Positions 1-34,355 of a DNA stretch of 34,355 nucleotides are shown here, piece by piece. The position numbers were made by a program, and so were the translations under genes. Source of the stretch: Cryomorphaceae bacterium BACL7 MAG-120322-bin74 (lineage in GTDB: Bacteria > Bacteroidota > Bacteroidia > Flavobacteriales > Schleiferiaceae); NCBI GenBank assembly GCA_001438205.1, contig LICG01000015.1:1-34355 (forward strand), written 5' to 3'. A model generated the notes under the pieces. The model did no database searches and had not been told where the DNA came from. It worked only from the letters and a program-made list of their open reading frames with translations. Position 1 is the first letter of the stretch. Every line of letters begins with the position of its first letter.

Positions 1-1
1 C

Positions 2-781
2 CTGCAACAGGCCATCATCTGGGGAGACATCGAGCAAAACCTAGAAGCGTTAGAGGTTGCTTGGGAAAAGGCGCCCAAGGCAGATGTATATCTATTGCCG
101 GAAACGTTTGCTACGGGATTTGCGACAGATCAGGCAGATTTAAAGGATCTTGCACAACCCCCAACGGGGGGTGCCCCTGCCGCACACTTGGCAGCATGGG
201 CCATAAGAAAAAAGGCATGGGTTGGGGGAACGGTGTTTGTCCAAGAAGCCAATCACCGATACCGCAATCGGTTTTTCTTGGCGGGCCCGGATGGCGCGTT
301 ACAGTATTATGATAAGCGCCATCGTTTTGGTATCGCGGGCGAAAAGGATTTTTTTGATGGTGGAGATAGGCGGCTGATCGTGGAGATCAAAGGTTGGCAT
401 CTTCTTTTAGCTGTTTGTTATGATCTGCGCTTTCCTGTATGGCTTCGCCAGCAAATGGCGGCAGGCGTGCCCGAATATGACGGCATGCTGATACCCGCCA
501 ATTGGCCCTCTCCGCGTCAATATGCATGGGATACTTTGCTCAGAGCCCGCGCGATGGAAAATCAGTGCTATGTTCTTGGGGTAAACCGAGTTGGAATGGA
601 TGGTTTGGGCATTGCGCATGAAGGGGGAACGGTAAGCATTGGCCCATGGGGAGATCAGCGCGCGGCAGCAAATTCAGCGGAATCAGGTTGGATCGTTGAC
701 ACCTGGGAAGCAGTTCATCTGGCCGCGGTGCGTAAGCGCTATCCTTTTTTAGGCGATGCAGACGCTTTTGACCTTGAATAG
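2..781 (+). CDS. Carbon-nitrogen hydrolase, probable omega-amidase (5' end cut by the window)
   Basis: This is a nitrilase-superfamily enzyme whose reading frame is already open at base 2, so the start lies outside the window. The 259 visible residues are close to the usual length of about 255-260, so only a few residues are missing. The Glu-Lys-Cys catalytic triad is visible: Glu34 in LPETFATGF, Lys105 in YDKRHRFGIAGE and Cys139 in AVCYDLRFPVW (numbered from base 2). The KRHRF and CYDLRFPVW signatures are those of the YafV/Nit2 omega-amidase branch, which hydrolyses alpha-ketoglutaramate or alpha-ketosuccinamate in the cytoplasm; exact substrate is inferred. It ends 6 bases before the stop of the convergent lipoprotein gene, with no terminator visible between them. 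Confidence 0.9.
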   Translation: MQQAIIWGDIEQNLEALEVAWEKAPKADVYLLPETFATGFATDQADLKDLAQPPTGGAPAAHLAAWAIRKKAWVGGTVFVQEANHRYRNRFFLAGPDGALQYYDKRHRFGIAGEKDFFDGGDRRLIVEIKGWHLLLAVCYDLRFPVWLRQQMAAGVPEYDGMLIPANWPSPRQYAWDTLLRARAMENQCYVLGVNRVGMDGLGIAHEGGTVSIGPWGDQRAAANSAESGWIVDTWEAVHLAAVRKRYPFLGDADAFDLE

Positions 782-787
782 ACATCC

Positions 788-1972
788 TTAGTGGACCCCC
801 CAATAGATGGGGTCATATCGATCAATTTCCCATGTAGATTCAATGGTCCATTGGGCTTTGATCTCAATGGGGTCTTTGGCAAAAATGCGGGTTTCGGGCT
901 GTTGGACTTCCCAATAATCCCCTGCATCCAGGACCCCATTGCCATTTTGGTCATAAAAGGCCTGAAGGGTATACTTGCCTGGGGGAAGGCCGTGAACTTC
1001 ACCCTTTTGAGTCGCACAAGGCGTCATACTTGTCCATTCGGCGTATACACCCAACTTCCCTTTGAGCTGAATAACGATAGGACGGGCATTTGGATACGCC
1101 AATGAATCCCCGATCATGGGGCCGCAGCCGTGCACATAAGTGAAGGAGAAAACACCGGCACTGTCTTCCCCCCACGGGGTCCAGTCCAATAGGCTATCCG
1201 CGATGGCAGTGGCACTCAAAAGGGGCAAAGGCGGAGCAAGATCATAAGGGGCGGATTCCACATAGCGTTGGGCTTGTGCGGTCGCCGTGACTGCAATAGG
1301 CGTAATTTCTCCGGTGCTGAGTTTGTTGTTTCCGTCCGCATCTGCAAAAGCACGTAGGGCATACGACATATTTTCACGGAGATAAGTAAAATGATAATAG
1401 CCCGAATCGTTGGACCGTGTCGCATAGCGCGCGGGCCCCATCACACAAGAGTCCCCCACATCTGCAGGATAGAGACATACTGCGGCATCCTTAACTCCCT
1501 TGCCCGACCAGGGGTCAATAACTTGGCCGCGCAGTTCGCCAGAATCTAATGCGTTGCCTGTGGAAAAAACCCACTGAATACCTTTGAGAACATTTCCTTC
1601 ATGTAAATCGCGCACTGTATTCCCCCATTGTAAAACATAGGTACTGCTGTCCAGCAAGGGTTCAGGCCATGAAATGACAAGGGTTTTGCCCTTGAGTTCA
1701 TAGGTAGTGCCGGCAGGAAGAGGAGGGGAAGAAAGCATGTTCTGTTGAGGCGAGGCGAGGACAACATATTCATCAAATGTCCACGTTGCTTTTTCTGCCT
1801 CAATGCCTGTAGATCCTAAACGTATACTGGCAGTCAAAATGATAGGAGGTTGCTGGTCCCTGGGGCCTCCATCTGGAGAGGCAGGGAGTGCGCATCCCGT
1901 AATGGCCACACTCATCCACGCAAAGAGCCGAAATAATGAGTAACCGGAGTACCAATTGCCCCTTTTTTGCAT
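788..1972 (-). CDS. Big_5 (Ig-like) domain lipoprotein
   Basis: This is a 394-aa predicted lipoprotein of a Bacteroidota family recognisable from its post-cysteine sequence (CALPASPDGGPRDQQPP), similar to the usual C-x-P-x-SPTGGPKD-x-x-PP start. The lipobox is AITGC with Cys27. I chose the ATG at 1972 because it puts the lipobox right behind one hydrophobic segment; an in-frame upstream start would add a charged extension and run into the divergent gene. An Ig-like Big_5 domain (about residues 35-150) is followed by beta-rich modules like carboxypeptidase-regulatory folds, with DADGNNKLSTGE and DQNGNGVLDAGDYW as calcium-loop-like motifs. Likely envelope-anchored; the molecular function is unknown. 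Its start is 34 bases from that of the divergent secreted-protein gene. Confidence 0.8.
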   Translation of the reverse strand: MQKRGNWYSGYSLFRLFAWMSVAITGCALPASPDGGPRDQQPPIILTASIRLGSTGIEAEKATWTFDEYVVLASPQQNMLSSPPLPAGTTYELKGKTLVISWPEPLLDSSTYVLQWGNTVRDLHEGNVLKGIQWVFSTGNALDSGELRGQVIDPWSGKGVKDAAVCLYPADVGDSCVMGPARYATRSNDSGYYHFTYLRENMSYALRAFADADGNNKLSTGEITPIAVTATAQAQRYVESAPYDLAPPLPLLSATAIADSLLDWTPWGEDSAGVFSFTYVHGCGPMIGDSLAYPNARPIVIQLKGKLGVYAEWTSMTPCATQKGEVHGLPPGKYTLQAFYDQNGNGVLDAGDYWEVQQPETRIFAKDPIEIKAQWTIESTWEIDRYDPIYWGVH

Positions 1973-2000
1973 CACTTTTACGTTTTCAAATCTAACTTTC
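1967..2000 (+). promoter_or_regulatory. Candidate promoter of the GEVED/FnIII gene (TTG-N23-TAACTTTC)
   Basis: TTG at 1967-1969 lies 23 bases before TAACTTTC (1993-2000), which has one mismatch to TAnnTTTG. The box ends only 6 bases before the ATG at 2007, so the leader would be almost absent. Confidence 0.4.
1987..1994 (-). promoter_or_regulatory. -7 box TAGATTTG for the Big_5 lipoprotein gene
   Basis: On the minus strand this reads TAGATTTG, a full match to the Bacteroidota TAnnTTTG box, 14 bases before the ATG at 1972. No TTG is found 17-23 bases upstream. It shares the TA at 1993-1994 with the opposing box of the plus-strand gene. Confidence 0.5.
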
Positions 2001-2006
2001 CCACGC

Positions 2007-5000
2007 ATGAAACGAATGTACGCACTTCTAGTCCTCTTGTTTAGCGCCACTTTAAGTATACAAGCGCAAACGTATTGTACCACCAGTTTATATACCACCG
2101 GCTGTGCGTTTGGTGACTATATAGACAATGTGTCCCTAAATAACGTCAATCAGACAGCCACAGGCTGTTCTACAGGCGGGTATGCGGATTACACCACGGA
2201 TACCGTGCTGGTTCAACAAACAGCACAACTCTCGTTGGGCGTAACCGCGGGGTATTCAAGTCAGTGGTTTGCGATATGGGTGGATGCCAATAATGACGGC
2301 GACTTTGATGACGCTGGAGAGCATCTCTGGAGCTCCTCAGTGGCAGGTCCAGCTGCAGGTGTAGTATATTCAAACACCATCGTCATTCCGGGCACACTAA
2401 GTACAGGGAATCACCGCATGCGCCTTCGCGGCAAATGGAGTGGCACGGCTTTGTTAGCCACGGAGTCATGTACGTCCTTCACGTATGGAGAAGTACATGA
2501 CTACACCGTGAATGTAGCCCCTCCTCCCGCCTGCCCCCAGCCTTATTATTTAATTGCAGGGGGTGCAACCTCTAACACAGCTACTTTCTCCTATACCTCA
2601 ACAGGTTCAACTTTTGAAGTGGAGTATGGTCCTGCAGGATTTACGCCAGGAACTGGAACAAGTGTAACCGTTTCGGGGACAACGGCTTCCATCACGGGTC
2701 TTACTGCGAATACATGCTATGAGTTTTATGTTCGCCAAAACTGCTCTACTGCAGGCAATGGTTACTCCTATTGGAGCGGACCTATCGAGATTTGCACACC
2801 CTGCGTAACGCAATCCTTGCCAGTGACAGAGGACTTTACCAATTGGCCGCCGAGCTGTTTCTTCCTTACGGGCGGAAACCAGCAATGGACTAGCTCGGGC
2901 ACGGGTGCAGCATTAGCAGCGCTAGGTTCTACTTGGGGCTCAGGAGGAACAGGTTATATGACCACCGCACCTATCAACTTAAATGCCCTTTCGCGCATCA
3001 AATTTAAGTGGTCACACTTGGCCTACGCCTGGGCAAGTGAACGTATGGTCTTGGCTGCACGCATCTCCGGAACGACGACTTGGGATACTTTGTGGGACGT
3101 TGAGGGAGCCAATTTTGATTCTCAAGATGGCGCCACGTGGAATGCGCCTGGAACCTTTGTGCAAGAAACGTTAAACCTTGACTCTGCTACCTACTATAAT
3201 CAAATCGCAGAATTCCGATGGATCGGATTCTCGAATTGGGGAAACAATGCTTGGGTAGACGACATCAATATTGAACAGCAACCCTCTTGCCCAGAGCCAA
3301 CAGGTTTGGGTCTCAGCAGCGTGAGTGATACAAGTGCAAGCCTCAATTGGGTGAGTGCGGGATCCTCCTTTGTGATCGAATGGGGGCCTGCCGGATTTAC
3401 GCAAGGAACGGGCTTCATGGATACCGCTACTACTTCTAGTTATGTTTTGAATGGCCTATATGGCAATACAAGCTATGACTATTACGTCCTGCGCAACTGT
3501 ACAGGTCAAGGGAATGGCAACAGTGTTTGGGTTGGCCCTTATAGCTTCACGACCCTTTGCTCGCCGTACTTCGCTACACCAGGTTATTACGAAAACTGGG
3601 ATGCCATGACGGCAGGTGATGCGCCTGGTTGTTGGACAATGAAGGCTACTGGGAGCGGAAACACATGGCAAGTATTTTTGCCGCAGACGTGGAATCCTGT
3701 ACCCTATTCAACACCTAACTATCTGATGATATCCACGGCATCAGCCACAAATGTAACCGCCATCTCTCCCATGTTTGGAGACTTACAGGGCAATGGAGGG
3801 CAAATCCGTTTTCGCGCAAACAAGCTGTACAATTGGAGTCCTATTCAATTAGTGGTGGGTACCCTTTCTACTCCGACCAATCTAGCCTCGTTTACAGCGG
3901 TGGATACCCTTGCATTGACAGAGTTCTGGGCTGAGTATACCGTTGCCTTCCCAAGTGTTCCTTCAGGTCATAACCATGTTGGTTTGCGCATCATAGGAGG
4001 CACTTGGTACGATTTAGGTATTGATGATTTCTACTATGAAATTCAACCTTCTTGCTTACCTGCTCAAAACGTATCAGCTAGCCCTTCCACCACCACGGCG
4101 TTGATTTCTTGGGCACATGGAGCCCCTACCACTACGGGGTCTTATGTAGCATGGGGACCTTCAGGGTTTAATCCTGGAACAGGCACCATCCCTAATATGG
4201 TCTTAGCTTCGGGCAATACCTACACGATGACGGGATTGACTTCAGCATCTACCTACACCGTTTGGGTTGCAGATAGCTGTGGCATCAATAACATCGGCCC
4301 ATGGCAAGGTCCAGTGACTTTTACAACATCTTGTTTGGCTGCCGCTATGCCGTATGCGGAAAACTTTGATTTGTCCCCATTGTCATGTTGGGACGAAACG
4401 GGGGGCACCAAAGTATTCCAATCCTATGCCGTAGGGGCGGGTAATTGCATGCGTGGCAACTTCTGGAGTTGGACCTCTGGTAATTGGGCTGAACTGACTT
4501 CACGTCCTGTGACGATTTCAAGCAATGCACAAGTGTCCTTTGACTGGAGCCACCAGTACATGACATTCTACCCGAATGATCAATTGACCTTGTTGGCACG
4601 TCCCGCTGCATCTAGCACCTGGGATACGTTGATTGACTTGAAGGGTCCGAACTTTAATACTACAGGGGCTGGATCTACTGCTCCAGGTACTTTTGTCAAT
4701 GAATTGGCCTATTTACCAAGCTCGTACACAGGTTCTGATGTGATCTTTAAGTTTATAGGTAATTCAGGCTATGGACCCGATGTCTTCTTTGACAATTTCC
4801 TTGTTGAAGAGATTCCTACGTGTCCTGATCCCGTCCCTGTTGCTGGAACAACCGTAACAAACGCAAGTGCGGATGTCTCTTGGACAAGCCCAGGGACGCC
4901 TTTAGGTAGCTGCGTGATGTGGGGACCTGCTGGATTCTACACGGGGACAGGCTCTATTACAGGCACCATTGCCCACAATGTAAGCTCTGCGTATACGATC

Positions 5001-6227
5001 AGCGGTCTATCTGCGGGATCAACCTACGATGTGTATGTGCGGGACTCTTGTGGTCCAACGGACTTTTCTGGATGGGCAGGACCTGTACAGGTGACCACCA
5101 CATTATGTGTTCCGGCAAATACGTGTACGTTCACGATGTATGAAAATGACTCGTATGGCGATGGCTGGAATGGTGGACTCATCCGCTTAGAGCAAAAGTC
5201 ATCGACAGGATGGACTACCATCTTCACTTTTGGTGCAGGATTCACGACGGGATCGGCCTATACAGAAACAGCCAATTTATGTGCGGGGGACTCTGCACGT
5301 GTGGTCGTAGATAATCCTGGATCGTGGTCTACAGAAATGGGCTTTGATTTGACTGGGCCATTTGGTGACACCGTGGCTACGTTGATTTCCGGAACCAGCT
5401 TAATGGCCTATCAGGTTTTGGGCAATTTCATCCCTCAGTGTTCTTCTTGCGGCGTTCCAACAGGTGTGTCAGCGAGTGCGCCAGCATGTACAACGGCCAC
5501 CGTGTCGTGGACTTCGGGTGGCCAAGCAACAGGATCAACCGTCGAATACGGACCTGCTGGCTTTACACCAGGTCAAGGAACGACCGTCAGTGCTTCAGCT
5601 TCTGGCAGTATCACCCTTAATGGTTTGATGCCGGGCACGACATATGACATAATGGTTCAGGACATCTGTAGTGGCACTACGAGTGCATGGAGTACAGGGG
5701 TCACCTTTACAACGGCCAATGGCCCCTTGCCTACGTTAAACCCTGTGTTTACCGTGACCAACATGAACCCTGTCACGATCCAGTTTACGGCGAATGCCAA
5801 CAACCAGGATACCGTTGGATGGGCCTTCTCTACTGGCGCGGTTCAAGGCGGTGATGCAGTGACCCAAGTATTCAGCAGTAATGGACCTGCTTTTGCAGTC
5901 GCTATTGCTTCAAATGAATGTGGCATTGTGGCTGATACCGTCTACTTTACTGTAGGATTGGATGACTTCGAATTAACGTCTTTACGTTTGTTCCCTAATC
6001 CAACCACAGGTCAGTTTACGGTGGAGTTCAACCATAGCGATGCTGAGGAGATTTCCTTCCGCATTGTAAGCCTCACCGGGGCGTTGGTGGCACAATCGAG
6101 CCGCCATGCAGATGCTGGACGTGTAACAGAACGCTTTGACTTAAGCAAGACACCAGGAGGTGTGTACTTGGTAGAAGTTCAGACGACGGGAGGACGCAGT
6201 ATCCGCAGGATTGTACTAGAACGCTAA
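2007..6227 (+). CDS. Large secreted GEVED / fibronectin type III / cleaved-adhesin-like protein with T9SS sorting domain
   Basis: This is a 1406-aa exported surface or extracellular protein. A signal peptide (1-21, ending SIQAQ) starts at the ATG at 2007; an upstream in-frame ATG at 1956 would put a non-signal extension before it. A GEVED domain follows (about 25-172, with WVDANNDGDFDDAGE and the namesake YGEVHDYTV). Five FnIII repeats (about 176-264, 428-517, 682-775, 938-1032, 1146-1237) each carry a YGPAGFTPGTGT-like signature. Three MAM/cleaved-adhesin-like beta domains sit between repeats (about 266-427, 520-680, 780-936), and a YGDGWNGG domain lies at 1036-1144. The C-terminus (1318-1406), with LFPNPTTGQF and GGVYLVEV, is a type A T9SS sorting domain that directs outer-membrane passage and surface attachment. 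No protease or other catalytic motif is evident. Adhesion or matrix binding is inferred. Confidence 0.9.
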   Translation: MKRMYALLVLLFSATLSIQAQTYCTTSLYTTGCAFGDYIDNVSLNNVNQTATGCSTGGYADYTTDTVLVQQTAQLSLGVTAGYSSQWFAIWVDANNDGDFDDAGEHLWSSSVAGPAAGVVYSNTIVIPGTLSTGNHRMRLRGKWSGTALLATESCTSFTYGEVHDYTVNVAPPPACPQPYYLIAGGATSNTATFSYTSTGSTFEVEYGPAGFTPGTGTSVTVSGTTASITGLTANTCYEFYVRQNCSTAGNGYSYWSGPIEICTPCVTQSLPVTEDFTNWPPSCFFLTGGNQQWTSSGTGAALAALGSTWGSGGTGYMTTAPINLNALSRIKFKWSHLAYAWASERMVLAARISGTTTWDTLWDVEGANFDSQDGATWNAPGTFVQETLNLDSATYYNQIAEFRWIGFSNWGNNAWVDDINIEQQPSCPEPTGLGLSSVSDTSASLNWVSAGSSFVIEWGPAGFTQGTGFMDTATTSSYVLNGLYGNTSYDYYVLRNCTGQGNGNSVWVGPYSFTTLCSPYFATPGYYENWDAMTAGDAPGCWTMKATGSGNTWQVFLPQTWNPVPYSTPNYLMISTASATNVTAISPMFGDLQGNGGQIRFRANKLYNWSPIQLVVGTLSTPTNLASFTAVDTLALTEFWAEYTVAFPSVPSGHNHVGLRIIGGTWYDLGIDDFYYEIQPSCLPAQNVSASPSTTTALISWAHGAPTTTGSYVAWGPSGFNPGTGTIPNMVLASGNTYTMTGLTSASTYTVWVADSCGINNIGPWQGPVTFTTSCLAAAMPYAENFDLSPLSCWDETGGTKVFQSYAVGAGNCMRGNFWSWTSGNWAELTSRPVTISSNAQVSFDWSHQYMTFYPNDQLTLLARPAASSTWDTLIDLKGPNFNTTGAGSTAPGTFVNELAYLPSSYTGSDVIFKFIGNSGYGPDVFFDNFLVEEIPTCPDPVPVAGTTVTNASADVSWTSPGTPLGSCVMWGPAGFYTGTGSITGTIAHNVSSAYTISGLSAGSTYDVYVRDSCGPTDFSGWAGPVQVTTTLCVPANTCTFTMYENDSYGDGWNGGLIRLEQKSSTGWTTIFTFGAGFTTGSAYTETANLCAGDSARVVVDNPGSWSTEMGFDLTGPFGDTVATLISGTSLMAYQVLGNFIPQCSSCGVPTGVSASAPACTTATVSWTSGGQATGSTVEYGPAGFTPGQGTTVSASASGSITLNGLMPGTTYDIMVQDICSGTTSAWSTGVTFTTANGPLPTLNPVFTVTNMNPVTIQFTANANNQDTVGWAFSTGAVQGGDAVTQVFSSNGPAFAVAIASNECGIVADTVYFTVGLDDFELTSLRLFPNPTTGQFTVEFNHSDAEEISFRIVSLTGALVAQSSRHADAGRVTERFDLSKTPGGVYLVEVQTTGGRSIRRIVLER

Positions 6228-6255
6228 TCACAGCCTCAAACGCAGGCGTCTCAAG

Positions 6256-6286
6256 CCCCGGTTAGCCATGCTAACCGGGGTTTTTT
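6256..6286 (+). terminator. Intrinsic terminator after the GEVED/FnIII gene
   Basis: A perfect 11-bp stem (CCCCGGTTAGC at 6256-6266 with its complement at 6270-6280) has a 3-base CAT loop and is followed by six T (6281-6286). The opposite strand lacks a T tract behind the stem, so it should work mainly rightwards. The comF stop codon lies inside the T tract. Confidence 0.93.
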
Positions 6287-6926
6287 ATTGTGCGTACGTT
6301 AAACTCCGCGCATGAATGGTTATGGGCTGCGCCGCCTGTATTGTCCATGCAGCTTCATTTAGCGTAACGCCAGTCGTCCAAGTGTCATCCCACAACTGAA
6401 TGCGAATCCCCGCAGGAAGACCCTGAATCAGAGAGAAGGCCCCGTTTTGATTCAAAAACCTTTGGCTTTTATTTTGCTTGGCTTGGGCTGGACGATGAGC
6501 TTTCACAAGGTTTTTGGTCAAAATAGGGAGGCGCCACACATCAGATAATCCTTTGCAAATCCATTCAGACTGGTTATACCCACGTTCAAAATGACGCCTT
6601 TTGGACAGAGGGATGGGCACGAGTGCATCTACATCGGGTCGGCAGTGGCGTTGCGCATAAAGGGCGCCGAGAAACCGCGCAATGTCTGGGACATGCCCAA
6701 ACTTCACCTGATGCATCAGGTTCTTCACGATTGGGGTATCAAAGTCGAGCCAGGAATACCCCGAGGCACAAGCAGTTACGTTCTCCCAACGTGGAGCAAT
6801 GGCCGCTTCTAGGTGATCTAAACAGGTTGAACATAAAAAATCTTCCGTCGTCTCCAAGCGGCAAACACATGAAATGCAGCCTCTTGGCCATATTTTGTCT
6901 GAAAAAGACCGATAGAAAAAGTACAT
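6285..6926 (-). CDS. comF: ComF family phosphoribosyltransferase-like protein
   Basis: This 213-aa protein has the ComF layout. An N-terminal zinc ribbon (Cys17, Cys20, Cys32, Cys35: CISC and CSTC) is followed by a type I phosphoribosyltransferase fold with the family motif PIPLSKRRHFERGYNQS (about 104-120) and a PRPP loop IQLWDDTWTTGVT (about 176-188). ComF proteins are cytoplasmic and linked to DNA uptake and processing of incoming single strands, though many Bacteroidota carry them without other obvious competence genes nearby. Residue Trp183 in the DDTWTTG loop is unusual for this loop. The start codon overlaps the -7 box of the divergent gene, with only 23 bases between the two start codons. 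Confidence 0.9.
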   Translation of the reverse strand: MYFFYRSFSDKIWPRGCISCVCRLETTEDFLCSTCLDHLEAAIAPRWENVTACASGYSWLDFDTPIVKNLMHQVKFGHVPDIARFLGALYAQRHCRPDVDALVPIPLSKRRHFERGYNQSEWICKGLSDVWRLPILTKNLVKAHRPAQAKQNKSQRFLNQNGAFSLIQGLPAGIRIQLWDDTWTTGVTLNEAAWTIQAAQPITIHARSLTYAQ

Positions 6927-6929
6927 TTG
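6895..6929 (+). promoter_or_regulatory. Promoter for the coiled-coil / exonuclease III / OmpA operon (TTG-N24-TACATTTG)
   Basis: TACATTTG (6922-6929) fully matches TAnnTTTG, with TTG at 6895-6897, 24 bases upstream (slightly long). The ATG follows 20 bases after the box. The box contains the comF start codon (CAT at 6924-6926). Confidence 0.55.
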
Positions 6930-6933
6930 TGGT

Positions 6934-6941
6934 CAAATATG
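6934..6941 (-). promoter_or_regulatory. Candidate -7 box CATATTTG for comF
   Basis: The minus strand reads CATATTTG, one mismatch from TAnnTTTG, 7 bases before the comF ATG. It lies between the opposing TACATTTG box and the ATG of the plus-strand gene, so the two promoters are interlocked. Confidence 0.35.
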
Positions 6942-6949
6942 ACAGCATC

Positions 6950-7828
6950 ATGAGCCAAAATCCGTCTGCTAAACGCCAACGCAATGTAATTTTCTTGTTG
7001 CTCGCCCTTCTGGCTGGCCTCGCCTACTTTGGCTATACCCAAACAAATCAAGTAAATGATTTAGAGGAAGAAAAGGCCGCCCTCATTACCCAATTAGAAG
7101 ATTATAAGCGTGACCTGGCAGCCCAAGTTTCGGCCAACGATAGCTTGAATAGCTTTATTGCACAAGAGACTTCGCGTTTAAACGCGATGATTGAGAAGGT
7201 AGAACGGGTGAATGCTGCCTCTGCTTCACAAATCAAGAGCCTTCGAAGTGAGGTATTCTCATTGCGCAAGAGAATTGCGCGATTGACAGAACAGGTAGAC
7301 TCCGTAAATCAAGCGTTTGCAGCTTTGGTGGTGGTGAAAGACTCCTTAGCCGTCGATCTCACGGAAGAGGTTGCAGCCAATGCGGAATTGACCGAAAATA
7401 ATACCCAGCTCACCCAAGAAGTAGGCAAGGCATCTAAGTTGCAGCTCAGCAGCCTAGAAGCCAGCGCCTACAAAGTCAGCAATAAGGGGGTAGAAAAGGG
7501 CACAGCGTCTTCGGATCGGGCCAACCGCATGAAGGCCTGCATGACCATCGGCAAAAATCTAGTTGCGAAGAAGGGTGAATACACCTTATACCTGCGCATC
7601 AATACACCGGATGGCCGCGTTTTGGCCGCCGAAGGAAAAAACCGCACAATGGTAGTGAAAGGGGAGACAATTCTCTATAGCGCATCACAAGTGGTACAAT
7701 TCAACGGAGAGCCTACGGGTTGTTGCCTCGTCTTTAATGTTCAAACGGAATTGGCTGCAGGCACCTATAGCTTAGATGTCTATTCTGCCAATGAAAAAAT
7801 TGGTGAGGCGCGATTGGTGCTCAACTAA
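6950..7828 (+). CDS. Membrane-anchored coiled-coil protein, function unknown
   Basis: This is a 292-aa protein with a short basic N-terminus (KRQR), one transmembrane helix (about 12-28), a long heptad-rich coiled coil (about 33-165, with many Glu, Lys, Leu and Gln) and a beta-rich C-terminal domain (about 175-292, YTLYLRINTPDGRVLAAEG). The helix reads as an uncleaved anchor, which would place the coiled coil and C-terminal domain in the periplasm. The ATG at 6950 is preferred over in-frame upstream starts because those would read through the comF 5' region and its promoter. It is first in an operon with an exonuclease III gene (6-base gap) and an OmpA lipoprotein. I do not recognise a named family. 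Confidence 0.85.
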   Translation: MSQNPSAKRQRNVIFLLLALLAGLAYFGYTQTNQVNDLEEEKAALITQLEDYKRDLAAQVSANDSLNSFIAQETSRLNAMIEKVERVNAASASQIKSLRSEVFSLRKRIARLTEQVDSVNQAFAALVVVKDSLAVDLTEEVAANAELTENNTQLTQEVGKASKLQLSSLEASAYKVSNKGVEKGTASSDRANRMKACMTIGKNLVAKKGEYTLYLRINTPDGRVLAAEGKNRTMVVKGETILYSASQVVQFNGEPTGCCLVFNVQTELAAGTYSLDVYSANEKIGEARLVLN

Positions 7829-7834
7829 GAGAAA

Positions 7835-8608
7835 ATGCGCATCCTTAGCCTGAATGGAAATGGCATTCGGGCCTGTTTAAAAAAAGGGTTGGTCCGCTGG
7901 TGGGAAAGCACTGATGCGGACCTTCTCCTTTTTCAAGAGGTCCGTCATGATGATGCGGCGTTCATAGCTGCCTCTTTTCCGGACTGCTGGACCAGCTTGC
8001 ATACGGCTGAAAAGAAAGGCTATTCAGGTGTGGCGATTATCGCTAAAACGCCCCCCATTCGTGTGGTTCATGGTATGAATAGGCCTGAATTTGACCTAGA
8101 AGGGCGTGTTATGCGGGTGGACTATCCGGGCGTAACCTTGTTGAATGTGTATTTTCCATCGGGCGCCTCCAAGCCAGAACGACAAGCGGTTAAACTTGCG
8201 TTTTTAGATGCTTTTCGCCAATACCTAACCGAGGTGGAAAGAGAAGTGCCGCAGGTCATTGTAGGTGCTGACTGGAACATGTGCCATACGCCCCTTGACA
8301 TTCACAATCCCATTCGCTTAGAGGGTGTGCCTGGCTTTAGTGCGCCCGAAAGAGCTTGGCTTGACGCCCTAGAAGAAGCTCATTGGCGGGATGCGTTTCG
8401 CCTGTTCCATTCAGGAGGCGATCAATACACATGGTGGAGCCTTCAGTCGCGTTCCCGCGAAAGAAATATAGGATGGCGCATCGATGGTTTTTGGTTGAGC
8501 CCCGCGGCAGTGCAGGGCGCCAAGCGATGTATACACCTTAACCAGGCCTACCTTTCGGATCATTGCCCCGTGCTTTTGGAATGGGATTTGCCGACTACCT
8601 TTGAATAA
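7835..8608 (+). CDS. xth: Exodeoxyribonuclease III / AP endonuclease
   Basis: This is a 257-aa member of the Mg-dependent exonuclease III family, acting in base excision repair by cutting 5' of abasic sites and trimming 3' ends. The active-site blocks are all visible: Asn7 in LNGNGIRA, the metal-binding Glu in LLLFQEVRHD, Tyr in LLNVYFPSG, Asp and Asn in GADWNMCH, WRIDGFW, and the C-terminal Asp-His pair in LSDHCPVLLEWD. The first block has Gly where most members have Val (NVNGIRA). It starts 6 bases after the coiled-coil gene and ends 16 bases before the OmpA lipoprotein start, so the three are probably cotranscribed. Confidence 0.93.
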   Translation: MRILSLNGNGIRACLKKGLVRWWESTDADLLLFQEVRHDDAAFIAASFPDCWTSLHTAEKKGYSGVAIIAKTPPIRVVHGMNRPEFDLEGRVMRVDYPGVTLLNVYFPSGASKPERQAVKLAFLDAFRQYLTEVEREVPQVIVGADWNMCHTPLDIHNPIRLEGVPGFSAPERAWLDALEEAHWRDAFRLFHSGGDQYTWWSLQSRSRERNIGWRIDGFWLSPAAVQGAKRCIHLNQAYLSDHCPVLLEWDLPTTFE

Positions 8609-8624
8609 ACCTGACCCCATCGCT

Positions 8625-9608
8625 ATGCGTACTGTATCTCGTCTTTTCCTTCTTGCTGCCCTTCCTGCCGCTTTGGCTGTGTCTTGTGTATCTCCCAAGG
8701 TGCATGCAGAATTGCAATCCAATTATGACCTAGTCGTCGCTGAAAATGAAGCCATGAAGGTCCGTACGGACAAGGCCTCAACAGCTTTGGTAGAATGTGA
8801 GGCTAAACGCGCCCGTATAGATGAGGCGTATACTTCCCTTCAGCGGGATACCACGCAGCATGGCAGCCAATACCGCACCTTGTTGCGCAAGTACCAGGAC
8901 CTGGAGGCAAATTATGATTATGCCCTGAAAAACAACAACACTTTGGCGGCAGCCAACTTGCGTGAAAACAAAGTCATGTTGGAGCAAATGGAAAAAATTG
9001 CCCAGCGGTTGGCGAGTAAAGAGGATTCACTCATGCGTGAGCAGAGCCGTTTAATTGCCGTTGAACGTGCACTTCAGTCCCGTGAGGCCCGCGTGAATGA
9101 GTTAGAATCGCTCTTGGCCCGTAAAGACTCTACCGCTGCCTACTTCCGCCAGCGCATTGCAGACGCCCTGCTAGGTTTTGAAAACCGAGGCTTGACAGTT
9201 TCTATGCGTAATGGACAGGTATATGTAAGCCTGGACAACCGCTTGATGTTTGCTTCAGGTTCTTGGGATGTGCAAGCAGACGGGGCCACGGCATTAGGCC
9301 AATTAGCCAAGGTCTTGTCGGAGAATAAAGACCTCAAGATTGCCGTAGAAGGGCATACAGACGACGATGCCTATTTTGGCAAAACCTCTGTAAAGGACAA
9401 TTGGGATTTGAGTGTGATGCGTGCTACCTCGGTGGTAAAGATCCTGGTCAACAAAGGAATTGAGCCCCAACGCGTTCAAGCAGCAGGTCGTGGCGAGTTT
9501 ATGCCAGTAGCTGCCAACGATACGCCCGAAAACAAAGCGCGCAACCGTCGCACCGAAATCATTATCACACCCAACTTGGATGAGTTGGTGAATTTGGTGG
9601 GGAATTAA
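8625..9608 (+). CDS. OmpA-family peptidoglycan-binding lipoprotein
   Basis: This is a 327-aa lipoprotein. A signal peptide (1-20) precedes a degenerate lipobox (LAVSC, Cys21). A long Glu/Lys/Arg-rich helical region (about 30-185) follows, then a C-terminal OmpA domain (about 205-325) with VEGHTDDDAY, LSVMRATSVVKIL, GRGEFMPVAAND and NRRTEIIITP, the motifs that bind diaminopimelate in peptidoglycan. The ATG at 8625 is chosen because it opens directly on the signal peptide; an in-frame ATG at 8601 overlaps the exonuclease gene. The role is probably tethering the outer membrane to the cell wall. Its coiled-coil region and cotranscription with a coiled-coil inner-membrane protein suggest a shared envelope role, which is inference. 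Confidence 0.9.
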   Translation: MRTVSRLFLLAALPAALAVSCVSPKVHAELQSNYDLVVAENEAMKVRTDKASTALVECEAKRARIDEAYTSLQRDTTQHGSQYRTLLRKYQDLEANYDYALKNNNTLAAANLRENKVMLEQMEKIAQRLASKEDSLMREQSRLIAVERALQSREARVNELESLLARKDSTAAYFRQRIADALLGFENRGLTVSMRNGQVYVSLDNRLMFASGSWDVQADGATALGQLAKVLSENKDLKIAVEGHTDDDAYFGKTSVKDNWDLSVMRATSVVKILVNKGIEPQRVQAAGRGEFMPVAANDTPENKARNRRTEIIITPNLDELVNLVGN

Positions 9609-9617
9609 ACAAAGAAT

Positions 9618-10979
9618 TTAACCAAAAAGGGCAGCGACTAGCGCTTCCATGCGCTGAACCGGCACCACATTGACACCGTGGTGTATACCCGCTTTGATGC
9701 CGGATTGCTTTGCGCAAAAAACGGTATCAAACCCAAGCTTTCCGGCTTCATTCATGCGCTGCTCCATGCGGTGTACGGGACGAATTTCACCGCCTAAACC
9801 TACTTCAGCCGCAAAAGCCATCCCATGCGGAATGGGGATGTCTGCATTGCTCGAAAGGATAGCGGCACATACCGCTAGATCCAGTGCGGGATCCTCTACG
9901 CGTAATCCCCCCGTCACATTCAAGAAGACATCTTTGGCGCCCAGGCGGAAACCACATCGCTTTTCTAATACCGCCAAGAGCATATTGAGCCTTCGGGTGT
10001 CAAAGCCTGTGCAAGATCGTTGGGGGGTGCCATAAACGGCTGAACTGACGAGCGCCTGAACTTCGACCAGTAAGGGTTGCATCCCTTCGGAAGGAATTCC
10101 AACGGCAGAGCCGCTGAGTCCTTCTTCTCTTTGACCTAACAGAAGACCACTCGGATTTGCGACACCCTGCAGGCCTTTGCCGTCCATTTGGTAAATGCCT
10201 AGCTCTTGGGTACTACCAAAACGGTTCTTCAGGGCGCGCAACATGCGGAAAAGATGGTGTCGGTCGCCCTCAAACTGCAATACAACGTCCACCATGTGTT
10301 CTAGTACTTTAGGTCCAGCGAGGTGCCCATCTTTGGTGATATGGCCGACCAAGATCACGGGCACATGGCGCGACTTTGCATAACGCAAAAATTCAGCAGC
10401 CGCTTCGCGGATCTGGGAAATACTTCCGGGGGCAGAGTCCAATTGCGGGTTATGGGACGTCTGAATAGAATCTACAATGAGCATATCGGGTTTCAGCTGC
10501 TCAGCGGCTTGGAGTATTTTACGGGTAGAGACCTCGGTGAGCACATGGCATCCGGGACCATGTAAGCCAATGCGCTCGGCGCGCATCCGGATTTGTTGTG
10601 CGCTTTCTTCGCCGCTAACATATAGGACTTTTTCTCCTTGCAATAAGGCGACCTGAAGTAAAAGGGTTGACTTGCCAATACCTGGCTCCCCCCCTAAAAG
10701 AACCAGACTGCCCGGGACCAGTCCGCCACCTAACACGCGGTCTAATTCTTTGTCATGGGTGGGCCTTCGGTCCTGCTCGTGGCGATGCACGTCTGAAAGG
10801 GGCAGTGCTTTATTACTGGGGACCGTTGCATCACTGGACCAACTGCTTTCGGTTGAGGGTCTTTCGAGTATCTCTTCTACCAAAGTATTCCATGCGTTGC
10901 ATGACTTGCATTGGCCCATCCATTGAGGATGCTGGGATCCACAGGATTGACAGAACCATGCTTTTTTAACCTTTGCCAT
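9618..10979 (-). CDS. radA: DNA repair protein RadA (Sms)
   Basis: This is a 453-aa RecA-like DnaB-type helicase paralogue that promotes branch migration and processing of recombination intermediates. Visible are the N-terminal C4 zinc finger (Cys10, Cys13, Cys24, Cys27), Walker A GGEPGIGKS (96-104), the Walker B strand LIVDSIQ (about 167-173), the RadA-specific KNRFG motif (251-255) and a C-terminal Lon-protease-like domain without its active site. Start at 10979 gives the typical MAKVKKAWFCQSCG opening; an upstream in-frame start would add 12 residues with no family support. It overlaps the end of the flippase-like gene by 14 bases. It ends 9 bases from the convergent OmpA gene. Confidence 0.96.
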   Translation of the reverse strand: MAKVKKAWFCQSCGSQHPQWMGQCKSCNAWNTLVEEILERPSTESSWSSDATVPSNKALPLSDVHRHEQDRRPTHDKELDRVLGGGLVPGSLVLLGGEPGIGKSTLLLQVALLQGEKVLYVSGEESAQQIRMRAERIGLHGPGCHVLTEVSTRKILQAAEQLKPDMLIVDSIQTSHNPQLDSAPGSISQIREAAAEFLRYAKSRHVPVILVGHITKDGHLAGPKVLEHMVDVVLQFEGDRHHLFRMLRALKNRFGSTQELGIYQMDGKGLQGVANPSGLLLGQREEGLSGSAVGIPSEGMQPLLVEVQALVSSAVYGTPQRSCTGFDTRRLNMLLAVLEKRCGFRLGAKDVFLNVTGGLRVEDPALDLAVCAAILSSNADIPIPHGMAFAAEVGLGGEIRPVHRMEQRMNEAGKLGFDTVFCAKQSGIKAGIHHGVNVVPVQRMEALVAALFG

Positions 10980-11976
10980 GGAAGGAAGTTCGGCCTTTTC
11001 GGGCAGAAAGTGCAATCAAACCTATGACCCCAGAACTTATCAGCATCAAGGCTTGCGCGGCATGGACAATGGTGGCAAAAGCAAGTCCTTGTTCATAGGG
11101 GAGGCCGAGGACAACAAGGGCCATTGCGACGAGGTAATGATAGGCCCCCACGCCACCAGGGACGGGGACCAATACCCCAAGACTTGCAGCCATCATGACA
11201 AAAAGTCCTTGTGCTAGGGTAAAATTGGCCGTGAAGGGGAGGGCATAAAAGCACACATACACCATCACATAGTAGCACGCCCAGATAAAGAAGGTATGCC
11301 CCCAGAAAGCCCATTTGTTAGGAAGTTGACCTACCGCACGCACCCCTTCCATCATACCTTCAAGAAAGGTGACGAGCTTTGTGTAGAAGGCGGTAGCGCG
11401 CACCTGCTTTTGGAAGAAAACAGCGAAGATCAAAACAAGGCCAACAATGCCTCCAAAGAGTGACATCCATGGAAACCCGCCTGACTTTGGGCTACCATCT
11501 GTGTTCTGCTGGGTGATGTCTAGTAAGGTCTGGATTTCGCCTGAAGCACCTATAAAGGCCAAGCCTAATAGGCCAGCCATCATGAGTAAATCGATTGTGC
11601 GTTCAATAAGAATGGTGCCAATCAAAACATTTACGGGGATGTTGTCTGCTCGGTTTAGGGCGGTCGCACGGGCGACCTCTCCAGCGCGTGGTATGGCCAT
11701 GTTCACCAAATAGCCAACACCCGTGGCATGAACAGCCCTCCAAGTAGAGGTGGAGTAACCTAAATGGCGTAAAACATAGGTCCAACGCTTTCCCCTGCTG
11801 AGTACTGCGGTATAGCCCAGGGCGATGCTCAACATGATATAGCCCCACTTGGCTTCTTTTGCTGAGGCCCAGACCTTGTTTAGGTCAACATCATCAAATG
11901 CGAAAATCAAAAGGAGAATAGCCAGTAGGGCAAAACCCGTCGTTCTGAGCCATCCGGGAATTGTGGGTTTTGCCAT
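10966..11976 (-). CDS. Flippase-like / lysylphosphatidylglycerol synthase TM-family membrane protein
   Basis: This is a 336-aa polytopic inner-membrane protein with about eight hydrophobic segments and the family motifs RGKRWTYVLRHLG, NMAIPRAGEVARA, ILIERTIDLL and PVPGGVGAYHYLVAMAL. It belongs to the UPF0104/LPG_synthase_TM group, members of which move or modify lipids such as aminoacylated phosphatidylglycerol; it lacks the soluble aminoacyl-transferase domain of MprF, so a flippase-like role is more likely. The substrate is unknown. It sits 9 bases after panD and its 3' end overlaps the radA start, so it is part of the panC-panD-radA transcription unit. Confidence 0.88.
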   Translation of the reverse strand: MAKPTIPGWLRTTGFALLAILLLIFAFDDVDLNKVWASAKEAKWGYIMLSIALGYTAVLSRGKRWTYVLRHLGYSTSTWRAVHATGVGYLVNMAIPRAGEVARATALNRADNIPVNVLIGTILIERTIDLLMMAGLLGLAFIGASGEIQTLLDITQQNTDGSPKSGGFPWMSLFGGIVGLVLIFAVFFQKQVRATAFYTKLVTFLEGMMEGVRAVGQLPNKWAFWGHTFFIWACYYVMVYVCFYALPFTANFTLAQGLFVMMAASLGVLVPVPGGVGAYHYLVAMALVVLGLPYEQGLAFATIVHAAQALMLISSGVIGLIALSARKGRTSFHGKG

Positions 11977-11985
11977 AGTGAAAGG

Positions 11986-12336
11986 TTAGTGTAAGCGGTT
12001 GCTAGATTCGTCTGGGAAAAGTACGACAGGCTGAAAGGTTTTGGCCTCTTCAGGCGTCATGGAAGCGTAGGAAATAATGATAATCTTATCCTCTTTTTGC
12101 ACTTTGCGCGCCGCAGGCCCATTCAAGGTGATCTCTCCACTATTTGCTTCTCCATAAATCACATAAGTGTCCAATCGTTCTCCGTTGTTGATGTTGACGA
12201 TGCTGACCTTTTGCCCTTCTACAAGCTTTGCGGCTTCCGCGAGGGAACGGTCAATCGTGATGGATCCGATATAATGGAGATCCGCCCCTGTAACCCGTAC
12301 GCGGTGGATTTTACTGTAAAGGACTTCGATTGTCAT
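11986..12336 (-). CDS. panD: Aspartate 1-decarboxylase
   Basis: This 116-aa pyruvoyl enzyme converts L-aspartate to beta-alanine for pantothenate synthesis. The proenzyme self-cleaves between Gly24 and Ser25 (YIGSITID), with Ser25 becoming the pyruvoyl group. The residues known from the E. coli enzyme are all at canonical positions: Lys9, Tyr22, Arg54, Tyr58, Asn72. The start [12 protein letters not shown] at 12336 reproduces that numbering exactly, against an in-frame TTG three codons upstream. The gene lies 78 bases after panC, which makes the beta-alanine-using partner, and has its own full -7 box 6 bases before the ATG. Confidence 0.96.
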
Positions 12337-12342
12337 GGGGCG

Positions 12343-12350
12343 CAAAAGTA
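12343..12350 (-). promoter_or_regulatory. -7 box TACTTTTG directly before panD
   Basis: The minus strand reads TACTTTTG, a full TAnnTTTG match, then CGCCCC and the panD ATG. No TTG is found 17-23 bases upstream. If used, the mRNA would start within about 3 bases of the ATG, giving panD-flippase-radA transcription independent of panC. Confidence 0.5.
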
Positions 12351-12414
12351 GGGACTCGGAAGGAGATCCCCTAAGCCTTTGAGGATTGATTTTACATCGC
12401 GCGGCTGGGTATGA

Positions 12415-13305
12415 TTACCCCTCTATAGGTCCTTTTGGGACAATACAATGGGTGTCAATTAAGCGCACATCTCCTGCAAAGGCCGACACAAAGCATTGTA
12501 TGGGCTCTGAATAGCGATCTAAGGGTCGGTCAGGATCTCTAACGGGCTGTAAGCTGTCAGCTAGGGCAAAGTCAATCGCGTCTACCCTAAGGCTCCCAGT
12601 AGCTTGAATCATCGCCCGCATTTCTCGTTTTAGCGCAAGGGAGGGAACAGGAAACCAGGACAATTCCGCTTCAGCAAAACGCAATGCCTCAAAAATAACG
12701 GCCGCTTCTCTGGTTTGTGCTTTGGTGAGACGTCTGTTTCGTGATGACATAGCCAGGCCATTGTCCTCCCGAACGATGGGGCATGCAACAATGCTAGGCT
12801 TACCACCGCGCAAAGTAGCAAGCCTTTCGATCACCTTCACTTGCTGATAGTCCTTGAGTCCAAAGTAGGCCCTGTCTGGTTGTATCAGATCAAATAAGCG
12901 ATCCACGACGGTTGCAACGCCTTGAAAATGACCCGGGCGCAATGCGCCTTCAAGGACGAGATCTAGCCCCAATAAATCATAGTTTTCGGAAACAGGTCCA
13001 TCGGGATAAAGGGTGGCGACATTAGGAATAAAAGCAGCATGACAGCCAATGGAATCCAACGCAGCCAGGTCATTTTCCACATCCAATGGATAGGCGGTAA
13101 AATCATCTACATGATTGAATTGTGTGGGATTCACGAAAATACTGGCAATAACTAGCTCACATTCTGATAAAGCCTGTTGCACAAGCGCAAGATGCCCTCG
13201 GTGCAACGCCCCCATGGTGGGAACAAAGCCAATTATAGCCCCTTTTGGGAAGCTATTTCGGAACGATAACCAAGCCGCATGGGTTGATAGGGAAGTAATC
13301 TTCAT
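12415..13305 (-). CDS. panC: Pantothenate synthetase (pantoate-beta-alanine ligase)
   Basis: This 296-aa cytoplasmic enzyme joins pantoate to beta-alanine through a pantoyl-adenylate. It shows the nucleotidyltransferase HIGH-type motif PTMGALHRGHLALV (about 29-42), IFVNPTQF, GALRPGHFQGVATVV, the FGLKDYQQ motif and the KMSKS-equivalent MSSRNRRL. It is slightly longer than the usual ~280 residues, mainly at the C-terminus. It opens the minus-strand unit panC-panD-flippase-radA and diverges from the starch-synthase-like gene, with 72 bases between the starts. panB is not in the window. Confidence 0.95.
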   Translation of the reverse strand: MKITSLSTHAAWLSFRNSFPKGAIIGFVPTMGALHRGHLALVQQALSECELVIASIFVNPTQFNHVDDFTAYPLDVENDLAALDSIGCHAAFIPNVATLYPDGPVSENYDLLGLDLVLEGALRPGHFQGVATVVDRLFDLIQPDRAYFGLKDYQQVKVIERLATLRGGKPSIVACPIVREDNGLAMSSRNRRLTKAQTREAAVIFEALRFAEAELSWFPVPSLALKREMRAMIQATGSLRVDAIDFALADSLQPVRDPDRPLDRYSEPIQCFVSAFAGDVRLIDTHCIVPKGPIEG

Positions 13306-13316
13306 AAAAGTGAGGT

Positions 13317-13324
13317 TAAAACTA
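13317..13324 (-). promoter_or_regulatory. Weak -7 box TAGTTTTA for panC
   Basis: The minus strand reads TAGTTTTA, one mismatch to TAnnTTTG, 11 bases before the panC ATG. A TTG (complement of CAA at 13340-13342) lies 15 bases upstream, a little too close. Confidence 0.25.
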
Positions 13325-13364
13325 GGCTAGAATGCCGGACAATGGGCGCTGGAGGTAAATTTTG

Positions 13365-13372
13365 TACCTTTG
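13365..13372 (+). promoter_or_regulatory. -7 box TACCTTTG directly before the starch-synthase-like gene
   Basis: TACCTTTG is a full match to TAnnTTTG, with only CAGCA between it and the ATG at 13378. No TTG is visible at the expected upstream distance. A start 4-7 bases after the box would fall at, or within a few bases of, the ATG. Confidence 0.55.
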
Positions 13373-13377
13373 CAGCA

Positions 13378-14181
13378 ATGGCGAAACGACGCATCCTCTA
13401 CATCTCACATGAGATTAAACCCTACTTCCCGGACAATATACTGTCCAAAGCGGGGTTAGCTTTTCCAAAGAAAATGAACGACCAAGGACACGAAATCCGT
13501 GTCTTTATGCCACGCTTTGGCGCCATCAATGAGCGACGTCACCAACTTCATGAGGTGATTCGTTTAAGTGGTATAAATGTGGTTATCAATGACTTAGATC
13601 AGCCATTGATTATCAAAGTGGCCTCTGTTCCTGGCGTTAGAATTCAAGTCTATTTCATTGACAATGAAGACTTTTTTAAGCGAAAAGGCACGTGGGAAGA
13701 CAAGGATGGAAAGTTCTATAAAGACAATGGTGAGCGGAGTTTATTTTTCTGCAAAAGCGTCATCGAGACGATTAAAAAATTAGGTTGGCAGCCTGATGTT
13801 GTGCACTTTATGGGGTGGATGAGTACGGCCATGCCCCTTTATATCCGTCAATTTAATGCGGAGGACCCTCACTTTAAGGATGCCAAGTTGGTGTACAGCC
13901 TATTTGGGGATGGATTTGAAGGCCACTTAGATGATGGTCTATATCGCGGCATGGAGTTTGACGGAGTGAAGGACATGGAGCCTTTCAAAACACCCAGTAC
14001 AGACAATCTTTATGCAGGGGCTGTTTCACATGTGGATGCGGTTCTTCAGATGTCTTCGGATGTGCCACAAGCACAGCTGGATGCCGCGACTGCAGCGGGT
14101 GTGCCTATCCATGATGGCACAGCGTATTTGACAGAGCCAGGGGGCCTAAATTCTTTCTACGACTCACTTTTTGCCGAATAA
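13378..14181 (+). CDS. Glycogen/starch synthase N-terminal-domain protein
   Basis: This 267-aa protein resembles the N-terminal catalytic half of GT5 glycogen synthase (GlgA): RILYISHEIKPYFPDNILSKAGLAFPKKM corresponds in spacing to the GlgA opening with its KxGGL nucleotide-sugar motif, here reduced to KAGLAF, and PDVVHFMGWMSTAMPLYI corresponds to the GlgA region after the first helices. It stops before the second Rossmann domain, which in full GlgA (~480 aa) binds ADP-glucose. A standalone half-synthase may be inactive or regulatory; that is inference. I recall the order of this gene, a DUF4270 gene and glmS as common in Bacteroidota, which argues against a decayed gene. The start at 13378 follows the -7 box. 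Confidence 0.85.
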   Translation: MAKRRILYISHEIKPYFPDNILSKAGLAFPKKMNDQGHEIRVFMPRFGAINERRHQLHEVIRLSGINVVINDLDQPLIIKVASVPGVRIQVYFIDNEDFFKRKGTWEDKDGKFYKDNGERSLFFCKSVIETIKKLGWQPDVVHFMGWMSTAMPLYIRQFNAEDPHFKDAKLVYSLFGDGFEGHLDDGLYRGMEFDGVKDMEPFKTPSTDNLYAGAVSHVDAVLQMSSDVPQAQLDAATAAGVPIHDGTAYLTEPGGLNSFYDSLFAE

Positions 14182-14185
14182 AGTC

Positions 14186-15493
14186 ATGCGGACATTTTGG
14201 TTTACCCTGGGGTTTGTGGCTGTCTTGCTTTCAAGTTGTGAGCGTAACACAGGTGAAATTGGCCTTGACTTCGTCGATCAAAATGCCTTGAAGATTGGTA
14301 AGCTGACATCTTTACCTATTACAACCACCACGGAGTCTTTTGATTCTTTGGTGACCATGAAGCCCTCATACTTGATGTTAGGGTCATATGAGGACCCCAT
14401 ATTTGGTCGTGCAACGGCGAATTTTGCTACCCAATATATCCTCAGCACAGTCAATCCTGATTTTGGCGAAAATGCTACCGTGGACTCGGTCTATATGTAC
14501 CTTCCTTTTGCCGGATTCTATGGGGACACCTCTGCTGACTTTGGACTTAGAGTAAGTCATTTAGACCAAATCATCTCATCGGATAGCTTGTATTATGCCC
14601 ATTCCGTTTTTACGGGTTCAAGTGTGTTGGTCGATACGGTAGTGCAGCCCAAGCCTGCGCGTAAGCGCATTGTGCAAGGTATTGTGGCGCCAAATGAAGT
14701 CATAGGACTACACCTTGACAAAGACTTTTTTCAAACGTATATAATTGACGCATCAGCAGCTCAGCCAACGGATTTTGAAAGTAATACGGCCTTTTTGGAA
14801 TACTTCCGTGGCTTGTACGTAGAAGGAGTTGGAAACAACGAAGCCATCTATCAATTCTCACCTGCAGATCAGGATATGCGTATCCGTTTCTATTATACCA
14901 ATGACAGCCTAAGGGCCGATACGGTAGGCCCGGGGTATGGGATCTATGATCTTCTTGCCTGGAATTTGGTCAATAGCGCAAATACGTTCTCTTTTGATCG
15001 GAGCCAAGCCACTTTTGATTTGGACAATCAGGATTCTGTTGCCGGGGAGGCAACTACGTATCTTCAAGGAATGGGTGGCGCTATCACCGTTGTGAATTTG
15101 GAAAACCTTCAAAATCTCGCTGATTCAAATTATTTCATCAACTATGCGGAGTTGCGGATTCCTGTTCGTGAGGGTTCCGCTTTGGAGTTTGCTACACCGG
15201 TCAAATTAAATGCATTTTTGGTCCATGGTTTTCAGCGTAGGCTCATGACCAATTACCTCAACGGCGATCCGGGCGGATCGTTAGTGATTAGTCCCATCCT
15301 TCGTGATCGCGCTTACACACTGGATGTAACAAAGTTTGTTCAGCAATGGCTGAATGGAAAGGACACGTCTGACGCGAAGATTTTGTTGGTTCCAGATCGA
15401 ATGTCATCTTCTGCTGCTCGAGGGGTGCTGAATGGAAATTTGGACCCAATGGACCCAATTCGCTTAGATTTGTACGTAACCAAACCACGTTAG
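14186..15493 (+). CDS. DUF4270 family lipoprotein
   Basis: This 435-aa predicted lipoprotein has a signal peptide with lipobox LLSSC (Cys18), followed by CERNTGEIGLDFVDQN, the typical DUF4270 opening. The rest is beta-rich with many aromatic and Asp/Asn residues and motifs such as YAELRIPV and LDVTKFVQQWLNGK. DUF4270 proteins are Bacteroidota-specific and of unknown molecular function. The ATG at 14186 is used because it opens the signal peptide; an in-frame TTG lies 15 bases upstream. It begins 4 bases after the starch-synthase-like gene and precedes glmS by 37 bases, so the three form one unit. The linkage to amino-sugar synthesis suggests a cell-envelope role, which is inference. Confidence 0.88.
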   Translation: MRTFWFTLGFVAVLLSSCERNTGEIGLDFVDQNALKIGKLTSLPITTTTESFDSLVTMKPSYLMLGSYEDPIFGRATANFATQYILSTVNPDFGENATVDSVYMYLPFAGFYGDTSADFGLRVSHLDQIISSDSLYYAHSVFTGSSVLVDTVVQPKPARKRIVQGIVAPNEVIGLHLDKDFFQTYIIDASAAQPTDFESNTAFLEYFRGLYVEGVGNNEAIYQFSPADQDMRIRFYYTNDSLRADTVGPGYGIYDLLAWNLVNSANTFSFDRSQATFDLDNQDSVAGEATTYLQGMGGAITVVNLENLQNLADSNYFINYAELRIPVREGSALEFATPVKLNAFLVHGFQRRLMTNYLNGDPGGSLVISPILRDRAYTLDVTKFVQQWLNGKDTSDAKILLVPDRMSSSAARGVLNGNLDPMDPIRLDLYVTKPR

Positions 15494-15530
15494 ATCCCTA
15501 CCAAAGGTTTAACACCAAATCTCATTCACC

Positions 15531-17369
15531 ATGTGTGGAATTGTCGGATATTTAGGAACACGGGATGCGTACCCTCTCCTCATTCAAGGACTTAAAAGAT
15601 TAGAATACCGCGGATATGATTCTGCAGGGATTGCCTTATTTAACGGCCAACTCGCGGTTCATAAGTGTAAAGGAAAAGTCTCTGACCTTGAAGCGCGTAT
15701 GGGAAAGGATGTCCCACAAGCCTCTTTGGGCATAGGGCATACGCGATGGGCAACCCATGGCGAACCCAATGACCCCAATGCACATCCCCATTTGTCTAAT
15801 TCTGGACGGTTGGTTTTGGTGCACAATGGCATCATCGAAAACTTTGCCTCATTAAAAGCTTTGATGACAAGTAAGGGCTATCGCTTTCATAGTGACACTG
15901 ACACGGAAGTTTTGGTCAATTTTATTGAATTTGTACAAGACGCTGAAGGTGTTTCTCTGGATCAAGCGGTCCGTATAGCGCTAAATGAAGTGGTTGGGGC
16001 CTATGCCATTGCCGTATTATCCAAAGATGAACCCGGTCAAATGGTGGTGGCCCGATTAGGATCACCGCTTGTCGTAGGCCTTGGAAACAATGAATACTTT
16101 GTAGGCTCAGACGCTACGCCTTTTCTTGACAGCACCAAAAAAGTTATCTACCTAGAGGATGGCGAAATGGCGGTGATTAGCCGTCAGGGTGTGTCCATTC
16201 GTGAAATCGCGTCTGACCTACCTGTCGATGCAGTGATTCATCAACTTAAGATGGATCTGGAAAGCATTGAAAAAGGCGGATATGATCACTTCATGCTCAA
16301 GGAGATCTTTGAGCAACCAAAGAGCATAGGAGACACCATTCGCGGCAGAATAGATCTCAAAACAGGCGAGGTCAAAATGGCGGGCTTAGATTCCATATCT
16401 GAGGCGCTTCTTGAAGCCCAGCGATTGCTTATCATTGGCTGCGGTACCTCTTGGCATGCAGGCCTGGTGGGAGAGTATCTTTTGGAGGATTTGGCGCGTG
16501 TACCCGTAGAGGTCGAATATGCTTCAGAGTTTCGTTACCGAAATCCTATCATCGGGCCTAAAGATGTGGTGATTGCCATTTCGCAGTCGGGTGAAACGGC
16601 CGACACCCTGGCCGCCATTAAGATGGCAAAAAAGGCGGGGGCTATCGTCTTTGGTGTATGCAATGTAGTAGGATCCTCCATCGCACGTGAAACGACTGCT
16701 GGTGCCTATACCCATGCCGGCCCTGAAATTGGCGTAGCTTCGACCAAAGCGTTTACTGCGCAGGTGACTGTATTAACCCTGATAGCTATGTATTTGGGCC
16801 GTGTCAAAGGGCACCTTAGTCTAGAACACTGCGCCGAGATAGGCCGCGAGCTTGCGTTGATTCCAGAAAAAATTACATCCATACTGGGCGCAGAATCCCA
16901 TATTAAGGTGATCGCAGCCAGTATAGCGAAGGCTAACAATGCGCTGTTCCTTGGACGCGGGTATAACTTTCCTGTGGCTTTAGAAGGGGCATTGAAGCTT
17001 AAAGAGATTAGTTACATCCATGCAGAAGGATATCCAGCTGCAGAAATGAAGCATGGTCCAATTGCGCTGATTGACGAGCAAATGCCTATTGTCATTATTG
17101 CGCCCAGGGGAGACATGTATGAGAAACTCGTTTCTAACGTGCAAGAGGTTAAGGCAAGAAAAGGCCACGTCATTTCGATTACGGGACAGGGGAACGAAGA
17201 AGTGCGGTCCTTGTCCGATGCCGTGATTGAGATCCCCGATACATTAGATTGTCTAAGTCCCTTGCTCGCCACGGTCCCGTTGCAGTTACTGAGCTATCAT
17301 ATTGCCGTCTTGCGCGGTTGCAATGTAGATCAGCCGCGTAATTTGGCAAAGTCCGTCACGGTGGAGTAA
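15531..17369 (+). CDS. glmS: Glutamine--fructose-6-phosphate aminotransferase (isomerizing)
   Basis: This 612-aa enzyme makes glucosamine-6-phosphate from fructose-6-phosphate and glutamine, the first step towards UDP-GlcNAc for peptidoglycan and lipopolysaccharide. The N-terminal glutaminase domain has the catalytic Cys after Met removal (MCGIVGYLG) and GHTRWATHG. Two SIS sugar-isomerase domains follow (IIGCGTSWHA, AISQSGETADTL; then LFLGRGYNFPVALEGALKLKEISY). The C-terminal DQPRNLAKSVTVE is canonical. Length matches the family (~610). Nothing resembling the Firmicutes glmS ribozyme is seen in the 37-base gap upstream. It ends 3 bases from the convergent outer-membrane protein gene. Confidence 0.97.
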   Translation: MCGIVGYLGTRDAYPLLIQGLKRLEYRGYDSAGIALFNGQLAVHKCKGKVSDLEARMGKDVPQASLGIGHTRWATHGEPNDPNAHPHLSNSGRLVLVHNGIIENFASLKALMTSKGYRFHSDTDTEVLVNFIEFVQDAEGVSLDQAVRIALNEVVGAYAIAVLSKDEPGQMVVARLGSPLVVGLGNNEYFVGSDATPFLDSTKKVIYLEDGEMAVISRQGVSIREIASDLPVDAVIHQLKMDLESIEKGGYDHFMLKEIFEQPKSIGDTIRGRIDLKTGEVKMAGLDSISEALLEAQRLLIIGCGTSWHAGLVGEYLLEDLARVPVEVEYASEFRYRNPIIGPKDVVIAISQSGETADTLAAIKMAKKAGAIVFGVCNVVGSSIARETTAGAYTHAGPEIGVASTKAFTAQVTVLTLIAMYLGRVKGHLSLEHCAEIGRELALIPEKITSILGAESHIKVIAASIAKANNALFLGRGYNFPVALEGALKLKEISYIHAEGYPAAEMKHGPIALIDEQMPIVIIAPRGDMYEKLVSNVQEVKARKGHVISITGQGNEEVRSLSDAVIEIPDTLDCLSPLLATVPLQLLSYHIAVLRGCNVDQPRNLAKSVTVE

Positions 17370-17372
17370 ACC

Positions 17373-18026
17373 TCACTCTGGGGTAGTGACAACACCACGG
17401 GCCTTTTTACTTTTTCCCTTTTTATAGGTTTGGAATTCGTAGGCCACAGTCAGTAATGCATTTTGGCCGCTTAAGCCTCCTGACCAGTAGCGATTTGGTG
17501 ACCATGCATCATTGGAATAGGTGAATTGTGTATTGATGCCAGGATGAATTTCTGCCGCCATATAAAATGGCCCGTTGAAGTGATACATCACGCCAATAAC
17601 ATAAGACAGTCCGGGCGTCAGGTAGACATAGCCATTTTCTGTTGGGGGTGAATCTGTTCTTGTGCGGCTTAAGCTCATGTCTAAGCCAACCATGGGGCCA
17701 TGATACAAGCGAAGTTTATCGCTGATGTCCTTGCGCCACTCCCGGCCAATCAAACCTCCAAGCCCCACCCAACTCGATAGCTGTTGGCTTGGTTCATAGT
17801 AATTATGCCCGAACTGTAGGGTTCCCAGTTGAAAGCGCCAGACGGCATTCTCTGAAGGGCCAACCTTGTAGAGCGTCTTAAAATTCATGGGGGCACCGTA
17901 CATGAAACCATAGGATTGGTCCAATTGTAAACCAATTTCATGATGGCGATACGAGGATTTCTGCGCTTGAAGTCCAAAGGAGAGCGCAAAAATCATCAGG
18001 ACAAAGAAGGACAAACGTGGTTTCAT
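17373..18026 (-). CDS. Predicted outer-membrane beta-barrel protein
   Basis: This 217-aa protein has a signal peptide (1-22, ending LQAQ). It then shows alternating hydrophobic and polar residues with many Tyr, Trp and Gly, as in a small outer-membrane barrel (HEIGLQLDQSYGF, WVGLGGLIGREW, ALLTVAYEFQTYK), with a basic tail (KKGKSKKARG). It begins 33 bases after the TonB-dependent receptor stop and is probably cotranscribed with it, suggesting it assists the same uptake or envelope process. The family is unknown to me. Its stop lies 3 bases from the glmS stop on the other strand. Confidence 0.75.
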   Translation of the reverse strand: MKPRLSFFVLMIFALSFGLQAQKSSYRHHEIGLQLDQSYGFMYGAPMNFKTLYKVGPSENAVWRFQLGTLQFGHNYYEPSQQLSSWVGLGGLIGREWRKDISDKLRLYHGPMVGLDMSLSRTRTDSPPTENGYVYLTPGLSYVIGVMYHFNGPFYMAAEIHPGINTQFTYSNDAWSPNRYWSGGLSGQNALLTVAYEFQTYKKGKSKKARGVVTTPE

Positions 18027-18059
18027 AGGGTGTGGAATTTAATCCTCTAAAACTATGGA

Positions 18060-20444
18060 TTAAAACTCCAAGATCATGCCTAGGGTAGGAAGAACCCTTC
18101 CAGTATCGGAACGGAGCAGTTGCATTTGGTATCGGGTAGTGTCAGAAGGGTCCAGCAAGGGGGCCTTAGTCTCTGGATCGCGCACAACGGTGAGGTAGGG
18201 CATCAAGGGAATATCACCGCTCAAGGCATTTTGTAAATCTAAGAACCAGGATAAACTCCAACCTTTGTGTGCATAGGTTTTGTCTAGGCGCAAATCCAAT
18301 TGCGTAAATGGCGATAGTCGCTGACTATTCACCTCGCCGTAATCAAAGATGCCTCGCTGCAACACATCCCAATTGCTTGTCAAAGAGGATGCGCTCTGAT
18401 CGAAAGGGGTATACGGTGTTCCTGAGGAATAACGCCATTTAATACCCCATTGCCAACCTCTTCCCCAAACCTTTCCGGTGGTCATGCTCAGGGTATTTCT
18501 GCTATCCCAAACAGAGGGAGCCCAAGATCCAGTCGTCGTTTTATATTGACTTATACTATAATTATACGTGGCCATCCACCAGTAGTTGCCTTTGAGCTTT
18601 TGTTGTAAAAAGAGTTCAAAACCTTGTGCTCGACCTTCAGCGGTTGGCAAGGAAGGTTGGTCCCCCACCGCCACATAGGCGCCAATAGCGTTGGCATAGG
18701 CAATTTGATCATGGGCCAAAAATGGCGCATGGAGATATTGCTTGTGGTATACCTCCATAGATACTCTATAGGTTTTTCCATTCTGGTATTCAATACCTGT
18801 CCCCACATGGTCTGCCTTGGTAAAACGCATGACACTGCTCTCAAGGCTAGAAGTATTGGCTGCCAACAGAATCCCAGGAGGCAGTTGATTATAGCGCCCA
18901 ATGTGCGCGTTGGCCGTCCATTTGGATGTGAGCTGATATTTGTAGGAGGCTCTTGGAGATGCCTGCGCCAGGGGATTCACCATACTCAGGTTGTAATTAG
19001 CGGCATCCAGACGCAGCGATAGGGTTAAGTTGCCCCGTCCATTCTGAGAAGTTTTGGCATAGGCGCCAAAGACGCCTGCTTGGACATAATTCACCATGGC
19101 CTGCAGTTGCACTGTGTCCAACCCCGTTAAGCTTCCCTTGATGGATTCACTAAGCGCACCAAGCTGAACAGCTTCAAGGCTTCCTCCCAGGGTAAAAATA
19201 CCCATGTCGCCTTCCCATTTGCGTTCAAAGCGCAACCGGGTATGGTCTTCATGTGCGCGATACAGCAATTGTCGGTCTTTTTCTAGCCCCGTATTTCCGA
19301 TAAACTTATCTGCATCATTGGTGATTCGATCATGGCTTAGAACCCAAGTTCTGACCCCATTGGACATGAAATGGCGGTAGCGTGCGCCTACTACTTCGGT
19401 GCTTTGCTGTCCCTCGGGAATGTAGCCTACGTTATAAAGTAATGCATCACTTCCTCGGCCTTGTGTATAGAGTCTATAGGAGCCCCAACCGCCCACCCCA
19501 AGTAGGGTTAGGTCTTTTTTGTTTCCTAGGCGCATATGTAGCTTACATTGGGCGTCTTGGTAGGTGGGCAAAATGGGGATATTGAATAGTTTAAAATAAT
19601 GCTGTGAAAAACTCTGACGACCCGAAACCATGAGCCCAGCCTGGGCGTTTATAGGAATCTCTACAGTGGCGCCCACATCGGTTGCGCCCAAGGTCATGCG
19701 AACACCCGCACGGTCGCTTCGTGCATTCCGCAAATCCAAGTCTAACGCACCAGATAGGACATTGCTCATGCTTGAAGGAAATGCGCCTGAATACAAGGTG
19801 GCGTCTTGAATAAAGTCCATGTTGATCATACTCACTGCACCGCCACTTGCGCCTTGAATGCTAAAATGGTTGATAGCCGGCAGGTCGATGCCATCCATAC
19901 GGTAGGCATTCTCGCTAGAGGCGCCACCTCGAATGGAAATATTATAGCCAAAGCTTGATTTGGGGAGAACACCAGGAAAGCTCTGGATAACCTTTGAAAT
20001 GTCCAATGTGGCACCAGGCATTCGCTGCATCTCGGCCCAATTGATATTTTTGATCGAAAGGGGGGCCTCATCTGTCGTCTTAAAGGCGGTTGCGCTGACA
20101 GAGACCTCTTGCAATTGGGCTACTTGACGCACCACGGCGATGGTCAGCTCAAGAGGTTTTACTGCATTGAGCATTTGCTCGTGTAAAACAGAAATAGTTC
20201 GCTCATCGGGGCTCGTAACACGAACATTACACAACCCACTGGGAAGATTTCCAAAAGAAAAACGTCCTTGGTGTGTGGTGGATTGCGCTGCCCGAAAGCT
20301 TCCCTGCTCTATAATGACGCGGTATCCTTCTGCAGGATCCAAACTTCCTTCAAAAATAACCTGGCCGCGCATGGCGGCGTCTTGAGCATGCGCTGCGAAT
20401 GACGCAATAACCAAAAGAATAAATACCCGAATATGTATTTTCAT
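18060..20444 (-). CDS. TonB-dependent receptor with N-terminal carboxypeptidase-regulatory-like domain
   Basis: This is a 794-aa outer-membrane receptor. A signal peptide (1-20, FAAHA) is followed by a beta-sandwich domain (about 24-95, RGQVIFEGSL and QGRFSFGNLPSGLCNVRV), a TonB-box-like segment (LQEVSVSATAF), a plug domain (about 125-215, SFPGVLPKSSFGYNISIRGG, YRMDGIDLPAINHF) and a barrel that ends in Phe (LGMILEF). It uses TonB energy for substrate import; no SusD partner lies beside it, so a glycan-type SusCD system is unlikely, and the substrate cannot be named. It is shorter than SusC proteins (~1000 aa). A TTG-N18-TACTTTCG promoter ends 4 bases before the ATG. The small barrel protein gene follows. 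Confidence 0.93.
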   Translation of the reverse strand: MKIHIRVFILLVIASFAAHAQDAAMRGQVIFEGSLDPAEGYRVIIEQGSFRAAQSTTHQGRFSFGNLPSGLCNVRVTSPDERTISVLHEQMLNAVKPLELTIAVVRQVAQLQEVSVSATAFKTTDEAPLSIKNINWAEMQRMPGATLDISKVIQSFPGVLPKSSFGYNISIRGGASSENAYRMDGIDLPAINHFSIQGASGGAVSMINMDFIQDATLYSGAFPSSMSNVLSGALDLDLRNARSDRAGVRMTLGATDVGATVEIPINAQAGLMVSGRQSFSQHYFKLFNIPILPTYQDAQCKLHMRLGNKKDLTLLGVGGWGSYRLYTQGRGSDALLYNVGYIPEGQQSTEVVGARYRHFMSNGVRTWVLSHDRITNDADKFIGNTGLEKDRQLLYRAHEDHTRLRFERKWEGDMGIFTLGGSLEAVQLGALSESIKGSLTGLDTVQLQAMVNYVQAGVFGAYAKTSQNGRGNLTLSLRLDAANYNLSMVNPLAQASPRASYKYQLTSKWTANAHIGRYNQLPPGILLAANTSSLESSVMRFTKADHVGTGIEYQNGKTYRVSMEVYHKQYLHAPFLAHDQIAYANAIGAYVAVGDQPSLPTAEGRAQGFELFLQQKLKGNYWWMATYNYSISQYKTTTGSWAPSVWDSRNTLSMTTGKVWGRGWQWGIKWRYSSGTPYTPFDQSASSLTSNWDVLQRGIFDYGEVNSQRLSPFTQLDLRLDKTYAHKGWSLSWFLDLQNALSGDIPLMPYLTVVRDPETKAPLLDPSDTTRYQMQLLRSDTGRVLPTLGMILEF

Positions 20445-20448
20445 GTCG

Positions 20449-20477
20449 CGAAAGTACAGGCACTAAGACGCCAACAA
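20449..20477 (-). promoter_or_regulatory. Promoter of the TonB receptor gene (TTG-N18-TACTTTCG)
   Basis: On the minus strand, TTG (20477-20475) is followed after 18 bases by TACTTTCG (20456-20449), one mismatch to TAnnTTTG, then CGAC and the ATG. The leader would be about one base. Confidence 0.5.
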
Positions 20478-20503
20478 TACCCCAAAAAATAAAAAAATAG
20501 CCC

Positions 20504-21067
20504 TTACTGATTGTATTGGTTCATGGCGGTCTGAGGGCCTGCCAAGATATAGGCTTCGAGGAGCTGAATGGCGCGCTCAATCCCTGGGGTGACAAACTCC
20601 ATTTCAGTTTCTTGCCAACGCCCTAGAACAAAATCTACTTGATGTCCTTTTGGGAAATGTTGCCCTATGCCAAAACGTAAGCGGGCATAATCTTGGCGAC
20701 CCAGAACAGCTTGTATGTCTTTTAGGCCATTGTGGCCTCCATCAGAGCCTTTGGTCTTGAGTCGAACCGTGCCAATGGGCAAGGCTAATTCATCGACGAG
20801 GACGATCAGGTTCTCCAAGGGAATTTTTTCTTCCTCCATCCAGTACCGAACCGCTTTGCCGCTCAAGTTCATGAAGGTGGTGGGCTTGATCAATAGGATA
20901 GTCCGCCCTTTGAGTTTTATTTCTGCCCTATCTCCATAACGGGCAGGGCTAAAAATAGACGTGGACGCCTGAGCCCAGGCGTCCACGATAGTATATCCAA
21001 TATTGTGACGGGTGTGGGCATATTCCGAACCCGGATTGCCCAATCCAATCACTAGGAATTTTTTCAT
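20504..21067 (-). CDS. pth: Peptidyl-tRNA hydrolase
   Basis: This 187-aa cytoplasmic enzyme frees tRNA from stalled peptidyl-tRNA. Family motifs are clear: GLGNPGSEYAHTRHNIGY with Asn11 and the catalytic His21, KPTTFMNLSGKAV, LIVLVDELALPIGTVRLK with the conserved Asp, and GSDGGHNGLKDI. Length is typical. Its ATG overlaps the rplY stop in an ATGA arrangement (21064-21067), so translation is probably coupled. It is last in the prs-rplY-pth operon, a common bacterial order. No clear hairpin terminator follows in the 59 bases before the TonB receptor start. Confidence 0.97.
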   Translation of the reverse strand: MKKFLVIGLGNPGSEYAHTRHNIGYTIVDAWAQASTSIFSPARYGDRAEIKLKGRTILLIKPTTFMNLSGKAVRYWMEEEKIPLENLIVLVDELALPIGTVRLKTKGSDGGHNGLKDIQAVLGRQDYARLRFGIGQHFPKGHQVDFVLGRWQETEMEFVTPGIERAIQLLEAYILAGPQTAMNQYNQ

Positions 21068-21699
21068 TCAGCGGCAGTAGCTTCAGCACCTTCAGCAGCA
21101 CCTTCAGCACCTTCAGCACCTTCTTCTGATTCATCCTCGTCTTCGGCCACAGCCTTACGAGACATTTTGATGGTCACAACAACCGCGGCTTCTGCATTGA
21201 GGATTTCAAAGGCCTTGCCTGACTTAAGGTCGCTCACACGAATGGATTCGCCAATACGAAGGTCAGTGATATCGTGGTCAATGACGGAAGGTAGATTGTT
21301 GATATCCCCCTTGATGCGCAATGCACGAAGAACAGATTTCAACGTGCCACCGTTACGCACACCACGCGCATTCCCCACCATCATGACAGGAACTTCAATC
21401 GTGACAGGCTTGCCTTCAATAACCTCAATGAAGTCCATATGGGTCAGCTTGTCTGTTAGGACATCAAATTGCATGTCTTGAATAACTGCTTGGATAGTTT
21501 TGCCTTCTAATTCGATGTGTGCTACACGTGCCTCCGCAGTGTAAACCAAGTCACGAAAAGCGAGGATGGGCGCGCTGAAGTGAATGGGCGCTTGACCGCC
21601 ATAAACAACGCAGGGGACTTCACCTGCTGCACGAGTGGCTTTGGCAAACTTGGTGCCGAGTTCGGTGCGAACAGATCCTTGAATGGTAACGGATTGCAT
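21064..21699 (-). CDS. rplY: 50S ribosomal protein L25 / general stress protein Ctc
   Basis: This 211-aa protein binds 5S rRNA in the large subunit. The N-terminal L25 domain (about 1-95, GSVRTELGTKFAKATRAAGEVPCVVYGG) and the Ctc-type TL5 C-terminal domain (about 96-180, KPVTIEVPVMMVGNARGVRNGG) are both present. The last ~30 residues are a low-complexity acidic tail of Glu, Gly and Ala (EDEDESEEGAEGAEG...), encoded partly by 9-base tandem repeats. Acidic Ala/Glu tails are frequent in L25/Ctc proteins. It starts 19 bases after the prs stop and overlaps pth by 4 bases. Confidence 0.95.
   Translation of the reverse strand: MQSVTIQGSVRTELGTKFAKATRAAGEVPCVVYGGQAPIHFSAPILAFRDLVYTAEARVAHIELEGKTIQAVIQDMQFDVLTDKLTHMDFIEVIEGKPVTIEVPVMMVGNARGVRNGGTLKSVLRALRIKGDINNLPSVIDHDITDLRIGESIRVSDLKSGKAFEILNAEAAVVVTIKMSRKAVAEDEDESEEGAEGAEGAAEGAEATAAE
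21081..21119 (-). repeat. 9-base tandem repeat in the rplY 3' end
   Basis: On the plus strand the unit CTTCAGCAC occurs at 21081, 21102 and 21111, with a variant CTTCAGCAG at 21090. It encodes the Gly-Ala-Glu-rich tail of L25. In-frame gain or loss of units would change tail length without breaking the gene. Confidence 0.7.
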
Positions 21700-21718
21700 G
21701 GGATGGAGATTTCAGAGT

Positions 21719-22651
21719 TTACATTAAGAAGTGACCGCTGATGGACTCATTTGAGTTCACTTTGTGCATGACAGCGGCAAAAAGATTAGCGACGGATAAG
21801 ACGCGAATTTTATCTGAAGTGCGCGCCTGGGGGATGGTATCCGTGATGACGAGCTCTTGTAAAGCGGAATTTTCTATGCGTTCAATGGCATTAGCCGAAA
21901 GAACACCATGAGTACAGTAGGCACGAACACTTGCTGCCCCTTGCTGGAGAAGCATATCAGCGGCTTTAGTGAGGGTTCCAGCGGTATCTACCATGTCATC
22001 AATGAGGATAACATGCCGGCCTGAAACGTCTCCAATGACGGTCATTTTATCCACGACATTGGCTTTCTTCCGTTGCTTGTAACAAATAACGACCTCTGCG
22101 CCCAACTGATTACCATAAGCTGTTGCACGCTTAGAGCCCCCCATGTCTGGAGAAGCGATGGTGAGGTCATCTAATTTCAACGCTTCAATGTCCGGAATGA
22201 ACAAAGAAGAAGAGTATAGGTGGTCCACCGGAATTTCAAAGAAGCCCTGGATTTGGTCGGCATGTAGATCCATGGTCATGACGCGTGTGGCCCCTGCTGC
22301 TTCAAGCAATTTGGTCACTAATTTTGCCGTAATGGGCACGCGGGGCTTGTCTTTGCGGTCTTGACGGGCATACCCAAAGTAGGGAACGACAGCCGTTATG
22401 TGACGTGCTGAAGCGCGCTTTGCGGCGTCGCACATCTGTAAAAGCTCAAATAAGTTATCGGAACTAGGCATGGTGCTCTGTATCAAAAAGACACGGCTTC
22501 CACGAACAGATTCTTCAAATGAGGGTAAAAATTCACCGTCAGAAAAGCGCAGCATATTCACTTGTCCCATGGAAATACCATAGGCATCCGCAATGGCAGA
22601 TGCCAAACCTTCTGTGGCTTGACCAGCGAAAATTTTTGCTACGGGATCCAT
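21719..22651 (-). CDS. prs: Ribose-phosphate pyrophosphokinase (PRPP synthetase)
   Basis: This 310-aa cytoplasmic enzyme makes PRPP from ribose-5-phosphate and ATP, for nucleotide, His, Trp and NAD synthesis. Motifs: FSDGEFLPSFEESVRG, the catalytic flexible-loop region YFGYARQDRKDKPRVPI, TMDLHADQIQGFF and the PRPP-binding VILIDDMVDTAGTLTKAA. The start at 22651 (MDPVAKIFAG) matches family length; longer in-frame starts would run through the tRNA-Leu gene on the opposite strand. It leads the prs-rplY-pth operon and diverges from the tRNA gene. A full TACATTTG box lies 21 bases upstream. Confidence 0.97.
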   Translation of the reverse strand: MDPVAKIFAGQATEGLASAIADAYGISMGQVNMLRFSDGEFLPSFEESVRGSRVFLIQSTMPSSDNLFELLQMCDAAKRASARHITAVVPYFGYARQDRKDKPRVPITAKLVTKLLEAAGATRVMTMDLHADQIQGFFEIPVDHLYSSSLFIPDIEALKLDDLTIASPDMGGSKRATAYGNQLGAEVVICYKQRKKANVVDKMTVIGDVSGRHVILIDDMVDTAGTLTKAADMLLQQGAASVRAYCTHGVLSANAIERIENSALQELVITDTIPQARTSDKIRVLSVANLFAAVMHKVNSNESISGHFLM

Positions 22652-22672
22652 ACTTTTAACAAAACGGGGGTG

Positions 22673-22680
22673 CAAATGTA
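22673..22680 (-). promoter_or_regulatory. -7 box TACATTTG for prs
   Basis: The minus strand reads TACATTTG, a full TAnnTTTG match 21 bases before the prs ATG. The nearest upstream TTG is 28 bases away, outside the usual 17-23, so the -33 element is unclear. Confidence 0.5.
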
Positions 22681-22693
22681 TGCATTTTGTGTG

Positions 22694-22701
22694 TATGTTT
22701 G
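22694..22701 (+). promoter_or_regulatory. -7 box TATGTTTG for tRNA-Leu
   Basis: TATGTTTG fully matches TAnnTTTG and ends 12 bases before the first tRNA base. No TTG stands at the expected upstream distance. It is 13 bases from the divergent prs box. Confidence 0.5.
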
Positions 22702-22713
22702 CGATCCACAATT

Positions 22714-22794
22714 GCCCAGGTGGCGGAATTGGTAGACGCGCACGACTCAAACTCGTGTTCCCCTGGAGTGCGGGTTCGATTCCCGCCCTGGGCA
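22714..22794 (+). tRNA. tRNA-Leu (anticodon CAA)
   Basis: This is a class II tRNA. The acceptor arms GCCCAGG (22714-22720) and CCTGGGC (22787-22793) pair fully. The D arm GCGGAATTGGTAGACGC is typical of Leu. The anticodon stem CACGA/TCGTG encloses loop CTCAAAC, with CAA at 22748-22750, reading UUG. A long variable arm precedes the T arm GCGGG-TTCGATT-CCCGC. The discriminator is A; the CCA end is not encoded. A dCMP deaminase gene starts 28 bases downstream with no terminator or promoter box seen between. Confidence 0.97.
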
Positions 22795-22822
22795 CTTACT
22801 TCAAATAGTGCTCGCAACCTCA

Positions 22823-23245
22823 ATGAATAAACAAGAAAAATATGACCGAGCCTACCTCCGCATGGCGGCTGAGTGGTCACAACTTTCTTATTGTGAGCGG
22901 CGCAAGGTAGGGGCCTTAATTGTGAAAGGCCGTATGATCATTTCAGACGGTTATAATGGAACGCCATCTGGGTTTGAAAATATTTGTGAGGACGATGAAG
23001 GGTTTACCAAATGGTATGTCCTGCACGCAGAGGCCAATGCCATTTTAAAAGTGGCGGGATCCACCCAAAGTTGTGAAGGAGCCACCCTTTATCTCACGAT
23101 GTCTCCCTGTAACAACTGTTCCAAGCTGGTGCATCAATCTGGAATTAAGCGTGTGGTCTATGCCATGGCGTACAGAGATCTGTCGGGCGTAGATTTTCTT
23201 CGCCGTGCGGGAGTGCAGGTAGACTTCTTACCTCCTTTGGCCTAG
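22823..23245 (+). CDS. Deoxycytidylate (dCMP) deaminase family protein
   Basis: This 140-aa zinc enzyme probably converts dCMP to dUMP, feeding dTMP synthesis. Zinc and catalytic residues are visible: His68-Ala-Glu70 (VLHAEANAI) and Pro95-Cys96-x2-Cys99 (SPCNNC). The substrate loop region GYNGTPSGFENI is also present and is characteristic of ComEB-type dCMP deaminases. Start MNKQEKYDRAYLRMA at 22823 is preferred over a GTG five codons upstream. It follows tRNA-Leu closely and probably depends on the tRNA promoter. The rightward side of the hairpin at 23281-23304 may stop it, although its T tract is poor on this strand. Confidence 0.93.
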   Translation: MNKQEKYDRAYLRMAAEWSQLSYCERRKVGALIVKGRMIISDGYNGTPSGFENICEDDEGFTKWYVLHAEANAILKVAGSTQSCEGATLYLTMSPCNNCSKLVHQSGIKRVVYAMAYRDLSGVDFLRRAGVQVDFLPPLA

Positions 23246-23276
23246 TTTAAATCGGATGATTAGAAAATTTGGGCAT

Positions 23277-23304
23277 AAAAAAAGCCGCCCCAATGGACGG
23301 CTTT
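23277..23304 (-). terminator. Intrinsic terminator of the small acidic lipoprotein gene
   Basis: Read on the minus strand, AAAGCCGTCC pairs with GGGCGGCTTT across an ATTG loop (10 bp, one T-G wobble). The run of T, counted from the end of the stem, is seven (complement of 23277-23283). On the plus strand the following sequence CTTTCTGTTCTG is weaker. Confidence 0.85.
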
Positions 23305-23323
23305 CTGTTCTGTTTCTGTAGAA

Positions 23324-23518
23324 TTACTCTGCAGAAGCCTCTTCGCCTTCGGCGACAACTTCTTCAGTTGCAGCCTCTTCGGAAGCCTCCTCAGCAGGAG
23401 CCTCTTCGACAACAACTTCTTCAACAGTCTCTTCAACAGTAGCTTCTTCAGCTGCGTTGTTACAAGCAACAAAGGCAACCATGGCCAGTGCGCTTAGAAA
23501 AAAGCTTACTTTTTTCAT
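23324..23518 (-). CDS. Small acidic lipoprotein, Glu/Ala-rich
   Basis: This 64-aa protein has a signal peptide and lipobox (VAFVAC, Cys19), followed by about 45 residues made almost only of Glu, Ala, Val and Thr (NNAAEEATVEETVEEVVVEE...). I chose the ATG at 23518 (MKKVSFFLSALAMVAFVAC) since the longer in-frame version would bury the signal peptide. Mature protein would be highly negative and probably disordered. The gene stands alone, with the best-matching promoter in the window (TTTG-N19-TACCTTTG) and a strong terminator, suggesting high, independent expression. Similar short acidic lipoproteins occur in Bacteroidota but I know no function. Confidence 0.75.
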   Translation of the reverse strand: MKKVSFFLSALAMVAFVACNNAAEEATVEETVEEVVVEEAPAEEASEEAATEEVVAEGEEASAE

Positions 23519-23563
23519 AATAATTTGGGTTTTTTTAATGGTTGAGATCTCAATGTCTTGAAC

Positions 23564-23594
23564 CAAAGGTAGATAAATATTAGACCTATGCAAA
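23564..23594 (-). promoter_or_regulatory. Promoter of the small lipoprotein gene (TTTG-N19-TACCTTTG)
   Basis: On the minus strand TTTG (23594-23591) is 19 bases before TACCTTTG (23571-23564). Both elements and the spacing match the Bacteroidota housekeeping promoter. The leader would be about 40 bases. Confidence 0.75.
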
Positions 23595-23609
23595 TGCAAG
23601 TGAAAATAT

Positions 23610-25154
23610 TTAAATCTTCTTTAGTAGGACTTCGAGCGAAGCCGTAGTCCGCACAATATCAAATACTTCGTCTCTATGAACGCGCTTTTGCTCCATGGTG
23701 TCGCGGTCACGCAGAGTAACGGTGCCATCCTCTAAGCTCTGATGATCTACCGTGATACATAAAGGTGTGCCAATAGCGTCATGGCGGCGGTAACGCTTTC
23801 CAATGGCATCCTTTTCATCATAAGCCACTTGAAAATCAAATTTGAGATCCGTGTGTAAGCTGCGCGCAAATTCGGGCAAACCATCTTTTTTCATTAAAGG
23901 CAGGATGGCTGCTTGTGTTGGGGCTAAAGCGTGCGGAAGGCGGAGGACGGTCCGTTGGCTGCCGTCTTCTAATGTTTCTTCCTCAATACTCAAGCTGAGA
24001 AGACTGAGGAACATGCGGTCTAAACCAATGGAGGTTTCTACCACATAAGGCGTATAATTCTCTTGCGTTTCGGGGTCAAAAACTTGCTGCTTCTTCCCGG
24101 AAAACTCTTCGTGTCTACGTAAATCAAAATCGGTCCGACTGTGGATGCCTTCAATTTCTTTGAATCCAAATGGAAATTGAAATTCAATATCTGCTGCGGC
24201 ATTGGCATAGTGCGCAAGCTTGTCATGGTCATGGAAGCGATAATGACGCGCATCAAAACCAAGGGCCATATGCCAACGCATACGTGCCTCTTTCCAGTGT
24301 GCATACCATTCCATTTCTGTCCCAGGTTTAACAAAAAATTGCATTTCCATTTGTTCAAATTCACGCATGCGGAAAATGAACTGGCGTGCGACAATTTCAT
24401 TGCGGAAAGCCTTTCCAATTTGAGCGATACCGAAAGGAACTTTCATTCTGCCTGTTTTGAAAACATTGAGGAAGTTGACAAAAATGCCCTGGGCCGTTTC
24501 GGGGCGCAGGTATAGGTCACTGGCGCCTTCCGCAACAGAGCCCATTTTTGTGGCGAACATCAAATTGAACTGACGTACTTCGGTCCAGTTTGCGCTTCCA
24601 CTAACGGGGCAAGTGATATTCTCGTCGAGGATAATTTGGCGAACGGCCTCCAAGTCTTCTTCCTCCATGGCGGCAACAAAGCGTGCCATGATCTCATCCG
24701 CTTTGGCTAAATAGCCTGCCACGCGTGGATTGGTGCTTCGGAATAAGTCGGCATCAAAGCTATCACCAAAGCGTTGAGCGGCTTTCTCCACCTCTTTGTT
24801 GGCTTTTTGACGAAGTTTTTCGGCGTGGTCTTCTAGCAACACATCAGCACGGTACCGTTTTTTGCTGTCCTTATTGTCAATTAAGGGGTCGTTAAAGGCA
24901 TCCACGTGGCCACTGGCTTTCCAGACAGTTGGGTGCATAAAAATGGCAGAATCCAGCCCCACAACATTCTCATTGAGTTGCACCATGGATTTCCACCAAA
25001 AGCTTTTGATGTTGTTTTTAAGTAACACCCCATTTTGACCATAATCATACACGGCAGACAGGCCGTCATAGATTTCGCTGCTTTGGAAAACAAAGCCATA
25101 TTCCTTTGCGTGAGAGATGACGCGCTTAAATGATTCTTCAGGAGACAGTGCCAT
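23610..25154 (-). CDS. glyS: Glycyl-tRNA synthetase, single-chain dimeric type
   Basis: This 514-aa class II enzyme charges tRNA-Gly. It is the alpha2 eukaryote/archaea-like type (also called glyQS), as used by Bacteroidota and some other bacteria, not the alpha2beta2 type. Features include an N-terminal AYGFVFQSSEIY-like opening (KEYGFVFQSSEIYDG, YDYGQNGVLLKNN), the TCPVSG segment, motif 2 (FGIAQIGKAFRNE, then FIFRMREFEQMEMQFF) and motif 3 (SIGLDRMFLSLL), followed by an anticodon-binding domain (ALAPTQAAILPL to the end). It lies 59 bases after the MarC-family gene. Its stop is 91 bases from the small lipoprotein start, with no hairpin terminator in between. Confidence 0.97.
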   Translation of the reverse strand: MALSPEESFKRVISHAKEYGFVFQSSEIYDGLSAVYDYGQNGVLLKNNIKSFWWKSMVQLNENVVGLDSAIFMHPTVWKASGHVDAFNDPLIDNKDSKKRYRADVLLEDHAEKLRQKANKEVEKAAQRFGDSFDADLFRSTNPRVAGYLAKADEIMARFVAAMEEEDLEAVRQIILDENITCPVSGSANWTEVRQFNLMFATKMGSVAEGASDLYLRPETAQGIFVNFLNVFKTGRMKVPFGIAQIGKAFRNEIVARQFIFRMREFEQMEMQFFVKPGTEMEWYAHWKEARMRWHMALGFDARHYRFHDHDKLAHYANAAADIEFQFPFGFKEIEGIHSRTDFDLRRHEEFSGKKQQVFDPETQENYTPYVVETSIGLDRMFLSLLSLSIEEETLEDGSQRTVLRLPHALAPTQAAILPLMKKDGLPEFARSLHTDLKFDFQVAYDEKDAIGKRYRRHDAIGTPLCITVDHQSLEDGTVTLRDRDTMEQKRVHRDEVFDIVRTTASLEVLLKKI

Positions 25155-25213
25155 ACGAGTGTTTTATCTAATCTTTTGTGCCAAGGAAGGCATGAAGTTC
25201 GTGTGTTTTAAAC

Positions 25214-25783
25214 TTAAACGAGAAGGGAACCGATGTTTGCGGTAAATAGGCGCACAGAAATGGCCATCAAAATGATGCCAAATACTTTGCGTACCACCGC
25301 GATCCCATTTTTACCCAACCAGCGCTCTAGGTGTCGGGTGTTTTTGAGTACGAGAAACACTAAAGCCGCGTTGATGACAATGGCAATGAGGATATTTATC
25401 GTCGCAAACTCACTGCGAAGGGATATTAAGGTGGTCAAGGTTCCGGCGCCGGCGATTAATGGAAAAGCAATGGGGACAATGCTAGCAGATTCGGGTTCTG
25501 CTTCGCGGTAAATCCGGACACCCAGAATCATTTCTAGAGCTAAAAAAAAGAGGACTAAGGACCCCGCGACGGCAAAAGAAGCAACATTGACGCCAAAAAG
25601 ACCTAGCAGATCTTCGCCAAAAAAGAGAAAAAGGATCATGATGCCCGAAGCGGCCATGGTGGCTTTCTCACTTTGGATATGCCCAACCTTGTCGCGCAGT
25701 GAGATGATAATGGGGATGCTGCCAATAATATCAATGACAGCAAAGAGCACCATTGTGGCAGAAAGGATTTCAGCGAAATTCAT
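25214..25783 (-). CDS. MarC family integral membrane protein
   Basis: This 189-aa inner-membrane protein has about six hydrophobic segments and MarC/UPF0056 motifs (FAVIDIIGSIPIIISL, AFPLIAGAGTLTTLISL, LGKNGIAVVRKVFGIILMAISV). Despite the name, MarC proteins are not proven to take part in multidrug resistance; an amino-acid-transporter-like role has been suggested and the substrate is unknown. It precedes glyS on the same strand (59-base gap) and may be cotranscribed with it. A TTTG-N18-TACCTTTG promoter lies upstream, inside the start of the divergent DUF3109 gene. Confidence 0.9.
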   Translation of the reverse strand: MNFAEILSATMVLFAVIDIIGSIPIIISLRDKVGHIQSEKATMAASGIMILFLFFGEDLLGLFGVNVASFAVAGSLVLFFLALEMILGVRIYREAEPESASIVPIAFPLIAGAGTLTTLISLRSEFATINILIAIVINAALVFLVLKNTRHLERWLGKNGIAVVRKVFGIILMAISVRLFTANIGSLLV

Positions 25784-25786
25784 GGC

Positions 25787-25817
25787 TTGTTGAGTTGGCT
25801 ACAAAGGTAGACCTTTG
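25787..25817 (+). promoter_or_regulatory. Promoter of the DUF3109 gene (TTG-N20-GACCTTTG)
   Basis: TTG at 25787-25789 is 20 bases before GACCTTTG (25810-25817), one mismatch to TAnnTTTG. Only GAGA separates the box from the ATG at 25822, so the mRNA would be nearly leaderless. Confidence 0.5.
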
Positions 25818-25831
25818 GAGAATGATTCAAA
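25802..25831 (-). promoter_or_regulatory. Promoter of the MarC-family gene (TTTG-N18-TACCTTTG)
   Basis: On the minus strand TTTG (25831-25828) is 18 bases before TACCTTTG (25809-25802), 18 bases upstream of the ATG. Its -33 element lies within the first codons of the DUF3109 gene. CAAAGGT-AG-ACCTTTG (25802-25817) is a perfect inverted repeat joining the two opposing boxes. Confidence 0.65.
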
Positions 25832-26400
25832 TCGGTAATACCGTCGTTTCGCAAGTGGCATTTGAACATGCCTTTTGTTGTGATCTCTCCCGGTGTGGAG
25901 GGGCTTGTTGTGTAGAAGGGGATGCCGGGGCACCCTTGCAAGAGGCGGAGGTGGCGATTTTATCTGAGATTCAAGACGCCATCGCCCCTTTTCTGCGTCC
26001 CGAAGGAAAGGAAGCATTGGCAGCCCAAGGCCCTGCTATTCAAGACAGCGATGGAGAATGGGTCACGCCACTCGTTCAGGGGAAGGAATGCGCCTATGCT
26101 GTCTTTGACGGGACGGGGGCAAAGTGCGGAATTGAACAAGCGGCAGCGGCAGGGGCAGTGGATTGGCCCAAACCGATTTCATGTCACTTATACCCGATTA
26201 GGGTGACCAAATACAAGGACTTTGACGCATTAAACGTCCACCATTGGAATGTTTGTGAACCCGCTTGTAGCTTGGGTAAGGAGCTTAAACTACCGGTATT
26301 TAGGTTCTTAAAGGACGCTTTGGTGCGCGCTTATGGCCCTAGCTGGATGGACGAGGCCGAAGAGGTATACAGTTTCTTAGAATCTCAAAAAGAGGTTTAG
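25822..26400 (+). CDS. DUF3109 family cysteine-rich protein
   Basis: This 192-aa cytoplasmic protein carries many cysteines in metal-site-like spacing: CCDLSRCGGACC near the N-terminus (about 15-26), GKECAYAV, GAKCGIEQ, SCHLYPIRV and NVCEPACSLG. This matches DUF3109, related to the YkgJ/UPF0153 zinc- or Fe-S-cluster-like proteins; function is not established. The ATG at 25822 (MIQIGNTVVS) fits the promoter and avoids an in-frame upstream start that would lie inside the divergent MarC gene's 5' end. No gene follows closely; a 283-base gap leads to nrdB. Confidence 0.88.
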   Translation: MIQIGNTVVSQVAFEHAFCCDLSRCGGACCVEGDAGAPLQEAEVAILSEIQDAIAPFLRPEGKEALAAQGPAIQDSDGEWVTPLVQGKECAYAVFDGTGAKCGIEQAAAAGAVDWPKPISCHLYPIRVTKYKDFDALNVHHWNVCEPACSLGKELKLPVFRFLKDALVRAYGPSWMDEAEEVYSFLESQKEV

Positions 26401-26436
26401 GTTATTAACAATTGATGTGCATTTCTTTTACCTAAA

Positions 26437-26580
26437 ATGGCAAAATTTCATTTGCCCACATCGAACCCCCCGGATTTGATGGACTTATGGGTGTTGCTTG
26501 GAGATCTAAATGTTGAAAACTCCGAGTTAATGTTCAAATCTATCGCTTGTGATTTCGCCCCTACTTTCCAAGATTTGTAA
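26437..26580 (+). CDS. Possible 47-aa small ORF upstream of nrdB
   Basis: An ATG-to-TAA frame of 47 residues, MAKFHLPTSNPPDLMDLW to the end FAPTFQDL, sits in the longest gap of the window. It has no signal peptide or recognised domain and no TAnnTTTG box before it. It may be chance. The rest of the 26401-26683 gap shows only the hairpin region directly before nrdB. Confidence 0.2.
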   Translation: MAKFHLPTSNPPDLMDLWVLLGDLNVENSELMFKSIACDFAPTFQDL

Positions 26581-26658
26581 AGCTCATCAGCAGAGGTCTT
26601 CCTGAGTCCAATGGACATAGAATTTGCTAAAATGCACCAAAACTATACGTAACCATCT

Positions 26659-26679
26659 CGCCATGAGGCGATTAACGCC
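26659..26679 (+). promoter_or_regulatory. Two mutually exclusive short hairpins before nrdB
   Basis: CGCC (26659-26662), ATGA, GGCG (26667-26670), ATTAA, CGCC (26676-26679). The central GGCG can pair with either flanking CGCC, the first pairing extending to 5 bp (TCGCC/GGCGA). The nrdB ATG follows 4 bases later. A switch role is speculative; stems are short. Confidence 0.3.
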
Positions 26680-26683
26680 ATAA

Positions 26684-27679
26684 ATGATGAGCGAAAACAC
26701 TTCTGCTGTAGAACCCATTTTATCGGAAAATCCGAACCGTTTTGTCCTGTTTCCTATTGAACACAATGATATTTGGGACATCTACAAGAAGGCAGAAGCG
26801 AGCTTTTGGACAGCTGAAGAAATTGACCTGCACCAGGATTTGACGGACTGGGAAAACAAGTTAACGGCAGACGAGCAATACTTTATCAAACACATTTTGG
26901 CCTTTTTTGCGGCTTCTGATGGAATTGTCAATGAGAACTTGGCAGAGAACTTCGTCAATGAGGTACAATACACGGAAGTCAAGTTCTTTTATGGTTTCCA
27001 AATCATGATGGAAAATATTCACAGTGAAACCTATTCATTGTTGATTGACACGTATGTGAAGGACAAGGCAGAACGCCATCAGCTATTTAATGCCATTGAG
27101 ACCTTTGATGCCATCAAGAAAAAGGCAGATTGGGCTTTGCGCTGGATTGATTCTCCTTCATTTGCCGAGCGCTTAATCGCCTTTGCTGCAGTGGAGGGCA
27201 TCTTCTTTAGCGGTGCCTTCTGTTCTATTTTTTGGATGAAAAAGCGTGGCCTTATGCCAGGCTTAACTTTCTCCAATGAGCTGATCAGCCGTGATGAGGG
27301 GATGCATTGTGACTTTGCGGTCCATTTGCACAACCATCACTTGGTGAACAAGGTGCCACAAGCGCGTATTATTCAGATCATCACAGAAGCGCTAGACATT
27401 GAGCGTGAGTTCATCACGGAATCTTTGCCTGTTGATTTGATCGGCATGAACAGTCGTCTTATGGTTCAGTATCTGGAATTTGTTGCGGATCGTCTTTTGG
27501 ACGAATTGGAATGCCCAAAACAGTACAATTCTGAGAACCCCTTTGATTTCATGGATATGATTTCACTTGAAGGGAAGACCAATTTCTTTGAAAAGCGTGT
27601 TTCAGACTACCGAAAGGCAGGCGTTGGTATGGAGCAAGAGACTTCATCCGAAACGTTCAAGTTTGATTCTGACTTCTAA
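26684..27679 (+). CDS. nrdB: Ribonucleoside-diphosphate reductase, class I beta subunit (R2)
   Basis: This 331-aa subunit holds the diiron-tyrosyl radical cofactor that starts reduction of ribonucleotides to deoxyribonucleotides. Predicted ligands are Asp79, Glu110, His113, Glu171, Glu205 and His208, and the radical Tyr is Tyr117 (MENIHSETY); the spacing equals that of mouse and E. coli R2 (Asp to Tyr, 38). The sequence resembles the eukaryotic form ([29 protein letters not shown]). The C-terminal tail ends FKFDSDF, which should dock on R1. The start may be either ATG of a tandem pair (26684 or 26687). nrdA follows 15 bases later. No clear TAnnTTTG promoter was found upstream. Confidence 0.96.
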
Positions 27680-27694
27680 GTCCCCAAAAAGATT

Positions 27695-30130
27695 ATGATG
27701 CATGTATTGAAGCGGGATGGCCGCAAAGAAGCCATTAAATTTGACAAAATCACGGCGCGGATTCAGAAGCTGTGTTATGGTCTAAGTCCACTCGTGGATT
27801 CTGTCGCCGTGGCTATGCGCGTTATTGAGGGACTCTATGACGGTGTCACGACCAGTGAACTGGATAGTCTTGCTGCAGAAACTGCCGCATCGATGACCGT
27901 CCGCCATCCAGATTTTGCTTTGCTTGCTGCACGCATTGCCGTTTCAAACTTGCACAAAAACACGAATAAGTCCTTCACGGAAACCATGCGCGACTTGCAT
28001 ACGTATGTGAGTCCAAAGACGGGGCAAACGGCACCATTGATTGCCGATGATGTAATGGAGATTATTGAGGCCAACTCTGAGATGCTGGACTCTACCCCGA
28101 TTTATGACCGCGACTTCAATTATGACTATTTCGGTTTTAAAACCTTAGAGCGTTCTTACTTGTTGCGCACCAATGGCCAAATTGCAGAACGTCCGCAGCA
28201 GATGTTATTGCGTGTCGCCATTGGCATACACAAAGAAGATATTCAAGCGGCCATTGAGACCTATGATGGCATGTCTAGGGGCCTCTATACCCATGCGACG
28301 CCAACCCTATTCAATGCAGGCACGCCAAAGCCCCAAATGTCCAGCTGCTTCTTATTGCAGATGAAGGACGACAGCATTGATGGCATCTATGATACCCTAA
28401 AACAATGTGCAAAAATTAGCCAAAGCGCAGGAGGTATTGGCCTAAGCATCCATAACATCCGCGCGATGGGCTCCTACATCCGGGGCACGAATGGCACCTC
28501 AAACGGACTGATTCCTTTGTTACGTGTATTCAACGACACCGCACGCTATGTAGATCAAGGAGGAGGCAAGCGAAAAGGGTCATTTGCCATGTATTTGGAG
28601 CCTTGGCATGCAGATGTATTTGATTTTCTTGATTTGCGCAAAAACACGGGCAAAGAAGAGCAACGTGCACGTGACTTGTTTTATGCACTCTGGATTCCAG
28701 ACTTGTTCATGAAGCGTGTGGAAGCGGATGCCAAGTGGACTTTGATGTGCCCGAATGAATGCCCAGGGCTATCTGATACCTACGGAGCCGAGTTTGAAGC
28801 ACTCTATACGAAGTATGAGGAAGGAGGCAAAGGCCGTAAGACGATTGCTGCGCGTGAATTGTGGACCAAAATAATGGAAGCACAAATTGAAACGGGCACT
28901 CCTTACATGTTGTACAAGGATGCCTGTAATGCGAAGTCTAACCAGAAGAATCTTGGCGTTATTCGGTCTTCCAACCTTTGTACGGAGATCATTGAATACA
29001 CGGCGCCAGATGAAGTGGCTGTATGTAACCTCGCTTCTATTGCTTTACCGAAGTACGTTGAAGACGGGGCATTTGATCACCAGCTTTTGTATGATGTCGC
29101 ATATAAGGTGACTAAAAACTTGAACTGTGTGATAGATGTGAACTATTACCCTGTTCCCGAGGCCCGAAATTCGAATATGCGCCACAGGCCCATTGGAATA
29201 GGGGTACAAGGTTTGGCTGACACCTTTATTAAGCTTCGCTTACCCTTTACCAGCGAAGAGGCGCGGCATCTCAACAAGGACATTTTTGAAACGATCTACT
29301 TTTCAGCTGTTACGGCTTCATGTGATCTAGCGGCTGAACACGGGCCCTATGAAACCTATGAAGGATCGCCCATTTCTCAAGGAGAATTTCAGTACAACCT
29401 CTGGGGTATGACGGAAGAGGACTTGAGTGGGCGTTGGGACTGGAATGCCTTGCGCAAGAAGGTCAAAAAACACGGCGTTCGCAATTCATTGCTATTGGCA
29501 CCCATGCCTACGGCATCTACGTCACAAATTTTAGGCAATAATGAGTGCTTTGAGCCGTACACGAGCAATTTATATACGCGTCGCGTGCTTTCAGGGGAGT
29601 TTATTGTAGTGAATAAACACTTGCTGGTAGACCTGGTCAAATTAGGTCTATGGAATGAAGACGTAAAGAATGCCATCATGGCTAACAACGGCTCCATTCA
29701 GAGTATTGAAGGCATTCCAGACAATCTTAAGGAGCTTTATAAGACGGTATGGGAAATGTCGATGAAAGACATCATTGACATGTCAGCGGATCGCGGCATA
29801 TTCATTGACCAAAGCCAGTCTTTGAATCTCTTCGTCGAGTCACCAAATATGGGTAAACTCACTTCTATGCACTTCTATGCATGGAAAAAAGGACTTAAAA
29901 CAGGCATGTATTATCTGCGGACCAAGGCGGCATCAGCAGCGATTAAATTCACGGTGAAAAAGAAAGCGGAAGCAGCCTCCGATGCAACCGAGGTTTTCTC
30001 CGAAATACTGACAGCTTCGCTCAGTGCTGCAGCTACCGTGTCCGTAGAGCCAGTAAAAGTGTATTCTGCTGAAGAGACACTTGCGTGTTCAATTGATAAT
30101 CCTGATGACTGTGAGGCCTGCGGGTCTTAA
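27695..30130 (+). CDS. nrdA: Ribonucleoside-diphosphate reductase, class I alpha subunit (R1)
   Basis: This 811-aa catalytic subunit reduces NDPs to dNDPs. An N-terminal ATP-cone (about 1-90, [18 protein letters not shown]) provides allosteric activity control. The catalytic residues fall exactly at mouse R1 numbering: redox pair Cys218 and Cys444, thiyl radical Cys429 and Glu431 (NLCTEI). The tail has Cys806-x2-Cys809 (DDCEACGS), which re-reduces the active site through thioredoxin or glutaredoxin. It is the eukaryote-like R1 type. The start may be either ATG of a tandem pair (27695 or 27698). It is cotranscribed with nrdB and ended by the hairpin at 30151-30178. Confidence 0.97.
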
Positions 30131-30150
30131 TTAAACCACAAAAAAGTCCT

Positions 30151-30178
30151 AAACTCCGCCTCATGGCGGAGTTTTTTT
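30151..30178 (+). terminator. Intrinsic terminator after nrdA
   Basis: AAACTCCGCC (30151-30160) pairs perfectly with GGCGGAGTTT (30165-30174) around a TCAT loop, followed by further T to 30178. A-rich sequence before it (ACAAAAAAG) makes partial leftward activity possible, but no gene needs it. Confidence 0.92.
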
Positions 30179-30265
30179 ATGTGGAATTTTGCAGATGGAA
30201 AGATGTAATTCATTGTTATTAAAGGAAATAGTATTAAATTCAATCCAATTCTAATGTAATATCCT

Positions 30266-30445
30266 ATGGCAACCCGTGATGATCGAGACCGACTTAGCCC
30301 AGAGGATCGCCTGAGTCGTCGTGAGCGTATAGCTGCCAGACGGAGAGAAGAAGCAGAACGAGATAAAGCTTCTTTGTCAACCACGATTGCAGTGGTGGTA
30401 TTTATTGCGGTGATTGTTGGCTTTGCTATTTGGCTAACGAGCTAA
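30266..30445 (+). CDS. Small single-pass membrane protein (59 aa)
   Basis: This is a complete 59-codon frame starting MATRDDRDRLSPEDRLSRRE. The first ~36 residues are very rich in Arg, Asp and Glu; the last ~20 form one transmembrane helix (TIAVVVFIAVIVGFAIWL) with only three residues after it. This would be a tail-anchored inner-membrane protein with a charged cytoplasmic arm. It lies between the nrdA terminator and the J-domain gene, whose start is 25 bases downstream. No full -7 box was found in front. The composition is hard to explain as non-coding sequence; function unknown. Confidence 0.7.
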   Translation: MATRDDRDRLSPEDRLSRRERIAARRREEAERDKASLSTTIAVVVFIAVIVGFAIWLTS

Positions 30446-30456
30446 ACCGTCCGTTG

Positions 30457-30464
30457 TACCTTCG
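30457..30464 (+). promoter_or_regulatory. Candidate -7 box TACCTTCG for the TerB/J-domain gene
   Basis: TACCTTCG has one mismatch to TAnnTTTG and ends 6 bases before the ATG at 30471. A TTTG at 30429-30432 is 24 bases upstream, slightly long. Confidence 0.35.
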
Positions 30465-30470
30465 CGCAGC

Positions 30471-31199
30471 ATGAAGCGTTGGACAACCCTCATTGGCGGT
30501 GGAATAGGATGGGCACTTGGAGGCCCAATTGGCTTAATACTTGGCGCTGCACTCGGCAATTCACTTTCGGATCTTTTTACAGAAACACCTGGAACAAAAT
30601 CACGTCCTCATCAGCGTGGAGAACAGGATTTTCATGCAAGCCTGCTGATTCTTGCCTCTGTTGTGATTAAAGCAGATGGACAGGTGGATGAACGTGAGTT
30701 AAGCTTTGTTCGCGAACATTTCAAGCGATGGTTTGGCGAGGAAAAGGCCCAGTCCAGCTTTAAAGCTTTCAAAAAAGTTGTTCAAGAAAAACCGGCAATC
30801 ACGCAGATATGCCAGCAAGTTCGACGGCATATGTCGCTTCAAGGACGTATTCAAGTTGTGGCCTTTCTTTTTGGGCTTGCCCATTCAGATGGGACAATGA
30901 CGCCGGAAGAGCGCCAGCAGATTGCCCGAATTGCAGGGTATTTAGGGATTCATCCACAGGATTTTCAACGACTAGAAGCGGTGCACAAGCCTTCAGGACC
31001 TAGCCCTTTTGAAGTATTGGGTGTGTCAGCTGATGTGTCAGAACGTGATTTGAAGAAAACCTACCGAAGTTTGGTAAAGAAATATCACCCTGACGCGCTT
31101 CAGGGGATGGGAGAAGATGTGGTCAAAGAGGCGGAAGCCACCTTCCGAAAGATTCAATCGGCCTATGAAGCAATATGCAAGCAACGCGGAATAAAATGA
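30471..31199 (+). CDS. TerB and J-domain co-chaperone (DjlA-like)
   Basis: This 242-aa protein has the DjlA layout. A glycine-rich hydrophobic N-terminus (about 8-32, IGGGIGWALGGPIGLILGAA) is probably a membrane anchor. A TerB-like helical domain (about 52-165) follows, with ADGQVDERELSFV and HSDGTMTPEERQQ repeats of the acidic TerB motif. A C-terminal J domain (about 178-242) carries the HPD tripeptide at 206-208 (KKYHPD), which stimulates DnaK ATPase. In other bacteria DjlA links DnaK to envelope processes. Its stop overlaps the start of the polyprenyl synthase gene by 4 bases (ATGA). Confidence 0.92.
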   Translation: MKRWTTLIGGGIGWALGGPIGLILGAALGNSLSDLFTETPGTKSRPHQRGEQDFHASLLILASVVIKADGQVDERELSFVREHFKRWFGEEKAQSSFKAFKKVVQEKPAITQICQQVRRHMSLQGRIQVVAFLFGLAHSDGTMTPEERQQIARIAGYLGIHPQDFQRLEAVHKPSGPSPFEVLGVSADVSERDLKKTYRSLVKKYHPDALQGMGEDVVKEAEATFRKIQSAYEAICKQRGIK

Positions 31200-32164
31200 A
31201 CTTCAAAGACCCTATTCAGGAGGAACTGAAACAGTTTGATCAAAGCTTTCCAAAGGCATTCAGTAGTAAAGTGCCCCTACTGGACTTGGTTTTGCGCTAT
31301 GCAGTGCGTCAGAAGGGGAAGCGATTGCGGCCCGCATTGGTTTTCTTAACGGCAAAAGCATTTGCTCCAGCAGAGGTTTCTAAAAAGACGTATCGTGGCG
31401 CTACGCTTGTCGAATTAATGCATACCGCCACATTGGTGCATGATGATGTGGTGGATGAGGCCGCAACACGGCGTGGGGCTTTCAGTATTTCGGCTTTATG
31501 GAAAAATAAAATCGCCATTCTCGTGGGGGATTACATGCTCTCTCGCGTTTTATTATTGGCAGTGGAACATGAAGACCATGATTTACTCAAACATGTCAGT
31601 AGGGCAGTTCGTGAGATGAGCGAAGGGGAACTTTTGCAAATTGAAAAGGCGCGCCGCTTAGACATTGATGAGAAAGTCTATGATGAGATTATCCGCAAAA
31701 AAACGGCCTCGCTCATGGCGGCATGTTGTGCAGTTGGGGCAGCTTCCAGCGGTCAAGATGCGGAAGTCATCGCGCAGGCCCAAGCATTTGGTGAGGCACT
31801 AGGGATGGCCTTTCAGATTCAAGATGACTTATTGGACTACCAACAGTTTGGTGCTAGCGGTAAACCAACGGGGATCGATGTCAAGGAACAGAAAATGACC
31901 TTGCCCTTGATTTACGCCTTGTCCGTAGCGCAAAGCAAGGATAAGCGCACGTTGATGTCCATTGTTAAAAATAAAAAGGAAGATCCGGCGTCCATCGCAT
32001 GGCTCATGACCAAGGTGCGTGAACTTGGCGGAATGGACTATGCTGCGCAACGTATGGCCACTTGGCAATATGAGGCAAAAGCCCAATTGCGTTCTTTTCC
32101 TGATAGCGAAGCCAAAATAGCCCTCTCTTCCTTGGTGGATTACATTGGAAACCGCGCCCACTAA
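31196..32164 (+). CDS. Polyprenyl diphosphate synthase
   Basis: This 322-aa trans-prenyltransferase lengthens allylic diphosphates with IPP, most likely making the side chain of menaquinone. Both aspartate-rich motifs are visible: DDVVD (83-87, after VH) and DDLLD (210-214, after FQIQ). GKRLRPALVFL and the KKTASL motif are also typical. The residues before the first motif are small to medium (Thr, Leu, Val), in keeping with a long-chain product, but chain length cannot be fixed by eye. The ATG at 31196 overlaps the J-domain gene stop; a longer in-frame start at 31175 would overlap it more and adds no family sequence. dnaG follows after 26 bases. Confidence 0.93.
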   Translation: MNFKDPIQEELKQFDQSFPKAFSSKVPLLDLVLRYAVRQKGKRLRPALVFLTAKAFAPAEVSKKTYRGATLVELMHTATLVHDDVVDEAATRRGAFSISALWKNKIAILVGDYMLSRVLLLAVEHEDHDLLKHVSRAVREMSEGELLQIEKARRLDIDEKVYDEIIRKKTASLMAACCAVGAASSGQDAEVIAQAQAFGEALGMAFQIQDDLLDYQQFGASGKPTGIDVKEQKMTLPLIYALSVAQSKDKRTLMSIVKNKKEDPASIAWLMTKVRELGGMDYAAQRMATWQYEAKAQLRSFPDSEAKIALSSLVDYIGNRAH

Positions 32165-32178
32165 CAAGGAAGATTCGG

Positions 32179-32186
32179 TACCTTTA
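32179..32186 (+). promoter_or_regulatory. Candidate -7 box TACCTTTA before dnaG
   Basis: TACCTTTA has one mismatch to TAnnTTTG, followed by GGGG and the dnaG ATG. No TTG stands 17-23 bases upstream. It could give dnaG an internal, nearly leaderless transcript. Confidence 0.3.
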
Positions 32187-32190
32187 GGGG

Positions 32191-34122
32191 ATGGGCCGCA
32201 TTACCTCTGCTTGTGTTGAAAAAATTCTTGATTCCGTTCGAATTGAGGAAGTTGTAGGTGATTTTGTGCAGCTTAAAAAAAGTGGTTCAAGCTTTAGAGG
32301 CCTGAGTCCGTTTAGCCAAGAGAAGACACCATCGTTTTATGTGGTGCCCTCCAAACAAATCTTTAAAGACTTTTCTTCCGGAAAAGGGGGGTCTGCCGTG
32401 ACCTTTTTAATGGAGCATGAGCAAATGACCTACCCGGATGCATTGCGCTGGCTGGCGAAGAAGTACAATATTGAAATTGAAGAAGAGGCGAGTAGCGAAG
32501 AGGCAGATGAAGCGCGGAATATGCGCGAAAGCCTATTGAGTGTCAATGCCTTTGCTGCAAAGCAGTTTTCGCAGTGGATGTGGGAAGATGCCTTGGGACG
32601 GTCCATTGGCTTTGCCTACTTCCGGGAGCGCGGATTTACGGAAGAAACCATCCGTCGATTTGAGCTGGGTTATCATTTGGAGGGACGTTCTACCTTTTTT
32701 GATACGGCCATAGCCGCAGGGTATCAAGCAGTATACTTGGCAGGGACGGGATTGAGTATTGCACGCGAAGACGGAAGCCACGTAGACCGCTTTTGGGGGC
32801 GAGCGATGTTTCCTATCCACAGTTTAGGCGGCAGAATTGTAGGTTTTGGTGGTCGCGTGCTCAAGAAGGAGGCCAAAACGGCTAAATACCTCAACAGTCC
32901 CGAATCAGAGATTTACCATAAGAGCCGTGTTTTATATGGCCTTTTTCAAGCCAAACAAAGTATTGCGCGTGCGGACCGCTGTTATTTGGTTGAAGGGTAT
33001 ACCGATGTTATTTCCCTTTCCCAAGCGGGCGTGCAAAATGTAGTGAGCTCATCAGGGACGGCCCTAACCTTGGATCAGATTCGATTGATTAAGCGATTGA
33101 CCGAGCATGTTACGCTACTTTATGACGGCGATGCTGCAGGTATTCGCGCTTCTTTTCGCGGGATTGATCTGCTGCTAGAAGAAGGGATGTTGGTGCGCGC
33201 TGTTCCATTACCCGAAGGCGAAGATCCGGATACCTTGGCGCAGTCTATGAAGGCTGAAGCGCTTGAAGCTTACCTGCGCGACAAAGAAGTGGACTTTATC
33301 CAGTTTAAGGCGGACACCTTGGCTACTGAAGCGGGAACGGACCCCATACGGCGGGCAGACATGGTCAAGGATATTGTAGGGTCCATCGCCAAGATTCCCA
33401 ATGCGATCTTGCGCGAGGTGTATCTGCGGGACACATCAAGTAGGCTGGGTATTGAAGAACGCAGCCTTTTTGCTGAGATGGACCGCTTGCGCGCAGCAGA
33501 TATTCGCGCATCGGAAAGAGAACGCCAGCGTCAAGCGCCTGAGGCCCCGGCCTTGGTGGTCGCACCAGCGCCAGCGATTGATCAGCGGCCACCAGCTATT
33601 GAAGAGGCTTTAATGCGGATTTTATTACTGTATGCAGAGAACCGAATCTCTGGTATGGATGAAGAAGGGAACCCCTATACTGACGCGGCGGGGTCCATTA
33701 TTCTAGATGATTTAGCCACAGATGATCTTACATTTTCATTTCCTGCCTACAATGAGATTCATCTTGTGATGGACCGGACTTGGAAAGAGGAAGAACGTCT
33801 TTTAACTGCGGAGGTCTTTAGCCGGCATCCAGAGCCCGCCATTGCCTCAGTCGTGGCGGAGCTGCTGACAGAGCGCTATGTTCTGGCAGACTGGAAGCGC
33901 AAAAACATCTTTATTCAAACCCCCGAAGATCATTTGACCCCGCATGTGGAAGAATGCCTCTACCGATTTAAAGAACTACGCCTATCTGAAATGATTATAG
34001 CGTTAAAAAATGAACTAGAAGAAACACAAGATGCACAGCAGCGGCTTGCCTTGTTGCAACGCTTTACGGCGCTACAAGGAGTGCGGAACGCATTACATAA
34101 AAAACTAAACCGAGTCCTTTAA
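32191..34122 (+). CDS. dnaG: DNA primase DnaG lacking zinc-finger ligands
   Basis: This 643-aa primase makes RNA primers at the replication fork. The N-terminal domain aligns with CHC2 primase zinc domains (GLSPFSQEKTPSFYVVPSKQ, then FKDFSSGKGG), but all four usual zinc ligands (C-H-C-C) are replaced by Ser39, Ser42, Asp60 and Ser63. The catalytic TOPRIM domain is intact: Glu in CYLVEGYTDVISL (about residue 268) and LLYDGDAAGIRA (about 308-319). An Ala/Pro-rich linker (about 440-470) leads to the helical C-terminal DnaB-interaction domain. The 26-base gap after the prenyl synthase gene suggests cotranscription, with a possible own promoter. Confidence 0.96.
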   Translation: MGRITSACVEKILDSVRIEEVVGDFVQLKKSGSSFRGLSPFSQEKTPSFYVVPSKQIFKDFSSGKGGSAVTFLMEHEQMTYPDALRWLAKKYNIEIEEEASSEEADEARNMRESLLSVNAFAAKQFSQWMWEDALGRSIGFAYFRERGFTEETIRRFELGYHLEGRSTFFDTAIAAGYQAVYLAGTGLSIAREDGSHVDRFWGRAMFPIHSLGGRIVGFGGRVLKKEAKTAKYLNSPESEIYHKSRVLYGLFQAKQSIARADRCYLVEGYTDVISLSQAGVQNVVSSSGTALTLDQIRLIKRLTEHVTLLYDGDAAGIRASFRGIDLLLEEGMLVRAVPLPEGEDPDTLAQSMKAEALEAYLRDKEVDFIQFKADTLATEAGTDPIRRADMVKDIVGSIAKIPNAILREVYLRDTSSRLGIEERSLFAEMDRLRAADIRASERERQRQAPEAPALVVAPAPAIDQRPPAIEEALMRILLLYAENRISGMDEEGNPYTDAAGSIILDDLATDDLTFSFPAYNEIHLVMDRTWKEEERLLTAEVFSRHPEPAIASVVAELLTERYVLADWKRKNIFIQTPEDHLTPHVEECLYRFKELRLSEMIIALKNELEETQDAQQRLALLQRFTALQGVRNALHKKLNRVL

Positions 34123-34176
34123 GGCTGTATTGTCCCTCGATGACTCATTTCGATAAAAAACGGCAATACGTTAAAC

Positions 34177-34184
34177 TACCTTTC
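34177..34184 (+). promoter_or_regulatory. Candidate -7 box TACCTTTC for the truncated secreted-protein gene
   Basis: TACCTTTC has one mismatch to TAnnTTTG and ends 19 bases before the ATG at 34204. No TTG is seen 17-23 bases upstream. Confidence 0.3.
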
Positions 34185-34203
34185 CTCATTATCCCCCACT
34201 AGA

Positions 34204-34355
34204 ATGGAAGCCAAAAAATTCAACAAATACATGAGCAACATGATGCGTAAGACCTTTTGGGTTTCCGCAATGCTGCTGGTGTTCCTGCCACATAAGGCAA
34301 AGGCGCAATCTTGTTCAGTTCAAGTCCTTGTTTCAGATGTAACATGCTTTGGTGG
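34204..34355 (+). CDS. Secreted protein, start only; probable SprB-repeat adhesin (3' end outside window)
   Basis: The first 50 codons are visible. A basic N-terminus and hydrophobic core (RKTFWVSAMLLVFLPHKAKAQ) form a signal peptide ending near AKAQ. The mature start SCSVQVLVSDVTCFGG matches the opening of SprB repeats (typically ...VTDVTCFGGNDGSA), found in large gliding or adhesion proteins exported by T9SS in Flavobacteria. The start is uncertain: in-frame ATGs at 34231, 34240 and 34243 would give a shorter, more usual signal peptide. Nothing can be said about the rest. Confidence 0.7.
   Translation, partial: MEAKKFNKYMSNMMRKTFWVSAMLLVFLPHKAKAQSCSVQVLVSDVTCFG

Follow-up and report, generated by a model that had tools for sequence, protein, structure and literature searches.

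Promoter boxes next to start codons point to frequent leaderless transcription in a lineage of Bacteroidota

The sigma-ABfr promoter of Flavobacterium johnsoniae carries a -7 box, TAnnTTTG, revised to TAHHTTTG, as G is almost absent at both free positions (PMC6847099). Many transcription starts are reported to lie 4 or 5 bases after this box, and 87% of predicted leaders are longer than 10 nt, with an average of 33 nt (PMC6847099). Leaderless mRNAs are put at 5.5% in F. psychrophilum (PMC9723704), and about 3.7% of 5' untranslated regions in B. thetaiotaomicron are under 10 nt (PMC7366714); across the transcription start maps of these three Bacteroidota, leaderless mRNAs are a minority (PMC6847099, PMC7366714, PMC9723704). 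The leaderless genes of Actinobacteria and Deinococcus-Thermus, >20% of genes, have a box about 10 to 12 bases before the start codon, and many Bacteroidetes genes belong to the "atypical" class of the same survey (PMC3160421). One study cites earlier reports of a high leaderless fraction in Bacteroidetes (PMC5397173), and the results of another are described as agreeing with leaderless mRNA reported for some Flavobacteriia that lack CCUCC (PMC10783764). A leaderless-rich Bacteroidota genome established by transcript mapping was not reported in the literature that we searched, mainly by title and abstract.

Here we describe a lineage with the same box as F. johnsoniae and the same ban on G, in which, unlike in F. 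johnsoniae, roughly one in three exact-box promoters is positioned on the ATG. The box is close to the start codon, as is the -10 type box of Actinobacteria and Deinococcus-Thermus, which has different letters (TANNNT; PMC3160421). Relative to F. psychrophilum and B. thetaiotaomicron, which share the phylum and the box, leaderless mRNAs are estimated from sequence to be about five times commoner, with wide limits. The FCB class of GeneMarkS-2 and StartLink likewise has start signals without Shine-Dalgarno sites, but these are described as AT-rich non-canonical ribosome-binding sites (PMC9581028), unlike the leaderless transcription proposed here. Leaderless transcription is already known; its scale, the spacing rule and the switching seen in this lineage are features for which we found no report in the literature searched.

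The genome comprises 1.74 Mb in 77 contigs and is 97% complete. The window, by which we mean the whole stretch of 34,355 nt that was analysed, covers positions 1-34355 of contig C15. Among named matches of glmS, that of Flavobacteriales bacterium UBA3442 is the nearest, with 71% protein identity, records of the genome itself possibly being excluded. The original prediction placed a TAnnTTTG box, exact or with one mismatch, 4 to 7 bases before the ATG of eight window genes and proposed very short leaders for them. All eight boxes were located, with letters and spacings as described (Table 1), and a ninth candidate precedes the minus-strand gene 788-2008. Two of the nine are exact, those of panD and the starch-synthase-like gene. 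The farther boxes claimed for five additional genes were also recovered, as exact boxes 18 to 45 bases ahead of starts 6950, 8625, 22651, 23518 and 25783 (the last gene we take to be MarC-like), and the one claimed for the tRNA is exact as well. An exact box, TAGGTTTG, lies 37 bases ahead of the radA start. The labels GEVED, comF, TonB, DUF3109 and TerB/J are those of the original prediction. NCBIfam confirmed panD and dnaG, the product of the latter matching TIGR01391 with residue 4 on profile position 2, and returned no match for the putative TonB receptor gene.

Table 1. Boxes and selected genes in the window
Feature	Position	Strand	Context
Box TAACTTTC (one mismatch)	1993..2000	+	6 bases before ATG 2007, GEVED/FnIII gene
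Box TACATTCG (one mismatch)	2013..2020	-	4 bases before candidate ATG 2008; start uncertain
Box TACATTTG, exact	6922..6929	+	20 bases before ATG 6950; leadered control
Box-like CATATTTG	6934..6941	-	7 bases before comF ATG 6926; weak
Box TACCTTTG, exact	8596..8603	+	21 bases before ATG 8625; leadered here
panD, aspartate 1-decarboxylase	11986..12336	-	TIGR00223, residues 1-111 on profile 1-111
Box TACTTTTG, exact	12343..12350	-	6 bases before panD ATG 12336; predicted leader 1-2 nt
Box TACCTTTG, exact	13365..13372	+	5 bases before ATG 13378, starch-synthase-like; predicted leaderless
Starch-synthase-like protein, 267 aa	13378..14181	+	NCBIfam starch/glycogen synthase matches below cut-offs
Box TACTTTCG (one mismatch)	20449..20456	-	4 bases before ATG 20444, putative TonB receptor
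Box TATGTTTG	22694..22701	+	12 bases ahead of tRNA-Leu (22714-22795)
Box TACCTTTG, exact	25802..25809	-	18 bases before ATG 25783; leadered
Box GACCTTTG (one mismatch)	25810..25817	+	4 bases before ATG 25822, putative DUF3109 gene
Box TACCTTCG (one mismatch)	30457..30464	+	6 bases before ATG 30471, putative TerB/J gene
Box TACCTTTA (one mismatch)	32179..32186	+	4 bases before dnaG ATG 32191

The claim that the boxes cluster beyond chance holds for their positions and fails for their number. The window contains 29 exact boxes, compared with 22.5 in dinucleotide shuffles, at least 29 being reached in 13 of 100 shuffles; this total is ordinary, so the chance argument is valid for positions only. 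At spacings of 4 to 7, boxes with no more than one mismatch precede 9 of the 28 window genes, whereas the shuffles have a mean of 0.95 and a maximum of 6 (n = 5000). The remaining four-base spacing classes of the real sequence hold 0 to 3 each, but 5 at 20-23. The 28 starts were set by hand with the hypothesis known, and start 2008 was taken after its box had been seen; leaving it out gives 8 of 27. In the 434-kb test described below, starts were called without use of the box.

At 2006-2009 of the window the sequence is CATG, in which divergent ATGs overlap, with a one-mismatch box nearby on the side of each (TAACTTTC at spacing 6 and TACATTCG at spacing 4). Each promoter would then lie inside the coding sequence of the opposite gene, provided that both starts are correct; the minus-strand start is uncertain. 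At 25802-25817 the divergent boxes TACCTTTG (minus) and GACCTTTG (plus) stand back to back with zero bases between them, and the two promoters may therefore exclude each other.

The near-ATG boxes are a real, lineage-wide feature that reaches far past the window. Genome-wide, TANNTTTG-N3-6-ATG occurs 161 times, against 59 for the reversed pattern and 64 for spacing 9-12, and TANNTTTG-N2-8-ATG occurs 210 times against 94 reversed. Gene-level analysis used 434 kb, about a quarter of the genome, made up of the window and 20 stretches taken from contigs C1-C9. A total of 349 genes were called. Of these, 191 counted as lead genes, being divergent, lying at an edge, or following a same-strand gene at a distance of 30 bases or more. 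Only ATGs were scored as candidates, and all of them up to 60 bases downstream of the called start were included, which treats near and far spacings equally; the counts are of box-ATG pairs, and a gene with two candidate ATGs may count twice. Lead genes have 25 exact boxes at spacing 4-6, 1 at 7-13 and 58 at 14-60. Enrichment at 4 to 7 bases across the genome, on which the original prediction had staked itself, is thus found. With the same script, 480 kb of a Flavobacterium, G020 (glmS DNA 90% identical to F. hibisci), gave 7, 4 and 112 in these spacing classes for 295 lead genes (25/58 against 7/112, Fisher p 7e-6). After background correction, the leaderless share of exact-box promoters is estimated at 0.32 (bootstrap 0.22-0.46) here, or about one third, and at 0.06 (0.003-0.12) in the Flavobacterium; this 6% agrees with the F. 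psychrophilum measurement of 5.5%, which supports the method.

When the 191 called lead starts are taken with any codon, spacing 4-6 holds 23 exact boxes and 48 with up to one mismatch, compared with 0.24 (maximum 2) and 5.2 (maximum 15) in shuffles; called ATGs alone have 20 exact boxes. One-mismatch boxes number 22 at spacing 4, against a mean of 3.6 per spacing at 7-13. A hand-combined estimate predicts about 43 leaderless genes in the sample, or 22% of its 191 lead genes. The boxes thus keep a fixed short distance, with intermediate spacings seemingly avoided, panD at 6-8 in the genus being the exception. The box-to-ATG spacing rule suggested in the original prediction is supported by the scarcity of boxes at 7-13 in the genome, though panD departs from it in the genus. 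Loci pooled from sister genomes (genusGC and genusAT) have 6 exact boxes at 7 alongside the 12 at 4-6, and repeated orthologs together with panD at 7-8 deprive these pools of a usable share.

Misplaced start codons could also bring boxes close to called starts, if the true start were a later ATG and leaders were short. The start caller is crude, with window errors at radA and the starch-synthase-like gene and a non-ATG start within comF, and some of the narrowest gaps between divergent genes are negative, with an overlap that may in a few cases reflect start errors. Called starts are ATG in 338 of 349 genes. Random start error, however, has no reason to put boxes at 4-6, and nearly all near-box proteins whose start can be judged begin where expected. 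We scanned 30 such proteins (24 of 31 with exact boxes and 6 of 25 with strict one-mismatch boxes), of which 16 match a named-protein model that can judge the start, 9 match broad or partial models only and 5 match none. Fifteen of the 16 start no more than about eight residues from where the profile itself begins: PanD, QueA, RuvB, DnaX, LigA, BamD, PurQ, TyrS, Dxs, ValS, DnaG, RluF, TrpS, FabG and Xth. TrhO, with 32 residues ahead of its profile match (aligned from residue 33), speaks for misplacement. The starch-synthase-like protein matches from residue 1 in all 21 of the 22 genus genomes that have one, and most named orthologs share the same Met. We regard misplaced starts as a very improbable account of the near boxes.

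Since starts in F. johnsoniae fall 4 to 5 bases past the box, a spacing of 4-5 would put +1 at the A of the ATG, and a spacing of 6-7 would give leaders of 1 to 3 bases. The TAnnTTTG box is enriched upstream of genes, as expected of Bacteroidota sigma-A promoters, and the near boxes have sigma-specific letters. G is found once among the 62 free positions of the 31 exact near-ATG boxes (binomial p 2.6e-6), positions that had no role in selecting these boxes; its frequencies at the two positions are 0.08 and 0.08 in leadered boxes and 0.22 and 0.23 within genes. In one-mismatch boxes at spacing 4 (n = 22), the mismatch is at -12 (3), -6 (8) or -5 (11), with -11, -8 and -7 intact in all 22, whereas at spacings 8-39 mismatches are seen at every position. 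The -33 TTTG element gives no clear TTG peak in 31 leaderless and 39 leadered upstream regions; this element is much less evident in F. johnsoniae also (PMC6847099). Past the ATG, no difference in folding was detected between leaderless genes and leadered or operon genes (MWU p 0.54 and 0.33), and the codon and base-composition features of near-box genes showed no difference from those of others.

The tight spacing to the ATG, in a phylum without Shine-Dalgarno sites, might instead denote an RNA element for translation that is no promoter. We give this idea almost no credence, as the box with its H-H rule is present at 14-60 bases too, it is the mapped -7 element in relatives (PMC6847099), and orthologs of a single gene carry it at 5 or at 33-34 bases. 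This switching is seen in the starch-synthase-like gene, whose 20 genus orthologs have box TACCTTTG at 5 in 10 cases and at 33-34 in 9, with an exact box at 49 in G018. Its 69 named orthologs have an exact box only at 22-47 (59) or at 4 (1), a one-mismatch near box (2) or none (7). Gene 8625 differs between the genus groups in the opposite direction. Five of its 15 orthologs, all close relatives, have an exact box at 21, seven have a box at 4 (TACCTTCG in six and TAACTTTG in G018), and three AT-rich orthologs have one-mismatch boxes at 20-22. Gene 8625 is thus predicted to be leadered here and, judged by the box, leaderless in seven genus members, in six of which (TACCTTCG) the match runs from residue 20-21 and the ATG is extrapolated. 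A protein tree of the starch-synthase-like gene (own row, 20 genus rows and 7 of the 8 outgroups picked) places the outgroups beside AT-rich genus members, on a branch 1.58 long, and requires three changes; because of this, we do not claim the leaderless state as derived for this gene.

Near boxes are conserved in several genes. Among 63 named panD orthologs, an exact box lies at 4-5 in 47 (at exactly 4 in 45), a one-mismatch box is near in 4, a box is only farther away in 3, and 9 have none; in 17 genus orthologs it lies at 6-7 (11) or at 8 (4) or has one mismatch near the start (2). panD is mostly only 12-15 bases behind a same-strand gene. For the DUF3109 gene, an exact box lies at 4 in all four of the named orthologs found, a closely related set (three Polaribacter and one Flavobacteriaceae), and the putative TonB gene has TAATTTCG or TAAATTCG at 4 in all three orthologs found. 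For GEVED, the minus-strand gene 788-2008, DUF3109, TerB/J and dnaG, the genus pieces compared contained no ortholog. Three genes were used as negatives. An exact near box is present in 0 of 79 named and 0 of 16 genus glmS orthologs (one-mismatch, 4 and 1), 0 of 54 and 0 of 15 for radA (one-mismatch, 3 and 4), and 0 of 7 and 1 of 7 for panC.

The comF box is the least supported of the eight in the original prediction, and is doubtful. The box-like sequence has the wrong letter at -12, and none of the 11 genus orthologs compared has an exact near box, six having one with one mismatch and five having none. The comF ATG (6926-6924) falls within the -7 box of gene 6950, which is divergent. Where the two overlap, all 11 genus orthologs compared read CAAATGTAC, and the box of gene 6950 is found at 17-22 in 14 of 14 genus orthologs compared.

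A further reading accepts the near boxes as real but secondary promoters, with the main transcripts starting upstream and their leaders translated through an A-rich, Kozak-like context. The reported mRNAs of F. johnsoniae, F. psychrophilum and B. thetaiotaomicron, which are mostly leadered, favor it, and some near-box genes close behind a same-strand gene, where 5 exact boxes at 4-6 occur among 158 non-lead genes, are probably read through. Divergent pairs, however, are often too close for separate leaders. The median gap between divergent start codons is 51.5 bp (54 pairs, 28 under 60 bp), compared with 192 bp in the Flavobacterium G020 (42 pairs, 1 under 60). At locus L013:7312/7337, the 24 bp between divergent starts are taken up by a pair of one-mismatch boxes, each with its 4-base spacer. 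We consider it unlikely that the near boxes are secondary. For near-box genes, the leader predicted from the box is 0-3 nt, which would be too short for an upstream A-rich context.

The explanation that we favor, and hold to be probably right, is that sigma-A promoters yield leaderless mRNAs unusually often for the phylum. The boxes would represent -7 elements from housekeeping promoters of the ordinary Bacteroidota type; in this lineage many of them lie within 4-6 bases of the ATG. RNA polymerase would start on the A of the start codon or 1-2 bases earlier, giving a leaderless mRNA, and the ribosome may itself select the AUG at the 5' end, in a manner analogous to the leaderless initiation known to involve IF2 and fMet-tRNA. 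The genome seems to avoid leaders of about 2-9 nt, and leaders would be kept where they bear information, as at rpsU, which combines a box spacing of 29 bases with a strong Shine-Dalgarno sequence (2 of 8 loci resolved: G000, with AGAGGAGGTGA, and G324, with AAGGAGGTGA). bS21 was found in 21 of 22 genus genomes. With bS21 and the rpsU Shine-Dalgarno sequence kept, the ribosome seems no different in kind from that usual in Bacteroidota; both are also features of the F. johnsoniae-type ribosome with its hidden anti-Shine-Dalgarno sequence. The short leaders of the original prediction are supported by the enrichment and spacing of the near boxes, comF being poorly supported, whereas leaderlessness itself, the position of the transcription start and the mode of ribosome recruitment are what we infer from them.

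To place the genome among its relatives, near-box counts were compared across the genus and phylum. The N3-6 / N9-12 ratio in 19 genus genomes ranges from 1.09 to 5.0 and is >2 in 14. It is <1.5 in five AT-rich ones, G009, G011, G013, G015 and G016 (G+C 34-37% in pieces of four of them, G011 being grouped by its high background only). The near-box excess is 8-35 per Mb in these five and 47-69 in the others. It rises with G+C (Spearman 0.78, 18 genomes), a correlation that may be partly technical, as the background varies with G+C. Measured on pieces, G+C in the genus (G000-G018) spans roughly 34% to 60%. Twelve genomes from other families of the order have N3-6 / N9-12 ratios of 0.75-1.42.

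The phylum survey covered 296 genomes, of which 259 were ranked, 37 with <30 matches in both patterns together being dropped. The median N4-5 / N9-10 ratio is 0.96, whereas the present genome has 3.0, 8th of 259, and its excess of 39 per Mb is 2nd of 259. In 17 genomes of the genus Flavobacterium (g3) the ratio is 0.84-1.25. The seven genomes ranked above by ratio are six from family f35 plus G143, which suggests, from counts alone, that the near-box excess arose separately within the phylum. f35 is a family outside the class of the window with the highest spacing-4-5 ratios of the survey. Among its nine genomes (G129, G133, G141, G164, G172, G260, G055, G087 and G114), seven have ratios of 2.7-4.9, with G087 at 2.0 and G114 at 1.8. 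Families elsewhere in the phylum have similar near-box excesses, as seen in f35, G143 and G069. At gene level G069, G172 and G028 have 6, 3 and 5 exact near boxes and shares of 0.32, 0.45 and 0.27, from samples so small as to be unreliable. G028 stands at 374 vs 160 by the reversed control, yet at 374 vs 263 by spacing 9-12; because the reversed-pattern control ranks families differently, we relied on the spacing control.

A broader reading is that leaderless initiation is a main route for housekeeping genes of this Flavobacteriales genus with its small genomes, among them those for ValS, TyrS, TrpS, DnaX, LigA, RuvB, PurQ, BamD and DnaG, and that Bacteroidota, whose AUGs are read without Shine-Dalgarno pairing, have moved repeatedly to leaderless mRNA; we judge its chances to be even. 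If it is true, divergent genes can share as little as 24 bp, with promoters fused to starts. The box-to-ATG rule could also aid the correction of start codons in similar environmental genomes. With bS21 and the rpsU Shine-Dalgarno sequence in place, a lineage departing from the pattern of its phylum offers a natural experiment on how ribosomes blind to Shine-Dalgarno sites find the AUG, and the question can be tested directly with orthologs that carry the same box at either 5 or 33-34 bases.
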